Part shown: positions 1 to 64,000 of the stretch, piece by piece
Layout of the letters: every line of letters starts with the position of its first letter
How positions within the stretch are numbered: the first letter of the stretch is position 1
DNA from: Rubellicoccus peritrichatus
Lineage (GTDB): Bacteria; Verrucomicrobiota; Verrucomicrobiia; Opitutales; Cerasicoccaceae
DNA length: 64,000 nucleotides
Assembly: GCF_033100135.1 (NCBI RefSeq)
Contig: NZ_CP136920.1
Location: 3,777,001 to 3,841,000, forward strand
Direction: 5' to 3'
Translations under genes and position numbers: made by a program
The notes under the pieces: model-generated
What the model saw: the letters and a program-made list of their open reading frames with translations, nothing else
What the model was told of the DNA's origin: nothing
The model's database searches: none

Positions 1-2
1 CA

Positions 3-533
3 CCAACGGAGAAAGTTTTCTACAAATGTGCTGACTTCAAAGGTCGTAAAGTCGGATGGAGTCAGCCCTATCTGGACCTTGCAGGGGCTGGGATGATGGT
101 CACCGCATCTTATCCGATCTATTCTCAGGACAAGTTGCTCGGAGTTGCATCGCGCGACATCACATTACAGCAATTGGCGAACTCTGTCTTAGACCATCTA
201 GTCCGAGGTGGGGTGCAGAGTGCTTTCATTATCAGCAAACAAGGACGCGTTATCGACGCAAGCGATGCAAAGCTGAAGAATGAAATCGCGAATGTGAGCA
301 GTGGAGCAAAAAACGCTCATCTCTACTACCGCTCAAAGAAAAAACTTCCTGAGAACGGTATTAACTCACAGTATGATTGGGTTAATCAGTTAACGGACGA
401 AGTGATTTCACGGACCAAGCTTAGAAGTGCTTCGGGGTTTGACACATTTAAAATGGATGAGCGACAGGTACTGACCGCAGAGATCGAAAGCACAGGCTGG
501 TTTGTCGTATTGGTACTCCCACATTCTCGATAA
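3..533 (+). CDS. Cache-domain sensory protein, 3' end (partial)
   Basis: The reading frame is open from the left edge of the window (first full codon at base 3) to a TAA at 531-533, so the 5' part lies outside. The visible 176 residues look like the membrane-distal half and end of a double Cache extracellular ligand-binding domain: a W-S-Q-P-Y-L-D segment, then G-A-G-M-M-V-T-A-S-P-I-Y, then G-V-A-S-R-D-I-T-L, and a final I-E-S-T-G-W strand. Such domains sense small molecules outside the cell in chemoreceptors, histidine kinases and cyclases. The stop comes directly after the last Cache strand, with no second membrane segment or cytoplasmic output domain, so this is either a Cache-only protein, an output domain placed N-terminally, or a truncated receptor. 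The family is fairly sure, the role is not. Confidence 0.75.
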   Translation, partial: PTEKVFYKCADFKGRKVGWSQPYLDLAGAGMMVTASYPIYSQDKLLGVASRDITLQQLANSVLDHLVRGGVQSAFIISKQGRVIDASDAKLKNEIANVSSGAKNAHLYYRSKKKLPENGINSQYDWVNQLTDEVISRTKLRSASGFDTFKMDERQVLTAEIESTGWFVVLVLPHSR

Positions 534-885
534 GGACCCCATTGGGGTAATCCGTTGACAAAACGAATGGGATAGGGGCTGGCGTAAAGTATTTAAATTT
601 AAGTCGGTCCAGATTCTTGACTCGAACATGTGATCGAAGAGCTGGCAACATCAGCTCCGGTTTCAATGTTCTATTATGCGTCGAAATTTTTTGATGCAAA
701 ACTGTATTTAGAGATTTCCGGGGCGCGACGTTTTCAATCAAATAGCGATTGTCGCGATGATTGACATTCCGCTAGATTAGGGAATATGTAAGCCTAATGT
801 TTCTGGTATTTTCTGTGTCACCAGTTTGATTAGAAACATGGTATTAGGGGTTTGCCTTCTGATCCGTTTATTTTTCTCCAAAACA
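534..885. other. Intergenic region upstream of the first CobW gene
   Basis: No convincing gene is seen. A 5-bp stem with a 3-base loop (536-548) directly after the upstream stop has no T-tract, so it is a poor terminator. The right part holds a promoter-like TTGACA at 761-766. Short open frames on the minus strand here have no recognisable domain. Confidence 0.5.
761..790 (+). promoter_or_regulatory. Candidate sigma70-type promoter of the first CobW gene
   Basis: A perfect TTGACA (761-766) is followed after 18 bases by TATGTA (785-790). An inverted repeat ATTCC-N10-GGAAT (766-785) fills the spacer, where a repressor could bind. It differs from the GAAAGT-N-ACTTTC box found elsewhere in this cluster. 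The predicted transcript would have a leader of about 90 bases before the ATG at 886. Confidence 0.4.
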
Positions 886-2187
886 ATGTCATTTATTAAT
901 TGGAAACCATCCAGCACATTAACCGACTCTGACCGTTCGCCAGTTACCGTTGTCAGCGGTTTTTTAGGCGCAGGAAAAACGACTCTGCTAAACCACATCT
1001 TGTCTTATTCGGGGTCCCGGCGGTTAGCAGTCGTTGTTAACGACTTGGGCGAGGTCAACATTGATGCCTCGTTGATACGCAACAAGCTAGTCGAGATTGA
1101 TGGCCCAATTGATGGATTACTGGAGCTCCAAGGAGGCTGTATTTGTTGCTCTATTCAGGACGATTTGTTGGATGCACTACTGGAACTTTGGGAGAACTTT
1201 TGCCCGGAGCACATCTTAGTCGAGGCGACTGGTGTTGCTGAGCCCAAGTCGATACTCGAAACCTTATATGCGACTAATTTCAATGGCTGTCGTGGGACAG
1301 ATTTTCTGCGCATCGCAAATATGGTTACCGTTTTAGATGGCGGCAATTTGGAACAGTATTTTGAGTCTTCCGAAAATACTGGTCAGGAGCGCCGAACACG
1401 CATGCTTCATGTTGATCGTCGCCAACCGTTGCAAGAACTCTTAATGGAGCAGATCGAATGCGCCGACCTTTTGGTGATTAATAAAGTTGACTGCATTAGT
1501 GAGGCGGATCGCGAACGGTTTACCGCTTATTTAAACACACTTAATCCCGATGCTGAATTGTTGGGATGTACGATGGGGCAAGTAGATGTTCCACGGTTGA
1601 TGCAGGATTTTCGTTTTGATGAAGAAAAAACGTTGAGTAGTGCAGGTTGGCACCAAGCAATACTTTCCAATGACGATGGGCGTGAGACCGGATGGAAACA
1701 TGTCCATGGTGGGCATGCGAAGGGCAACAGCGATGGATGTGATCATGTGCATCATCACGATATGGTCGATGACGATTCTCATGAGCACCATCACCACGAT
1801 GGTCATGGGCACCACCATAAGGACTACGGTCTTGAAACTTTCATTTTCAATGCTCGGCGTCCTTTTAATGAATCGAAGCTACTAAAAGTGCTTCGCAATC
1901 GCTTGCCTGGTGTGCTTCGAGCTAAAGGCTTTTACTGGACCGATGCGAATCCGGAAAGGGTCGGGGTTCTGTCAATAGCCGGTAAAATGCTCCGAGCAGA
2001 CTATCTATCCGAATGGTGGCACGCGAAGGTTCAGCGCGGACAAGCAACTCTGGAAGATATGCCAGAATTAGTTAGGCGGTCTTGGTTGCCAGTCACGGGT
2101 GATCGGCGACAGGAATTAGTCTTTATTGGAATTGATCTTGATCGTGAATTAATTACCAAAGAGCTCGTCGCATGTTTTGCTGACTGA
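886..2187 (+). CDS. COG0523/CobW-family GTPase with His-rich loop (putative zinc metallochaperone)
   Basis: This is a G3E-family P-loop GTPase of COG0523, proteins that use GTP to deliver a metal, often zinc under starvation, to client enzymes. Walker A G-F-L-G-A-G-K-T is at residues 25-32, the metal-binding C-I-C-C motif at 85-88 and an NKVD guanine-specificity motif near 200. Between the GTPase and the CobW C-terminal domain is a His-rich loop (about residues 271-315, bases 1700-1830) with clusters such as HHHH and HGHGHHH, typical of metal-loading COG0523 members. An upstream TTG (826) would add a hydrophobic stretch unlike the family, so I chose the ATG at 886. The gene converges on the dodecin-like gene with a 17-base gap. 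Neighbouring ZIP, second CobW and Fur-family genes support zinc, though cobalt or iron cannot be excluded from sequence. Confidence 0.88.
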   Translation: MSFINWKPSSTLTDSDRSPVTVVSGFLGAGKTTLLNHILSYSGSRRLAVVVNDLGEVNIDASLIRNKLVEIDGPIDGLLELQGGCICCSIQDDLLDALLELWENFCPEHILVEATGVAEPKSILETLYATNFNGCRGTDFLRIANMVTVLDGGNLEQYFESSENTGQERRTRMLHVDRRQPLQELLMEQIECADLLVINKVDCISEADRERFTAYLNTLNPDAELLGCTMGQVDVPRLMQDFRFDEEKTLSSAGWHQAILSNDDGRETGWKHVHGGHAKGNSDGCDHVHHHDMVDDDSHEHHHHDGHGHHHKDYGLETFIFNARRPFNESKLLKVLRNRLPGVLRAKGFYWTDANPERVGVLSIAGKMLRADYLSEWWHAKVQRGQATLEDMPELVRRSWLPVTGDRRQELVFIGIDLDRELITKELVACFAD

Positions 2188-2204
2188 GTGCTCTCAAGGG
2201 AGAT

Positions 2205-2480
2205 CTAGTGGTCATCATCACCATGATCATGAACGGCAGTCACGTCGATTGTCGCACTAAAATGAGTGACGACGCAGGATTTGTCATTTTTATCATGATG
2301 CAAGTATCCGCCAAGTTTCACTACTTCAAATGACTGAAAGGTTAGGTTGGGGTGATGATTATGGCCATGGCTAGGACAAGCAAGCTGCTGTAATGCGCTG
2401 TTCACCGCGTCATCAAAGCTTTTGTGTGATTGTCCAATGACTCGTAAAATGTCGCTGTGTTCAAGGTGGTGTTGGCTCAT
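2205..2480 (-). CDS. Histidine-rich dodecin-like small protein
   Basis: This 91-residue protein resembles dodecin, a small flavin-binding or storage protein that forms hollow dodecamers. The match is a strand (I-L-R-V-I-G), then S-H-K-S-F-D-D-A-V-N-S-A-L-Q-Q-L as the single helix, then two long strands around S-F-E-V-V-K-L-G-G and V-V-T-H-F-S-A-T-I-D-V. Ordinary dodecins are about 70 residues. This one adds His at the N-terminus (QHHLEH), a HGHNHH insertion after the helix, and a C-terminal HDHGDDDH tail. No signal peptide is seen, so it should be cytoplasmic. Lying inside a zinc cluster, it could be a metal-binding or metal-storing dodecin variant; that function is inference. The fold call rests on pattern matching by eye and needs a profile search. 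Confidence 0.6.
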   Translation of the reverse strand: MSQHHLEHSDILRVIGQSHKSFDDAVNSALQQLACPSHGHNHHPNLTFQSFEVVKLGGYLHHDKNDKSCVVTHFSATIDVTAVHDHGDDDH

Positions 2481-2695
2481 ATATGATAATAATTTAGTGT
2501 TACAGTTGTTAAATCAGACGCAGTCACAAGCGCCTGAAATCAGCATGAACACATCAAATGTCTGGATCAAGGAGATTTGCTTTTATTTCATATAAATCAC
2601 TAATTTGATTGAAAACTGAATACACCCCATTGGGCTCAGCCCATTCGGCACTTCCAGAATCGATCAAATAGCCTAACTGACTTCATCGCAGTTGA

Positions 2696-3484
2696 TTAAA
2701 GCCAAATCGCTACGATAGCCATGAGAGCAAACCCTGTTATTGAAGCAAGGAATTTGAGTTTGCGGCATTTCGGACGTAAGAATTCTTCACTGAAGATATC
2801 CAAGGTGGCGATGTATAGGAAGGTGCCTGCTGCTATCCCATAAAATATGCCTTCCATGACTCCATGTCGAGCAGAGGCTATGAAGTCGTCAATAAGAATG
2901 CCAGCAACAATCCCTAGTGGCGTAGACAGTGAAAACAACAAAACGTATATAAGGAGTTGCGAAAAGTTGGCTACGCTTCGAAGAAAACTGATCCCTAAAG
3001 CAAAAGCCGCTACCGCTTTATGAGCTAAGAGTGCAATGAGAATGATAACCACACCGGCAACAGTTGTTTCGACTCCTAAGGCGAATCCTGCTAAGAAGGA
3101 ATGAACTGAAAGCATGAAAAGTAACAGATAAGCCGAAATTGCAGTGGTTTGTCTGGTGGAATTGGGCAATAATTGAACCTCGTCAAAATCGTGAGGAACA
3201 AGAATCCGCTCTAATAGTAAAAATAGCATGAAGGCGCATCCAGTAAGCAGGTAAACGACAGGGTAGGATATCGCTGATGCATGCTCCGAAAAAAATTCTG
3301 TGGCGGAGCTCATCATATGGATCAATCCGATTCCTAGAAAAACCCCTCCTGCAAACGAGTTGCCCAGAGAGAACCAGAAATCGAAGCGATCATTCCTTTT
3401 CAGGCACCACGGCAGTAACCCTCCGGTGGGGCCGGATGCAAAAATCAATAAAATCGCCAGCCATTTCAATTGATCAATGGTCAT
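2696..3484 (-). CDS. ZIP-family metal transporter
   Basis: The 262-residue protein is an inner-membrane transporter of the ZIP family, which brings Zn2+ and related divalent ions into the cytoplasm. About eight hydrophobic helices can be drawn. The family signatures are present: G-N-S-F-A-G-G-V-F-L-G-I-G-L-I-H-M in the second helix, S-V-H-S-F-L-A-G-F-A-L-G in the fourth and A-H-K-A-V-A-A-F-A-L-G in the fifth, which together carry the His and polar residues of the binuclear metal site. The long loop between helices 3 and 4 has no His-rich stretch, so it resembles the eukaryote-like or ZIP I types more than ZupT. It is divergent from the oxidoreductase gene at 3629, and the palindrome at 3603-3617 lies in their shared upstream region. 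Zinc is the likeliest substrate. Confidence 0.85.
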   Translation of the reverse strand: MTIDQLKWLAILLIFASGPTGGLLPWCLKRNDRFDFWFSLGNSFAGGVFLGIGLIHMMSSATEFFSEHASAISYPVVYLLTGCAFMLFLLLERILVPHDFDEVQLLPNSTRQTTAISAYLLLFMLSVHSFLAGFALGVETTVAGVVIILIALLAHKAVAAFALGISFLRSVANFSQLLIYVLLFSLSTPLGIVAGILIDDFIASARHGVMEGIFYGIAAGTFLYIATLDIFSEEFLRPKCRKLKFLASITGFALMAIVAIWL

Positions 3485-3593
3485 ATTTCCTGCGATTTCT
3501 CAAAACCTAAAATGCATTATTTGAAAACCATAAAAGTCTATTGGTGAGCTATGTTTTTTGTGTAATTACAGTAAATAAGGCACTTTTTACGCA

Positions 3594-3622
3594 TTGACTA
3601 AATGAAAGTAACTTTCACTAAT
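3594..3622 (+). promoter_or_regulatory. Promoter with embedded Zur-type operator; predicts a leaderless transcript
   Basis: TTGACT (3594-3599) and ACTAAT (3617-3622) are separated by 17 bases, a good sigma70 spacing. Transcription would then start about at base 3629, which is exactly the A of the ATG chosen for the oxidoreductase gene, implying a leaderless mRNA. The operator palindrome fills the spacer between the two hexamers, a standard position for a repressor. Confidence 0.55.
3603..3617. promoter_or_regulatory. Candidate Zur box (perfect 15-base palindrome)
   Basis: TGAAAGT-A-ACTTTCA is a perfect inverted repeat. The same GAAAGT-N-ACTTTC core recurs just upstream of the Fur-family gene at 8321. 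It lies in the region between the divergent ZIP and oxidoreductase genes. I infer that it is the binding site of the Fur-family repressor of this cluster. Confidence 0.65.
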
Positions 3623-3628
3623 TGTCGA

Positions 3629-4774
3629 ATGGATTTTGAGGCAATTATCGTCGGTGCGGGACCAGCTGGTATTGGCTGTTGCCTGGCATTGAGACGAGCT
3701 GGAGTTGAGAAAGTGCTGTTACTTGAGGCGGAGGAAGTTGGAGCTTCATTCCGTCGTTGGCCCGAAGAAATGCGGTTGATCACACCATCCTTCCATGGAA
3801 ACCCGTTCTTCCAGACAGATTTAAATGCGATTACCCCCGACACCAGCCCAGCCGATTTCTTTCAGAAAGAGCATCTCAGCGGAAATGAGTATGCCAATTA
3901 CCTTGCAGCTGTCGCCCAGCATTTTGAGCTGAGATTGCATGAAAACGAAAGAGTCTTGCAGATTCAACCTGAGCCTGGCGGTTATTCCATCGAAACCGAG
4001 CAGGCGACCTATCGTACGTCGGTAGTTATCTGGGCGGGCGGAGAATTTTCGCATCCGAAAACTGGTTCTTTCCCGGGAGCGGAGCATTGCGCGCATTCGA
4101 GTGTATTTCGTACTTGGGCTGATTTTAAAGGCGATGAAGCCTTAATTATTGGAGGCTACGAAAGTGGAATTGATGCCGCTTGCCATCTGGTTCAATTAGG
4201 CAAGCGAGTCGTCGTCATTTCGACCGGAGAGCCTTGGAACGTTGATAATCCAGATCCCAGCGAAGTGCTGAGTCCCTACACTCGTGAGCGTTTGAAAACG
4301 ACCATGCAGAATAATCCCAAACGACTTCTATTGCTGGGTAACTCAACAGTAGCCCGGGTGGGTTGCCTCTCCAAGCGCTATATCGTCGAAACCGAAGACG
4401 GCAAAATCCTCAACACCAATCACCGTCCGATTGCAGCGATTGGCTTTCATTCTGCACTCGCACCGATCAAGGAGCTTTGGGCTTGGGAGGGCTCAAAGCC
4501 TCAATTCACCGAAGAGGATGAGTCGACGCTATACCCTGGCATCTACTACACAGGGCCATCGCTAGTACAACGAAACTCTAAGTTTTGTTTCATCTACAAA
4601 TTTCGATCACGGTTTGGTGTAGTCGCACGATCCGTTGCCAGACGGCTTGGCTATCCTGAACCAGATTTGGAGGACGATCGTCGCCGAGGCTTTCTTGTCG
4701 ATGATCTGGAGTGCTGCACGAACTGTGAATGTGCTGTGGAATCAGAGGCTGAATCGGTTGCACCTCAGTCATGA
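3629..4774 (+). CDS. FAD/NAD(P)-dependent oxidoreductase of the zinc cluster
   Basis: This is a flavoprotein of the pyridine nucleotide-disulfide oxidoreductase/CzcO-like group. The N-terminus has a Rossmann FAD motif G-A-G-P-A-G-I-G preceded by a hydrophobic strand, and a second dinucleotide motif (I-I-G-G-Y-E-S-G-I-D-A) lies near residue 175. The last 20 residues contain C-C-T-N-C-E-C, a possible metal or disulfide site that such enzymes usually lack. An ATG at 3602 would place the start inside the operator, so I chose the second ATG (3629), which begins directly with the FAD strand and fits a leaderless transcript. The stop overlaps the FeoB-like gene (ATGA), so the two are translationally coupled. 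It may supply redox chemistry for metal uptake or for a metal-linked thiol; the substrate is unknown. Confidence 0.8.
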   Translation: MDFEAIIVGAGPAGIGCCLALRRAGVEKVLLLEAEEVGASFRRWPEEMRLITPSFHGNPFFQTDLNAITPDTSPADFFQKEHLSGNEYANYLAAVAQHFELRLHENERVLQIQPEPGGYSIETEQATYRTSVVIWAGGEFSHPKTGSFPGAEHCAHSSVFRTWADFKGDEALIIGGYESGIDAACHLVQLGKRVVVISTGEPWNVDNPDPSEVLSPYTRERLKTTMQNNPKRLLLLGNSTVARVGCLSKRYIVETEDGKILNTNHRPIAAIGFHSALAPIKELWAWEGSKPQFTEEDESTLYPGIYYTGPSLVQRNSKFCFIYKFRSRFGVVARSVARRLGYPEPDLEDDRRRGFLVDDLECCTNCECAVESEAESVAPQS

Positions 4775-6486
4775 AAACCGAGCGAACCGCTGTAGATGCC
4801 CGGGCCTCATTGACGGCCAGTCGACCTTTAGTTGTTGTGCTTGGTCTGGAGAGTGTAGGCAAGAGTAGTCTTTTGTCGGCATTGAGTGGACGCTTTGCAG
4901 AGCCATCGGCTTTGTCAGGCTCTACACTGCATTGCGAGCGCTACCCCGACTCATCATGGGATTGGGTTGATACACCGGGGATTATAACAGGATCTGACGC
5001 TGTGACTGTGCGTGATGCTCTGGATGCGATGGAGTCTGCAGAGTCAATTTTAATTGTGTTGCGAGCTCATCGCGCAAGTGAAGAGCTCGCATCTTTGTTG
5101 CCCATGCTTGGCTCAAGGAAAGTAGCGATAGTGCTAACCTTCCAGGATCAGCTGAAGTCGATGGACAAAAATGCACGACAGGAACTGCTAACCATTTGGA
5201 AAGAGAATACGGGTGTATCGATAGCTTTGTTAGACAGTCGTGCACCGGATGCAACGGAACTCGCCACTGTACGCACTGCAGTAATGGAGGCGAGTCCGCT
5301 AAAGTCGTTTAAACTAGGCGAGCTTCCTGCCTTTCCTAAAAAAGGCTCTAGTTCGTCATGGGCTCGTAAGTTGGAGCAAACGCTTGGCTTTGCGCCGCTG
5401 AGTTTGCTTTTATTGTTTGGTCCTGCATGGGTAGCGGTTACTCAAGCAAACGCTTTGGCGGATAAATTCTATGATTCCGTCCGAACTTTTCAGGCCCCGC
5501 TGCTTAGCTGGCTTAATCAATTGCCCGCGCCACTTGCAGCAACACTGGGAGGGGACTACGGGGTGGTCGCTATGTTTCCTTTTCTCCTTCTCTACGCGTT
5601 GCCCACCATCTTGATTTTTACCGGATTACTTGCAATCTACAAGAGCACCGGATTGATCGATCGCCTTTCCTACAGTCTGCATCCATGGCTGAGGCCCTTT
5701 GGGCTAGGTGGTCGAGATCTCGTGCGTGTGGTAATGGGATTTGGCTGTAATGTGCCTGCTGTCGTTGCAACCCGATCTTGTTCCAGCTGCTCACGAGGTG
5801 CCTGCGTGTCGGCTATCTCATTTGGTTCCGCTTGCTCTTACCAGCTTCCAGCGACTTTGGCAGTTTTTGCGGCAACAGGTTTTGTTTGGCTAGGGCCCAT
5901 CTACCTTGTCGTTTTGGCTTTGACCACACTGTTATATTTGCGAGCGACAACACCGCTTGCGCTCAGGCAGGCTCAAAACAAACAACTGCTACCAGCATTG
6001 GGCAACTTACGACCGCCGGACTGGGGAGCAGTTCTTCGAGAGACTATTCAAAGTCTCCGAGATTTCGTGATTATGGCGCTGCCTATATTCATTGTCATCT
6101 GTTTTGCTGCGGGTCTGCTTCAGTGGTCTGGCGCACTGGCTTGGTTGACGCACTTCCTGACACCTGTGATGGCTGCGTTCCATCTGCCCCCTGAAGCCGC
6201 GCTCGCAGTGGTGCTCGGTTCGGTGCGTAAAGATGGTCTCGCCATCGGTCTACTCAATGGCGATTGGGATTCTTCCAAGGTCCCCTTTGACACACCGGCC
6301 CAAGTACTTACTGCAGTCTATCTGGCTGGAGTCCTGTTGCCTTGCCTGGTCACTGTTGTTTCGGTCGCAAAGGAAATGCGAGCTGGCTTCGCACTCAAGA
6401 TGGTCATTCGACAAGCTTGTTTTGCTGCACTATTTTCACTCTGTATCGCTTGGTTTGGAGCGCTGCTTGTTTCTTTCGTAAGCTAA
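4771..6486 (+). CDS. FeoB-like GTPase/membrane transporter, variant with degenerate G4 motif
   Basis: The protein has a small N-terminal GTPase-like domain and a polytopic membrane domain homologous to FeoB, the ferrous iron importer. G1 is G-L-E-S-V-G-K-S (residues 25-32) and G3 is D-T-P-G (67-70), but the G4 site expected as N-x-x-D reads T-F-Q-D (123-126), so guanine specificity may be altered. In the membrane part both Gate signatures are present: G-F-G-C-N-V-P-A at about 323-330 and S-A-C-S-Y-Q-L-P at about 353-360, and extra cysteines (C-S-S-C) lie between them. At 571 residues it is shorter than classical FeoB (about 770). It overlaps the FAD oxidoreductase gene by four bases and is followed by a CobW gene, so a role in zinc or another divalent metal under Zur control is more likely than plain iron uptake. 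That is inference. Confidence 0.82.
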
Positions 6487-6506
6487 ATTGTTTTTTTATT
6501 TTTAAC

Positions 6507-7745
6507 ATGCAAAATACCAAAAGAAAACTTCCCGTAACCGTCTTGTCTGGATTTCTAGGTGCTGGAAAAACCACCGTTCTCAATCATGTTTTGAATAACC
6601 GTGAGGGCCTTAAGGTCGCTGTAATCGTCAACGATATGAGCGAGGTCAATATCGACGCTCAGCTTGTTGCTGAGGGAGGCGCGGAATTAAGTCGGAAGGA
6701 AGAAAAACTCGTTGAAATGAGCAATGGTTGCATCTGCTGCACTCTGCGGGACGACTTGCTTGAAGAAGTGCGCCGCTTGGCGTTTGAAGGGCGCTTCGAT
6801 TACTTGCTGATCGAATCTACGGGTGTTTCTGAACCAATGCCCGTGGCGGAGACATTTTTCTTTCGCAATGAAATGGGCTTCTGTCTGGATGACATTGCTC
6901 GACTCGACACAATGGTTACCGTTGTCGATGCAGCCAATTTTGAACGCGATTTTGGTTCTCCAGAGAAGTTGCGTGATCGTGGTCAGGAAGTCGATCCAGA
7001 GGATGAACGAACGATCGTTGATCTTTTGGTCGATCAAATCGAGTTTGCTGATGTGATTCTGCTCAACAAAATCGACACTGTTGACGACGAGGTACGTGCA
7101 CGAATTATTTCAGGCATCAAAGCGATCAACAGCCAAGCTGAGCTGATCGAATCCAACTTTGGAAACGTGGAGTCTCGAGCCATCCTCAATACCGGGCGCT
7201 TCGATATTGAATCGGCTGAACAGACTCCTGACTGGTTGAAGTTGATTAATAATGAGCCGGTTTCCGAAACCGAGGAATATGGTATCAGCCACTTTGTTTA
7301 CCGTGCACGATGCCCTTTCCACCCAGAGCGGCTACTGAAATGGATGGCTCAGGACTGGCCAGGTGTGATTCGTTCGAAAGGCTTTTTCTGGCTCGCGACT
7401 CGCATGCCATACGTTGGGCTGTGGTCGAGAGCCGGGGCTCAGTCCGATGTGCGTTTGGCAGGTAAATGGTTTGCCACAGTTCCACGTGAAAACTGGCCCG
7501 ATGATAAAGACGAAATTGAGTTAGTGTTATCCAATTGGAAGGAACCTTATGGTGATCGTCGACAAGAGATTGTGTTGATTGGATATTCCAAGGAAATGGA
7601 TGAGTCATTCCTTCATGCCTGCTTTGAAGCTTGTTTGCTGACAGATGCCGAGATGGAAGGTGGTGAAGCTTTTTGGGATACTTTAGCAGACCGATTTCCA
7701 TCCTGGTCTGTTGACGCCTCACCTGCTGCTGTGGAATTGGATTAA
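6507..7745 (+). CDS. COG0523/CobW-family GTPase without His loop (ZigA/YciC-like)
   Basis: This is a second G3E GTPase of the CobW/COG0523 family. Walker A G-F-L-G-A-G-K-T is at residues 15-22, C-I-C-C at 75-78 and an NKID motif near residue 190. The C-terminal CobW domain includes the H-P-E-R-L motif and a closing G-D-R-R-Q-E-I-V strand. Unlike the paralogue at 886 it has no His-rich loop. Its acidic C-terminus and overall organisation recall the zinc-regulated ZigA/YciC subgroup. An upstream in-frame start would read through the FeoB-like gene, so the ATG at 6507 is chosen. The 20-base spacing after the FeoB-like stop implies one operon with the FAD oxidoreductase, under the operator at 3603-3617. 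The likely role is a cytoplasmic zinc chaperone during zinc limitation. Confidence 0.87.
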
Positions 7746-7874
7746 TGTAAAGGCATAGGCTGGCAAAAAGAGTTACAAAGAATATCTAGCCAGTAAATCC
7801 TGAGTGGGCAAATTTATAGGTAATCATTAGATCGAAATGTTTAGTGGGTAATACACCGTAGACATGATCCCGAT

Positions 7875-8321
7875 TTAATTATCGGATGCGGAGCCTGGCT
7901 GACAATCTTCGCAAATTCCATAAACCTCCATCATGTGCGTAACTTCGGTGAATCCGAGTTTTTGCGCCTGAGCTTCCAACTCCTGAGCCAGACAAAAATC
8001 AAGACGTTCCGTTCGATGGCATTCACGGCACATAAAGTGATGGTGATGATCATCAGGTTCAGTTAGCTCAAATAGGTAGCCACTGTCTTCGAGTGGAATT
8101 CGCTGAATAATTCCAATTCCCTCAAAGGCTTCCAGTGTGCGATAGACGGTCACCAGATCACTTTCGGGGAGATCTGCTTTGTCTCTCAATTCTGCAGCAG
8201 AGACCGGACGATCAATTGCCACCAAAGCACCAAGTAGCCGTTCCCGTTTGCGAGTCATACGCAACGGTCCTTTTTCAATAGATTTCAGAATGCGCTGAAG
8301 AAATCCCTTATCGTGCTTCAT
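7875..8321 (-). CDS. zur: Fur-family metalloregulator, probably Zur
   Basis: This is a 148-residue Fur-superfamily repressor. A winged-helix DNA-binding domain occupies about residues 20-85 (V-T-V-Y-R-T-L-E-A-F as recognition helix), followed by the dimerisation domain with D-D-H-H-H-H-F-M-C (90-98) and the structural zinc site C98-x2-C101 and C137-x2-C140. Which metal it senses cannot be read directly, but the neighbouring ZIP, COG0523 and His-rich genes and the absence of heme or siderophore genes favour zinc. The gene converges with the operon ending at 7745. A GAAAGT-N-ACTTTC box lies five bases before its own ATG, suggesting autoregulation. Confidence 0.8.
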   Translation of the reverse strand: MKHDKGFLQRILKSIEKGPLRMTRKRERLLGALVAIDRPVSAAELRDKADLPESDLVTVYRTLEAFEGIGIIQRIPLEDSGYLFELTEPDDHHHHFMCRECHRTERLDFCLAQELEAQAQKLGFTEVTHMMEVYGICEDCQPGSASDN

Positions 8322-8326
8322 CTTTG

Positions 8327-8341
8327 TGAAAGTGACTTTCG
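8327..8341. promoter_or_regulatory. Candidate Zur box at the repressor gene
   Basis: TGAAAGT-G-ACTTTCG is an inverted repeat with the same GAAAGT-N-ACTTTC core as the site at 3603-3617. It ends five bases from the start codon of the Fur-family gene, which suggests autorepression. A possible -10 element (TACTAT on the minus strand) lies next to it. Confidence 0.6.
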
Positions 8342-8694
8342 ATAGTATTGTTCTCCAATGCCCACTCCTTCAAGCTCAAAAGGACAGTCCTAAAAGACCT
8401 CAGCAGCGAGACGAAGAAGCCAAGATATTTCGTTCTTCAGTCAGAAGTAAGTGAGTTTTCCTTCAACCAAGTCAAGGCTTCGTAATCGACGGAACAAAGC
8501 GGAGATGCCCATCCCGCTGAGTGGGATGGGCGAAGCTCTGAGTAAAGTGAATTATAAGCTGCATAGCGCGACCAAAGCCAAATTGCGCCTCCCCCTTTGC
8601 TTATGCTTGGCGTGTTCTGCTTACTTGGCGCTTCGATGGCGCAATGGACCTTATGTCCGTTCCCTTGTTGGTTGGGCACACACCATGTTCACTG
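8342..8694. other. Intergenic region between the repressor and the giant lyase-like gene
   Basis: No gene is supported. It contains upstream sequence of the repressor gene and the hairpin at 8507-8531. Two short opposing frames in this stretch lack homology and ribosome sites, and are treated as chance. Confidence 0.5.
8507..8531. repeat. Inverted repeat with 9-bp stem
   Basis: GCCCATCCC and GGGATGGGC flank a 7-base loop. There is no T-tract on either side, so a rho-independent terminator is unlikely. It could be a REP-like intergenic palindrome or a 3'-end stabiliser for the minus-strand gene ending at 8695. Confidence 0.4.
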
Positions 8695-11600
8695 CTATAG
8701 CTCCTCGAAGGCGATTCTCATGAAGTGATAGTCTGAGCCGCTGCCATATGCATTGGACTGGACGAAGGCATAGGTTGATGAGCCATCTCCATGGCTTATT
8801 GTCACAGACTTCACATAGTGAGTACCTTCAGTGAGATCGGTCCATGTTATCATGTTATTGCTACCTTGAACGGTCACGCGGATGTTTGAGGGAAGGTTGT
8901 CATTCATCCTCATATTCAGCGTCATGTGATTGCTTCCATTGATGGTCATTGATGGTATCAATCCGGCGGCATCTCCTATGCTTGGATTATAACCATTGGC
9001 AAACTCAATGATATTCGGAGTGCCGTCTCCATCTGGATCGGCATCTGGGTTGAGGTCGTTGCCAGTTAAGCCAAAAGCATTATTCCGAATCCAGCTATCA
9101 AATGAACTGTCATCTGCGACCACCGAATTACTATAGCTATTCATTTGGAGCGCTGTGTTGCCATCGTTATTCATGGTCAGCAAAGCATTACTATCATTAT
9201 TCATGGAAATTAATGTGCGGCCATTGGCATCGATGGTGAAATCGATTACGTGAACTTGCGCACCGATGGTGACAGTCAAGGAGTTTCCATTTATACTAGT
9301 TACCGGCATAGGGTCTCCATCGTTGTGAGGGTAGATTAGTGTTTTGAAGTCCGGAGCAACGACATTGGATCGATTAAGCGAAAGCTTCTGATACTCATTG
9401 TTGCTACCGAAGTGATTGCCCAATGTCCATGCGCTGGCTGAACCTTTGGCTTCCAAAGCGCGAAGGAACAGCCTTGGGCCACCAGCTCCGTCCTGACTAT
9501 GCTTCAACAAGGCATCTGTATTATTTGGAGATCCAACAAACTGCACCGTTGAGTCCATTGGCGCCTGCCAGGTGTATGTATTATTGCCGCCGTCCTTCTC
9601 AATGTCGTCAATGATCAGAACATAAGGATATTCGCCTTTCATGAGAATCGCGGATCTGAATGCCTTGTTGACAGGGTTGGCAACACCAAGTGTTCCTACA
9701 TCACCGCCCAAGTCGGCAACAACGTCGCTACTCATGAATGGGGCACCATTCTCAGCAAAGTTGTAGATGAACTGATCCCAGGTATAGCCTGAGTTGGATA
9801 CACGCAGTTCTCCAGATGGCTCTGACTGCTTGTAGCGGCGATAGTGATCGTAGGCAAACTTCGCGTCACCGGCACCTAAGACATAATGCTCGTTATCAAC
9901 GAATTCCAAGAACACACCAGGGCTACTCGGCCAGTATTCCGTATTCGTTCTTACGCTGTGGTTTTGGGCGTAGCCATTGATGAGAATGGTCGCATGTTCG
10001 GTGCCATAGGGGTGATACTTGAATGGATCAAGAACCCACCTCCGCTGGTGCGAGAACATGGAGAAGCCATTACGGTCACAGTGATTGTGACCAAGATACC
10101 ACAAATCACCGCGGCACTCGAAATCAAGTCGTGTCGCATCCAGACTCCAATCCGAACGGGCATTGACCAGCCCACGCATTTCCGTAAAGAGTGCCAGTGG
10201 CATGTCGGTGTCAGCCGCTGCTTCTTCGGGATAAATCGGTGCACCCTCAATCGGGTCCGTACCGAACATGGCTACAAAGAGCCAACGCTTGCTCGGGTTT
10301 TCATACTGGTTCCAATTGCGGTAAAACCAATCCCACGCTTTATCCGTATGGTAGAGGAATTTTAGCAGAGGTTGTGTATTCGCGTAAGCCCATCCGTAAC
10401 CACCATTAATAGGGTCCACAATATCGTGATGGCCATGCACTTCAACTCCCCATGGTGCCAACGTGTAGAAAGCGCCATGCATGTATTTATACATGTTGGA
10501 ATCATCTGGATCGAGGAGGTTCTCGCCACGGATCTGAGCAGCCAAGATAGAGGGTAAGCCCCAATACATCCCAAATCCGACATAACCGATAGACTCGTGT
10601 CCAATACCAGTGTCGTAGATCCCCCATCGACGGGTATAGTTCTCAAGCTTGGTAATGTTGACGTCATACATGTTGTCGTTGTTACCGGCTTCACCTTCGA
10701 TGGCTAAAGCACACATAATGATGTGGTCGTGGTGTGTGCGCCAGTTGGTGCTCTGATCTTGTGGCAGATAACTCCAGCCGTAAGCATTACGACCGGTGAT
10801 CATTTTGCTGAGCATATTACGCACCTTGTCGCGTTCTGAATTTGTCATCCAGTTATAGGCGAAATCGTAGGCAAAGGCCAAGTCCGCATTTGCATCGTGA
10901 TTGAGGTTACCAGCACCGTTACGTTGCTGATAGAAAGTAGCATGCTGTTGTGCCGCTGTGGCAAGGGCAGTAGCGATCCTACTTTGTTCTGCTGGATCGT
11001 CGTCTTCAATCATCTCGATGAAAGCAGCGGCCAATATTGGTCCATACAACTCGAAATCACCACGAGTGTATTGATGAACACCAGGATTGCTGCCACTCTT
11101 ACCGGTCCAGTTACTACCGTTCCAGTAAGTGATGTAAGGCCGGACATCGACTGCATTGCCCAGTTTTAACTGATTGTAAGGAGCATCACCATTGTAATAG
11201 GCTTGCGCATTATTTTTCAGATTGTTGTAGGCATTTTGTGCAATAATCGATGAGGCAAGGCGCTCACGCATTACTGGGATTTCTGCCGGACCAAAGAGAA
11301 TACGTGGATGTTGCCCAACAGGTGGAGGAGGCGAAAGCACACGAATTCCGATATCGAACGTATCAGTCTTATCACCATAGGTTCCGGTGACAGTCAGCAC
11401 ATAGGCACCAACACGATTTACCGTGACCGTTGGGTTGGCCGAGGTGGTGGAGGAGAAGTTAACCGTCGAACCAGTTGCCTTGGATTTGACACTCCAGCTA
11501 TAGCTTGGCGATACCGATTGGCCTTCTTTCGTGCCGGACACACTGAGCGCAACGGAAACACTGGATCCGGTAAGCGTCTTGATGTGGTGCTTCTTGCCCT

Positions 11601-14600
11601 TGACGAGCAGATCATCTGGGGCTGGGGGAGGAGGAGGCGCAGGAGGAGGAGGCGCCGTTAAGACGGCTTCGGTCAGCTCATCAGCCGTTTTACCGAAAAC
11701 CGACTCAGATCCAACTGAGTAAACGATACCGAAAATCTCCAGTTCGTCTCCGTAATCCAGACCTGGAGTTCCATTATCCTTAATACGTAAACCGATCGCG
11801 TAATCGTTGAATACTAGGTTATTATTATTCTGATCAAACGTGTCATCACGACCATACCATACAATCGTATCGACAGGATTTTTGTAAGCAGTACCACTGA
11901 CGAAATGTACATCCGTGTCCGGATTGTTTTTGTTCAAGACCTGAGAGCCGGTGAAGCCGACGTCTGCCGTCGATGTCGTGTAACTGGTCGCACCAGCATT
12001 CATGCGCCTTACAGATCCATAAAAACGCAACAACAGGCGGTCAAAAAAACCATTGTCATCCGCAATGTCTAACAACTCTAGTCGGTTGTCGTAACCAGTT
12101 GCCGCATAGACAATCGGGTTGGTAAATTCGACGGCTCCTCCATGTTCATAGAGACTTCCATCCAAATGCAGTGAGATCAAATCTGGATAAGTTGGTTCTA
12201 CCGGATCAGTAGGATCTGTCGGATCAGTAGGATCGGTTGGGTCCGTAGGGTCCGTTGGATCGGTTGGATCCGTGGGAGGATCGGTTGGACCTATGGCAGC
12301 AATAGCAGTCAGCTCATCAGCGGTTTTACCAAAGACGGAAGCTGTGCCAGTGGTATAGACAATGCCTACGATCTCAAGCTCATCACCGTAATCCAGGCCA
12401 GCTGCTCCGTTGTCAGTAATGCGAATGCCGATTGCATAGTCATTGAACACAAGGTCATTGCTGTTTTGATCGAAGGTGTCGTCACGACCATACCAGACGA
12501 CTGTTCCAGTAGGATTTAGGTAAGTTGTGCCGCTAACCCAGTTGACCTGTGTATCAGCGTTGTCTTTGTTCAGAGCTTCAGAGCCGGTAAAGCCAACGTC
12601 AGCCGTCGATGTTGTGTAACTGGTCGCACCAGCATTCATACGCTTCTGGGCTTCAAAAAAGCGCAGAAGAGTGCGGTCAAAAAAGCCACTTCCATCGGTA
12701 GGGTCCGTTATCTCTAAGCGGTTGTCATAACCAGTCGCGGCATAGACGATTGGGTTGGTGAACTTGACCGTTCCGCCAACTTCGTAGAGATACTCATCCA
12801 GATCGAGGGAGTAAAAACCTGGTTCTGCGGGATCAGTCGGGTCCGTCGGGTCTGTGGGATCGGTAGGATCGGTAGGATCAGTTGGGTCTGTAGGATCGGT
12901 GGGGTTCGTTGGGTCGGTGGGAGGAGCCACACCGATAGCAGCGGTCAGTTCGTCAGCTGTTTTGCCAAAGACAGACTCTGATCCAATTGAATAAACAATA
13001 CCTACGATCTCTAATTCATCTCCGTAATCTAGGCCAGGAGCTCCGTTGTCTGTAATGCGAATACCGATTGCATAATCATTGAAAACAAGATCATTGTTGT
13101 GAGGCTCAAATGTGTCATCACGACCATACCAGACGATGGTATCTACTGGGTTTTTATAAGTCGTGCCACTAACGAAATAAACGTCTCCGTCCGGGTTGTC
13201 TTTATTTAAGACCTCTGAGCCAACGAAACCAACATCGGATGTGGATGATGTGTAGCTGGTTGCCCCTGCATTCATGCGTTTTTGCGCTTCGTAGAAGCGG
13301 AATAATAAACGGTCAAAGCGCCCTGCTTGATCAACAGGGTCTTGTAGCACTAATCGATTATCATAGCCAGTAGCGGCATAAACGACGGGGTTCGTAAAAG
13401 GAGTGGTCTCATCGACCTCATAAATGTGTGTGCTTAGATCCAATGCAACCAACTCTGTATTCGCTGGAGGGTCGGTTGGATCCGTTGGGTCGGTCGGATC
13501 AGTTGGGTTCGTTGTGCCAGCGCCAACGATTGCTGTAAGGTCATCAGCGGTAAGACCGAATACAGATTCGGATCCAGTGGAATAAACAATGCCTACGATC
13601 TCAAGCTCATCGCCGTAATCCAGTCCAGTTACTCCATTGTCAGTAATGCGAATGCCGATTGCATAGTCATTGAACACAAGGTCATTGCTGTTTTGATCAA
13701 AGGTGTCATCACGACCATACCAGACGATTGTATCAACTGGGTTTAAATAAGTTGTACCGCTCACCCAGTTAACCTGAGTATCGGCGTTGTCTTTGTTCAG
13801 AACTTCAGAGCCGGTAAAGCCAACATCAGCCGTGGATGTCGTGTAGCTTGTCGCACCAGCATTCATGCGCTTCTGAGCTTCAAAAAAGCGCAGAAGGGTG
13901 CGGTCAAAAAAGCCACTTCCATCGGTAGGGTCCGTTATCTCCAAGCGGTTATCATAACCAGTAGCAGCATAAACGATTGGGTTCGTAAACTTAACCGTTC
14001 CACCAACTTCATAGAGATACTCATCCAGATCGAGAGAGTAAAAATCTGGATAGCTGGGAGGATCCGTGGGGTCTGTAGGATCAGTAGGATTGGTGGGGTC
14101 CGTTGGGTCCGTTGGCGGAGCTGCACCGATAGCGGCGGTCAGTTCGTCAGCTGTTTTGCCAAAGACAGACTCTGATCCAATCGAATAAACAATTCCAACG
14201 ATCTCAAGCTCATCGCCATAATCTAGGCCAGGAGCTCCGTTGTCTGTAATGCGAATACCGATTGCATAATCATTAAATACGAGGTCACTGTTGTGAGGCT
14301 CAAATGTATCGTCACGACCATACCAGGCGATTGTATCTACTGGGTTTTTATAAGTCGTACCACTAACGAAATAAACGTCTCCGTCCGGGGTATCTTTATT
14401 TAAGACCTCAGAGCCAACGAAACCAACATCGGATGTGGATGATGTGTAGCTTGTTGCCCCTGCATTCATGCGTTTTTGTGCTTCGTAAAAGCGGAATAAC
14501 AAACGGTCAAAGCGCCCTGTTTGATCGACAGGGTCTTGTAACACTAATCGATTATCATAGCCAGTAGCGGCATAAACAACGGGGTTCGTAAAAGGAGTGG

Positions 14601-15312
14601 TCTCATCGACCTCATAAATGTGCGTGCTTAGATCCAATGCAACCAGTTCTGTATTCGCTGGAGGGTTGGTCGGCTCCGTCGGGTCTGTTGGATTGCCACC
14701 GGAATTAACAATGGCGGTCAATTGATCGGCGGTTTGCCCAAATACAGAATCTGATCCAGTAGAATAAACAATACCAACAATCTCAAGCTCGTCCCCATAA
14801 TCGAGGTCAGGTGCTCCATTATCTGTAAAACGTACGCCGATCGCATAATCATTGAATACAAGGTCATTGTTATGAGCATCAAACGAACCGTCACGGCCGT
14901 ACCATATAATCGTATCAACAGGATTTTTATAGGTCGTGCCACTGACCCAATGGACATCTCCGTCTGGAGTATTGTTATTGAGCACCTCTGTTCCAACAAA
15001 TCCAACGTCAATTGTTGATGTCGTGTAACTGGTTGCGCCAGAATTCAAACGCTTCTGAGCTTCATAAAATCGGAATAACATACGGTCAAAGCGCCCATCT
15101 CCATCCGTAGGATCCTGTAATTCCAAACGATTGTCGTAACCAGTGGTAGCATAAATCACGGGGTTCGTGAATTTGACAACACCTCCATTTTCATAGAGAT
15201 GCTCGTTCAGATCCAACGAGATCAAATCAGCACTCAGAGGAGATACGAAAAATGACCAGATAAGCAGGATGAACGAGGTTCTTATGTTCTTTAAGGTAGG
15301 GGTCTGGGGCAT
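8695..15312 (-). CDS. Giant secreted heparinase II/III-like protein with six N-terminal repeats
   Basis: This is an approximately 2200-residue exported protein. The chosen ATG (15312) gives a signal peptide (T-L-K-N-I-R-T-S-F then a hydrophobic core ending V-S-P-L-S-A); an upstream in-frame start only adds an unlikely extension. Order: six tandem ~175-residue units joined by Thr-Asp-Pro-rich linkers, a proline linker, an Ig/PKD-like domain, and a heparinase II/III-like (alpha/alpha) plus beta-sandwich region beginning H-P-R-I-L-F, with conserved D-L-A-F-A-Y-D-F-A-Y and L-G-H-N-H-C-D-R-N. The C-terminal part has the D-P-D-G-D-G-T-P-N calcium-loop segment common in secreted Verrucomicrobia proteins, then a beta domain. 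It probably cleaves a uronic-acid polysaccharide outside the cell, with the repeats as binding or spacer modules. Substrate unknown; the lyase family call is good. Confidence 0.8.
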   Translation of the reverse strand: MPQTPTLKNIRTSFILLIWSFFVSPLSADLISLDLNEHLYENGGVVKFTNPVIYATTGYDNRLELQDPTDGDGRFDRMLFRFYEAQKRLNSGATSYTTSTIDVGFVGTEVLNNNTPDGDVHWVSGTTYKNPVDTIIWYGRDGSFDAHNNDLVFNDYAIGVRFTDNGAPDLDYGDELEIVGIVYSTGSDSVFGQTADQLTAIVNSGGNPTDPTEPTNPPANTELVALDLSTHIYEVDETTPFTNPVVYAATGYDNRLVLQDPVDQTGRFDRLLFRFYEAQKRMNAGATSYTSSTSDVGFVGSEVLNKDTPDGDVYFVSGTTYKNPVDTIAWYGRDDTFEPHNSDLVFNDYAIGIRITDNGAPGLDYGDELEIVGIVYSIGSESVFGKTADELTAAIGAAPPTDPTDPTNPTDPTDPTDPPSYPDFYSLDLDEYLYEVGGTVKFTNPIVYAATGYDNRLEITDPTDGSGFFDRTLLRFFEAQKRMNAGATSYTTSTADVGFTGSEVLNKDNADTQVNWVSGTTYLNPVDTIVWYGRDDTFDQNSNDLVFNDYAIGIRITDNGVTGLDYGDELEIVGIVYSTGSESVFGLTADDLTAIVGAGTTNPTDPTDPTDPTDPPANTELVALDLSTHIYEVDETTPFTNPVVYAATGYDNRLVLQDPVDQAGRFDRLLFRFYEAQKRMNAGATSYTSSTSDVGFVGSEVLNKDNPDGDVYFVSGTTYKNPVDTIVWYGRDDTFEPHNNDLVFNDYAIGIRITDNGAPGLDYGDELEIVGIVYSIGSESVFGKTADELTAAIGVAPPTDPTNPTDPTDPTDPTDPTDPTDPTDPTDPAEPGFYSLDLDEYLYEVGGTVKFTNPIVYAATGYDNRLEITDPTDGSGFFDRTLLRFFEAQKRMNAGATSYTTSTADVGFTGSEALNKDNADTQVNWVSGTTYLNPTGTVVWYGRDDTFDQNSNDLVFNDYAIGIRITDNGAAGLDYGDELEIVGIVYTTGTASVFGKTADELTAIAAIGPTDPPTDPTDPTDPTDPTDPTDPTDPTDPVEPTYPDLISLHLDGSLYEHGGAVEFTNPIVYAATGYDNRLELLDIADDNGFFDRLLLRFYGSVRRMNAGATSYTTSTADVGFTGSQVLNKNNPDTDVHFVSGTAYKNPVDTIVWYGRDDTFDQNNNNLVFNDYAIGLRIKDNGTPGLDYGDELEIFGIVYSVGSESVFGKTADELTEAVLTAPPPPAPPPPPAPDDLLVKGKKHHIKTLTGSSVSVALSVSGTKEGQSVSPSYSWSVKSKATGSTVNFSSTTSANPTVTVNRVGAYVLTVTGTYGDKTDTFDIGIRVLSPPPPVGQHPRILFGPAEIPVMRERLASSIIAQNAYNNLKNNAQAYYNGDAPYNQLKLGNAVDVRPYITYWNGSNWTGKSGSNPGVHQYTRGDFELYGPILAAAFIEMIEDDDPAEQSRIATALATAAQQHATFYQQRNGAGNLNHDANADLAFAYDFAYNWMTNSERDKVRNMLSKMITGRNAYGWSYLPQDQSTNWRTHHDHIIMCALAIEGEAGNNDNMYDVNITKLENYTRRWGIYDTGIGHESIGYVGFGMYWGLPSILAAQIRGENLLDPDDSNMYKYMHGAFYTLAPWGVEVHGHHDIVDPINGGYGWAYANTQPLLKFLYHTDKAWDWFYRNWNQYENPSKRWLFVAMFGTDPIEGAPIYPEEAAADTDMPLALFTEMRGLVNARSDWSLDATRLDFECRGDLWYLGHNHCDRNGFSMFSHQRRWVLDPFKYHPYGTEHATILINGYAQNHSVRTNTEYWPSSPGVFLEFVDNEHYVLGAGDAKFAYDHYRRYKQSEPSGELRVSNSGYTWDQFIYNFAENGAPFMSSDVVADLGGDVGTLGVANPVNKAFRSAILMKGEYPYVLIIDDIEKDGGNNTYTWQAPMDSTVQFVGSPNNTDALLKHSQDGAGGPRLFLRALEAKGSASAWTLGNHFGSNNEYQKLSLNRSNVVAPDFKTLIYPHNDGDPMPVTSINGNSLTVTIGAQVHVIDFTIDANGRTLISMNNDSNALLTMNNDGNTALQMNSYSNSVVADDSSFDSWIRNNAFGLTGNDLNPDADPDGDGTPNIIEFANGYNPSIGDAAGLIPSMTINGSNHMTLNMRMNDNLPSNIRVTVQGSNNMITWTDLTEGTHYVKSVTISHGDGSSTYAFVQSNAYGSGSDYHFMRIAFEEL
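11657..15228 (-). repeat. Six tandem ~530-base repeats encoding an unrecognised domain
   Basis: Units, in protein order: 14706-15228, 14122-14652, 13517-14052, 12926-13458, 12290-12819 and 11657-12183. Each codes for a ~175-residue domain with conserved Y-D-N-R-L, F-D-R, E-A-Q-K-R, G-A-T-S-Y-T, S-G-T-T-Y, W-Y-G-R-D, V-F-N-D-Y-A-I-G and L-D-Y-G-D-E-L-E-I-V-G-I-V-Y. Units 2 and 4 are nearly identical, as are 3 and 5, which indicates duplication of a two-unit block. Degenerate Pro-Thr-Asp linkers of different length separate them (for example 12820-12925 and 12184-12289). Confidence 0.92.
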
Positions 15313-15674
15313 TATATAAAGCATGCGATAGATGCATGTATAATGAAATGGTATAGTCAAAGCTCTAGCAGCCAATAAACTTAATTGCGTGTTCTTTTAC
15401 TAAATTTTTACGAATCCAGCGCATAATAGACCCCCCTATACTGACTAAAAATATCATTGCTGCTTGGGTGAGTTCCTTTTCGGGATGTCCACAAAGAAAT
15501 ACATTGAAGCAGTTTGCGTAGTGAGACGACGCTCCTAATCAAAAGTTTCGATCTAGAGACGGGCTTGTTTTTTTTCGCACACTAAAGCAACGTCGATGTC
15601 GTAAACAGTAGAGGTGTCTGCGTGCACCGGTTTCTTCACCAACCATGCCAATAACGTTGCATGCACTGTTTCAC
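15313..15674. other. Intergenic region upstream of the giant gene
   Basis: I see no gene. The left part should carry the promoter of the gene starting at 15312; no strong -35/-10 pair was recognised. No terminator-like hairpin was found after the gene ending at 15675. Confidence 0.45.
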
Positions 15675-16655
15675 TCATGGAGTCGAGAAATCTACGTCCA
15701 TACGCAAGAAGCGCACCGGGCTGGAACTGATGGGGACGTTGTCTCTGACCGTAACGGTTGTCGTCTCGTCTTCGTTTTCGATGGACCTAATTACAATAGG
15801 GGTTGATGAATCCCATTGTGATAGGTTTGTGCTGTACTCAAAACTATAGGAGACAGCAGCTCTTGTGTCGGTTGGACGAGTGTAGGTGAAAGTCAAATAG
15901 CGTTCATCTTCATGCTGAACGGATTCTGCCCGAAACAGTGCGGTACCAATTAGCGGATTTTGTGACAACGCCCAGTAGAAGTAATTGGGTTGACCGCCAG
16001 CCGCGATAGCATCGGGCGCAGAATTTGGGTCGCCTTCCGGATAGTACTGTATCTGCCAACTATCTGGCAGGCCATCTCCTGAGATGTCGTAGGGACTCGT
16101 CTGATAGTTGTCATCGTCAGTGTTGACGACAATGATCATGACGTTGGCAGACGCTCCATTGAAGTTAGCATTGATCTGGACCGGAGTATCCGTTGGCACG
16201 GCGTTAGTGCGAAAGCTGCTGGAAATGAACTGGGTTGCTGCTGGCGAGCTCGTCGTGAACGATGCTCCGTTCCTTGCGTCGACGGCCGTTCCATCATCAT
16301 TGATTGCCGAAACATTGACGCCGAAGAGACTGTTCTCGGTGATTGAGAAGCCATCGACAGGATTGGTAATGGTAAGCGTTTCGGTTACGAAGAGTTGTCC
16401 GGGATATCCGTTCCGAATCGTTAGAGTGTCTGCCGGATTACTTTGAGTGGGCTGAGTCACTCCACCAGCGAAACCGCCCAACGACGCGGCGACACGGGTG
16501 GTTCCGTTCACGGATACTCCGCCTCCGCTCGTGAACGCTGATGGGGACCGAAGCGTGTTAGTGGGAACCGCACCGCCGCCAATCGGTCCGCCACCTATCT
16601 GCGCCTCCGCCGAAACTGTGACCAAGATCAAAAGCACTATCGAAAGAATTTTCAC
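15675..16655 (-). CDS. Secreted protein of unknown function
   Basis: The 326-residue product begins with a clear signal peptide (M-K-I-L-S-I-V-L-L-I-L-V, cleavage after S-A-E-A). A Gly-rich segment follows, then beta-rich sequence with a G-Y-P-G-Q-L-F-V-T-E-T-L-T-I motif and a D-I-S-G-D-G-L-P-D-S-W calcium-loop-like element (about residue 190) that often precedes C-terminal domains in Verrucomicrobia secreted proteins. The last ~90 residues contain the S-Y-S-F-E-Y-S-T-N-L-S-Q-W pattern, also seen in related surface proteins. The gene lies 25 bases after the S74-domain gene and is probably cotranscribed with it. I do not recognise an enzymatic domain; a surface or extracellular structural role linked to the S74 protein is possible. 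Confidence 0.7.
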   Translation of the reverse strand: MKILSIVLLILVTVSAEAQIGGGPIGGGAVPTNTLRSPSAFTSGGGVSVNGTTRVAASLGGFAGGVTQPTQSNPADTLTIRNGYPGQLFVTETLTITNPVDGFSITENSLFGVNVSAINDDGTAVDARNGASFTTSSPAATQFISSSFRTNAVPTDTPVQINANFNGASANVMIIVVNTDDDNYQTSPYDISGDGLPDSWQIQYYPEGDPNSAPDAIAAGGQPNYFYWALSQNPLIGTALFRAESVQHEDERYLTFTYTRPTDTRAAVSYSFEYSTNLSQWDSSTPIVIRSIENEDETTTVTVRDNVPISSSPVRFLRMDVDFSTP

Positions 16656-16680
16656 TGCGGATTGAATCGTGTTTGCAAAC

Positions 16681-18501
16681 CTACTGAGGCGTTACACCAA
16701 CTTCGACTTCCAGAGCCTCTAAGCGCTCAATCAGAAGCGTATTCTGTTCTTGGAGAGCTTTGATTTGTGCCTCGTCTTTGGCGATGGTTTCCTGAAGTGA
16801 ATCAATCATGAGCTGCTGCTCTTGGATTGCCTTGATTGCCAGCACACCAAAGTCGTCGTAGGCTAAGGACAAGTGCTGACCACCGTCGAAAACCGTGTCC
16901 GGAAAATACTCAGCAACGTCCTGAGCAATGAATCCAAAGCGACGGCGCTCAGAATCATGATGCTTCAACTGATAGCTGCTCGGGGTCAATTGCATGACAT
17001 CCTCCAACACATTTCCTAGCGGTGCGATTTCCGATTTTAAATTCAAGTCGGAACTAGTGGTGACTGTTCCTTCGGCAAGTATATTTCCATTGACGTGAAG
17101 CATTTCGCTTGGACTCCCAGGCAAACCGCCGATCGCAACGTGACCAGTCGTCTGGTCCACAACCAAACCTCGATTCGGACTACGATGAATACGAATATCC
17201 ATCTCGAAATCGTAATCGCTGTCGGGATTGCCGCCGGACTCACCTTCAGCGTAGACATCACTATCATACTGCCAGATTTCAATAAACGGTTCTGCAATAA
17301 AGCTAGGATTTACTGAAGACGTGAATACGATTTTATACTTCGTTCCCGCTTTAAGTGCTGGCGGGTTGGAACTTAAGTCTAATCCATCAATACTACCAGT
17401 ATCAGTATGGGGATTCGAATCGTAGATCGCAGGCAAGAACGGATCTCCATTGGGCTGTAACTCAAAGATGTTCAGCGAATGAGATGCAAATCGATACACT
17501 GCAAGAGCGCGCGGAAAGTCAATCTGGGTAAGATAACCTTCGTAGGGCGACGTGAAGGTTTGCTCAATTGATACACTCGAAAAAAGCACTGCAGGTCCTT
17601 CAATCCTGAAGACAGAACCACCATCACCGCTAATATTGATTATGAACTCGCGGTCTTCATAAGCCTCACGTCCGATCTCAACATTTCGATCTCCCCAATG
17701 TCTCAGCGCACCGCTCAAACGAAGATCTCCATCAATGGCGGTATCTCCATTTTTGGCAACAACCAGGGCGTTGTTCCGGTTTGCGTCGTCGGCTCCGTTG
17801 CCAAGGACAAAGAGCGGATCCGCTTCGACCCATGATACCGCGTCTCCGAGCGGCTCATTATAGCGACCGGCTACCAGTTGAAGATAGGAGCTGTCCGTTC
17901 CCAGCCCGAAAGCTGCCGAGAGGTCGCCACTCGCATCGTTTTTTTCACCAATAGCAATTGCTGCCTGGCCGCTTGCGGAGGTTCCCGTTCCTAAAGCCAG
18001 TCCGCTATCGCCCAGAGTAATTTGGGCCGCGTCAACAGTGGCTGAGTCTCCCAATCTATCAGCAGTCAATGCCCGTAGCGCATACATACTACCGGTAATA
18101 CGCACGTCTGGCGCCAACCTCTCGAAAGTCGTTCCATCGGAGGAATACCAGACGCGCAGGAAGAGAATGTCGGAACTCGCATAGGGGGCCGCAGTGATCA
18201 AGCTTTCGGTCTGGCCACTGACGGAGGTTTCCCCGAGCAATATCGTGAAAAGCCCCTGATCCACATATAAGTCGACTGATCCCGTCGGCTCTGAGCCCGC
18301 AGTCGAGGTGCCATCTTGACTCCAATAAGTCGTGCTCCCAAGGGAATTGCTTATCGCAAACTTAAATTTCTTTATTCCGGTCGGCAGCGTTCCGTCTTCG
18401 TCAACTCTGCCTTGGTAGGCGATGACTCCTAGTGGGTTAGCGTTTAACAGATTACAGAGAAAACAAGTGATTCCGAATACCAATATGCCCAACTTATACA
18501 T
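16681..18501 (-). CDS. Surface fibre protein with S74 intramolecular chaperone domain
   Basis: The 606-residue protein has a signal peptide (hydrophobic core to about residue 21), then N-P-L-G-V-I-A-Y-Q-G-R-V, an opening common in exported Verrucomicrobia proteins. The middle carries left-handed beta-roll-like repeats resembling trimeric adhesin heads (A-S-G-Q-A-A-I-A-I-G and A-S-G-D-L-S-A-A-F-G). Near residue 480 begins a peptidase S74/ICA domain, S-S-D-L-N-L-K-S-E-I, in which the Ser-Lys pair would self-cleave after folding, followed by F-G-F-I-A-Q-D-V and a C-terminal coiled coil. Such domains assist trimerisation of phage tail spikes and bacterial fibres and are then released. The protein is therefore probably a trimeric surface fibre or adhesin. 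The ligand is unknown. The next gene follows after 25 bases. Confidence 0.82.
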   Translation of the reverse strand: MYKLGILVFGITCFLCNLLNANPLGVIAYQGRVDEDGTLPTGIKKFKFAISNSLGSTTYWSQDGTSTAGSEPTGSVDLYVDQGLFTILLGETSVSGQTESLITAAPYASSDILFLRVWYSSDGTTFERLAPDVRITGSMYALRALTADRLGDSATVDAAQITLGDSGLALGTGTSASGQAAIAIGEKNDASGDLSAAFGLGTDSSYLQLVAGRYNEPLGDAVSWVEADPLFVLGNGADDANRNNALVVAKNGDTAIDGDLRLSGALRHWGDRNVEIGREAYEDREFIINISGDGGSVFRIEGPAVLFSSVSIEQTFTSPYEGYLTQIDFPRALAVYRFASHSLNIFELQPNGDPFLPAIYDSNPHTDTGSIDGLDLSSNPPALKAGTKYKIVFTSSVNPSFIAEPFIEIWQYDSDVYAEGESGGNPDSDYDFEMDIRIHRSPNRGLVVDQTTGHVAIGGLPGSPSEMLHVNGNILAEGTVTTSSDLNLKSEIAPLGNVLEDVMQLTPSSYQLKHHDSERRRFGFIAQDVAEYFPDTVFDGGQHLSLAYDDFGVLAIKAIQEQQLMIDSLQETIAKDEAQIKALQEQNTLLIERLEALEVEVGVTPQ

Positions 18502-18878
18502 AATCGCAGATAGTAGTTAAAACTCAGTCATGGTTTTTCTCAAACAAGCGGAATTGGCGCTAGGCAAAAACCAAGAAGCAATTAACAAACATAATTCCTG
18601 GGATGATGTCGATTCAATTTGAGAGGAGTGAGTCTGAGACCATAGGGCTCGACTACTGTCTTCGATAAAATTGAAATAAGAAATGCTGTGTCATTTGGAG
18701 TATCAACGTTGGGAAGTCTTGATTTGTCCTTCAACTCGATTGCTGAAATTTACCTTTACCGTTTTGCGAGAGGTTAATGCATAGACTTGATCGGCTGATC
18801 TGTAAATTTTTTGTTAATCAATTGGGTTTGCGTAAGGAAATACCTGTAGCGCGACTAAGGAGAACAATTGATACCGTT

Positions 18879-19481
18879 ATGCGCAAACTTCTAGTCATTG
18901 ATGATCAACCAGAGTTCTTTGAAATGTTAAAAATTCTCTTCGATGAAACTGAATGGGAACTGCATTACGCAACCGATCCGCTAGCCGGAATTACCCGCTA
19001 CGCATATGGTGATATTGATATTGTACTGAGCGATCTGCATATGCCGGATGGATCGGGGATCGAATGCCTGAGCGCATTGCGACGACATGACCCATTATTG
19101 ACCGCTATTTTGGTAACGGCCGATAATAAAGACAGTATTGCGATCGAAGCACTCCGGGCAGGCGCTTTCGATTTGATCAAGAAACCATTTGGTGCAACGG
19201 AAATCGAAGATAAACTGTCTAGTGCATACGCTGAACGTCAGCGTCGCGTTGGATTGACAAAGGCCAAGGTGGCCAAAGCTGAATCTGAGAGTCTCGAGTC
19301 ATCGCCAAAAATTGGAGAGCAGGATCAGATTCGAGAACAAATTAATTTACTCGAGGAGCGTGAAGCATTTGTCCGCGAAAGTGAAGAGACTATCATTCAA
19401 CGCATGCAGGACCTAATGACCAAAGAAGCCGAATTGGAACAGCTCCGTGAAGATTTGATGAGTCTGCGCTCAACTGGATGA
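18879..19481 (+). CDS. Response regulator with C-terminal coiled coil
   Basis: The protein is a CheY-like receiver followed by a charged helical tail. V-I-D-D-Q begins at residue 6 (acidic pocket), the phosphoacceptor Asp lies in V-L-S-D-L-H-M-P, T/S switch is in I-L-V-T-A-D and the invariant Lys in I-K-K-P-F. The remaining ~100 residues form Glu/Arg/Gln-rich coiled coil (L-L-E-E-R-E-A-F-V and E-A-E-L-E-Q-L-R-E-D-L), not a DNA-binding or enzyme domain, so output is probably by protein contact. I begin at the ATG that starts the receiver strand; an in-frame ATG at 18777 with a GAGAGG upstream would add 34 residues and remains possible. No histidine kinase is adjacent; the protein is an orphan in this window. 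Confidence 0.85.
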   Translation: MRKLLVIDDQPEFFEMLKILFDETEWELHYATDPLAGITRYAYGDIDIVLSDLHMPDGSGIECLSALRRHDPLLTAILVTADNKDSIAIEALRAGAFDLIKKPFGATEIEDKLSSAYAERQRRVGLTKAKVAKAESESLESSPKIGEQDQIREQINLLEEREAFVRESEETIIQRMQDLMTKEAELEQLREDLMSLRSTG

Positions 19482-19670
19482 GTTTAATCAATCCTTTGTA
19501 GCTCTTTTCAGTGCTCTTCTAGTGTAGTAAATATAGGCATAACTTCAATGACGATGCGGTGGCTCTCTCAATAAACACTGTTGCATTCTCGAAAGTTTTT
19601 TAACTTTTTAAATGAGATCTCTATGCCTCTTAGCAAAAGAATAATATGTATTATTTGACGAGGTCTGCAA

Positions 19671-21458
19671 TTAATAGACATCCCTCAGATAGCGCTTATC
19701 TGACTTGAGCTGATCGATGTAAGCGACTGCTTCCTCTGAGCTTTTCTTGCCCACAGTTTCAACGATTTCGTGGAGCGCGCGGTCGACGTCTTTAGCCATA
19801 CGGGAAGCATCGCCACAGACATAGAAGTGTCCGCCTTCTTCGAGCCATTGAAAAAGCTCTTCTGCGTTTTCGCGCATGCGATCCTGGACATATACCTTCT
19901 GATCGGTGTCCCGGGAGAAGGCAGTATCCAGTCGATGAAGGACGGATTCGTTTTCAAGAGCTGCCAGTTGATCTGCGTAAAGGAAATCGAATTCACTTTT
20001 TTGATCACCAAAGAAAAGCCAGTTCTTGCCGCTTGCCCCGCTGGCATTACGTTCCTCAAGGAAAGCGCGGAAGGGCGCAATGCCTGTGCCTGGCCCCACC
20101 ATGATCATTGGTAAGGCAGAGTCTGCCGGTGGACGGAAATGCTTATTGGGCTGCACATAAACACTGACAGTATCGCCTTCGCTGAGATCGGCCAAGAAAG
20201 TAGAGCAGACTCCTTTACGAGCGCGGCCGTGGGTCTCATAGCGGACAGCTCCAACTGTCAAGTGAACTTCACCTGGATGCGCTTTCGGGCTTGATGAAAT
20301 GGAATAAAGGCGTGGTGCGAGTTTCTTCAGCATGCCAACAAGGTCTTCGGCTGAAGGGAATTTGGCCGGGAAATCGCTCAACGGATCAATAATGTGCCGG
20401 CCGGTCAAATAGCCATCAATGTGTCCGTTGCCGTTTGCCAGCATTTCGTTTAGGGTAGGGTGGTCTGCAAACGACGCATAATTGGCGAGGAAAAGTTTGT
20501 TCAAGGCACAGATGTCGTAATGAGAGGTCAGGGCTTCTTTTAGCGTTACCTCACTGTCATCGCTGCCTGTGACTTTTTCTTCGCCGCTGAAACCTGTAGC
20601 CTCAAGAATCTCGTCAACCAGAGTGGAGCAATTGTGTGGTTTGACCGCAAGTGCATCACCAGCTTCGTACTCCAGATCGGAACCTTCCAGCACGATTTCA
20701 ACGTGACGCGTTTCCTTGGCCGAGCCTTCCTTGTTCAGATTGAAGTTACTCTTGAGTGTAGCTGGAAAAGGGTTTTTCCGTCCATAGATTGGGCCATCGT
20801 TAGTTTCGGTAGTTTCACTGGGCGTTGATGTTGTTGTCGCTGGAGCTGTTGATGTGCCACTGTTATCACCAGTCGATAAACTTCCCAGGCTGGCTTCCAG
20901 CCAGGACGCATAGTCATCATCAAAATCAGTATCGCAGTGGACCGCTTCCGTCACACGCTCGGCTCCGAGTTCTTCGAGGCGCTTATCGAATTCCTTGGCA
21001 CACTTGTTGAAGTCAGGATAATTGCTATCACCCAAACCTAGTACGCTGAAACGTGCTCCTTCAAGACGCGGTGCTTCATCACTCAAGAGTAGGCTATGCA
21101 AGGCCTCGGCGTTGTCGGGCGGCTCACCCTCGCCGTAGGTTGAAGTGATGATCAAAAGGTTTTTGTCTGATTTTAGCCGATCTTGCGGATAATCCTCCAT
21201 GTCGAAAACCTCGGCGACAAAACCTTTGGCGTTGGCTTCTTTGGCAGTCTTCTTGGCCAGGCTCTCGGCGTTGCCAGTCTGTGAGCCGAAAAGTATCGAA
21301 AGAGGCGTTGCTGGCTTTTCTTCTACTGGAGCCGAGGTACCTGATGTTGAATAAAGCCCGGCAAGAAAACCATTGAGCCAGGCTCGCTGCTCTTCACTGA
21401 AGGGAGCGTTGTCCGGTATGAACGGAACGGATGTACTAGGTGGGTTATGCGCTAACAT
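19671..21458 (-). CDS. CysJ-like diflavin reductase, probable electron donor to the nitrite reductase
   Basis: This is a 595-residue NADPH-dependent flavoprotein with an FMN flavodoxin domain (G-S-Q-T-G-N-A-E near residue 58), an FAD domain (R-L-Y-S-I-S-S-S near 375) and an NADP domain ([10 protein letters not shown], and C-terminal Y-L-R-D-V-Y), the layout of the sulfite reductase alpha subunit CysJ. The first ~35 residues include [14 protein letters not shown], a motif echoed at the N-terminus of the neighbouring siroheme reductase. The gene overlaps that gene by 14 bases, so the two products probably form a complex or electron chain from NADPH to siroheme. The nitrate context suggests nitrite reduction, but sulfite reduction cannot be ruled out. 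Confidence 0.86.
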
Positions 21459-23205
21459 GACTGAATTGATTTTTAAGTTCTTCTACGGAGTGGCGTCTTG
21501 TGTAGTTGATGAAAGACTCATCTGACTGACGTTCGTCGAGGTATGTTTTCAAAATGTGTTCGAGGGTGAAAGGCACTTCACTAAAGGGAACGCCGTTTAG
21601 TATTTCTGCAGCAATTCCTTGTTCGTTATCAACACCACCGCCAAGGACTATGTTGTAGCCTTCGACAGATTCGTCGCCAACCTTGACTTTGGTTCCCATA
21701 AGTCCGATGTCACCAATGTAGTGCTGTGCGCAAGAATGATGGCATCCGGTCAGATGAATGTTGATCGGCTGGTCGAGTTCGATTTTTTCCTTCAGGTAAT
21801 CGCCGACCTGAATGGCCTGTGCCTTGGTTCCAGTAGCGGCAAACTTGCAACCAGCATTTCCGGTGCAAGCGACAAGACCATTCGTGATATTGTGATGTTC
21901 AGTATTGAGGCCAAGCTCGTGCAGTTCAGCCTTGAGGGCTTTCAGTTGATCATCGGCAACATGAGGGATGATTAGATTTTGCCAGACCGTCAGACGAATT
22001 TCTCCGCGACCATATTTTTCAGATAGCCGTGAAACACCACGCATCTGCTCGACTGAAAGATGGCCGACAGGAACAACAACGCCAACAAAGTTGAGGCCTT
22101 TCTCCTTTTGTGGGTGAACACCAATGTAACCGTGGCGACGAATTGGCCGACGTGGTTCACAGTTCTCCAGTGGAAAATACCGCAGTTCAAAGGCAAGCTC
22201 CTTGGCAGTTTCCTCCAAGTACTTTTCCACACCCCACTTATCGACAAGGTACTTTAGACGAGCTTTTTTACGGTTGGTTCGATCTCCGTTTTTTAGAAAA
22301 GAACGCAACATGGCACCAGCGACAGCAACGCATTCGTCAGGCTTGAGTAATAAACCGCAATCCTTGGCGAACTGCTTGTGGCCAGTGATGCCGCAGAGCT
22401 GCACACGAAAATAAACACCTGGATCGACAGACTGCCCTTCACCGACTTCAACTGCATAAAATGCGATGTCGTTTGTGTCCGCACAAACGCTGACAGATCC
22501 ACCGTTGTCGAAAGCGATGTTAAACTTACGGGGCAGGTCATAGAGGTCGCGATTGTTCAGGATGTAGTGGTGCATAGCCTTGGCCAGCGGCAGCACATCG
22601 ATGACTTCATCAGGGTCAAAGCCACTCGTTGGCGAGGCAGTGATGTTGCGAACATTGTCAGCACCAGAACCTTGCGAAGTCAGCCCGAGCTCGCGCAGTT
22701 TTACCAAAACGTCGACACTGTCCTTGGGCATGATTTCGCGAACTTGTAGATTGCCGCGAGTTGTTACATGTGAGTATCCCCCTCCCCAGTCTTCTGCGAT
22801 ATCAGCGAGACCGTCGAATTGATGTGACCGGAGGACACAACCGGGAATACGACAACGAAGCATCATCGATTCCTGAGCAGGTGTCACGTAGAAGAGGCCA
22901 TTGAATTTGTAGCGGAATACATCGCCGCCTTCGGGAAATTTGTTCTTTGCTGCATTGTCCAGCATCGTGTCCCAAATATCGAGACCGTGATGATCATACT
23001 TGATTTTTTCCTCTTTGCAAAGGTCTTCGATCAATACTCCGTGGACTGTCTCTTCCGCTTGATTGCCGGTTGTGGATTCGTCTGGTGTGTTGGTCAATTG
23101 ACCATTCGAAGTTTGGCCGACAAAGGGAGCACCTCCTCGTTGATTCACCCCGGCAAAGAATCCTTGAAGATACTGCTTCTGTGGTTCGTTAAAGTTCTGA
23201 GTCAT
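21445..23205 (-). CDS. nirA: Siroheme/[4Fe-4S] nitrite (or sulfite) reductase
   Basis: This is a 586-residue cytoplasmic enzyme of the nitrite/sulfite reductase family, reducing nitrite to ammonium (or sulfite to sulfide) with six electrons. The cluster-siroheme ligands appear as A-C-T-G-N-A-G-C (Cys spaced by five) and G-C-H-H-S-C (spaced by three), and the ferredoxin-like halves have V-T-T-R-G-N-L-Q and R-L-T-V-W-Q-N. It is in the NirA/NasD-sized single-chain class rather than the NirB type. Its start overlaps the nitrate reductase gene by four bases, and its stop overlaps the diflavin gene, which implies coupled synthesis. The gene symbol is by context; CysI is the alternative. A short N-terminal motif ([10 protein letters not shown]) resembles that of the diflavin partner. 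Confidence 0.85.
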
Positions 23206-25430
23206 GGTATGTTTTGTTTTGCGCTAAATACGTTCACGGCACAGGCCTTGTAGGAAGGTTGCCTTGAATATGAATCCACGCTGTTGTGCGTGAGTTGATT
23301 GACCATTGCGTAGTGCATTGGAAGGAAAACTTGTCCGGGGGAAACCGACCCGGTGAGATAGGCTTTAGCAGTTATTCTGCCACGACGTGATTCAATGGTG
23401 ACAGTGTCATCTGCTTTGACCTTTAGCTTTTCTGCGTCACTAGGATTGAGCTCGAGATAGACGCCTTGCGGATAGAGCTTCTTGAGGACAGCGGACTTAC
23501 CTGTCCGCGTCTGTGTATGCCATTGCGATGATGTACCACGTCCAGTCAGCAGCATGAAGGGATACTCATTATCCGGTGCTTCTGGCATAGTCCGTGGTGC
23601 TTCAAAGACTAGACGAGCTCGCTGATCAGCATGATGAAACTTGCCATCTTCAAACAAGCGCCTTTCCCGTGCATAATCTTTTATGTCACGCAAAGGCCAC
23701 TGAATGCCACCAGCTTTTTCGATCATGGCATAGTTTTCGATGCCTGAGATGTCGCAAGGTTGTCCTTTACTCAAACGAGTGAGGATTTTGAAAACGTCTT
23801 CCGGTGTCTTCCATTCCTTAAAAAGGTCGCCACATCCCCAGTAATGTGCGATCAACTGAAAAATATGAAAGTCAGCCAGAGCTTCTCCGGGGGCACGACG
23901 AACTTTGCGAATACGACCGATGCGGCGTTCACTGTTAATAAAGGTGCCTTCTTTTTCTCCCCAGCCAGCAGCTGGTAGAACGAGATCCGCAATCTCAGCT
24001 GTCTCAGTTGTGTGATACATGTCCTGAACAACAAGGCAGTCGAGTTTCTTCCTGATTTTGCGAAAACGATTCTGGTGAATCCAGGAATGGGCTCCATTGG
24101 TTGCGACAACCCAGAGAGCCTTGATCTTTCCTGCTTCGATGCCATCAATGATCTGGTCGTAAGCCCAACTGTTTTGATCAGGAATGACGTCGACCGGTAT
24201 GCCGAGTGTGTTGGCGACTTTAATACGATGGGTTTCGTTCGTAAAAAGGTGACCGCCAAGCAGATTGGTTGAATTGCTGAAAAGCCGTGAACCCATCGCA
24301 TTGCATTGGCCCGTGATTGAGTTGGCTCCGGTGCCGGGCTTACCGATGTTTCCAGTTAGCAGAGCGATGTTGATGATACTTTGGGCAACGCGTGTGCCTT
24401 CGTAGCTTTGATTAACGCCCATCGTCCACCAGAGTGAAACACGTCTGCCGCTACCAATGGTCCGAGCCAGGTCAAATAGATCGGTTTCTTCCAGACCACT
24501 GCATCTGGCTACAGTTGGAAGATCGTATGGGCCTTCCAGGAGAAATTGTTTGAGTGCCTGGTAGCCTTTGACATTGGCATCCACATAAGCTTGATCGACC
24601 CAATTGTGTTCAATGAGAAGCCGGGCAATTCCGTAAAACAGAACAAGATCTGACTTCGGTTGTAATGGTAAGTGTTGTGTGGCAGCCATTGCCGTTTCTG
24701 TACGGCGCGGATCAATTACGATGATCTTCGGATTACGTTTGTTGCGCATGACGCGTTGCCACATAATTGGATGCGTAATGCAAAGATTGGAACCAGTGAG
24801 AATAATGACATCCGATTCTTCAAAGTCCGCGTAAGTATAGGGTGGGGCGTCGAAGCCGAATGATTCTTTGTAAGCAGCAACAGAAGTTGCCATGCATTGG
24901 CGTGTATTACCGTCACCATGAATCATGCCTATGCCGAATTTGCAAAGTGCGCCCAGGTAAGCCATTTCTTCGCTTGGGATTTGCCCCGTGCTCAACCATG
25001 CAAGTGAGTCTGTTCCGTATTGCTCGCCAATATCCTTAAAAGTTCGGACAAAATACTTCAACGCCTCATCCCAACTGGCTGGTGAAAGTTCGCCACTGCT
25101 GTTTCGAATCAATGGCCGTGTCGCGCGGTCATCAGCTTCGAGGGGAGAGAGTGCTTCCCATCCCTTAGGGCAAGCCATTCCTATATTGACCGGGTATTCT
25201 GAATCAGCCGACAGATTGATTGCTTCACCATTTTTCAGGTGAAGCTTCAGGGAGCATCCAGTGGCGCAGTAACCACAAATGGCCTCTGTGACAGCATCGG
25301 GTTGACGTGTTGTTGGAAGATTACCGAGCCCGAATTCTGCGGGCCGCTGAAGCAACTCTTTTGTCAACGGGCCGGTCCAGGCACGAAGTGGCGTGCTTTC
25401 GCTGGGGCGTGGTTCAAAACGAGTTTTCAT
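23202..25430 (-). CDS. nasA: Assimilatory nitrate reductase catalytic subunit (molybdopterin, [4Fe-4S])
   Basis: The 742-residue protein is a DMSO-reductase-superfamily molybdenum enzyme of the NasA/NarB type, reducing nitrate to nitrite in the cytoplasm. No Tat or Sec signal is visible. The N-terminal cluster site is C-G-Y-C-x3-C with a fourth Cys in A-C-P-K-G, followed by the usual molybdopterin segments, including T-G-S-N-L-C-I and W-T-M-G-V-N-Q, and a C-terminal domain with G-Q-V-F-L-P-M-H. It lacks the C-terminal [2Fe-2S] extension of some NasA. The gene is sandwiched, with four-base overlaps, between the ferredoxin/membrane subunit and the nitrite reductase gene, so the four genes form one operon. 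Confidence 0.9.
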
Positions 25431-26986
25431 GCGGTCACACCTCCTGGCATTTTGGGTGCAACAACTGCGCGGAAGAATAAATAGCGTTCCGCAATTTCAG
25501 AACTGGAGATGAGTGCAATACCAATCAGGCCAACTGCCGGACTTATGGCTGGTGTTGCGAGCAGACACATTGTTCCTAATAGCGTCCCGGTCCAGCGTGC
25601 GGTTAGGGCAGGTCGCTCCAGCTCCAGTTGGATTCGAGCAGAATGATTGTCCGGTGTTGAGGTTTCCGCCTTTGCTTGTTTCAAGACAGACACTTCATTG
25701 ATGACCTTTGCCACCAAACTAACCAAAACAATACCGACTCCAGAGAGGGTAATCCCACCAATGATTAAACCCGAACCAAGAGCGAGAAAAGCCGTTCCAT
25801 AGAAGCGGATGCTGGTTCGGGATAGTCCCCAAAAGATGCGGTGTGTGTCGTAATAAATCATGACTGATGTGAAAATGGCTATAAGTCCGGTGAGTGCAGT
25901 AACGCCCCAGAGCAGTTGTGAGAATTCGGGCTTTAATAGTGTCGCCCCTAAGGCGAGCAACATCACGCCAGCATATCCGCTGAAAGCAAAAATCTCACGG
26001 CTCAACCATGAGTGAGTAAGTCCGACGAATGCACGCCAGGCTTGAAGTGGACGTCCCAAATGTAAGACACTAGCGCCTAGTCCGGCAAAGCCAGTTAATG
26101 CTGAAGCAATTGCAAGTGGCATTGAAATGCCTTTAACCAAGGCTGCAGCCCCGGCAAAACCAACCGATATTTGGGTCAGGGTTAGCATCCAAATCAATGG
26201 CCAGTGCGCATGTTGCGGTCGCAAAATATCAGCATCCGCTGCACGTGCATTGACTGGTATTTCGTGTTTCGAAATATAAGCTGTCGTGGGCACCGTATAG
26301 TCTTGATGTGGGGCATCTGGAAGAAATGCATCTGCTCCCTTAGTGCGAGCAGTATCGATCGTTTCTGCCTTATTAACAGTTACGATTTGTATTGCTTCTG
26401 TGGGACAGGCTTGGACACAGGCTGGGGCTTCTCCATGCGAAAGACGGTTGTGGCACATGTCACATTTACGAACAATTCCAAGGCGTTCGTTATACTTGGG
26501 AACATCGTAAGGGCACTTGAGCACGCAATACTGACAGCCGATGCACTGGTCGTCCAAATGCAGGACGATTCCTGTGATTGGATCCTTCTCATAGGCGTTG
26601 ACTGGACAACCTTCAAGGCAGCCTGGCTCAACGCAATGATGGCAAGCGGTGGTAACTGTTTGCTGATAAGAGCGTTGATCGCGTTGCCCATGGATCAGGC
26701 CGATGTCACGCCAGGTTTCGAGTTCATCCAGACCGTTGAGGCTGTGGCAGGCCGTAACGCAAGCCTTGCAACCTGAGCAGCGATCCAGATTCACTTCGAA
26801 GGCAAATTGCTCTCCAGGATTTGGATTTTCAAGTGGGATCAACTTACTGAAGCTGTCAACTGATTCTCCATCCAGTTCGTCGTATTGAAGGGAAAAGTCA
26901 GCGACAGGTGTTTGCAGAGCGGCTTGCTCACGCAAAAGGCGGTCTATCGGGCTCTCTTCCACTTCAATGCCAGCGTTGATCATCAT
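25427..26986 (-). CDS. DmsBC-like fusion: four-cluster ferredoxin plus membrane anchor, electron donor to nitrate reductase
   Basis: The 519-residue protein joins an N-terminal DmsB/NrfC-type ferredoxin domain (residues ~55-215) to a C-terminal membrane domain like DmsC/NrfD. Four cysteine groups are present: [23 protein letters not shown] and C-D-M-C, each with a distal C-P partner, enough for four [4Fe-4S] clusters. About eight hydrophobic helices follow from about residue 260. This suggests that electrons pass from the quinol pool through the fused subunit to the nitrate reductase encoded next. No Tat signal is present, so the cluster domain should face the cytoplasm, the same side as the catalytic protein. 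Quinol as donor is inference from the DmsC-like part. Confidence 0.85.
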
Positions 26987-27205
26987 TTTTGCACATTATT
27001 AATGCATGAGGTATGCCAACTCTCGCCCTCGCGATAATAGTTGGATTCATAGAATTCATGCATATTTATGAATTTAATTAATAATGAACTCAGGTGAGAC
27101 TCTACAGATACATGTACAACAAACCTTCAGTATGTTTTGGCATACTGGCAGTTTACTCATCTCTTACGACATCAACGATACTGCCAAACTACCGACAAAT
27201 TTGTC
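26987..27205 (-). promoter_or_regulatory. Leader and promoter region of the nitrate/nitrite reductase operon
   Basis: This region precedes the reductase operon and follows the transporter operon. It contains a dyad AATTCAT-N8-ATGAATT (27053-27074), a 7-bp stem with a 6-base loop (27128-27147, CAGTATG/CATACTG) and a perfect palindrome GACAAATTTGTC (27194-27205). A regulator-binding or RNA-structure role is possible, but none is proven. Confidence 0.4.
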
Positions 27206-28039
27206 CTAAGCTGAAGCAGACTGATTAAAACGAATTGGCCCCTTTCCAGCTTTTTCGTCTTCACAATCATCGAGGAATTGTAGCAAACGCCTGCGATAGT
27301 CGTAAAACTTATCGGTTTCCATAAGTGCTTCGCGATTACGTGGGCGTTGAAAATCAATGGTCATTACTTCGCCAACTCTTGCCTCTGGGCCATTTGTCAT
27401 CATGCAAATTCGATCGCTCATGAAGACAGCTTCATCTGGATCATGTGTGATCATAACAGTCGTGATCTTTTCGCGGTCAAAGATGCCCAGAATCACGTCT
27501 TGTAGTTCCATTCGCGTTAATGAATCGAGTCTCCCGAAAGGTTCATCAAGCAGTAGTACCTTGGGTTTCAAGGCAATCGCCCTGGCAATACCAACGCGCT
27601 GTTGCATTCCACCCGACAACTCCCGGGGATACTTATGCATTGAGTCAGCTAAACCAACAACGCTCAAAGAATATTCGGTTATGACGCGTCGCTGTTGTTT
27701 CGTTGCGTGTGGATAAACCTGTTTTACCCCCATCATGACATTGCCATAGGAAGTCATCCAGGGCAGTAAACAAGGGGATTGAAAAACGACTGCTCGATCC
27801 GGTCCTGGTCCATCGATTTCTTTACCGGCAACAATGATACCACCGTCAGTGATTTCATTCAGCCCTGCCAACATGGTTAGCACGGTCGACTTACCGCAAC
27901 CGGAGTGCCCGATAATGGAAATGACTTCTCCCTTTCTGATATTAAGATTGAAATCCTTGACGACAGCAACTGGCTCTCCAAATGGATTTGGATAAGCTTT
28001 GACTAGGTTTGAAATTTCTACGTATTTTTCTTCACTCAT
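27206..28039 (-). CDS. Nitrate ABC transporter ATPase (NrtD-like)
   Basis: This is a 277-residue ABC ATPase of the nitrate/sulfonate/taurine import class. Walker [10 protein letters not shown] is near residue 43, the signature L-S-G-G-M-Q-Q-R near 145, Walker B L-L-L-D-E-P near 166 and the H-loop I-T-H-D intact near 198. It lacks the NrtC-type C-terminal substrate-binding-like domain, so its size is that of NrtD. It follows the second ATPase gene by 18 bases, and both should form the heterodimeric motor for the permease at 28922. Confidence 0.87.
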
Positions 28040-28057
28040 GATAATGACCTTTCCTGA

Positions 28058-28903
28058 TTAAGCCGCACTGAAATCAATCGGTTGGATGTCGGGCATTTCA
28101 ATAGACGCATTGACGCGAAGCTTCTTGGCTTCAGCGTTAATATGAGTCATGTAGTGAATGATCTCATTTCTCAGTTTCTTAAAATGAGGATTGGTGTTCA
28201 GGGATGTGCGATCTCGTGGGCGTTCGAGATCGACGATAAATGGATCGGCGAGTGTTGCATTGGGCCCGGTTGTTAGGGGTACGATCTTGTCCGCCATAAG
28301 GACAGCTTCATCGACATCATTTGTAATCATGATGACAGTTCGCTTATCTTCATTCCAAATACGGATGATTTCGTCCTGCAAGTCGGCACGGGTTAACGCA
28401 TCCAATGCGCTAAGTGGTTCATCCATGATAAGGACATCCGGCTGCATCGATAAAGTGCGAGCCAAAGACACACGTTGCCTCATGCCACCTGAGAGTTCAC
28501 TTGGGCGCTTATCCCTTGCCGGTGTCAACTTCACCATTTCGATGTAATGCGCAATGTGCTCACTACGTTCTTTGCTAGTGTATTTGGGGAAGGCCTGCTT
28601 GACCGCCAGTTCGATATTACCGTAAACCGTTAACCAGGGGAGAAGGGAATAATTTTGAAAAACAATTCCCAGATGAGGGCCGGGTTTTGTGATCTCTTTG
28701 TTTCTAAGAAGCGCGGCTCCCGTATCCGGCCGAAGGAGGCCGGACAGGACAGAAACCAATGTGCTCTTACCGCTTCCAGAGAAACCGATAACAGCAATGA
28801 ATTCGTTTTCTTCAACTTTGAGTGAGACGTTACTGAGAACTTCGGTGCGATTTGTATCTGGTCCGAATCCTACATTGACGTCACTTAATTCTATGTGGGC
28901 CAT
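28058..28903 (-). CDS. Nitrate ABC transporter ATPase (NrtC-like ATPase domain, variant H-loop)
   Basis: The second ABC ATPase has 281 residues. It has Walker [10 protein letters not shown] (near residue 40), signature L-S-G-G-M-R-Q-R and Walker B L-I-M-D-E-P, but the H-loop reads I-T-N-D, with Asn (codon AAT) in place of the catalytic switch His. I believe some NrtC proteins share this, so it may be a family trait rather than damage. Unlike cyanobacterial NrtC it has no C-terminal binding-protein-like domain. It lies between the permease (19-base gap) and the intact ATPase, so one competent and one asymmetric site are expected in the heterodimer. Confidence 0.85.
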
Positions 28904-28921
28904 GTTCTGAAAATTGTTAAA

Positions 28922-30484
28922 TTAAATTGCTGTTGGTGCACCGTCGAAGCTGACGAGTCGTTGGAAGACAATCATGATACGGTCAAGCAAGAGCCCGACG
29001 ATACCGACGACAAACACTACGACGAACATCTGGGCAAAGGTCTGGGAGGAGCCATTATTAAACATGTCCCAAACAAACTTCCCGATGCCTTCGCTGGATG
29101 AGAGCAATTCTGCAGCAATCAGGACCATCCAGCCGACACCAAGTGAAATCCGCAAGCCAGCAAAAATCAATGGAAGCGAGGAGGGGAGGATGATTTTAAA
29201 TAGGCGACTGAAGAAGCCGAGACGTAAGACGCGAGCCACATTCACGTGGTCTTTCTCAACAGAGGCAACCCCCAGTGCGGTGTTTACCAGTGTTGGCCAG
29301 AGTGAGCAGAGTGCCACCGTAATTGCTGATGACAAGAAAGCTGGGTGAACCGGAGCAGTGTCCGGGTCACTGATAAACCCACCAACAATAATGAAAACGA
29401 TCGGCAGCCACACAATCGGTGAGACAGGTTTGAAAAGAGCGATCAAAGGTGTCAGTGCTGCCATGAGAACACGGCTTAGGCCGCAGATGATTCCAAGTGG
29501 AATTGCAATTGCTGTTCCGATTGCAAAGCCAAGAAAAACACAGGTCACACTACGGATGATCTGCCTTGGAAAAGTCCACGGACGTGAATACTCACTGGAT
29601 GCAATACGCTCTATGGAGTCCTGTTTCTTTATAATCCTTTCAGCCGCCTTGAGAGTGGCTTTTCCTCCAGATGCCGTCAGAAAAGCAGCCTCAAGTTCGC
29701 TCATCTCTTCCTGCTCACCTTTTACCTTCAAGGCCTGATTGTCGGCAGTAAGATAATCCTTTCGCTTACTGAGATACTGCAACTCTCCCTGGATACCATT
29801 GTATGTTGTTCTTGCTGCTTCCAAGCCGGGTGTTTTTTCAGCATAAACCGCATCGATCTGCTCTTTGAAGGTTCGAAGTGTTTGTTTGTCTGCCTCGTCC
29901 TGGGCTTCGTGCGCAGCAACTTCTTCGAGAAATGCGTTGCGTGCTGTTGCATCACCGACGGGCAATGTTTCTGCTTCGGCTATGAGCTTGGCTTCGCGTT
30001 CTTTTGAAGCGGTGCGCAGTTCTGTTTTTAAAGCTTTGTATTGATCCTCAAGTGGACCTGCCTGTTCACTGATTTTTCCTTTCGTTTCAGCTTCAGCAGC
30101 TTTGACCTTTGCTTCAGCAGCTTCAGACAAAGGAGTCAGTTCGGCAATGCGTGCATCAACTGCTGCGAGTGCCTTTTCGCGATCTTCACCCGTCAGCAGG
30201 AAATCCTGTGCTTTCTGGTTTTCACGAACATGAAATGTCCAGATACCCCCAGCGGCATCGGTAACGACGCCAGGTGTTGGAACTTCTCCCGCCTTTGTTG
30301 TGTGACGTGGGGCGACATAAGCCCAGACCATCAAAAAGATAGCGAAAGTAATGATTGGGATGCCAATGAAGAGGCCGATCTTGTGGATCTGCTCTTTGGG
30401 AGCCTCGCCGTAGATAAGGCGGACGATCGGGTCGAATATTTGAAGACCCGCAATGTCGATTGCTTTTAATATTTTGAACTTCAT
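28922..30484 (-). CDS. Nitrate ABC transporter permease with long coiled-coil insertion (NrtB-like)
   Basis: This inner-membrane permease is 520 residues, against about 275 for typical NrtB. Residues ~36-58 form a first membrane helix; residues ~95-300 are a charged Ala/Glu/Lys-rich helical stretch with heptad-like patterns (for example [15 protein letters not shown]); from ~320 the canonical BPD-type permease core follows, with G-I-I-C-G-L-S-R and the E-A-A-like loop (A-A-x3-G near [14 protein letters not shown]). The insertion lies between the first and second membrane helices, so it should project into the periplasm. I infer a contact role with the binding protein or cell wall. It is the second gene of the transporter operon, downstream of the nitrate-binding protein. 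Confidence 0.85.
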
Positions 30485-30530
30485 AATTCTGAGTGCGCTT
30501 CAGATTCTAGATTTAAATTGGGAAATAGAT

Positions 30531-30574
30531 GGGTCGGCTTGCCGACCCTCCGGCTTCAGGAATCCACCGGAGGG
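30531..30574. repeat. Double palindrome between binding-protein and permease genes (REP-like)
   Basis: GGGTCGGC-TT-GCCGACCC (30531-30548) overlaps a second stem, CCCTCCGG (30546-30553) pairing with CCGGAGGG (30567-30574) around a 13-base loop. The two share CCC and so are mutually exclusive. The position between nrtA-like and nrtB-like genes fits a REP-type element or a processing/attenuation structure that leaves less mRNA for the membrane subunits. Confidence 0.55.
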
Positions 30575-30590
30575 CCAACGTTAGCGCGAC

Positions 30591-31958
30591 TCAGTTTTGG
30601 GCAAGTCCCTTAGGGTCCTTGTTACCAATTGAATGAGAGTTTAGATATCCGATAGGATCACGACCGTCATACTCAATTCCGTCGATGAATTCGGTGGTTG
30701 CAGGTTTGTAACCATTTGTGTTCCAGGGAACATCTGAATTGGCGATCTTGTCTTCCTCAAGGAGGAGGGTTGCGGCCTGTAGATAGATGTCAGGCTTGTA
30801 AACTTTTTCGACTGTTTCGAAGTACCAGCTTGCTGGTTTTGCTTCGGTTATTTGTCCCCAGCGGCGCATTTGTGTGAGGAACCAGATTCCATCGCTGTAC
30901 CATGGGTAAGTGCAGTAATCATCAAAGAAAACATTAAACTCCTTCATCTCGCGCTGATCGCTCTTCTGGAAGGTGAAGGTGCCAGTCATGGAGTTCTTAA
31001 TCACGTCGTAGTCAGCTCCAACATAATTTGGTTGTGAGAGAATACGGACAGCTTCTTCACGATTGACGAAGTTACCGTCTGCATCTTTTTCATCAAGCCA
31101 CTTGCCTGCGAGGATCAGTGCTTTAACAACGGCAACATGTGTGTTGGGATTGTTGTCTGACCATTCCTGGGTGACACCAAAAACTTTTTCCGGATTGTTC
31201 TTCCAGATATCATAATTAGTGGTGACAGGAACGCCAATTCCCTTGGCAACAGCCTGCTGATTCCAGGGCTCTCCCACGCAGTATCCTTGAATGTTTCCAG
31301 CTTCAAGAACCGTTGGCATCATCGGTGGAGGTGTTACGGAAAGCTCGACTTGTGCGTCGGTTCGGCCACCGGTATCATTTTCCGTATACATGCCAGGGTG
31401 GATGTCGGAAGCAGCCAACCAGTAACGCAGCTCGTAATTGTGCGTGGACACCGGGAAAACCATACCCATTTGAAGCTTTTCACCTTCGTCAAGTTTTTCA
31501 TCTACGATAGGTTTTAGTGAAGCAGCTGAAATTGGGTGCTTGGGTTTTGGTTTGTCGAGTTCAGGATCGTTTTCCTGCATCTGTTCCCAGATTGCATTGG
31601 AAACGGTGATTCCGTTTCCATTCAGATCCATGGTGAATGCGGTAATAACATGGGCCTGAGTTCCTATCCCAATTGTAGCAGCGATGGGCTGACCGGATAG
31701 CATGTGCGCACCGTCAAGGTTCCCACTAATGACATTATCGAGAAGTGTTTTCCAGTTTGGCTGGGCAATGACTTCCACCTGTAGGCCTTCGTCTTCGAAG
31801 AATCCTTTTTCTTTAGCGATAACGATTGGTGCGCAATCGGTTAGTTTAATAAAACCGAACTTCAACTCGTCTTTTTCAAGATCGAGATCAGCTCGAGACG
31901 TACTGATCAAAGCAGCGCCGAATGAGGCAGCGATTGTAAGTTTTCTGACTATTTTCAT
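30591..31958 (-). CDS. Nitrate/nitrite-binding periplasmic protein (NrtA/CmpA family)
   Basis: The product is the substrate-binding component of the Nrt-type importer, about 455 residues. I chose the ATG at 31958, which starts a signal peptide ([13 protein letters not shown], cleaved near T-S-R-A); an earlier in-frame start adds a polar extension before it. The NrtA/CmpA-type fold is shown by the [11 protein letters not shown] strand, the P-N-W-K-T segment, [10 protein letters not shown] and N-Y-V-G-A-D. It precedes the permease and ATPases on the same strand. Nitrate is the likeliest ligand given the reductase operon next door; bicarbonate (CmpA) is the alternative. Confidence 0.87.
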
Positions 31959-32249
31959 CTGGTTGTTGTTTTCCTTTATTGATTGAGTCCGCGCGTTGTC
32001 TGTTGCACCGGGCATGCCAGAATCGAAAATTGTTAATATTTGAGCATTTCATAAATTTCATCTCGTCCATGAATTTCATTCAACTGAGAGCTGGGAGATG
32101 AAAATGCTACTAGTACAGCGATCATACTGCAGGAATTGGCTGACACGCTTCCTCAGCCTGTCGGCAAGTATTCCCAAAGGCTAAGTAAACATACCCAACG
32201 GCCAGGAACACACTCCGGTCATGCTTTGCTTGATGCCCTGAAATTGCCG
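31959..32249 (-). promoter_or_regulatory. Upstream region of the nitrate importer operon
   Basis: The region carries a dyad TTCAT-N7-ATGAA at 32057-32073, about 100 bases before the nrtA-like start, resembling the TTCAT-N8-ATGAA dyad before the reductase operon (27055-27072). A 7-bp stem (one GU pair) lies at 32139-32165. A binding site for the LysR regulator encoded at 33360 is possible. Confidence 0.35.
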
Positions 32250-33305
32250 TTAACTGACGTCAAGTGCTGTCAATGCGTTCCCTGAGAAGATACGATCTGC
32301 TAATCCGTGGCCTTCAGATTTGGTCGTTTTTAGCCATCCGGCATCATGAGCACCGTTAATCAGCCATGCTTTATCCGAGATGCTGAACTCCGTATCTTCG
32401 CCACTACAGAAGCGAATCACTTCTTCATTTTTAAATCCATTACCAATGCCGCGATCAAACTCACCCAGCAGGCATTTCTCCATTCCGTGCGAAGCCGCTC
32501 CCAAATAGCTGGTGCGTCGCATTTTTTTGGCAACCACACTGGCATTTTCCGGATCAGCGCAATATTCGCAGGAAATCCTCAGCGCCTTTGCGAGGGAGTC
32601 AAACTGGTCCTGTTTTTCTATGTAGTCGTTTTCTCGGGCCAGTAGTATTTTTTCAACGTGGTCTTGCTCGATATCATGACTTAGGACTGGACACCAGCCT
32701 ATGCCCTCGCGAACAGCCAGACTGTTCCAGGGTTCGCCAACGCAATAACCATCCAGCGTTTTGGCGCGTAGATTTCTTAAGGCTTGCCCGGGAGGTATAA
32801 TGACCAGACGAACATCATTGTCGGGATCCAGATCAAGCGATTTTAACCATTGGCGCAGCAGTATATTGTGTGTCGAATCATGTGAGACAATTCCGAGCGT
32901 ATAGCGCTTCTTTCCCCGCGTGGATTTTATTTCCTGGCGAAAATCATCTCCAGAACGCACACCGCGTTCGTAAAGTTCGTGCGAAAGTGTGATGGCATCA
33001 CCGAGACGATTCAAAACCATAATTGCACGGCATGGGGTGGCCGCTACATCAACCCCAGTCGATATTGATAAGGCCATGGGAGCAATCGCGTGTGCTGCAT
33101 CCAACTCACCATAGGCTATTTTATGTCGAATAGATGCCCAGCCCAGTTCCCAGGAAAGGCGGACTTCGAGTCCCTGCTCCTTGAAAAGGCCCATTTCGCC
33201 GGCGATTATAAAAGGTGCTGCATCGGTCAGTCGCACCATGCCAATACGTAGCGTTTTCTCAGCTAAATTTGATCCGTTCTCCAAGTTGGAATGTCTTTTG
33301 CTCAA
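32250..33305 (-). CDS. Cytoplasmic NrtA/NasS-like nitrate-binding sensor
   Basis: The 351-residue protein has the NrtA/NasS fold (L-R-I-G-M-V-R-L-T-D-A-A-P-F, then [10 protein letters not shown] and Y-L-G-A) but no signal peptide, which matches NasS, a cytoplasmic nitrate/nitrite sensor, rather than a periplasmic binding protein. The start is a TTG at 33305, directly preceded in frame by a TAG stop, with no better ATG. NasS normally holds NasT, an ANTAR antiterminator, but no NasT gene is near; instead a LysR-type gene diverges 54 bases away. I infer it reports nitrate status, perhaps to that LysR protein. This pairing is unproven. Confidence 0.78.
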   Translation of the reverse strand: MSKRHSNLENGSNLAEKTLRIGMVRLTDAAPFIIAGEMGLFKEQGLEVRLSWELGWASIRHKIAYGELDAAHAIAPMALSISTGVDVAATPCRAIMVLNRLGDAITLSHELYERGVRSGDDFRQEIKSTRGKKRYTLGIVSHDSTHNILLRQWLKSLDLDPDNDVRLVIIPPGQALRNLRAKTLDGYCVGEPWNSLAVREGIGWCPVLSHDIEQDHVEKILLARENDYIEKQDQFDSLAKALRISCEYCADPENASVVAKKMRRTSYLGAASHGMEKCLLGEFDRGIGNGFKNEEVIRFCSGEDTEFSISDKAWLINGAHDAGWLKTTKSEGHGLADRIFSGNALTALDVS

Positions 33306-33359
33306 GTTGATCTATTTATTAATGAAAAACTCTCATAGCTTTATTCATGCCAGCTTATC

Positions 33360-34292
33360 ATGCATCTAGATCCACTCGATAGTCGACAGCTCTTGACGGT
33401 GGTTACGCTGGCTCGTACGCGCAGCTTCACTGAGGCAGCCAAAGAGCTTGGATTGACGCAATCAGCTGTCAGTCATTCGCTTAAAGCTTTGGAGCGGCAA
33501 TTGGATCAGGTTTTGATTGAGCGAAGTGGACGGCAGATGCGCCTGACACCCGCTGGCGATTATTTGGTTCGAGAGTCAACGGAGCTGCTCCGCAAAATGC
33601 AGGGAATACGCAACCGCCTCGAGAATCTTGAAGATTGGGGGCAGGGGAGGCTACGCATTGGGGCAACACCTTCGTGTTGCAACTGGATCCTGCCACCAGT
33701 TCTTCGTGAGTTGAAACAAAGCTTTCCGGGTTGCTCCATTGTCGTGAAACCCGATCGCGGCTACGCAAATTTGGAACGTCTTCGTCATGATGAAGTGGAT
33801 ATTGTCCTGGCAGTCAGTATGACTGACGGAGCTCAAGGTTTGGAGAAAGTGGATTGGTTTTCAGACGAGTTGCAGGTTATTTTGCCACCATTCCATCCTT
33901 TGGCGAAGAAAGAAAAACTTACTGCAGACGATATTGATGGTGAAACAATCCACCTGTTTGGCAATGACAGCCAAAGTGATTCAGTCATTCGAGAATTCCT
34001 CGGTTCAAATGGCGTGCGTACTCAGGAATTTATTGAAGTCGGCAACATTGAGGCAGTCAAAGAGATGGTCAAAATTGGCCAAGGCATCGCTTTTCTACCC
34101 GAATGGGTCGTTCAGAATGAGATACGCCGAGGTTCATTAGTCGCCAGTCCACTAGGATTCGACCCTTTACCTCGCGACTGGAGTATCTACTGGACCGGCC
34201 GGCGTCTCAACCTCCTTGAAGAAACATTTTTCGGTCTCTGCATGGAAGCCAAGGACGCTCTGCTGGGTAGACGAACTTTTGACTTTGCGTAA
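33360..34292 (+). CDS. LysR-family transcriptional regulator of the nitrate locus
   Basis: The 310-residue protein is a LysR-type regulator. The winged HTH spans residues ~5-65 (S-F-T-E-A-A-K-E-L-G-L-T-Q-S-A-V-S-H-S-L-K-A-L-E), followed by a linker helix and a type-2 periplasmic-binding effector domain (L-R-I-G-A-T at about 95). The gene starts 54 bases from the divergent NasS-like gene, the usual layout of LysR regulators next to their targets. It may activate the nitrate importer and reductase operons with nitrate, ammonium-derived signals or the NasS-like protein as partner; the effector is not readable. CysB/Cbl-type regulators are alternatives. Confidence 0.88.
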   Translation: MHLDPLDSRQLLTVVTLARTRSFTEAAKELGLTQSAVSHSLKALERQLDQVLIERSGRQMRLTPAGDYLVRESTELLRKMQGIRNRLENLEDWGQGRLRIGATPSCCNWILPPVLRELKQSFPGCSIVVKPDRGYANLERLRHDEVDIVLAVSMTDGAQGLEKVDWFSDELQVILPPFHPLAKKEKLTADDIDGETIHLFGNDSQSDSVIREFLGSNGVRTQEFIEVGNIEAVKEMVKIGQGIAFLPEWVVQNEIRRGSLVASPLGFDPLPRDWSIYWTGRRLNLLEETFFGLCMEAKDALLGRRTFDFA

Positions 34293-34335
34293 AGGAGGAG
34301 AATCTGCAGTCAAGAACCCCAACTCTGCTTTCATC

Positions 34336-36498
34336 TTACTTCGCGACAGTAATATATCCTGGAGGACCGACAAGACCACCTTTGCCGCTTTGGCTTTGGA
34401 CGCGAACGGCTATTGTGTTTTCTCCACCGAAATTGACGTATTTGGCAGGAATTTCAAATTTGCGTATTTCATATGCAAAATGAAACTCAACCTTTTCGTA
34501 TGCCTTCTCTCCGATTTTGTGTCCGTTAAAGTAAACCGTGTCTGAGTCCTTAATGACTCCAAGGTCCATAAAAAGGTCATTCCCTTTCCAGCTTTCCGGA
34601 ATCATAACATCTTTTCTAAACCATCCCACTTTCTCGATACCTTTTTCATGTCGGCCTATGGGCCATTCACGTGGGACAAGGGTTTTTTTCCATCCGGAAT
34701 CATCAAACTCCGCCTCAGAGAACGATGCCTCATCGGCTTCGATAAAGAGCCATTCTCCTTTCATTGGGATCGATGGAAGTGCGATGGTAACAGTCGGAGA
34801 TTCCGGGCGTTTCTTACCAAATGCAAATGTGTAGACGCCATCTGTCATGTTCGTAAGTAGCATGTCGGTTGCGCCATAGTGATTTTGATCGCGATGGTTG
34901 TAGCGAATATCTCCCCATTCACCAGGCGTGAGATCTACTTGGCCAACCGGTCCCATACGTTGCTTGTTAGCAAAGAAACTGGCGTTAATTGATTGGTCCT
35001 TATCTGTAAAGTTGTAAACTTTACCATAGGCATCAACCTCTCCCCCTGCTGAACCGTGGACAATCGTTACATCCGGAGCACTAAATCCAATACCTTCAAG
35101 AGACACCTTGACAGCCCATGCTCGGGTTCCCGGAAGGTTTTTGGGGAAATCTATTTTCAATCCATCCTTTTCTTCACTCCATGCCAGTTCAAGATCGTCA
35201 GCTAATAACTGAACATCCGTTACGGAGAGTCCACCGAGCTTGTTTTTTACCAAACTTTCAATGACTACTTCACCCTCCGGTTTTTCCAGGAAGATTGCAT
35301 AGATGGCATTGCCTTTGCGAGTGAAGCGAATGTCATCACCTTCCTTGAAAACATCGAAAGGGCGTGTTCCATAAATTGAGTCACCATTGACAGCCAACCA
35401 GTCGCCAATACCGATCAAAACATCGCGTTGATCTTGAGGGATCGTTCCGTCAGCCTTTGGCCCAACATTGAGAAGTAGAACACCGTTCTTACTAACGATA
35501 TCAATAAGATCATGGAGTAGGGTGTTGATCTCCTTCATCGGAGCACCTTCAACGTAACCCCAGGTATTTTCAAAAACAGTGGTATCAGTCATCCAGAGCT
35601 CTGGCCACAAACGATCAAGTTTTCCGCGTTCCACATCAAGAACACCAACCCCCGGTGGCAGATGGTCCCCTTTATAAATAATAGCGACCGGTTGTCCCCT
35701 GTCGACTGCCTGATTATAGTAGTAGGCGACATAATCCTTTTTATAGGATTCAAATTCAGGAGCAACCCATCCGTAATCAAACCACATCAGGTCCGGGTGA
35801 TACTTGTCGACAAGCTCATGCAGGCGAGCCTGCCAATCTTCCAACCATTCCTGATCAGGCTTTTTGCCGAGTTGCGGCCAGTAGAAATCAGCATAATCAG
35901 GATTCATTGTATCAAACTCAGGCTTGTAGGTGTAGAAGTTCCAACCGCGTGCTCTGTGATTGGAGACACCATAATACATTCCCTCTTTGCGAACAGCTTC
36001 TCCAAGTTCGCCTACGATATCCCGTTTGGGTCCCATTTCGACTGAGTCCCATTTTGTCAAATCACTGTCCCAAAGTGCAAAATGATCATGGTGCTCCGCA
36101 TTGGGGACGACAAAACGTGCTCCCACGCTTTTAAAGAACTTTGCCCATTCCTCTGGATCCCATTTTTCCGCCTTGAACATTGGAATGAAGTCCTTGTAGC
36201 CAAACTCTTTTTGATCACCCCAGGTTTCGCGGTGATGGCTGAAAACGGGATGGCCTTCTCTATACATCCAACGTGCATACCACTCGTCATGGAATGCAGG
36301 GACACTGTTGGGCATCCAGTGAATAAAAATCCCGAACTTTTCATCAGCAAGCCATTCGGGCGTCTGATGATTCATGAGAGATTGCCAATTGGCCTGATAA
36401 ACCGGCTCAGCTTCCTCACCATGAAGTGATGAAACCAAAGGCTGCGTGAAGAGGGTAGCGGCGATTCCAAGTAGTATGGTGCTTTTGAGGTTATTCAT
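34336..36498 (-). CDS. Secreted alpha-L-fucosidase, GH29
   Basis: The ~720-residue enzyme hydrolyses alpha-L-fucose from glycans by a retaining mechanism. M-N-N-L-K-S-T-I-L-L-G begins a signal peptide; a first in-frame ATG at 36513 adds five residues and is less signal-like. The GH29 TIM barrel shows F-G-I-F-I-H-W near residue 50, the N-A-E-H-H-D-H site near 136, and the catalytic nucleophile Asp in L-M-W-F-D-Y-G-W near 236. A C-terminal beta region, with G-W-F-R-K-D-V and V-Y-F-N-G-H-K-I-G, resembles the galactose-binding-like sugar-binding modules of GH2/GH67-type enzymes. It follows the heparinase-like gene at 36549 in the same operon. Confidence 0.88.
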   Translation of the reverse strand: MNNLKSTILLGIAATLFTQPLVSSLHGEEAEPVYQANWQSLMNHQTPEWLADEKFGIFIHWMPNSVPAFHDEWYARWMYREGHPVFSHHRETWGDQKEFGYKDFIPMFKAEKWDPEEWAKFFKSVGARFVVPNAEHHDHFALWDSDLTKWDSVEMGPKRDIVGELGEAVRKEGMYYGVSNHRARGWNFYTYKPEFDTMNPDYADFYWPQLGKKPDQEWLEDWQARLHELVDKYHPDLMWFDYGWVAPEFESYKKDYVAYYYNQAVDRGQPVAIIYKGDHLPPGVGVLDVERGKLDRLWPELWMTDTTVFENTWGYVEGAPMKEINTLLHDLIDIVSKNGVLLLNVGPKADGTIPQDQRDVLIGIGDWLAVNGDSIYGTRPFDVFKEGDDIRFTRKGNAIYAIFLEKPEGEVVIESLVKNKLGGLSVTDVQLLADDLELAWSEEKDGLKIDFPKNLPGTRAWAVKVSLEGIGFSAPDVTIVHGSAGGEVDAYGKVYNFTDKDQSINASFFANKQRMGPVGQVDLTPGEWGDIRYNHRDQNHYGATDMLLTNMTDGVYTFAFGKKRPESPTVTIALPSIPMKGEWLFIEADEASFSEAEFDDSGWKKTLVPREWPIGRHEKGIEKVGWFRKDVMIPESWKGNDLFMDLGVIKDSDTVYFNGHKIGEKAYEKVEFHFAYEIRKFEIPAKYVNFGGENTIAVRVQSQSGKGGLVGPPGYITVAK

Positions 36499-36548
36499 AT
36501 TTATTGAATACATTAAAAATACTATATGTATATATGTTTTATGTGCTT

Positions 36549-38927
36549 TTATATTTCCCAGTGTTTACCGCCACGTTGGAGTCGAATCCGATTACGACCA
36601 TCTGGTTTTGGAGTAAATGTCCAGGCATCTTTGCGCCCGTTAGTCTTGATGAAAAAGTTGTTGGAATTGGCAGGACTGAATTGAGGAAGTTCGGCACCTT
36701 GTGGGTGTTTTTTCCAGCCTTCATTTGCAGTCTTTCCGACTGGAGCAATTGTAGTACGAAATGGGTAGAGAACAACTCTGAAGTTGCCTTCCTCGCCCTT
36801 GCGTGTTGCTACAATTCTACGAGCTAAGTGTGCCTTCCCTCTAGAGATGCTGGAGGCATACTCTTCCATCTTGATTTCCGGATTGTCAGAACCCATGAAA
36901 GTTATCAGCAATCGTCGTGAACCGACATGGGCACGTCCGTAAGTCCGCTCTTCATCTTTTTCCACCAGCATGACCTGGTTCTTGCTGATTGGGACGAAGT
37001 CAACGTCATCGGGGATCGGCATGTACCAATCATAAGTGCGCGCCTCATCATCTTTCTTAACGTCATCGATGATCATTGCATATGGGTTTTCACCGCGAAC
37101 CAGAATTCCAGTACGCCAGCAGAATTCGACTGGGTTGTTGGGCTTGCGCCATAGGTTAAGGCCTTCGAAATTGTATTCCGGAACAGTCTTGTTGTCGGAT
37201 CCATGGAGTGCCTCTGGCTGACCTTCGCGTTCCCATATCCATCCGATTTCTTCAAAAGTTCGTGTTTCTGGTTCCCAGCCCTCCCCAGGCTTGTCCCAAC
37301 TATGTGTCCAAAGCCAGTTGTAGGCATTGCTTAAATCCATGACGGCATAGCTCATGATTCCGTAATCGCCGTCGATCTGGACTTCGAGATCAACGTCAGC
37401 ATGTTCTATCAGCTGGGCATTAGGAGCTTTGCCACGTCCGACCTTTGCTTCCGCCTGGCCAATGCCATCGATGTGCACCAGGCTGTGATCTTTGCTCTGT
37501 GTTGCAAGAGCCCAAGGGCGATCTATTGCCCAACGCCTGCCAAGTGCTGCGAAAACAAAACGACCGCGATCCACATTTTCGTGGCGATCATACCACGCAT
37601 CCTGACGAGCAAGCATATTCAGGTATGATGCTTCGTCTGACCAGTTACTGCGTGTAATGAAAAGGCCTTGATAAGGAAATACTGCGGTCAAGGGTAAGTC
37701 CAGCTCACCCATGTCCAAAGGAAGGGTTTCGGTGTCTTCCCAGTTCATTCCAAGCATGGTGCTCCATGGGGCATATTGCCATCGATTCTGACGACTATAA
37801 TCAGCGCCTTTATATTGCCTGAAGTAGTAGTTTACGTAAGGGTCTCCTGGCATCGCCCAGCGGGCCAGAACCGGGGCACTTTCATAAGGAGCAACACGGT
37901 TTGAGGAGTAGCCCACGGTTTCGCCTGTGTCCTCTCCCGGAACCAGAGAAAGAGCGATCCATTTAAAGTAGTTTTTAATATTAGGACGTGCATAATGGTT
38001 CTCGCCCCGTCGTGCCATAGCAATAAGAGCAAACTGTCCCTCACGCATAGACGTGTTGATAGTATAACCGTCTTCATTGGAGCCACCGCTTTCATAGATA
38101 TGTACTTCGGCCCAATCGCGAATCATCTGGCTGAATTTTTCCCACTGGTCCGGCCGATAGCCTTCTTCGCCCTCAATCGCCAATATCATTGGTGCCAGCT
38201 CACCGTGATACCCATACCAGTTGCTGATTCCCCGACCTCTTGGGAAATTCATTCCCCAGCACACAAGATCTTTGGTTGCTATTGATAGAGCTTCGCGGCA
38301 AATACCACGTTGCTCAGGAGTCATGACATTGTAGAGGTAATCATAAGCCAGTGCAAAGTCAGCGCCGCCTCGAAGCCAAAGTTCGCCAAGGCCGGTTCGG
38401 ATACCGGAGTTACCTTCAATTCCACCAATATGTTCGGTAATCTTTCCCCATTGCGGGTGATGTTTGCTGCGGGCAATAACGACTCGGGCAAAATTGGTTA
38501 CGGCTTTGCATACGGCTTTTGCACGTTCTTCATCCTGATGATAAATAACATCTAGTGTGGCATAGAGAAGTTCATGGTTTGTACCTGGACCAATATGTGG
38601 GTAGGCCTCCATGAGCTCTTCTTCGGGAAGCGAAATATCCAACTGCTCTAGCGCATCAATGCGTGGTGAAGTGAAACGCTTGGCAAAAAAGGTTTTACCG
38701 CGATACGTTGCACCAACCTCTTCGCGCCATGGTTGCAGATCCTGCGGACTCATAATTACTCGCGGGTGTACTCCAGGCGCTGGAACTTCACTGAAAATAC
38801 GCACGCCATTTTCATCTGTCGCGTTATAATTATCTGCCTGAGCTGTTCCCAGAACCCCGAGAATGAATAGTGACAGTAATGTGAGCTGTGCAGAATTTTT
38901 CCTAATTAGTAATGCTGATCCTACCAT
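36549..38927 (-). CDS. Secreted heparinase II/III-like polysaccharide lyase (first of two)
   Basis: The 792-residue protein has a signal peptide (hydrophobic core to about residue 31, cleavage after T-A-Q-A). It continues with P-A-P-G-V-H-P-R-V-I-M-S-P-Q, a standard opening for alginate/heparinase-type lyases, then an (alpha/alpha) toroid with D-F-A-L-A-Y-D-Y-L-Y and a G-I-S-N-W-Y-G-Y-H-G segment, and a beta-sandwich with the heparinase II/III pattern. The C-terminal G-K-H-W-E-I end has no sorting signal. The fucosidase gene follows after about 50 bases, so the two are probably one transcript. The likely reaction is beta-elimination of a uronic-acid-containing polysaccharide; the exact substrate is unknown. 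Confidence 0.82.
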   Translation of the reverse strand: MVGSALLIRKNSAQLTLLSLFILGVLGTAQADNYNATDENGVRIFSEVPAPGVHPRVIMSPQDLQPWREEVGATYRGKTFFAKRFTSPRIDALEQLDISLPEEELMEAYPHIGPGTNHELLYATLDVIYHQDEERAKAVCKAVTNFARVVIARSKHHPQWGKITEHIGGIEGNSGIRTGLGELWLRGGADFALAYDYLYNVMTPEQRGICREALSIATKDLVCWGMNFPRGRGISNWYGYHGELAPMILAIEGEEGYRPDQWEKFSQMIRDWAEVHIYESGGSNEDGYTINTSMREGQFALIAMARRGENHYARPNIKNYFKWIALSLVPGEDTGETVGYSSNRVAPYESAPVLARWAMPGDPYVNYYFRQYKGADYSRQNRWQYAPWSTMLGMNWEDTETLPLDMGELDLPLTAVFPYQGLFITRSNWSDEASYLNMLARQDAWYDRHENVDRGRFVFAALGRRWAIDRPWALATQSKDHSLVHIDGIGQAEAKVGRGKAPNAQLIEHADVDLEVQIDGDYGIMSYAVMDLSNAYNWLWTHSWDKPGEGWEPETRTFEEIGWIWEREGQPEALHGSDNKTVPEYNFEGLNLWRKPNNPVEFCWRTGILVRGENPYAMIIDDVKKDDEARTYDWYMPIPDDVDFVPISKNQVMLVEKDEERTYGRAHVGSRRLLITFMGSDNPEIKMEEYASSISRGKAHLARRIVATRKGEEGNFRVVLYPFRTTIAPVGKTANEGWKKHPQGAELPQFSPANSNNFFIKTNGRKDAWTFTPKPDGRNRIRLQRGGKHWEI

Positions 38928-39148
38928 GGGGTGTTCTTAATTGGGATGTGTTTTCTTTCTCAAAATATCAGTGTATTTTCTAAAAATGTAAGCATGGGAT
39001 GGGAAATTGCTCTTTCAGAACATTTCGCAGTTTCTCAATTTTATGAAACCTATCCTTTACCTTATTCAGTATAATGGATTATATATAGATTCAAGAATAT
39101 CAACTATTTTCTGCTCAAATTGGACGAAAAGGTGCATAAATAAGACTT

Positions 39149-41509
39149 TTATGCCTCAGCAGAGATCATATCCCTCGGCCATGCTTTTTCTGAACAGATG
39201 ACATCATCCATTCGCGATTGTGGCTCTACTTTCAGTTTTACCAGACAGCCATCATGCACGCTTACTTCAATTGTTGTCTTATAGGGGGCGTGAAGTTTAA
39301 AGTCTACGTCCCAATCCTTCGGCCAGGCTGGAAGCAAATGAATCTGTTTGCCGTCTGTTTGCATAAGCATTTCCTGCAGGCCGATCATGCCACTGCCTCC
39401 ATGGTCAACATCTGGGACCCAGTCAGGACCCGGGCCCCAGAATGCGGGAAAACGGCGAGGCGCATCCGCAAATTTATCGATTGCTAATTCGCGAGCCTCC
39501 TCTGTGCGACCGAGGCGTGCGGCCCAGAGGAAAGTTTGCCCCCAACAGCACTTGAAATGTTTCTTCAGGTCGTCATATTTCCACGTGTTCTGAGCGATTT
39601 CAAATTCTGGTGCTCCATGGTGTGCAATAGGATAGGGGAAGACTGCATACATTTGCGGATCTTCATTGTTTATCGCCTTTGGATTATAAGTTTCCGCAGG
39701 AGCGAAAACTGAGTGACCATTTACTTCGCGAGTAGGCAGTTCGGGTAAACGAGTCAACATTGCTTGCCAAAGTGTACGATCATCAGGACCAGAGATAGTA
39801 TCGGGAAGCTCCAGTAGTGCAGGGAGGAGTGTCTGAAGTGCTGCGATAATTGGAAGTGGATTCACTGCTTCTTCATAAGTTTCAAGAGCTTTGGATGGCG
39901 CAAAAACATATTTTCCGGAATCATCGAATTCTTTACCGGTAAGTTCTTTGCAGCGCATACGATAGTGTTGATCGAAGAAAATAACAGAGCTTCGAATGAA
40001 AGGCATCCAGCGAGAAATATCGAGTTTCTGAAAGCGATGGTACTCAACAATCATGTAGCTAAACTCAAGCTGGCTCTCATAATAGTAGCGTACCCACTTG
40101 CCAGCTTGAACTGTTGGGTCTAGATCAGGCGTGCGAGTATGACTTGGGTCTTTACTGCCTTCCCAGCCCCAACCCCAACCAATGGGGAGACCGAAATTCT
40201 CTAACTGTTCAGTAAAGCAGACTCCTGCATGGCCCCATAAGTGTGTGGTTCGTGCCTCAGCTCCGGGAAGAGCCCGACGATAGTAATCAAACTGGGTTGG
40301 CATCATATCAGTATCTCCACTTTTAAGAAGAGGCCAGTAAACGAGGCGTTGATTTTGTGCAGTAAAGCTACCACCTCCCCATTGCCGATAGTCAGCGGGC
40401 TCGTTACTTAAATCGGCATTTTTGTACCAACCCATGAGACCTTTGACATAGCATGGATCTGGGGTGAAAAGATGGCCATTGAACTTACTCGGCCACTCGC
40501 CACGCGCGTTGCACCCCAGCATATAGCGAAAGAGCGAATAGTTACGTCCGATTTGCCAGGCCTTATCTTTTTTGTCTGCCTCCTTGTCGTTTATTTTGAT
40601 ATAACTGCGTGAGTTGAATTCTGTCCACCATTCAATCGCCAGTTTTCGAGCTTCTTCGACTCCTTGACTTTCGTTTGCCGCCAGGGCTTCAAGACCTTTC
40701 TTCCAATCCTCAAGTTTCTCGGTTTGCGCAGTATGGCAATAAATATCAAGTCGTTGAGATGTTGTTGATTCACGACTGTGTAGTTTCCAACCGCGATAAG
40801 GGTATTGCGGATAGATGCCTTCAGTTGTTCCGCCAGGAATCAGACCAGAGCCACGCATATATCCACCAAAAGTTCTTCCTTTTTGAGTATTGGGAATCTT
40901 TGACCTTATTGGCTCAAGTTCCTGTTGCTCGATCAATCGGTCAATCAGCAGCTCTTTATCTCGATTTCGATGATAGAAAAGAACACCTTCATCTTTGAAG
41001 TCGATGACATCCGGCCATGATGTGACTGTTCCCTGATAGTCAATGTAGCTGACAGTCTGGTGCCGCCGCTCTTTATCAATGATACGAGGCTCAAGTCTCC
41101 AGTTTTCATAAGTGGCAGTGAGCTCAAATTTTTGCTCACTTTCGATTTCAACATGGATTACTGGTCTTTTGACCTCAACCCACACCTTCAGCTTTACCTC
41201 AGGTGTGCCTGCTATGATTTCGACGTAGCCTTCATTCAGTTTTAACTCTTGCCTGAAAGGCTGTTGTGGAACGAATGGATTTGGTTTTAACTGCAGACGA
41301 ACGCGTCCGAGTTTTAGCATTTGATGATTTTCATCAAAACTTCCTGAGCGGTCGATGTAGAAGAGTAGATCGCCGTCTTCTACCCATACGTTTAGACCGA
41401 TGTCGTAACCCCCGCAAGGCATTGAATTACCTGAGTGGTTACTGGGAGAATCCCAGACTACGTTGAAGTTGTTTGCTTGTTTATCGGTGTTTTGGAGAGG
41501 AGAATTCAT
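39149..41509 (-). CDS. DUF5703-containing GH95-like glycoside hydrolase, probably cytoplasmic
   Basis: The 786-residue protein lacks a signal peptide. The N-terminus, with W-D-S-P-S-N, S-M-P-C-G-G-Y-D-I-G and L-L-F-Y-I-D-R, matches the DUF5703 N-terminal beta domain that precedes (alpha/alpha)6 barrels in enzymes related to GH95 alpha-fucosidases. The C-terminal half has W-G-H-A-G and M-I-G-L-Q-E-M-L-M-Q, with a final G-K-Q-I-H-L-L-P-A-W-P segment of that superfamily. It lies 50 bases downstream of the 41560 lyase gene. Its likely role is cleavage of oligosaccharides inside the cell after uptake. Fucosidase activity is possible but not shown; catalytic residues could not be assigned with confidence. 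Confidence 0.75.
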   Translation of the reverse strand: MNSPLQNTDKQANNFNVVWDSPSNHSGNSMPCGGYDIGLNVWVEDGDLLFYIDRSGSFDENHQMLKLGRVRLQLKPNPFVPQQPFRQELKLNEGYVEIIAGTPEVKLKVWVEVKRPVIHVEIESEQKFELTATYENWRLEPRIIDKERRHQTVSYIDYQGTVTSWPDVIDFKDEGVLFYHRNRDKELLIDRLIEQQELEPIRSKIPNTQKGRTFGGYMRGSGLIPGGTTEGIYPQYPYRGWKLHSRESTTSQRLDIYCHTAQTEKLEDWKKGLEALAANESQGVEEARKLAIEWWTEFNSRSYIKINDKEADKKDKAWQIGRNYSLFRYMLGCNARGEWPSKFNGHLFTPDPCYVKGLMGWYKNADLSNEPADYRQWGGGSFTAQNQRLVYWPLLKSGDTDMMPTQFDYYRRALPGAEARTTHLWGHAGVCFTEQLENFGLPIGWGWGWEGSKDPSHTRTPDLDPTVQAGKWVRYYYESQLEFSYMIVEYHRFQKLDISRWMPFIRSSVIFFDQHYRMRCKELTGKEFDDSGKYVFAPSKALETYEEAVNPLPIIAALQTLLPALLELPDTISGPDDRTLWQAMLTRLPELPTREVNGHSVFAPAETYNPKAINNEDPQMYAVFPYPIAHHGAPEFEIAQNTWKYDDLKKHFKCCWGQTFLWAARLGRTEEARELAIDKFADAPRRFPAFWGPGPDWVPDVDHGGSGMIGLQEMLMQTDGKQIHLLPAWPKDWDVDFKLHAPYKTTIEVSVHDGCLVKLKVEPQSRMDDVICSEKAWPRDMISAEA

Positions 41510-41559
41510 TAAGTGATTCTAATTACGGAAGCTTAGGCGAAGCCATCGATGCGGAGAAC

Positions 41560-44010
41560 TTAAGCGTCTCTCTCTAGTTGCAAGTGAGTTCGCCCTGCTT
41601 CATCTTCTTGAAAGCGGATTGTATCAGACTGGTTTTCCCAAACAATATCCAGCTGATCCTTATTGTGGTTCCATTTGGTTTCTGGGAGTTCATCACCGTG
41701 TCTGTGGGGATACAGCATAATTTTGAAGTCAGGTGAAACAGAATAACTTGGAATCACAAGACGTTTCCCTGAAGCTTTAGGCCAGCGAATGTTTGACATA
41801 TACTGCTCAATCCTTCCGATGGGTGTATAACGGCGCTTGGACATATCATTATTACACTCTAATATGCGAACGAGCAGAACAGGATCACCTTTACGTGGGC
41901 TAAGGAGGCCATTGCTGTTACGTGGCGCTTCGTTGCCAGCGAGATAGATATCGGTAATATCCGAATCATTACTAAAACCAAAGCCAATGATCTCAAGATC
42001 CTGTGCGGCTTGCATTAACCATTTGTATTCGTGTTGCTTATTATCTTTTTTGATATCATCAATAATCAGAACATACGGATTTGCTCCCCGCACCATGGCT
42101 GTCGTGCGAAAAGCTTTTTCAACAGGATTCCAAGGGCGTTTGACGTAATGCTGAACTTTTCCTGGCTGTAGCCAATGATGTTGTTCGTAAAACGGTTTAT
42201 TCATGTAGGGCTGATCAACTGGGTAGAACTGAAAGTCGTTTGGTGTTTCAAGGACTTTCTCCCAACCTTTTTCCAGCATTGGGCTGTCTTGATCCGGGTT
42301 GCCATTTCCCCAATTCCATTCCCAGTCGTAGGCATACTTCGCATCACCGCATGCGTAGGTCAGGATTTTATCGTCTTCGAAATCAATCATTTTTCCTGGA
42401 ACAGGAAAGCAGCCTGAAGCCATTCCGCATTGGCCGACATCATCGATAAGGACAGTGCTGAAAAAACGTGATTCGTTAACCTTCCCAAATTTGGATCCGC
42501 CAGCGATGTTCATTTGATAACCCCAGAGACGTCCGAGCCCGGCAAATACAAATGTATTACGATCTGCGGAAGTATGTCCGCCTTTGTCCTGCCGGCAGTG
42601 CAAACTGACGAACAAAGCATCAGGAGACATATCACTACGTGTTGTCATGTAGCCACGTTCCGGACAAAAGAAAGTTGCGGAAAACCCTGCAGCGTCCGCA
42701 TCCAGTTCAGGTGTGTTTGGTGCGGAAGGAAACATTACAGCTGTCAATGCAGAGTTGTAATAGCCAGTTGGGCGCAAATCGTTGTAGCGTTCATAGTTTT
42801 GCCCGAAATACATTGTCCAAACATAGTCTACAGCAGGATCATTCGGGAATAACCACTTCAATCCGATTATGTCGTTTACATTAAATCGATAATTGCCTTC
42901 AACTGTGTTACTGCCAGTCCCGCCCCAGTCATCACATCCAATGAACCCTTTTCCATTCGGTAGGCTGACTGCTGGTAGAAACTTAGTAGCATATGCCCGT
43001 ACATGAGGATGGCTTGGGAGATTGAGACCTCTACGAGATAACAACATCATCGTAGAGTTAAACTGGTAGTTTTTTCCTAAGCCTTCATAGGGACAACCCG
43101 ACTGATACCAGCCGTAGGTAATGAAATTTCGGTAAGCCCTTACAAAACCCTTATAGTATTCTTCGTTGAAACCTTCTTCTCCTTCAATTGCGAGAAGAGT
43201 TAAAGGTAAGAAACTATCTAATGTGCACCAGTTGCTGGTGGTTGCATCTGGCTCTATAAATGTACCGTAGTGCGCTTTATGAAGCGAAATGATTGCGATG
43301 AGTTTTCGAATTTTGTCTCGTTGCTCATCTGTCATGAAATTATAGGCATAATCGTAACAGAAGCCCATATTGTGTGCACCAATAGCACCGGGATGATCAC
43401 CGGGCTTTACTGTTGGCTCGAGATAGTCTGCAATGTTCTCCATTGCCAGTGCGAGCTCTTGGCCCGCTTCCACGTCATTTTCAATCCAGCAGCGATAGGC
43501 CTCCAATGCCATACTACCAATTACTGGATCATTCATGCTCATTTTGTATCCATCTAGATTTCCGTCTAAGATTCTGGCATACTGTTCGGCTGGTTTCTCC
43601 CAGCCACCACGATTATAAGGAGCCAGCATTTTACCATCCGGGTGAGTAGGGAAAGCATTTCGGTCAATCAATTTTCCTTTGAGCTTGTCTGTCCAGCCAT
43701 GCAGCATGCCCCACATTAATCGCCCATGTTCGGTTTCATAATATAAGTGACGTAAGGGTTCACGATCTTGCGGACTGTGCAGCATGCGCGGATGTACGCC
43801 TGGAGCGGGCAGGGGAGACATTGGCCTAATGCCAGTTGCATCGGGCTCTATTCTCTTTGAACCAAAATCATTTGGTTTCATTGCACTGTAGGAAATGTGC
43901 GCTCCTGATTTACTAATCGCGATATCTGGTGAATCTGGAACTTTTGCAGCGAACGAGAAAGAACCAGCAGCCAGTACACTGACTACAACGAAGTATCCTA
44001 TATTTATCAT
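41560..44010 (-). CDS. Secreted heparinase II/III-like polysaccharide lyase (second of two)
   Basis: This 816-residue protein opens with a signal peptide (cleavage near S-F-A-A), then P-A-P-G-V-H-P-R-M-L-H-S-P-Q. The toroid carries M-G-F-C-Y-D-Y-A-Y-N and S-N-W-C-T-L-D, and the beta part has F-V-S-L-H-C-R-Q-D-K-G-G-H-T-S-A-D-R-N, close to the His/Asp pattern of the giant protein's domain. It is the upstream gene of a pair with the GH95-like gene. The upstream region carries a copy of the motif shared with the genes at 46593 and 50870. Substrate is a uronic-acid polysaccharide by family. Confidence 0.82.
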   Translation of the reverse strand: MINIGYFVVVSVLAAGSFSFAAKVPDSPDIAISKSGAHISYSAMKPNDFGSKRIEPDATGIRPMSPLPAPGVHPRMLHSPQDREPLRHLYYETEHGRLMWGMLHGWTDKLKGKLIDRNAFPTHPDGKMLAPYNRGGWEKPAEQYARILDGNLDGYKMSMNDPVIGSMALEAYRCWIENDVEAGQELALAMENIADYLEPTVKPGDHPGAIGAHNMGFCYDYAYNFMTDEQRDKIRKLIAIISLHKAHYGTFIEPDATTSNWCTLDSFLPLTLLAIEGEEGFNEEYYKGFVRAYRNFITYGWYQSGCPYEGLGKNYQFNSTMMLLSRRGLNLPSHPHVRAYATKFLPAVSLPNGKGFIGCDDWGGTGSNTVEGNYRFNVNDIIGLKWLFPNDPAVDYVWTMYFGQNYERYNDLRPTGYYNSALTAVMFPSAPNTPELDADAAGFSATFFCPERGYMTTRSDMSPDALFVSLHCRQDKGGHTSADRNTFVFAGLGRLWGYQMNIAGGSKFGKVNESRFFSTVLIDDVGQCGMASGCFPVPGKMIDFEDDKILTYACGDAKYAYDWEWNWGNGNPDQDSPMLEKGWEKVLETPNDFQFYPVDQPYMNKPFYEQHHWLQPGKVQHYVKRPWNPVEKAFRTTAMVRGANPYVLIIDDIKKDNKQHEYKWLMQAAQDLEIIGFGFSNDSDITDIYLAGNEAPRNSNGLLSPRKGDPVLLVRILECNNDMSKRRYTPIGRIEQYMSNIRWPKASGKRLVIPSYSVSPDFKIMLYPHRHGDELPETKWNHNKDQLDIVWENQSDTIRFQEDEAGRTHLQLERDA

Positions 44011-44373
44011 GGGTTTGCTTTCTTTACCTGTGTGGCAATCATGCCGTCAGTGAGCAGGGTATGTCGCTTGGCGGTTAGCTGACTTTTAAGCGTTATCAAA
44101 ATGTCAGAAGGCCTTCTCTCTCGGAAATAAGTGAGCGTGTAATTTACAATTTATACTTACTATATCAGAGAATTCTCATGTCAACGAAAAGATGTCATTC
44201 TATTACATAGATTTCATAAATAAAAATTCATATATTTCCGAAACGTGAATACCAATCACACAATTCTGTTGCCCATTTATAAAGCAATGCAACAAGTGAT
44301 GTGGCATTAAAAACTTACCAGCCTTTTGATTTATTCGATTGGCCTGATCTAACGGAAATGGAAAGAAGATGTT
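44011..44373. other. Intergenic region upstream of the second lyase gene
   Basis: No gene is seen. It is AT-rich and carries promoter sequence for the lyase gene to its left, a GAGAATTCTC palindrome near 44168 and the motif TCATTCTATTACAT at 44195-44208. The LacI-type gene ends at 44374. Confidence 0.5.
44195..44208. promoter_or_regulatory. Copy of shared promoter motif TCATTCTATT(A/C)CAT
   Basis: This copy is TCATTCTATTACAT, about 185 bases upstream of the second heparinase-like gene's start. It differs by one base from the two identical copies at 46668 and 50920. The LacI-type regulator next door is a candidate binder, without direct support. Confidence 0.45.
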
Positions 44374-45438
44374 CTATTTTTTACAGTGAACCAACTCTGG
44401 TGGAATTAGAATTGTTTTTGATTCCATTTCCGGGTGATTAATCCGCCAAATTAAAAGTTCAGCAGCGGCCCTTCCCAGTGCTTCAGGACGTAAATTGATC
44501 CCTTGCATGTCGAGCTTTGCACATTCGTCTTCCAGCCCGGAAATTGGGCCATAAAGATGAATGCCCTGCTCGGGTGTAAGCTTAAGCCGATCCAATGCCT
44601 CAATCATATGAGGAAACGGGCGTGTCATGAAAATGCCTTTGGGTTTTCCTGATTTTTTCATGTAGCGCTCCAGTATTGATACGATTTCAGTTGGGTCCCA
44701 TGTTAGGATCTCAAGAGAGTCATACTGGATACCCTGAAAATCGGCTTCATATTTGAAGCCACTGCAACGTGAGAACGTGGGCATTTCCTGTAAAGGCACA
44801 TTACCGACTCGATTCGAAATCAACAAAGGTTTTTTGACACCAGCGCGAACCAGACGATCAAGACCGATACGCCCAATAAGTTGGTCATCCGGCAGTATAT
44901 AATCTTCAATAATTTTTGGAGATTTCGATAAGGTTAGGGGAGGTTGTCCAAATATGGAAACATGCGGAAATCTTCCCATTTGAGCAAGTTGCGGTTTCGT
45001 CAGTGGAATAGTCGAAAACACTCCTTTCAGGATATATCCATCGACTTCCTTTTTTGCCAATATAGTAGGTAAGTTTTTGTTTCTATCCAGATGAGTATGA
45101 ACCAACTCAATCTTCTTTTCGAAAAGATAGTCGGCGATCCCTTTTTGCAGTCCTCGAGATAGGGGAGTCTTAAACGCATCAGGTATAAAGTCAGGAATGA
45201 TGAATCCAAATCGGCGTATTCGCAGCTCTTTGTCATTGGTATTACCACGAGCGATCCTTACAGAACGCCTTTCTTGCGATGGTAGTTTATAGCCTAATTT
45301 ATCGGCTGCTTTTTGGATGCGTGCAGCAGTTTTGGGGTCGACAAGGAAATCTCGATTGAGTGCGCGAGACACAGTTACAACAGATACTCCGGTTGCCTCG
45401 GCGATCGTGCGTAAAGATATGCCAGCTTTTCTAGCCAT
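44374..45438 (-). CDS. LacI-family transcriptional regulator
   Basis: This 354-residue regulator has an N-terminal HTH of LacI type (S-L-R-T-I-A-E-A-T-G-V-S-V-V-T-V-S-R-A-L at about residues 8-27) with the hinge helix, followed by a periplasmic-binding-protein-like effector domain. It lies beside the lyase and glycosidase genes, so it probably senses a sugar released from the polysaccharide. Its targets are unknown. The gene reads toward the lyase operon with about 360 bases between. Confidence 0.88.
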   Translation of the reverse strand: MARKAGISLRTIAEATGVSVVTVSRALNRDFLVDPKTAARIQKAADKLGYKLPSQERRSVRIARGNTNDKELRIRRFGFIIPDFIPDAFKTPLSRGLQKGIADYLFEKKIELVHTHLDRNKNLPTILAKKEVDGYILKGVFSTIPLTKPQLAQMGRFPHVSIFGQPPLTLSKSPKIIEDYILPDDQLIGRIGLDRLVRAGVKKPLLISNRVGNVPLQEMPTFSRCSGFKYEADFQGIQYDSLEILTWDPTEIVSILERYMKKSGKPKGIFMTRPFPHMIEALDRLKLTPEQGIHLYGPISGLEDECAKLDMQGINLRPEALGRAAAELLIWRINHPEMESKTILIPPELVHCKK

Positions 45439-45488
45439 GCGCTATATTTGAGGATTACATTGTATAGGGTCAATGGAAAGCTGATACT

Positions 45489-45524
45489 AAAAAGCACCTT
45501 TTTAGCTATAAGAAGGTGCTTTTT
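45489..45524. terminator. Bidirectional intrinsic terminator
   Basis: A 12-bp perfect stem (AAAAAGCACCTT pairing with AAGGTGCTTTTT) encloses a 12-base loop, with A-tract and T-tract on opposite sides, so it can terminate in either direction. It terminates the PEP-CTERM gene ending at 45547 and shields the LacI gene region. Confidence 0.85.
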
Positions 45525-45546
45525 TGACTCTTAATATATGAAAGAA

Positions 45547-46593
45547 CTAGTGAGATATTCTTTTTCGGAGAATAACAAGAGCAGCAAGGGCAAGCAAACC
45601 TCCTGTCAAAGCGAAATGGCTTGCCTCGGGGATTGCTTGATAATCTGAAAGCCTTACAAATTGATTATTAACCAATGTTACAAGAAAACTACCCTCTCCG
45701 CCAGATGTGTTAAGGCGTGCACCAAATGTTACATTGTCAAAACTACCCAAAATTCTGTCTCCACTGGCATTGGATTGAATGATATTAAATGTATCACTAT
45801 TCGAAATACTACCAGCAAAGCCATCAATAAAGCTGACTTCCAAATCTCCCCCGACTGTAATAGAGCTATTACCTGAGAAAACTAAATCGTAGAAGCCGGC
45901 AGGGTCCTGATAAACGCTGCCCGTTGCCACATTGGTTCCGCCAATGTCAATCTGAGTATGGCTGTTTGTTGTCATGTTAATCGCAGCAGTGGCTGTTGTC
46001 ATCCTTCCTGCAACTCCAACATCACCTGGAGTGATTGTTGTGCCATCGAAATCAATAACCATGCCAGCTGAACCATTGATTTGTTTGGATGCCAGATTGC
46101 CGCCAGTGAAATTGAAATTCCATGTACCAGATCGGCTGGCATTCCAGATGCCTTTATTAATTAAAGTTCCACTCGTTAAATTAACATTTGCAGTGCCAGG
46201 AACGGCACCATCAATTCCAGTGCCAGTTGAGTTTGCAATAAAGGTGCCTCCATTGACATTCAAGGTTCCCACACTGTTAGATCCTTGCCCGATGTTAGTC
46301 GTACTATTACTGGTTAATATTCCGCCTGGCAGTACAGTAACAGTACCGGTAGTGTTTGCATTAAAGCCAGGGAACACGCGATCCACCGTTTGGGAATCTG
46401 TTACTTGGGCTGTGCCACCGTTTTCGATGCGTGCGCTGTCTAAAACACCTGGAACGCTACCTCCCCAGTTGGCACCGTCGCTCCAGTCTCCAGTGCCACC
46501 AGTCCATGAAACATCGGCAGCGTGACTGGGTCCAAACAGGCTGCCTAGTGCGATGGAGGTCATAAGGGTAGTTTTTCTAATATGTGACTTCAT
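45547..46593 (-). CDS. Autotransporter-like surface protein with PEP-CTERM-type sorting tail
   Basis: A signal peptide (M-K-S-H-I-R-K-T-T-L-M-T to S-H-A) precedes A-D-V-S-W-T-G-G-T-G-D-W-S-D, repeated Asn/Gly/Thr-rich strands of beta-helix type (T-L-N-V-N-G-G-T-F) and a C-terminal segment I-P-E-A-S-H-F-A-L, then a hydrophobic helix and R-K-R-I. That last segment is a PEP-CTERM-like signal for exosortase-mediated processing, here with P-E-A rather than canonical P-E-P. I chose the ATG at 46593; the upstream TTG only adds a short extension. A surface or matrix role is likely. No partner gene defines it more closely. A copy of the shared motif lies 75 bases upstream. Confidence 0.82.
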   Translation of the reverse strand: MKSHIRKTTLMTSIALGSLFGPSHAADVSWTGGTGDWSDGANWGGSVPGVLDSARIENGGTAQVTDSQTVDRVFPGFNANTTGTVTVLPGGILTSNSTTNIGQGSNSVGTLNVNGGTFIANSTGTGIDGAVPGTANVNLTSGTLINKGIWNASRSGTWNFNFTGGNLASKQINGSAGMVIDFDGTTITPGDVGVAGRMTTATAAINMTTNSHTQIDIGGTNVATGSVYQDPAGFYDLVFSGNSSITVGGDLEVSFIDGFAGSISNSDTFNIIQSNASGDRILGSFDNVTFGARLNTSGGEGSFLVTLVNNQFVRLSDYQAIPEASHFALTGGLLALAALVILRKRISH

Positions 46594-46667
46594 TGCTTTG
46601 AATAGGTTAGGGTGCAATTTGTTTTAGCAGGATGCTCATTTGTTATCATCCAGTCAATATAAAACAA

Positions 46668-46681
46668 TCATTCTATTCCAT
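46668..46681. promoter_or_regulatory. Copy of shared promoter motif, overlapping a 15-base palindrome
   Basis: The site is TCATTCTATTCCAT, 75 bases upstream of the PEP-CTERM gene. It overlaps TCCATTA-T-TAATGGA (46677-46691), a perfect palindrome. The same 14 bases occur upstream of the prepilin-like gene at 50920-50933. A shared regulator is suggested. Confidence 0.5.
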
Positions 46682-46751
46682 TATTAATGGAGAAAAATCT
46701 ATGTTTTGAAGCAGAATGCTAGAGGAAGAAAGGGATAAGCCTTTGTGTGTA

Positions 46752-47441
46752 TTATCGCTGCTCGCGGAATCTTTTTACTTTGTGCCTGCCAGTTTCATCC
46801 TCAAAAACAAGGACAAGTGTTCGGCGATCATCATTATGCCCCCAACTATTTGCATAGAACATATTCCAACCTTCTGGTTTTCTTAGGGCAATTTTAACTT
46901 TCAAATTCGATCCGTCTGATTTACCGCGAATGCGCTTTAGCTTTTGTTTTTTGGGTTCGATAAGGAACTCTTCGTCCTGTAATCGGGCTGCTACCGGTAG
47001 GTCAGTGAGGTTGAAGAATTGGAAGGAACCATACGGAAAGGAATCAGGATCATCAGGAAGTTCAATTATCTGATATTTGTTATTACTTTCCTTCGCAAAA
47101 ATAAATAGTAAGTCGGTGGTGTCTTGTCCAATTAAAACATTGCCTACTGTTATGTTAATTGTCTTTCCATCCCCATCTTTTGTTTTTCTATAGAATTGAA
47201 TTTCTGGAGGTCCCTCGTAATCATAGGTTGATGATCTGATATGATTGTAGGCTTTGATTTTCTTCTCGCTTGTCCTATTCTCTTTGTAAAATACATTTTT
47301 AACAGTTTCACCCCAAGCTATTACCTGAAAACTAATGGATACTGTTGGCTCTTGAGCTGCATTTTGCCCAATGGCTTGCGCGAAGGAAGCAATTAAGAAA
47401 AAAAGAAAGCGTAGAAATATTTGGGGAAATGACATATTCAT
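46752..47441 (-). CDS. Secreted protein of unknown function paired with the Verru_Chthon-type gene
   Basis: The 229-residue product has a signal peptide (F-L-R-F-L-F-F-L-I-A-S-F-A-Q-A). The rest is beta-rich with no domain I recognise; the sequence includes G-N-V-L-I-G-Q-D-T-T-D-L-L and several basic and aromatic clusters. The gene lies six bases after the stop of the large prepilin-like gene, so the two are cotranscribed and probably act together. A periplasmic or surface partner of a pseudopilus is a reasonable guess only. Confidence 0.65.
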   Translation of the reverse strand: MNMSFPQIFLRFLFFLIASFAQAIGQNAAQEPTVSISFQVIAWGETVKNVFYKENRTSEKKIKAYNHIRSSTYDYEGPPEIQFYRKTKDGDGKTINITVGNVLIGQDTTDLLFIFAKESNNKYQIIELPDDPDSFPYGSFQFFNLTDLPVAARLQDEEFLIEPKKQKLKRIRGKSDGSNLKVKIALRKPEGWNMFYANSWGHNDDRRTLVLVFEDETGRHKVKRFREQR

Positions 47442-47447
47442 TATTCT

Positions 47448-50400
47448 CTAATTGAGCCAATTGAATCCCACGATTTTAAATTGACGACCAAATGTCTTGT
47501 TTAGCAATTCATACTGATCACTGTCGCCCAAGTCAGATGGATGAGTCTCAGGTGGTGTGACTGATTCTATATAGTCTGGAATTCTTTGCACTACAGCCAC
47601 TCCATACGCGCGTGCAACCACATCATTCGTGTATTCATTTTTGGTATCACCATAGAACTTTATTGTAAAAGTATCACCTCTTGCAGTCATTATAGGGGCC
47701 AGTTGTCGGATTATGTCATTCTGACTTAACCAGCCGGGGATATTTGCAGCGGTGGATTTCGCTAGATTCTCTGTGTAAATTGTGTAAATGCCACGTCCGG
47801 CATTAGGGGTTTCCGTTAATGTAGGTGAATTACCAATACTAATATCATCATTGATACTTGTATCATCGATTGCTTTCTGAATGGCCCCCCGTGTTGCAAA
47901 TCCTTCATTTGATCTGAATGGATCGCGATTGATGAAATCACCAATTGAGTAGAAGGGGCCTCGTATTTTGATTTCATTAACAATCGCTGCGGCTAATTGC
48001 CTAATTTCCGTATCCGTTAATGTCGCGAATCCTGTCCAAAGTTCGTCTGGTCCACCTCGTGGTGCTGTGAAGCGAGTAAATGGATTTCTCATTTTACTGG
48101 CGCTTATGATTTCATTGTTGCTGCCAAAACTGTCATTTACTTTTGAGATGATGAGTTTTTCATCACGAAAAGCGCTCAAGGTCGCGATCCAAGCGTTGAT
48201 CGCTGTGGAGTTAATGTTAAAGGGGCCATCGATGAAAAGTTCTGCCGCTGCCGTATGAAACGCATGCATTCCCTGGAGGTCAGTTAAGGCTGGTGCGTCG
48301 CCAATAATATCATTGTATATCAATCGTGTGTTTTGAAGTGGCAATCCCTCGTCAATATAATCTTGATCGAAACTCGTGTTGTAGGGGAAGCTTTTGGATG
48401 CGTCCCGACCAGCTGTAGGAATCGTTGAAAAGAAGTATTCGTCAAATATTCGATCATTGATGTAGTAGGATCGATCAACGAAATACGCATCATTCGCTGG
48501 ATCATTGGTGGCCCCTCCATTGATCTGCAGGAAAGTCCTGCTTTTTTCGATGAACGGAGATGGGTATGAGCCTCCAACAATGTAAAGTGGGTCTTCTGCA
48601 CCAAATCCAAATGATGCGTGCATGAAGTCTCCAATACTCTGCATGGGTTGCCTTGGAACATCATACAATATAACTCTTGAAGTCCCTGTTCCTGCATCAA
48701 GGCCACCACCCCAGTAGGCGTTGTCGCCATCATGCTCTGGGATTGCATCATCAAAACTGCCAATAGCATCGCCTGATCCAGCATATGGCATGTAGGTATG
48801 GCTAGTATATGAAATTAGATTCAGGTGTGCATAGGAGGGGAATTCGAAATCAGGAGTTAATGCCCGCATTTGATATCCTACGAATGGAGTTGGCAGTGCA
48901 CTGTCTATTGCATCAACGGTGCCAAGTGTGAATATTGGTCGGCCATTGGAGCTGCTATTGTCAGTCTCATCGCTGGTCACCTCTGCTATATATGCATTGA
49001 GGCGTACATTTGTATGGCTATGGGCTTCAGGCAAATTTAGGTCAACCTGTGCCCGTATTCGTTTTTGATTAAATCTAAAGATAACCTCATCGCTTGGGTT
49101 TGTTGCTTCCAGTGGAATTCGAGTTGGCTGCCCATTTGGATCTGGATCTCCGGATGTGAATAGATCTGTATAGAAGCTCGCATCTTCGTCGATTAGATCT
49201 CCCGATACACCTGTGACTTCAAGTGTGCTATCATTGGTTGGCCAAACTTGTGAATTTTGCATCCCAAGCACCATGACTTGTCCAGGCTCTAAAGTAATAT
49301 TAGGTACTTTGAGAGCTAATTGCCCGAATATATTACCACCAATACCATTATTCGTTGTGTAATTCCCGAAGATATTCTGATATCCATTACCAACATCCAT
49401 TGAATAGCTGTCTTGATCTGAATAGTAGAGTGAGTACGGACCTCGGTCTGGATTGGTAGCGGCCGATCCGGTTTCCATTCGAACATTATAGGGATTGCAT
49501 ATGACAAACGTGGGGTAGACGTGGAGACGGAATCGGTACCTAACATCATCAGGATCGGTTTCATCTTTTATCGATCTTACTCCATAACTCATCTTTATTT
49601 GAACCATAAGAGGACGGATAGGTCCGAATGGAGCTCTACGGTAAGAATTAAATTCCAGGCCAAGGGTAGGGAGGCTTTTAACGTAACCATTACTTCCACC
49701 TCCGGGGAAGCGATCTGCTCGTGGGTAAAGTGTAGGGTCGCTACTTGTATTACTATTAAGGTTTTTTATCTGATCAGCTTGATGGTATGCATCATCGCTT
49801 GGCGGAAGTCCGGTTACACTGCTTGGTCTTGGATGATCAAACTTATAGAGGTTGTAGTAGTTATAAAAGATATCCCATGATTCACCTAGGATATCTACGT
49901 CAGAGGTTGTTCTTGTTGTATCAGAATACAATAACCTTGAATCATCGTTCTCCCCGGCAAGAAGTTGAGGGGTAAGAGAAAGGTGCTGTTCGTATTGATC
50001 ATCAAGACCTCGAGTTAAGTCTTTTCGAAGTCCTCCTTTGCGGTTATTTGCTAAGATGCCGAGAGACTTTAGTGTTACATCGGATGAATATACACTGAAA
50101 TCAGGTGAGTCAGAACTTGTAGTGCTGATTAGCCCGAGGTCATCAAGGCTGAATGCCTGGCTGAGCTTCTCCGGACTATTAGTAACGTCTTTCCAGTCAT
50201 CTTCAGACACTACTATCATTGATGATTTTTGCGGAACTAAAAACTGACGCTGGCTTTCATTTATCGAATCACCAAAAGAATTCTGATCGACAGACTTTGG
50301 GTTTAACTTCGCCTTAAGCGACTCATCTTCAGTTAGCCATGCATAGCCTCCCGAATCACTGGCAGGATCGACTGGAACCCTGGATACTTCAATGCCCTGA

Positions 50401-50870
50401 TTTGCTCCAGAATGATCCGTGTAGCTTGCCAGAGTAACAGTTTCGCCTGTTATTGAGGATGGATCTGGATTGTTCCCCGATACAAGCCAGGTTGGCGTGT
50501 CTGAATTGAGTGCTCTTATTTCGCCTATTGTCGCATCTGGATTTTCAGGATCATAGCTTTTCCATACGCCCGTCCAGATTGCTGTATTCGCACCAGTGGA
50601 TGGGAGAATATCTGCTCGAGCTGTTATTCGCTGATCCGGCCCCGCTTCTGCTTGTAATTGCCCGATTGCTTGTTGAAGTGCAAATAAAGCATTCTGTCTG
50701 GCTCTCTGCTCGTCAAGTCTGTGTCTTGAGGTTGCGCTCTCAAGGCTTACTAATGTGGAGAGTGATAGCACCATGACGAGAATGAATGCCATAAGGGAGA
50801 TACTAATGATAAGTGCGAACCCACTTCTTCCTTTTGCCGCAACGGGATTCGATATTGGTGGTGGCGACAT
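47448..50870 (-). CDS. Verru_Chthon cassette protein A-like, prepilin-like surface protein
   Basis: The 1140-residue protein opens with a type IV prepilin/PilX-like segment: G-F-A-L-I-I-S-I-S-L then a hydrophobic helix, and S-L-E-S-A-T-S-R-H-R, followed by a basic, Glu/Gln-rich helix. This matches the Verru_Chthon cassette protein A family of Verrucomicrobia, in which other cassette members (B, C, D) normally sit alongside. Here only one further gene, of unknown type, is linked. The rest is a large beta-rich, Asp/Asn-rich extracellular region. A role as major subunit of an uncharacterised pseudopilus or secretion fibre is inferred. A copy of the shared motif lies 50 bases upstream of the start. 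Confidence 0.82.
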   Translation of the reverse strand: MSPPPISNPVAAKGRSGFALIISISLMAFILVMVLSLSTLVSLESATSRHRLDEQRARQNALFALQQAIGQLQAEAGPDQRITARADILPSTGANTAIWTGVWKSYDPENPDATIGEIRALNSDTPTWLVSGNNPDPSSITGETVTLASYTDHSGANQGIEVSRVPVDPASDSGGYAWLTEDESLKAKLNPKSVDQNSFGDSINESQRQFLVPQKSSMIVVSEDDWKDVTNSPEKLSQAFSLDDLGLISTTSSDSPDFSVYSSDVTLKSLGILANNRKGGLRKDLTRGLDDQYEQHLSLTPQLLAGENDDSRLLYSDTTRTTSDVDILGESWDIFYNYYNLYKFDHPRPSSVTGLPPSDDAYHQADQIKNLNSNTSSDPTLYPRADRFPGGGSNGYVKSLPTLGLEFNSYRRAPFGPIRPLMVQIKMSYGVRSIKDETDPDDVRYRFRLHVYPTFVICNPYNVRMETGSAATNPDRGPYSLYYSDQDSYSMDVGNGYQNIFGNYTTNNGIGGNIFGQLALKVPNITLEPGQVMVLGMQNSQVWPTNDSTLEVTGVSGDLIDEDASFYTDLFTSGDPDPNGQPTRIPLEATNPSDEVIFRFNQKRIRAQVDLNLPEAHSHTNVRLNAYIAEVTSDETDNSSSNGRPIFTLGTVDAIDSALPTPFVGYQMRALTPDFEFPSYAHLNLISYTSHTYMPYAGSGDAIGSFDDAIPEHDGDNAYWGGGLDAGTGTSRVILYDVPRQPMQSIGDFMHASFGFGAEDPLYIVGGSYPSPFIEKSRTFLQINGGATNDPANDAYFVDRSYYINDRIFDEYFFSTIPTAGRDASKSFPYNTSFDQDYIDEGLPLQNTRLIYNDIIGDAPALTDLQGMHAFHTAAAELFIDGPFNINSTAINAWIATLSAFRDEKLIISKVNDSFGSNNEIISASKMRNPFTRFTAPRGGPDELWTGFATLTDTEIRQLAAAIVNEIKIRGPFYSIGDFINRDPFRSNEGFATRGAIQKAIDDTSINDDISIGNSPTLTETPNAGRGIYTIYTENLAKSTAANIPGWLSQNDIIRQLAPIMTARGDTFTIKFYGDTKNEYTNDVVARAYGVAVVQRIPDYIESVTPPETHPSDLGDSDQYELLNKTFGRQFKIVGFNWLN

Positions 50871-50919
50871 AGGGGCAACTTGATTTAGCTCTTTAATGGA
50901 CGGGGTGAAACACTTAATT

Positions 50920-50933
50920 ATGGAATAGAATGA
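50920..50933. promoter_or_regulatory. Copy of shared promoter motif upstream of the prepilin-like gene
   Basis: It reads ATGGAATAGAATGA on the plus strand, the exact reverse complement of the copy at 46668-46681, so the motif is used in both orientations. It lies 50 bases upstream of the ATG. A related CCATTATTAAT stretch also occurs at 52427-52437, upstream of the SGNH gene. Confidence 0.5.
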
Positions 50934-51114
50934 AACAAAAAAGTGCTTTAGTCAATTTCTTTATTGAGTAGAAGGAGATCGATACAAAGTTAGCATCATT
51001 CCAACTGACATCATTTCAATCACCATCAATTTGGTTTTTGAAATGCCCAAACATCACTGAGTAAAGCAGTAAATAGCCAATCAACCGGGAGGGGATCAGC
51101 TCAATGCGTCTAAG

Positions 51115-52344
51115 TCACTCAGGATCGCTTACTACGATGACCTGTCCGAAATAGAATGCACTGCCATTCGGCAGATTACGAATTCGAATTGTGGCTGTAT
51201 GTTCGCCTTGGGGTTGTTCGGGAAGATAATGAAATTGGGCATACAAATACTTGTCCGAACTTTGCTTGAATTTAACGACTTCGCTGGCATTTCCGTCGAT
51301 CGACACCTCGATTTCCATTCCATCTCCCTGAGGAATATGAGTCAGGCCAATCGTCCGTCCCACCCAGTGAATCGTAAGGGTCTCGCCGACACGGTCACTC
51401 TTCAGTCCGCCGCGTAGCATATTATGAGTCCGGCGAGTATCTCTTCGGTAAATATCATCTGCCTCGATATCGACCTTTGTCCAACCCTTACTTTGCTCTG
51501 CCTCAGAAATTGGCATTAGCTTGGCCGAGCCGAAGTGATTCGTATTTAATGGGGCAGGTAGGTCTTTTCTGGATTCACTTTTCTGTGCCCGAATGGTGTC
51601 TAAGGACCGTCTGGCGATTTCATTGTAAAGCCCATGCCCGGCATCTCCAGGATGTACGCCGTCTTGGGAGAAAACTAATTTCCCTTCAACCGGACCATCG
51701 TCTTTGAATATTAAATCTCCGGAATTCATCTGTTTCACTACTTCAACACCTAAGTCAACGGATGGTATACCGTAATGATTTGCGATTTGCTCCATCGTTT
51801 TCCCGAAATGATACTGTTTCCCCGCCTGCATGTCTTTTAACATCCATTCGGCAATGGTATAAAAAAAGCAAATATCTGTTTCAGTGTTATGCTCCCAAAT
51901 CTGCCGAACAAGACCCTCGACTGCACGGGCATCAAATCCACGTGCACCATTAACCCGATACTCAATCATGACAAGATCCGGGTTGTAGGGGAGGAGGTCT
52001 GTTGCAATACGACTCGCAGCAAAGTCGGCTCCTGTTCCTGGTATCGCTGCATTGATCTCAACCAGGTCAGCATTCGGATATTGTTCTTTGAACCAGGCAA
52101 AACTTTTTGGACGCCATCCATTGGCTTCAGTAATGCTTCCTCCCACATACCCAATGTGCACGGTTTCACCGTCTTGCAATTTCTTGAATACATTTGGTAA
52201 ACCATCTCTTACCCTTAGTTCTTCTGGCACTTCCGGATCATAGATGCCCCGTGCCCCTCCAGTAATAACTCCGCCTGACAAATCGGAAGCCCGGCCCAGC
52301 TGAGAACAGACTAGCATCGCAGTGTATATTATAAGCCATCGCAC
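51115..52344 (-). CDS. Secreted SGNH/GDSL hydrolase, putative carbohydrate esterase
   Basis: The 409-residue protein starts with a GTG and a signal peptide (M-R-W-L-I-I-Y-T-A-M-L-V-C). The SGNH fold is shown by block I with the nucleophile Ser in G-Y-V-G-G-S-I-T (residue 70), the Gly/Asn oxyanion residues in the G-A-D-F-A-A and R-V-N-G segments, and the catalytic Asp-His in D-G-V-H-P near residue 230. A C-terminal beta domain of ~120 residues follows, possibly a binding module. It probably removes acetyl or other ester groups from a polysaccharide, consistent with the sulfatase and lyase genes nearby. Activity on a specific ester is not readable. Confidence 0.8.
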   Translation of the reverse strand: MRWLIIYTAMLVCSQLGRASDLSGGVITGGARGIYDPEVPEELRVRDGLPNVFKKLQDGETVHIGYVGGSITEANGWRPKSFAWFKEQYPNADLVEINAAIPGTGADFAASRIATDLLPYNPDLVMIEYRVNGARGFDARAVEGLVRQIWEHNTETDICFFYTIAEWMLKDMQAGKQYHFGKTMEQIANHYGIPSVDLGVEVVKQMNSGDLIFKDDGPVEGKLVFSQDGVHPGDAGHGLYNEIARRSLDTIRAQKSESRKDLPAPLNTNHFGSAKLMPISEAEQSKGWTKVDIEADDIYRRDTRRTHNMLRGGLKSDRVGETLTIHWVGRTIGLTHIPQGDGMEIEVSIDGNASEVVKFKQSSDKYLYAQFHYLPEQPQGEHTATIRIRNLPNGSAFYFGQVIVVSDPE

Positions 52345-52532
52345 CCAAGGGATATGTAGTCGAATGCTTTACCCCTGCAATTTTCCTTTGGAAATCGGAT
52401 TAATCCCAATGAAAATTCAATAAAAACCATTATTAATACAAGGCTTTGGGGTTGTCGGCCTTTGTCGCTTATGAAATATATTTTAGACAGAGAGAGATTT
52501 AGTTTTGGAACATATAGCCATGGGCAAAAGAT

Positions 52533-53543
52533 ATGAAAGCAATTGGATATACTAAGAATGGCTCGATCACTGAGCCAGACGCATTAATCGAATTTGAAGC
52601 TGCCAAACCCGAACTTGGACCGCGTGACTTACTGGTGGAAGTTCAGGGGATATCTGTTAATCCCGTGGATGTGAAAGTCCGCGCTCTTATGGCACCTGAG
52701 AATGGCACTAAGATCATTGGCTATGATGCTGCAGGCATCGTCCGTGAAATCGGCAGTGATGTCATGAATTTCAAAGTAAATGATGAGGTCTTTTACGCCG
52801 GTGATCTTACCCGCCCAGGTACCAATTCCGAATTGCATGCCGTTGACGAACGTATCGTCGGAAAAAAGCCTGCATCGCTTGATTTTGCCGAGGCAGCTGG
52901 GTTTCCACTGACATCCATTACTGCTTGGGAAATCCTTTTTGATTCCTTTGGTCTGAAAGAAGGTGAGGGGAAGAACGAGAGTCTGTTGATCATTGGTGGT
53001 GCGGGAGGCGTTGGCTCAATCCTCGTCCAGTTGGCAAAAAAGCTCACTGGATTGACCGTGGTCGCCACTGCATCTCGCGCGGATACGATTGAGTGGGTCA
53101 GAAAAATGGGTGCTGATCATGTGATTAATCATCGCGAGTCGTTGGTTGATCAAATGAAAGCCCTTGGCTTTGAGCCTCGCTATGTTGCTTCTCTGAACGG
53201 GACAGAAGGCCATTTTTCCGCTATCGTCGAATTGATCAAACCACGTGGTCACATCGCTTTGATTGATGATCCGCAAACCCTTGATATTGCTTCGATCAAA
53301 CCTAAAGCATTGAGCTTCAGTTGGGAGTTTATGTTTGCGCGTTCAATGTTCCAATCGGACGACATTGAAAAGCAGCATGAGCTGTTAAACCGAGTTTCAG
53401 AACTCATTGACGATGGAACCTTGATTTCAACTGTGACCAACAACCTTGGGGTGCTCAGTGTTGAAACACTGAAAGAAGCTCATGTGCAGCAGGAAAGTGG
53501 CCGTGTGATCGGCAAGAATGTGCTTAGCGGGTTTGCTTCTTGA
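52533..53543 (+). CDS. Zinc-type alcohol dehydrogenase-family oxidoreductase (quinone reductase-like MDR)
   Basis: The 336-residue protein is a medium-chain dehydrogenase/reductase of the zinc-binding ADH family group that resembles TIGR02817. It has the N-terminal GroES-like domain ([12 protein letters not shown]) and the nucleotide-binding motif G-G-A-G-G-V-G-S near residue 153. The catalytic-zinc Cys/His positions are not conserved, so it is probably NADPH-dependent quinone or enone reductase. It lies divergently from the SGNH gene and upstream of the GntR-type gene. A role in sugar metabolism is not evident; it may only be a neighbour. Confidence 0.85.
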
Positions 53544-53636
53544 GGCATTAAGTTAAATCCTCAAAACACACGACATGCTTCGATTCCTTTACTTATTTCT
53601 TAAAGCCCTCATAATGGATTACCAAATTGGAATCCC

Positions 53637-54674
53637 ATGGCGAAGAAAAGGACAAAGCGAGTTGCACAGATTAAAGAGACACTGATTCATAAAATTAAAA
53701 ATGAACGTGGCCGGGCTGGAAATTTCTTTTTGTCGAATCGTGAGTTATCGACTCGCTATGGAGTCAGTTATTTAACTGCCCATCGATTAATTTCTGAACT
53801 CTGCGATGAGAACTATCTTCATCGTGCTCCTCGTTCAGGCACTTACATTGCAGCCGAATCCGTTTGGCCCAATCGTATTGTTCTCATTTTCAATTTCAGG
53901 GGAAACACTCCGAACAGTTTTGCTGACCAGCTGCTAAGAAAATTCCAGAAACGCTGCAAGGAAGAAGCAATTCAGTGTGACATCCAATGGGCTGATGATT
54001 TTGATGAATATCCCGAAGGCGGATTTCCGATTGTTTGGGGAATTGATTACAATCTTAGAGAATTTCTTTCTTCTATACACTATGGGATATTGCTGAATGA
54101 ACGTGCGAATGCTGGAATCAGTTCCACCTTCACAGACAGCATTCTAATTGATAACTATTCTGGAGGAATGATTGCTGCTCAGATTGCTAATTCATTGCCA
54201 CGGAAATCGGGTGTTCTCGTTCTTGCAGGGCCGCAAAATGGAATCACGGTTCAAGAGCGTTTAAATGGTGTCAAGAAGCTGATTCAAGAACCACGCGTTA
54301 TACACCTTGACGGATGGCAGCTGGAACACGCACGCCGAGGGATATCAGAGATCGATTTGGAGGGAGTGGGGGCTGTTGTCTGTTTGCACGACTCTGCCGC
54401 TGATGCCTTTCATGAGCGTTTCGGTAATACTTTGCCAGTTATTCGTTTTGGCGATAAGACCTTGGCCAAAGCTCAAGGAGATGCATGTGTTGTCATCCCA
54501 TGGGATAAGATTGTTGAGCAGTGCATCGGTATTTTTAAAACAAGAGCACAGGGAGAGTCCAAGGCTGGGCAACGGTATGTTTTTCCAACCAAAATAGCTG
54601 GGTATCAAACGTGGCAAAAACATTGGGAGGCGGGCGACTTGCAGGAGGTGGAGTGCGATGCCACTATGACATAA
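53637..54674 (+). CDS. GntR-type HTH with LacI-like effector domain, transcriptional regulator
   Basis: The 345-residue protein combines an N-terminal GntR-family winged helix (F-F-L-S-N-R-E-L-S-T-R-Y-G-V-S-Y-L-T-A-H-R at residues ~29-50, then G-T-Y-I-A) with a periplasmic-binding-like ligand domain, as in AraR-type regulators. It lies convergent to the sulfatase gene, seven bases away, and follows the dehydrogenase gene. It should respond to a sugar or sugar derivative, and may control the sulfatase, SGNH esterase or other genes of the glycan locus. Its operators are not identified. Confidence 0.83.
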   Translation: MAKKRTKRVAQIKETLIHKIKNERGRAGNFFLSNRELSTRYGVSYLTAHRLISELCDENYLHRAPRSGTYIAAESVWPNRIVLIFNFRGNTPNSFADQLLRKFQKRCKEEAIQCDIQWADDFDEYPEGGFPIVWGIDYNLREFLSSIHYGILLNERANAGISSTFTDSILIDNYSGGMIAAQIANSLPRKSGVLVLAGPQNGITVQERLNGVKKLIQEPRVIHLDGWQLEHARRGISEIDLEGVGAVVCLHDSAADAFHERFGNTLPVIRFGDKTLAKAQGDACVVIPWDKIVEQCIGIFKTRAQGESKAGQRYVFPTKIAGYQTWQKHWEAGDLQEVECDATMT

Positions 54675-54681
54675 GCTTTTT

Positions 54682-56028
54682 CTAAGTAGCTCCATTAAAT
54701 GACTCCACTATGGGATTGTACCCCAATTGACTGAGTCGCCTTCGGAATGCTTTTATCGCTTCTTGATACTCAGGCTCTTTGGCAAAGTCCCGATTTTCGG
54801 AAGGATCACGACTTAGATCAAAAAGTACCTCATCACTGCCGTCTCCAAAAAAGATATATTTCAAGCTGTCTTGCTTGATCATGACAGCATCATCAAGCTG
54901 TGAAATGGTCTCGTTAATCCAGTTTTCGTATTTACCTTCAAGTAATGGTTCCAAGCTTCGACTATCAAGATCCTGAGGGCAATCGAATCCAGCTAAATCG
55001 CATAGTGTCGAAAACAGGTCGCATAGATTTACATTTTGACTGACGTGTGATGGATGAAAGTGTTTCGGCCATCGAATAAAGAACGGGACGCGTACGCTGG
55101 ACTCATAAAATTTGTATTTCATCCAAACAGCATGCTCGCCAAGCATTTCGCCATGGTCACTCATGAAGACGACAATCCAGTCATCAATGTCCTGGCCGAC
55201 TTGTTTCAATTGATTAACCACTCTTGCGAATAGCTGATCCGCTTTCTCCGTCATTCCATAGTAAGCTGCAGTGGCTCTACGGACTTCCTCAATCGATAGT
55301 TCTGTTCCTGTTGGCAAGGCATCAACAGAAAGCCGCGGGTGAGGCGATGGTTGCTCATCTACGAACAGACTTACACGATCATAATAATACTGGAACAGTT
55401 TTTCGTCGGTGAGATAAGGATAATGCGGCAGCGTAAGGCTGACTTTTAACATAAGAGGCTTATTGGCATGAGGGCTGGAGTAGGTTGGAGTAAAATGCTG
55501 TTCGAGAATGTGGCATGCGCCATCGACCGCCATTTCATCGCGAAATAAATAGAGGCTTCTTCCCGGCCCAGCCATCTGAACTTCTTTCTTCCAGGGCCAC
55601 CAATCATCTCTGGGAGGATATTTTTTTTGTTCCTCATTAATCAGTCCACTGACATAGGGGGCGCCAATTGCATTATCCAAGCCCACTCGAAGGTTCCAGC
55701 CTTGATACTGATCCGGCCCCTCGTGGTGTAGTTTTCCACAAACTACTGTGTGATATGCGTGCTGAGAGAAAACGCGCGGAAAGGTCATGGAACCCGCAGG
55801 TATATCATCACCATAACTCAAGCATCCTGCCGTTTGGGGTAGTTTGCCGGCTGCAATGCACGGGCGTGCCGGCACGCAGACGGGTGAGGGCGTATATGCA
55901 TTGTCAAAAACAACAGCATCTCTGGCCAAGGCATCGAGCGTTGGCGTTCTGACAACAGAATTGCCTAGAAAACCCGCAGCGTCAGGGCGCTGTTGATCCG
56001 TCATGAGAATCAGGATATTTGGCGGCAT
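54682..56028 (-). CDS. Sulfatase (type I, formylglycine-dependent)
   Basis: The ~448-residue enzyme belongs to the S1 arylsulfatase family. The ATG at 56028 starts the canonical strand M-P-P-N-I-L-I-L-M-T-D-Q-Q with metal-binding Asp; an upstream in-frame start would add about 32 polar residues. The formylglycine motif C-V-P-A-R lies at residues 51-55, satisfying C-x-P/A-x-R. Later elements are M-S-D-H-G-E and the G-E-H-A-V-W-M-K-Y segment. No signal peptide is present, so it is probably cytoplasmic, removing sulfate from imported oligosaccharides. No anaerobic or aerobic maturase lies in the window. This supports a sulfated substrate for the region. Confidence 0.88.
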   Translation of the reverse strand: MPPNILILMTDQQRPDAAGFLGNSVVRTPTLDALARDAVVFDNAYTPSPVCVPARPCIAAGKLPQTAGCLSYGDDIPAGSMTFPRVFSQHAYHTVVCGKLHHEGPDQYQGWNLRVGLDNAIGAPYVSGLINEEQKKYPPRDDWWPWKKEVQMAGPGRSLYLFRDEMAVDGACHILEQHFTPTYSSPHANKPLMLKVSLTLPHYPYLTDEKLFQYYYDRVSLFVDEQPSPHPRLSVDALPTGTELSIEEVRRATAAYYGMTEKADQLFARVVNQLKQVGQDIDDWIVVFMSDHGEMLGEHAVWMKYKFYESSVRVPFFIRWPKHFHPSHVSQNVNLCDLFSTLCDLAGFDCPQDLDSRSLEPLLEGKYENWINETISQLDDAVMIKQDSLKYIFFGDGSDEVLFDLSRDPSENRDFAKEPEYQEAIKAFRRRLSQLGYNPIVESFNGAT

Positions 56029-56333
56029 ACTAATTGGATTTAAATTAACTGTTTCAATCTTTTCGGAGTTGAGCAGATTGCAGGAAACAAACTCTCGGTT
56101 GTAACCAATAGAAACTGCATCCAAATATGAAAATCGATTATGTGGAATGCAGTGTCAACGAGGTCACCAACCATCTGGTATACTTTAGTCATTCATCCAT
56201 TTTGTTCGCCTCGTCAGGATTTGATGCAATAGCTCGATGCCGCTTATCCGAATCACTTAAAACCAAAGGGGAACTTTCGCGTCAAATAGACGGACTTATT
56301 GGAGAAGCATAATAAGAGATTCTGTCCAAAGTT
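56029..56333. other. Intergenic region between the sulfatase and the membrane protein gene
   Basis: It should hold the sulfatase promoter. A 61-residue open frame at 56127-56312 on the plus strand is unsupported by homology, signal sequence or ribosome site, and is not called. Confidence 0.4.
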
Positions 56334-57266
56334 TTGAAGACATTCGCAAATAGCATTATTCGTTCAGCGACAGGCGTTATCCTAGCACTGGCCCTTTTCT
56401 TAATTCCAGGAAAGGAAATACCTGGAATTGATCGACAAGCTGATCATTATTTTGAAAGCGCCATTTCCCAGGCAGGGCTCGCCTATGCAACTTGTCGTGT
56501 TGTCAATGCCAGTGTCTCTGTGGTTGGCGATTCTCAAGTTCAATTGGAACCAGCCGGGATCGGGATCTCTCTTGCTGCGGGCAAGGTTTTGGACCCAATA
56601 GACGACATGACAGAGCGCTTATCAAATGTTCTTGTCACAGCAATCGTTTCATTGGGCATCCAAAAGCTGGCCTATGAAATCGGGGCATCGCTCGCACCAG
56701 ATATACTCGGTGTCATTTTACTCTTGTACGCCATTTTAGTTTTTATCCCGAACCGTCATGGGAGGCGTTTTCAATTTTTACTACTGCGGATCGGAGCCAT
56801 TGTACTCGTTGCCAGGTTTCTTTTGCCGATCACCTCAATCGCGAATGACTTTCTACTCCAGGAATACTTCTCAGACGAAATTGAGACCACTACGGAAAAC
56901 CTAGCCGTTTATTCCAGCACTTTTGAAACGCTGCAGGACTTCGAATTTCCTGCTTACGACGGTTTCTTTGGAACCATTGAGAACAGTGCGTCATTTGTTC
57001 AGGAAAGAGCGATTGTATTGAAAGAAGCTCTTGACCTCATGATGGAGAACCTTGGAGCAATCATTGATAATTTACTGACTCTGACTTGGCTGTTCGCAGC
57101 GATATTCGTGATCCAAGTCATTTTGATGCCGTTAGGAGTGCTTTGGTTACTGGTAAAGTTGGTGAATGTCCTCTTTGCAATCAGCCTGCCCGTATTCGAG
57201 AACCATAAAAGCTCCGATACTGGCAAAAACGAGAGTATTGAGGACAAATTAGTCCAGCCGAATTGA
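56334..57266 (+). CDS. Membrane protein of unknown function
   Basis: The 310-residue protein starts with TTG (no ATG in the first 80 residues) and a hydrophobic signal-anchor (G-V-I-L-A-L-A-L-F-L-I). A helical region, two membrane helices around residues 120-165 (I-L-G-V-I-L-L-L-Y-A), an acidic extracytoplasmic section and a further helix near 260-290 follow. I do not recognise a domain. It is the upstream neighbour of mnmA and reads the same way, with a 66-base gap. Confidence 0.7.
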   Translation: MKTFANSIIRSATGVILALALFLIPGKEIPGIDRQADHYFESAISQAGLAYATCRVVNASVSVVGDSQVQLEPAGIGISLAAGKVLDPIDDMTERLSNVLVTAIVSLGIQKLAYEIGASLAPDILGVILLLYAILVFIPNRHGRRFQFLLLRIGAIVLVARFLLPITSIANDFLLQEYFSDEIETTTENLAVYSSTFETLQDFEFPAYDGFFGTIENSASFVQERAIVLKEALDLMMENLGAIIDNLLTLTWLFAAIFVIQVILMPLGVLWLLVKLVNVLFAISLPVFENHKSSDTGKNESIEDKLVQPN

Positions 57267-57332
57267 AGGATGGCTTGCAAATTGAGTATATTTTGTCTGT
57301 CTGCGGCCATTGTATTTCAATTCAGACGATAA

Positions 57333-58436
57333 ATGACGAAGGCTAATTCTCAAACAAAGTCCAAGGGGAGGGTGCTGGTTGCGCTCTCTGGAGGTGTTGA
57401 CAGCGCAGTAGCTGCACTTCTCCTGAAGGAGCAGGGCTATGATGTTTCGGCAGCTTACATGCGGACTTGGATGAATGAGGAAGGTGGGGCGGTTCTTGAA
57501 GATTGTCCATGGGAAGAAGATATTCGAAACGCCAAAGCCGTATGCCTGAAGCTTGGAATCCCGTTTGAAGTCGTAAATTTGATCGATGATTATCGGGAAA
57601 AGGTGGTCCATTACCTGGTGGAAGGCTATCGACGCGGTATCACTCCCAATCCTGATATTATGTGCAATCGGGAGATGAAGTTTGGAGTTTTTCGAGATTT
57701 TGCCAAATCCAATGGCTTCGATTTTATTGCAACTGGGCATTATGTCCGCAAAGGCGAGAGAAACGGAAGAGCCTGCATCAGAGAAGGATTAGATGGAAAT
57801 AAGGATCAGTCCTATTTTTTGGCCATGGTTCGGCAGGAGCAAATCGCAGATGCGCTATTTCCCATTGGAGAAATGGAAAAACCAAAAGTTCGTGAACTAG
57901 CTCATAAATTTGAACTCCCGAATGCGTCTCGTAAAGATAGCCAGGGAATCTGTTTTCTCGGGAAAGTGAAAATTGGCGAGTTTCTTGAGAACTACATTGA
58001 AGACTCGCCAGGCCCTATTATGCGTTCTGATGGAAAGGTATTGGGCGAACATAGAGGCTTACATCGTTACACTATCGGGCAGCGCAAGGGACTTGGTGTG
58101 CCCAGTAATACCGACTTCAAAAACTATGTTGTAGTGGCAAAGAACTACGAGAATCAGTCACTAATCGTTGCTTTTGATGAGCCAAATGCCCCAGGACTCT
58201 ATGAATGTAATTTTGAAGTACACAGCCTAAGCTGGATAAGTGATGCTCCCATTGATGGAGAGCGAATACTAGCAAGGCCCAGATATCGTGATCCATCTCT
58301 AGATGTTATATTTGAGCTAAATGAGAATGAAACTGCCAGAATTCGCTTCTCAGAACCTCAGCGTGCTCTGACATCAGGTCAAGTCGTCGCATTTTATCTA
58401 GGGGATGTACTTCTTGGGGGAGGATATTATCTGTAG
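57333..58436 (+). CDS. mnmA: tRNA-specific 2-thiouridylase
   Basis: MnmA thiolates U34 in tRNAs for Lys, Glu and Gln, using ATP to adenylate the uridine and sulfur relayed from TusE or a persulfide. The PP-loop S-G-G-V-D-S is at residues 19-24. The two catalytic cysteines lie in N-P-D-I-M-C-N (near 112) and S-Q-G-I-C-F-L-G (near 207), and the family motif [10 protein letters not shown] is present. Length 367 is normal. The gene is a standard housekeeping gene with no odd feature. Confidence 0.95.
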
Positions 58437-58580
58437 TCAGGAGATTACTTTCCTCTAGTGATTTTTTTAACTTGCTAAAATTCAACAAATATCTGCATTT
58501 AAGTATAAGCTTATATAGACGATACTTCCCCATATCTTCTATTTCAAATTCTTTAACCCCTCTAATTTTCTTCAGTTTCT

Positions 58581-59348
58581 ATGACTTTGAATGAGTTGCA
58601 AAAGTGGATGCTCGGAAACGACGTTAACGATTCGTGGTGGGTTGCCATAGATGGAGAAGTGCTCGACAATCTTCTTTCCCTGCCCGACGTTGGCAAAATC
58701 AAGGATCAGCATCCTGCGGCACAGGTATCAGTTTTACACGAAGGCAAAGCAGATCAGGAAGACGCTGAGTGGATACCTTTCGAAAAAAATGAGCCTGCGC
58801 GTTTCAAAGTCGTTTCAAGCCGCGGCTATGATGGAATGCAGGTAACCGTTCCGCAGTCAAAGGAAGCAGAGGAAGAAAAACCAGGAGGTCCTGAAGAAGA
58901 GGCAGCTGCAGAAGATAAGGCAGAAGCTTCCACAGAAAAAGAAGAAGTCGAAGCAAAGGAACCAGAAGAAAAAGCTCCTAAGACCAAAGCCAAGAAGGAC
59001 CGCAAAAAGAAGGAAACGGCTGAACCAAAAGCTGATGCCTCTCAGAAAACTGAAATTTTACCTGAAGCCGTTCAAAAAGAGCTGGAATCCTTAAAATCTG
59101 AGGTTAAGAGCCTTAGAGATGAGGTTTCGGCCTTGCGTGATCTAGCAGACACTCTCAAGCAACCCATTATGGAGGCGCATCGTGTGCTCGCTGAACGTGA
59201 GCAATTCCTTGAGGCAAGTGAGGCAAATCTCTTTGACAAGGCCCAAAAGCAAGAAGTCCTTCAAACCGAGCTTGAGCAGATGCGTGAAGAGCTGGACGAG
59301 CAAAAAGCAGCTCTCAAGGCGCGCGAAGCAAGGCTTTCAGCTGGTTGA
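58581..59348 (+). CDS. Charged coiled-coil protein of unknown function
   Basis: The 255-residue protein has an N-terminal globular region (residues ~1-90, with W-V-A-I-D-G-E-V and E-W-I-P-F-E), a Glu/Lys/Ala-rich linker (~95-155) and a C-terminal coiled coil (L-K-S-E-V-K-S-L-R-D-E-V, then L-E-Q-M-R-E-E-L-D-E-Q). No signal peptide or membrane segment was seen, so it should be cytoplasmic. It may bind a partner through the coiled coil; the convergent gene at 59417 also encodes a long charged protein. An intrinsic terminator follows. Confidence 0.7.
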   Translation: MTLNELQKWMLGNDVNDSWWVAIDGEVLDNLLSLPDVGKIKDQHPAAQVSVLHEGKADQEDAEWIPFEKNEPARFKVVSSRGYDGMQVTVPQSKEAEEEKPGGPEEEAAAEDKAEASTEKEEVEAKEPEEKAPKTKAKKDRKKKETAEPKADASQKTEILPEAVQKELESLKSEVKSLRDEVSALRDLADTLKQPIMEAHRVLAEREQFLEASEANLFDKAQKQEVLQTELEQMREELDEQKAALKAREARLSAG

Positions 59349-59381
59349 ATTAGAACCGGCTCTTTTCAAAACAAAGATTTT

Positions 59382-59408
59382 AAAGCTGTGCGTAAGTGCA
59401 GCTTTTTT
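59382..59408 (+). terminator. Intrinsic terminator with GNRA loop
   Basis: AAAGCTGTGC pairs with GTGCAGCTTT (two wobble pairs) around a GTAA tetraloop, followed by a run of T ending at 59408. It terminates the charged-protein gene ending at 59348 and lies before the convergent gene at 59417. Confidence 0.8.
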
Positions 59409-59416
59409 GTTGGATA

Positions 59417-61459
59417 TTACCCAAGGAAGCTTGGACTAACCACACGCTTTTGCCCGGGTTCAATCACGATTGGTTCACCTTCGGCTTCAGTTTCATCGTT
59501 TTTGAAGATGCGGCAAACAACTGGTTCCGTTGATTCCGGCGCAATCCACTGCCATTTACCAATTTCCAAAAAGTCCATTGGCACACCAACATCGTTGGAG
59601 AGACCTGGGCCTTCGCCTCTGACGTATGGTTTGTTTCCTATCCCTATCAAAACTTGGGCGACTAAGGCTGTTTCTTTGCGACCAGACTTCTTAGCTTTGG
59701 CCGATCCCTCAGGAATATCATCCATCAAATCGGGCTGATCATGAGCCTCAAAGGATTCTTCTGGAGTGGTTTCAACGTCTAGCTCAAGTTCGTCTACGGA
59801 ATCAGTGCTAGCTTCTACAGCTGCAGCATTGATTTTGTCAGTGCTCTCCGCTTTGACTTCGGACTGCATGGTTTCAATCTCATCTTCCTCAGGCAAGAAT
59901 GAGACCGGATCATTGTCTTCTTCAGGAGCATCTTCAGAAGGCAGGTCAAAATCAGTATTATCCAGTAGTTCTGAGTTGCTCTCTTCTTCTACTGAATCTT
60001 CAAGTGGCGCTTCGTCAGTGTCAGAACCCAGAGAAGCGCTGGCAGGTGTAGCATCATTGTCTTCATCAATGATCAAATCTGCCTCAATACTCATGCTGAT
60101 ATCCTCATCGAAAGCGTCAAAATCGTCATCAATGGCGACAGGTTCAGTGGTCGCAGGTTGATTCTGTTCATTGGAATCAATCTCAGTGTTCTCTTGCTGA
60201 TCGGAACTGGAATTCTCATCCGAGACTGAAACGTCCTCATCCAAATCCTCGAAATCTTCAAGAATGTCAGATGTGCTTGAGACCTCAAAATCTTCGCTCT
60301 TATTGTCTTTAGTCGCCTCATCGTCAAGATTCTCGATCAATACCTCGGTATCTTGCTCTGATTCCAGTTCATCATCGACTGTAGAAATGTCATTCGCTTC
60401 AATTGCGTCGCTTTCCTCGTCAGAATCAGACTCTTCGAGAGAGAGCACTTCACTGACAGGTTCCTCACTTCCTTCCGAAACGGGTGTTTCGTCTTCTTCA
60501 ACGACTACTGAGTCTTCAACAGAATCCTCAAGTTCATCCAGAGCTTCTGATTCACTAACAAATTCAACAATTTCTCCCTCATCAGCTTCATCGGATTGTT
60601 GATCAAGCGCTTCATTCAGAATCTCTTCTTGTTCGGGCAAGGAATCCTCTTCGTCCGCATCGCCTTCATCAACAATTGAAAAATCTTCAACCGGATCATC
60701 CAAGGATTCAAGTGCCTCGGATTCATTGGCAACTGCAGAGGATTCGTCATCACCCTCTGAAACCGTCTCTTCTTCCAAAAAGTCTGGTTCGTCGGTTTCT
60801 GTTTCAGTGGAGATTGTTTCAAACTCTTCACTGACGATTTCCAGAGTTTCAGGAGAGGCCACCTTCTCATTTGCTTCACTGATAGCCGAGATTTTCTCTA
60901 GGATTGCAAGAGTAGCGGATTCATTCGCTTCAATCAGTGATTTCAGTTCGCTCAAGTCCACGCTCTGCTCTTCGTCAAGCTTCCCAAGGATCTGTTGGCT
61001 GAACTGTACGAGTTTTTCGTCAAACTCATTGGAATTTTCCGTTGGAATTTCAGCTGCCGTTGGAACTTTCTGTCCTATTTCCTCAATCTTTAAATTGAGC
61101 CCCTGAGATAGATGCTCGATGACAGATGCGGTTCTTTCACTCCGATCAGCTTGTTGGGTGATCGCTTCGCAGATCTGCTGTATTTCTGCCTGAGCGGCCT
61201 CAATTCTACGAGAATTCTCGTGATTGGCCTGACTTTTATCATACTCAGCCAGTCTCATGTGGTTACGAAATTCTATATAGAATGGGAGACAGGCAAGAAC
61301 GCCTCCTAAAGTTACGCAGAAGATGACCCAGAAAAAATTGACAGGGTTGAGTGGCCCTTCGCCACTGTTGGCGATAAAGATGGCTGCGATTACAAGGACA
61401 ACATCGACTGCGATGAAGGGGAGTTTTGGGAGCTTGGGAGGCGTGTTGTTTTCTTCCAT
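59417..61459 (-). CDS. Membrane protein with coiled coil, acidic low-complexity region and C-terminal beta domain
   Basis: The 680-residue protein has two N-terminal membrane helices (about residues 13-32 and 42-60), a coiled coil (~75-125), a very acidic Glu/Asp/Ser-rich region with few hydrophobics (~200-590), and a C-terminal domain of about 90 residues starting A-L-V-A-Q-V-L-I-G-I-G, with P-Y-V-R-G-E-G-P-G-L and G-K-W-Q-W. I take the C-terminal domain to be folded and conserved; its function is unknown. The acidic stretch would be extended, perhaps acting as a spacer, with the C-terminus in the cytoplasm. It converges on the coiled-coil gene to its left. Confidence 0.75.
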   Translation of the reverse strand: MEENNTPPKLPKLPFIAVDVVLVIAAIFIANSGEGPLNPVNFFWVIFCVTLGGVLACLPFYIEFRNHMRLAEYDKSQANHENSRRIEAAQAEIQQICEAITQQADRSERTASVIEHLSQGLNLKIEEIGQKVPTAAEIPTENSNEFDEKLVQFSQQILGKLDEEQSVDLSELKSLIEANESATLAILEKISAISEANEKVASPETLEIVSEEFETISTETETDEPDFLEEETVSEGDDESSAVANESEALESLDDPVEDFSIVDEGDADEEDSLPEQEEILNEALDQQSDEADEGEIVEFVSESEALDELEDSVEDSVVVEEDETPVSEGSEEPVSEVLSLEESDSDEESDAIEANDISTVDDELESEQDTEVLIENLDDEATKDNKSEDFEVSSTSDILEDFEDLDEDVSVSDENSSSDQQENTEIDSNEQNQPATTEPVAIDDDFDAFDEDISMSIEADLIIDEDNDATPASASLGSDTDEAPLEDSVEEESNSELLDNTDFDLPSEDAPEEDNDPVSFLPEEDEIETMQSEVKAESTDKINAAAVEASTDSVDELELDVETTPEESFEAHDQPDLMDDIPEGSAKAKKSGRKETALVAQVLIGIGNKPYVRGEGPGLSNDVGVPMDFLEIGKWQWIAPESTEPVVCRIFKNDETEAEGEPIVIEPGQKRVVSPSFLG

Positions 61460-61550
61460 TAATGCTTTTAAGTTATAGGCAGTTTAATGAGCCTATGACA
61501 ATATCGTGACCTATTTCAACAAGGATGCTGAACAAATATTCGTTGATCAA

Positions 61551-62576
61551 CTAACGAATGCGCTCAACAAATCCAGCCTTGCGATAGACCTTGCTCATCG
61601 TTTTGTAAGCCCTTTTCTGAGCTGAGTCTGCACCAGCCTTGAGGACTCGGTTGAGTTCGGACTTATCCTGGGAAATTGCCTTATACTTTGCTTGAATAGG
61701 CTCGAAGAGATCAACAACCGCATCGGCCACCGCCCCTTTGAAGTCAGCATAACTTGCACCGCTAAATTCACCTTCCAGCGCTTCAATAGACTTCCCACTG
61801 ACAGCTGACAAGATTTCCAGAAGGTTTGGAATCCCGGAATCCTGCTTGTCAGCAGAGATACGACGATCAGGGTCGGAGTCAGTTACTGCACTTTGAAATT
61901 TCTTTCGAATAACAGCCGGTTCATCCAGAAGATAAATGGAGCCTGCTTGATTTGGATCGCTTTTTGACATTTTGGATTGCGGATTCTGAAGCGACATCAC
62001 TCTGGCACCCTGTTTGGGGATATCGATCTCCGGCACCTTGAAGGTGGGGGAATAAGTCTCGTTAAACTTGGTTGCGATGTCACGAGTGAGCTCAAGATGC
62101 TGTTTCTGATCTTCTCCAACCGGAACGCGGTCAGCATTGTAAAGCAGGATATCCGCAGCCATAAGAACGGGGTAAGTCAACAACCCGCTTCCAATAAAAC
62201 CGGCACTGCCTTCATCCTGTTGCTTACGCGACTTGTCTTTAAACTGAGTCATTCGCTCGAGCCGTCCTAAAGGCGTCAAACATCCAAGAACCCAGGCCAG
62301 TTCCGTATGCCCAATGACATGGCTTTGTAAAAACAAGCTGCATTTGGCTGGATCAAGGCCACACGCAATGTATTGCGCAATACAATCAAGTGAGCTTTTT
62401 CTCAACTCCGACGGATTGTAAGGGACGGTGATTGCGTGCATGTCCACAATACCGAAAAAACACTCATAGCCTTCTTGGTAGGAAACCCAATTGCGAATAG
62501 CACCAAGGTAGTTGCCCAAATGGAGTTTTCCAGTGGACTGTGCACAAGTCAGGATTACGGGCTTCTCTTCAGACAT
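61551..62576 (-). CDS. trpS: Tryptophanyl-tRNA synthetase
   Basis: This class I synthetase charges tRNA(Trp). The HIGH-like motif H-L-G-N is near residue 19 (after A-Q-S-T-G-K-L) and the KMSKS motif K-M-S-K-S near residue 205. The length of 341 and the G-E-D-Q-K-Q-H-L-E-L-T-R tryptophan-site segment are normal. It is a housekeeping gene. Confidence 0.95.
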   Translation of the reverse strand: MSEEKPVILTCAQSTGKLHLGNYLGAIRNWVSYQEGYECFFGIVDMHAITVPYNPSELRKSSLDCIAQYIACGLDPAKCSLFLQSHVIGHTELAWVLGCLTPLGRLERMTQFKDKSRKQQDEGSAGFIGSGLLTYPVLMAADILLYNADRVPVGEDQKQHLELTRDIATKFNETYSPTFKVPEIDIPKQGARVMSLQNPQSKMSKSDPNQAGSIYLLDEPAVIRKKFQSAVTDSDPDRRISADKQDSGIPNLLEILSAVSGKSIEALEGEFSGASYADFKGAVADAVVDLFEPIQAKYKAISQDKSELNRVLKAGADSAQKRAYKTMSKVYRKAGFVERIR

Positions 62577-62662
62577 ATCTGGGCAAGACTTGGCGAGTCG
62601 CTTCTGAAGGCAAGTGGATTTTGTGTCTTAAGTGGCCACACCGTGAAGTTCTTCTATCTGCG

Positions 62663-63661
62663 TTAATTAACGCGCACAGTTCTGCCATCCTCCGAGCTAA
62701 TGAACAGTCTGGGATCGGTCGTTTCTTCCAAGTAAAAGAGCCAGCCTTCATTAGCACTCCAGATTGTTGGATAGAGTTCCAGGCTAATCCAGATCCAGCC
62801 GAGAGATGCATCATAGGCCCAAAAGCTACCAACACCCTGTCCAGTCATGAACCACCATCCATGTTCCAGATGGTAAGCCCACGGGAACTGAGTTGCATTG
62901 TACCAACCAAGTGAGGCACTAAAGCTCCAGGGGTTGTTCGGGTCGTCAGGGCTCATGATTCCATCAAGATAGGCTTCATTTCTGATTCCGATGGCATCCA
63001 GATCAAATCCAGCTGATCCACTGGTTGGGTAGGGATCATAGATCGGACGGCCATCGCTATCCAACTGAGACCCATCTCCAATCACATCAACGATTCTTAC
63101 GTATCGAATATTTGCCAGGTCGAGCCCATTGGAGGACCATCCTTCGAGCGACTGGAGATCTGCCAAATCAAATGGAGTCCCATATCCGGCAATGTATTTG
63201 CCTGCCAGATTGTTAAGATCAGTGGCGTCTACTTGTCCAAAAGCAGGGACGGAAGCAGCGGTTAATGATGCATTGGGAAACTGCCGATAGCGGATGCCAT
63301 CAGTCGACACCCAGACTGTCCCCAACTCAAGGAACAACCCATCAAAGCTGTTCTCAAAGATGACAAAGTCCCAGCCCGGGCCGTTGGAGATACCATTTGG
63401 GAAGCTCAGAACAATTTCGCCGCCTCGTCCCAATGAAACAATCTCAAAAGCTGTTCCCTCTGCCTGGCCAAGCGCTTTTTCCGGTGTCCTCCAGACTTCA
63501 TCAACCGCTTCGCCATAGGTAATCGATTCTACGGAACTTGCCCAGGAGACAATCTCTGTCGAGTCGAGAGGTACAGCATCACTGCCTGCCTCGTTTGCTG
63601 ACGGTGAGAATGGCCCGGATAACAGGCTTAAAAGGAATGCACTCGTTAATGGCAGTGACAT
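62663..63661 (-). CDS. Secreted protein of unknown function with aromatic C-terminal domain
   Basis: The chosen ATG (63661) begins a signal peptide ([15 protein letters not shown]); an earlier in-frame ATG adds seven residues. The main body has a fasciclin-free beta pattern with [11 protein letters not shown] and G-F-D-L-D-A-I-G-I, which recalls a conserved surface-protein domain of Verrucomicrobia and Planctomycetes. The last ~65 residues are rich in Trp and Tyr ([21 protein letters not shown]) and look like a repeated short unit used for surface attachment. Function unknown. Confidence 0.72.
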
Positions 63662-63771
63662 GCCATAAAGTGTTGCGTACACTACAGAAAGTCCAAGGAA
63701 AAAAGTAATTCGAACAGGACAAGGGCGTGGAGTTTTTTTTATCGTCTTACGCTGATACTATGATTGATGGC

Positions 63772-64000
63772 CTAATTTGCTTCGTTTTTCAGGCTAATGG
63801 CCTGATAAGGATGCCAGTCCAGAATATTGGCGTGCCAGCCTTCGACAGCTGGATTGACCAGGTAGACACTCATATAGAAGTAAATCGGGATGACCGGCAT
63901 TTCTTTCAAAGCCATTGCTTCAGCTTCCTGTAGAATCGTAAATCGTTTCTCAGGATCGGAGGTGCGTGAAGCCTCGTCGAGGAGTTCATCAAACTCCAGA
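63772..64000 (-). CDS. OppA-type peptide-binding protein, C-terminal end (partial)
   Basis: The minus-strand frame ends at a TAG (63772-63774) and runs off the right edge. The translation contains F-D-E-L-L-D-E-A, D-P-E-K-R, E-A-E-A-M and the closing P-V-I-P-I-Y-F-Y and D-W-H-P-Y, which is the C-terminal lobe of solute-binding proteins of oligopeptide ABC importers (SBP family 5). The rest of the gene and any importer subunits lie outside the window. Confidence 0.85.
   Translation of the reverse strand, partial: LEFDELLDEASRTSDPEKRFTILQEAEAMALKEMPVIPIYFYMSVYLVNPAVEGWHANILDWHPYQAISLKNEAN

Follow-up and report, generated by a model that had tools for sequence, protein, structure and literature searches.

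A flavoprotein and a FeoB-like membrane protein, encoded by overlapping genes among zinc-type neighbours, as a probable metal importer for zinc starvation

We analysed a 64,000-nucleotide stretch of the Rubellicoccus peritrichatus chromosome (hereafter the window) in which the gene for a flavoprotein (OX) is followed directly by the gene for a FeoB-like membrane protein (FBL; Table 1). The two genes overlap by the ATGA at 4771-4774, in agreement with an earlier note made from the sequence alone, and translational coupling is therefore probable. The gene that follows FBL matches the ZigA model NF038288 over its full length with 597.8 bits (cut-off 600). The zinc-type surroundings described in the earlier note are likewise borne out, with a ZIP transporter, two COG0523 proteins and a Fur-family regulator. 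An in-frame ATG at 3602 lies within the operator, and automatic annotation is likely to start OX there; alignment backs the start at 3629. Beyond the cluster, the minus strand at 8695-15375 encodes a protein of 2226 residues in which DPTDPT linkers join several near-identical repeats.

Table 1. Features of the OX-FBL locus, in positions of the window.
Feature	Positions	Strand	Description
Second COG0523 protein	886-2187	+	with His-rich stretch
Small His-rich protein	2205-2480	-	adjoins the zinc genes; marginal dodecin match (PF07311, 23.0 bits, cut-off 22.5)
ZIP-family metal transporter	2696-3484	-	divergent from OX; PF02535, 149 bits
Promoter-like element	3594-3622	+	TTGACT (3594-3599), 17-base spacer, ACTAAT (3617-3622); read from sequence
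Operator TGAAAGTAACTTTCA	3603-3617	.	perfect 7-1-7 inverted repeat, in the spacer between the two promoter-like hexamers
OX	3629-4774	+	two-dinucleotide-fold FAD/NAD(P)H flavoprotein (Pyr_redox_3), 381 aa; Pfam PF13738, E 5.6e-99
Codons of the CCTNCEC tail of OX	4712-4732	+	tail conserved across Bacteria and Archaea
FBL	4771-6486	+	FeoB-like membrane protein, 571 aa; small G domain and two Gate domains
FBL G domain (residues 18-176)	4822-5298	+	P-loop GLESVGKS, G3 DTPG, G4 variant TFQD (5137-5148)
FBL gate-1 cysteines	5737-5790	+	GFGC (C326) and clade-specific C337-x-x-C340 (5779-5790)
COG0523/ZigA-type G3E GTPase	6507-7745	+	third gene of the probable operon
Fur-family regulator, probable Zur	7875-8321	-	PF01475, 70.5 bits
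Second operator TGAAAGTGACTTTCG	8327-8341	.	upstream of the Fur-family regulator gene

The box upstream of OX was not equalled in any of 2000 shuffles of the preceding 160 bp. Its 13-mer core GAAAGTGACTTTC recurs at 8328-8340 and occurs exactly four times in the 5.8 Mb genome; the two copies outside the cluster are intragenic, one in a gene whose sequence resembles PEP carboxylase and one in a gene whose sequence resembles glutamine synthetase. Allowing up to two mismatches gives 52 sites genome-wide against 28 in a reversed control, a count not resolved into genes. Among relatives of the same order, a perfect box precedes OX at two loci (L018, L019) and a box with one mismatch at two others (L020, L022), in all four cases with TTGACT immediately 5′ of it; none was found upstream of OX in L021. 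The box also precedes a Fur-family gene and a COG0523 gene in relatives. No box was seen in the window upstream of the second COG0523 gene, the homologue of which in L019 has one. The promoter-like ACTAAT is a weak -10 hexamer and is absent from the list of a consensus scan; a transcript starting from this element would be leaderless or nearly so. The operator may serve double duty for the divergent ZIP gene.

The earlier note had called this element a Zur box. The operator itself is perfect and recurs in relatives, as just described, but its presumed cognate regulator carries a threonine at the M-site position that is occupied by cysteine in the Zur proteins of Streptomyces coelicolor and Mycobacterium tuberculosis. 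These two Zur proteins are the regulator’s best PDB matches, in a score tie with a Fur, and the genome holds six further Fur-family genes. Because the regulator lacks the Zur-type cysteine, the name Zur is only probable in this genome. The box is new for this order, its tie to zinc running through the ZigA, Fur-family and COG0523 genes that share it and through the relatives. One genome of the order (G038) has the box in front of ZigA and a Fur-family gene but lacks OX-FBL, which therefore appears to be an accessory of the regulon. Absence of the pair from related zinc clusters, which the earlier note had offered as evidence against its proposal, thus applies to this genome, and other zinc clusters retain the pair.

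The closest solved structure to OX is PDB 3D1C (E 9.5e-114), described as a flavin-containing putative monooxygenase. It is identical over the aligned length to the OX of Staphylococcus aureus and bears the same cysteine tail; the structure is uncharacterised, and its genomic partner FBL lies outside that record. The C-terminus of the window’s OX ends in LECCTNCECAVES, containing the C-C-T-N-C-E-C tail noted previously. Homologues from Archaea and Bacteria share the pattern CC-x2-4-C-x-C, with the exceptions of L026, which has no tail, and L037, which has only CxC. The tail is modelled as disordered (pLDDT <50, residues 358-381). OX has no CxxC of the thioredoxin reductase kind. Its nearest NCBIfam model is that of the bacillithiol disulfide reductase YpdA; assignment to YpdA was rejected on the score (92.6 bits against a cut-off of 339.9) and on the missing YpdA glycine-loop cysteine in the aligned OX.

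FBL shares with FeoB (TIGR00437) two Gate domains (PF07670, E 1.2e-23), the conserved cysteines C326, C355 and C525, and an N-terminal G domain of NFeoB fold that aligns with Streptococcus thermophilus NFeoB at a VIA-align Z of 18.2 (157 residues, rmsd 2.4). The GFGCNVPA motif, retained as the earlier note had stated, occupies residues 323-330. In other respects the two proteins differ. FBL scores about 101-105 bits against TIGR00437, below the cut-off of 315.65, while a separate true FeoB in the same genome scores 529.6 bits. The G domain departs from NFeoB as well: Pfam FeoB_N gives 13.2 against a cut-off of 27, G4 reads TFxD in place of NxxD, and the helical S (GDI) domain is missing. In the FBL model (pLDDT 85.5), residues 176-208 form a stretch of ~30 residues with a single 10-residue helix, and the NFeoB alignments cover about 155-167 of about 250 residues. 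The TFQD at residues 123-126 had been read as a degenerate G4 site; the motif is there, but most of the family has TFxD and an invariant Asp126 is seen across 22 members, which makes “variant” the more exact word. Given the invariant aspartate, guanine specificity may persist.

The feature that most sharply separates the two families is a CxxC in gate 1, present in 32 of 32 aligned FBL members and in none of 60 ordinary FeoB proteins. A phylogeny had been suggested to see whether these proteins group by linkage to Zur boxes and to the same oxidoreductase. In a midpoint-rooted tree of 90 proteins the 31 FBL proteins fall in one OX-linked clade, separated from the rest by a branch of length 2.54 (SH-aLRT 100). 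Three FBL proteins lack a P-loop (L020:9204-10400, L021:9665-10891 and S. aureus L119:569-1918). The first two begin beyond the G domain. That of S. aureus keeps a remnant from about G4 onward, and there the OX stop and FBL start overlap, leaving no space for the lost domain. Because of these three proteins, GTPase coupling and nucleotide binding cannot be essential in all members. Matches of the AlphaFold FBL model in the PDB are filled by the G domain; the membrane core alone aligns with CNTnw over 301 residues (Z 15.9, rmsd 4.7). The concentrative nucleoside transporters (CNT) share this core with FBL, but transport another class of substrate and have no G domain. Current annotation calls FBL proteins either “nucleoside recognition domain-containing protein” or “ferrous iron transporter B”.

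The common core, the GFGCNVPA motif and the NFeoB-fold G domain would all be expected if OX and FBL were simply an ordinary FeoB system for ferrous iron. The sub-cut-off score, the separate clade, the missing S domain, the true FeoB elsewhere in the genome and the Zur boxes in relatives together largely refute this explanation, which we consider very improbable, and we do not assign FBL to FeoB. FBL, with its conserved gate cysteines and transporter core, is a probable metal transporter.

We examined the distribution of FBL by scanning 84,980 species genomes with a profile; the taxa and loci below are those among the matches listed. FBL occurs in Verrucomicrobia, haloarchaea, Nitrosopumilus (the thaumarchaeon among the carriers), cyanobacteria, Chloroflexi, Bacilli and Gammaproteobacteria. 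Within the window’s order it is found in 6 of 54 genomes, accompanied there by an OX of 70-78% identity. Plasmid-borne copies occur in Klebsiella (about 500 records), Haloarcula, Halocatena, Acaryochloris and Paenibacillus. No FBL relative was found in viral contigs: two GenBank entries filed as Staphylococcus phage (L119, OR844989.1; L120, OR849880.1) were rejected as phage, being unannotated contigs with S. aureus chromosomal genes. One such contig has a pyrD-like gene, recognised by eye, and the gene order OX, FBL, COG0523. A haloarchaeal pair (L151:1489-4486) has both frames broken, by stops, frameshift or sequence error.

For comparison with FBL loci we used 59 ordinary FeoB loci from the same scan, again among the matches listed. 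OX adjoins FBL at 26 of 29 loci and FeoB at none of the 59 (Fisher p 2.5e-19), and COG0523 genes lie near FBL at 18 of 29 loci and near FeoB at none (p 1.4e-11), with the qualification that the OX and COG0523 queries were drawn partly from those very loci. Of the 29 FBL loci, 22 have one or more zinc markers, as against 1 of the 59 FeoB loci. The three FBL loci without OX are L025, L028 and L036; three further haloarchaeal FBL loci from a later, separate search, one of them interrupted by stops or a frameshift, all have both OX and the CxxC.

Regulation of the pair by zinc limitation is very probable, because three independent lines of evidence converge on it: Zur boxes in Bacilli, zinc-sparing neighbours, and COG0523/ZigA genes. 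For the Bacillus group, the published Zur box is TAAATCGTAATNATTACGATTTA (PMC2706843). Its perfect core TCGTAATNATTACGA lies upstream of the S. aureus OX and of the operons in Paenibacillus cellulositrophicus and Cohnella, with no equal match in 2000 shuffles, and two other Bacilli operons have the core with one mismatch. In Bacillus paralicheniformis, OX has a weak box with three mismatches and the COG0523 gene a perfect one. Boxes 5′ of OX in cyanobacteria match the consensus TGATAATNATTATCA, which Fur uses as well, and they are not counted here; the gammaproteobacterial box pattern is likewise provisional.

COG0523/ZigA is the commonest neighbour of the pair after its own partner gene, and the zinc-sparing neighbours of FBL comprise S14 variants, L33, FolE2 and DksA. 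Ribosomal protein S14 is expected to carry CxxC twice. The haloarchaeal S14 paralogues that adjoin the pair (L013, L014, L030, L031) have lost two of the four zinc cysteines (CRMT...CRQS), and in Paenibacillaceae the neighbour is a long S14 without a zinc ribbon. The haloarchaeal paralogue is in itself an instance of a zinc-sparing ribosomal protein in Archaea.

Parts of this arrangement have been reported elsewhere. In Corynebacterium glutamicum, Zur directly represses the putative oxidoreductase gene cg0795 and the divergent COG0523 gene cg0794, and cg0795 is derepressed when zinc is limiting (PMC2823685). We liken cg0795 to OX by description only, and the C. glutamicum Zur regulon, unlike the loci described here, has no reported FeoB-like partner (PMC2823685); a 2018 Zur review names cg0795 alone. 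Haas 2009 mentions a Zur-regulated cluster on the Klebsiella plasmid pLVPK, and its main text names neither the flavoprotein nor the FeoB-like gene (PMC2770081). On a plasmid related to pLVPK, the OX-FBL pair adjoins COG0523, FolE2, DksA and CysS. An OX homologue is present on NC_005249, which we take to be pLVPK itself.

These neighbours also bear on which metal is carried. FBL could import a substitute such as iron, manganese or cobalt during zinc starvation, to supply zinc-replacing enzymes (an iron-type gamma carbonic anhydrase, for example), with OX keeping the metal reduced. Paralogues of gamma-CA, FolE2 and DksA adjoin FBL in Klebsiella and Erwinia, Haas 2009 proposes that such paralogues use other metals (PMC2770081), FBL retains the cysteines of FeoB, and a reductase fits a redox metal better than it fits zinc. 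On the other hand, many FBL loci, including those of haloarchaea and Bacilli and that of the window, have no neighbours of this kind beyond zinc chaperones or ribosomal proteins free of zinc, and no iron or manganese enzyme; the extra CxxC fits Zn(II); and 7 of 14 FBL genomes own a full FeoB besides. We therefore find a substitute metal unlikely, and zinc is somewhat favoured as the cargo of FBL.

In two genomes the transporter has been exchanged. The OX of G035 and G045 (48-49% identity; L140:6678-8899, L141:1639-3833) overlaps an unrelated SBF/ACR3-like membrane protein, and in G045 a COG0523 gene comes next. As OX stays constant and the transporter is swapped, it is more likely that OX works together with a transporter than that the two are neighbours by chance. 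Plasmid relatives of the SBF-like partner (L145-L148) adjoin cation diffusion facilitators or cation transporters, ArsR/SmtB, CadA, CadD and ZIP genes. They are labelled “arsenic resistance” or “bile acid:sodium symporter”, names that may mistake them for carriers of arsenite or bile acids.

The cadmium and zinc efflux genes beside these relatives, together with YpdA as the nearest (sub-cut-off) model to OX, would suit a different role, in which OX and FBL protect or restore thiols, or carry metal or its thiol complexes out of the cell, and have no more than their regulation in common with the zinc genes. We judge this quite improbable: export of metal during zinc starvation would be unexpected, OX lacks both the thioredoxin reductase CxxC and the YpdA cysteine in the aligned glycine loop, and it is tightly coupled to a membrane transporter.

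Overall, we propose that OX and FBL form a metal-import module turned on when zinc is scarce, a reading to which we assign a probability of roughly 0.55. In the proposed sequence of events, low zinc would release the repressor from its operator, so that OX, FBL and ZigA are produced. FBL would then bring in a divalent metal ion, most likely Zn(II), by way of C326, C355 and C525; these residues are common to FeoB and would bind Fe(II) too. On the CNT topology, a re-entrant hairpin would have the GFGC loop at its tip and the CxxC at its cytoplasmic end. By this analogy the CxxC would lie on the cytoplasmic side, within reach of the OX tail, and could receive the ion at the cytoplasmic mouth. The disordered tail would either keep the CxxC thiols reduced at the expense of NAD(P)H or take the ion itself; a direct action of OX on the thiols of FBL, or on the ion, is a tentative suggestion. 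COG0523 would see to subsequent delivery of the metal. As some FBL members have no G domain, this domain would be a gate rather than the power source of transport. We consider it doubtful, though worth stating, that FBL founds a zinc-importing branch of the FeoB superfamily in which a flavoprotein’s cysteine tail working on the CxxC makes import redox-assisted and possible without GTP. The central claim of the earlier note, metal import linked to zinc and not ordinary iron uptake, is supported by the FBL clade, by the linkage to OX and COG0523 and by the Zur boxes; transport and the identity of the metal are what we infer.

A search of open-access papers found no description of the OX-FBL pair, which is weak evidence of novelty. 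Taken together, OX and FBL probably constitute an undescribed metal importer for zinc starvation, found from archaea to S. aureus. Zinc usually enters prokaryotic cells through ABC importers and ZIP proteins. If our reading is true, OX-FBL would be a third type of zinc importer, linked to a flavoenzyme and common to Bacteria and Archaea, and would fill a gap in our picture of nutritional immunity and of marine trace-metal biology. The pair is inherited sporadically over two domains of life and sits on the S. aureus chromosome and on many Klebsiella plasmids. The orphan structure 3D1C would be explained, and FeoB-type channels would prove able to change their metal, offering a test of how far such channels need a GTPase.
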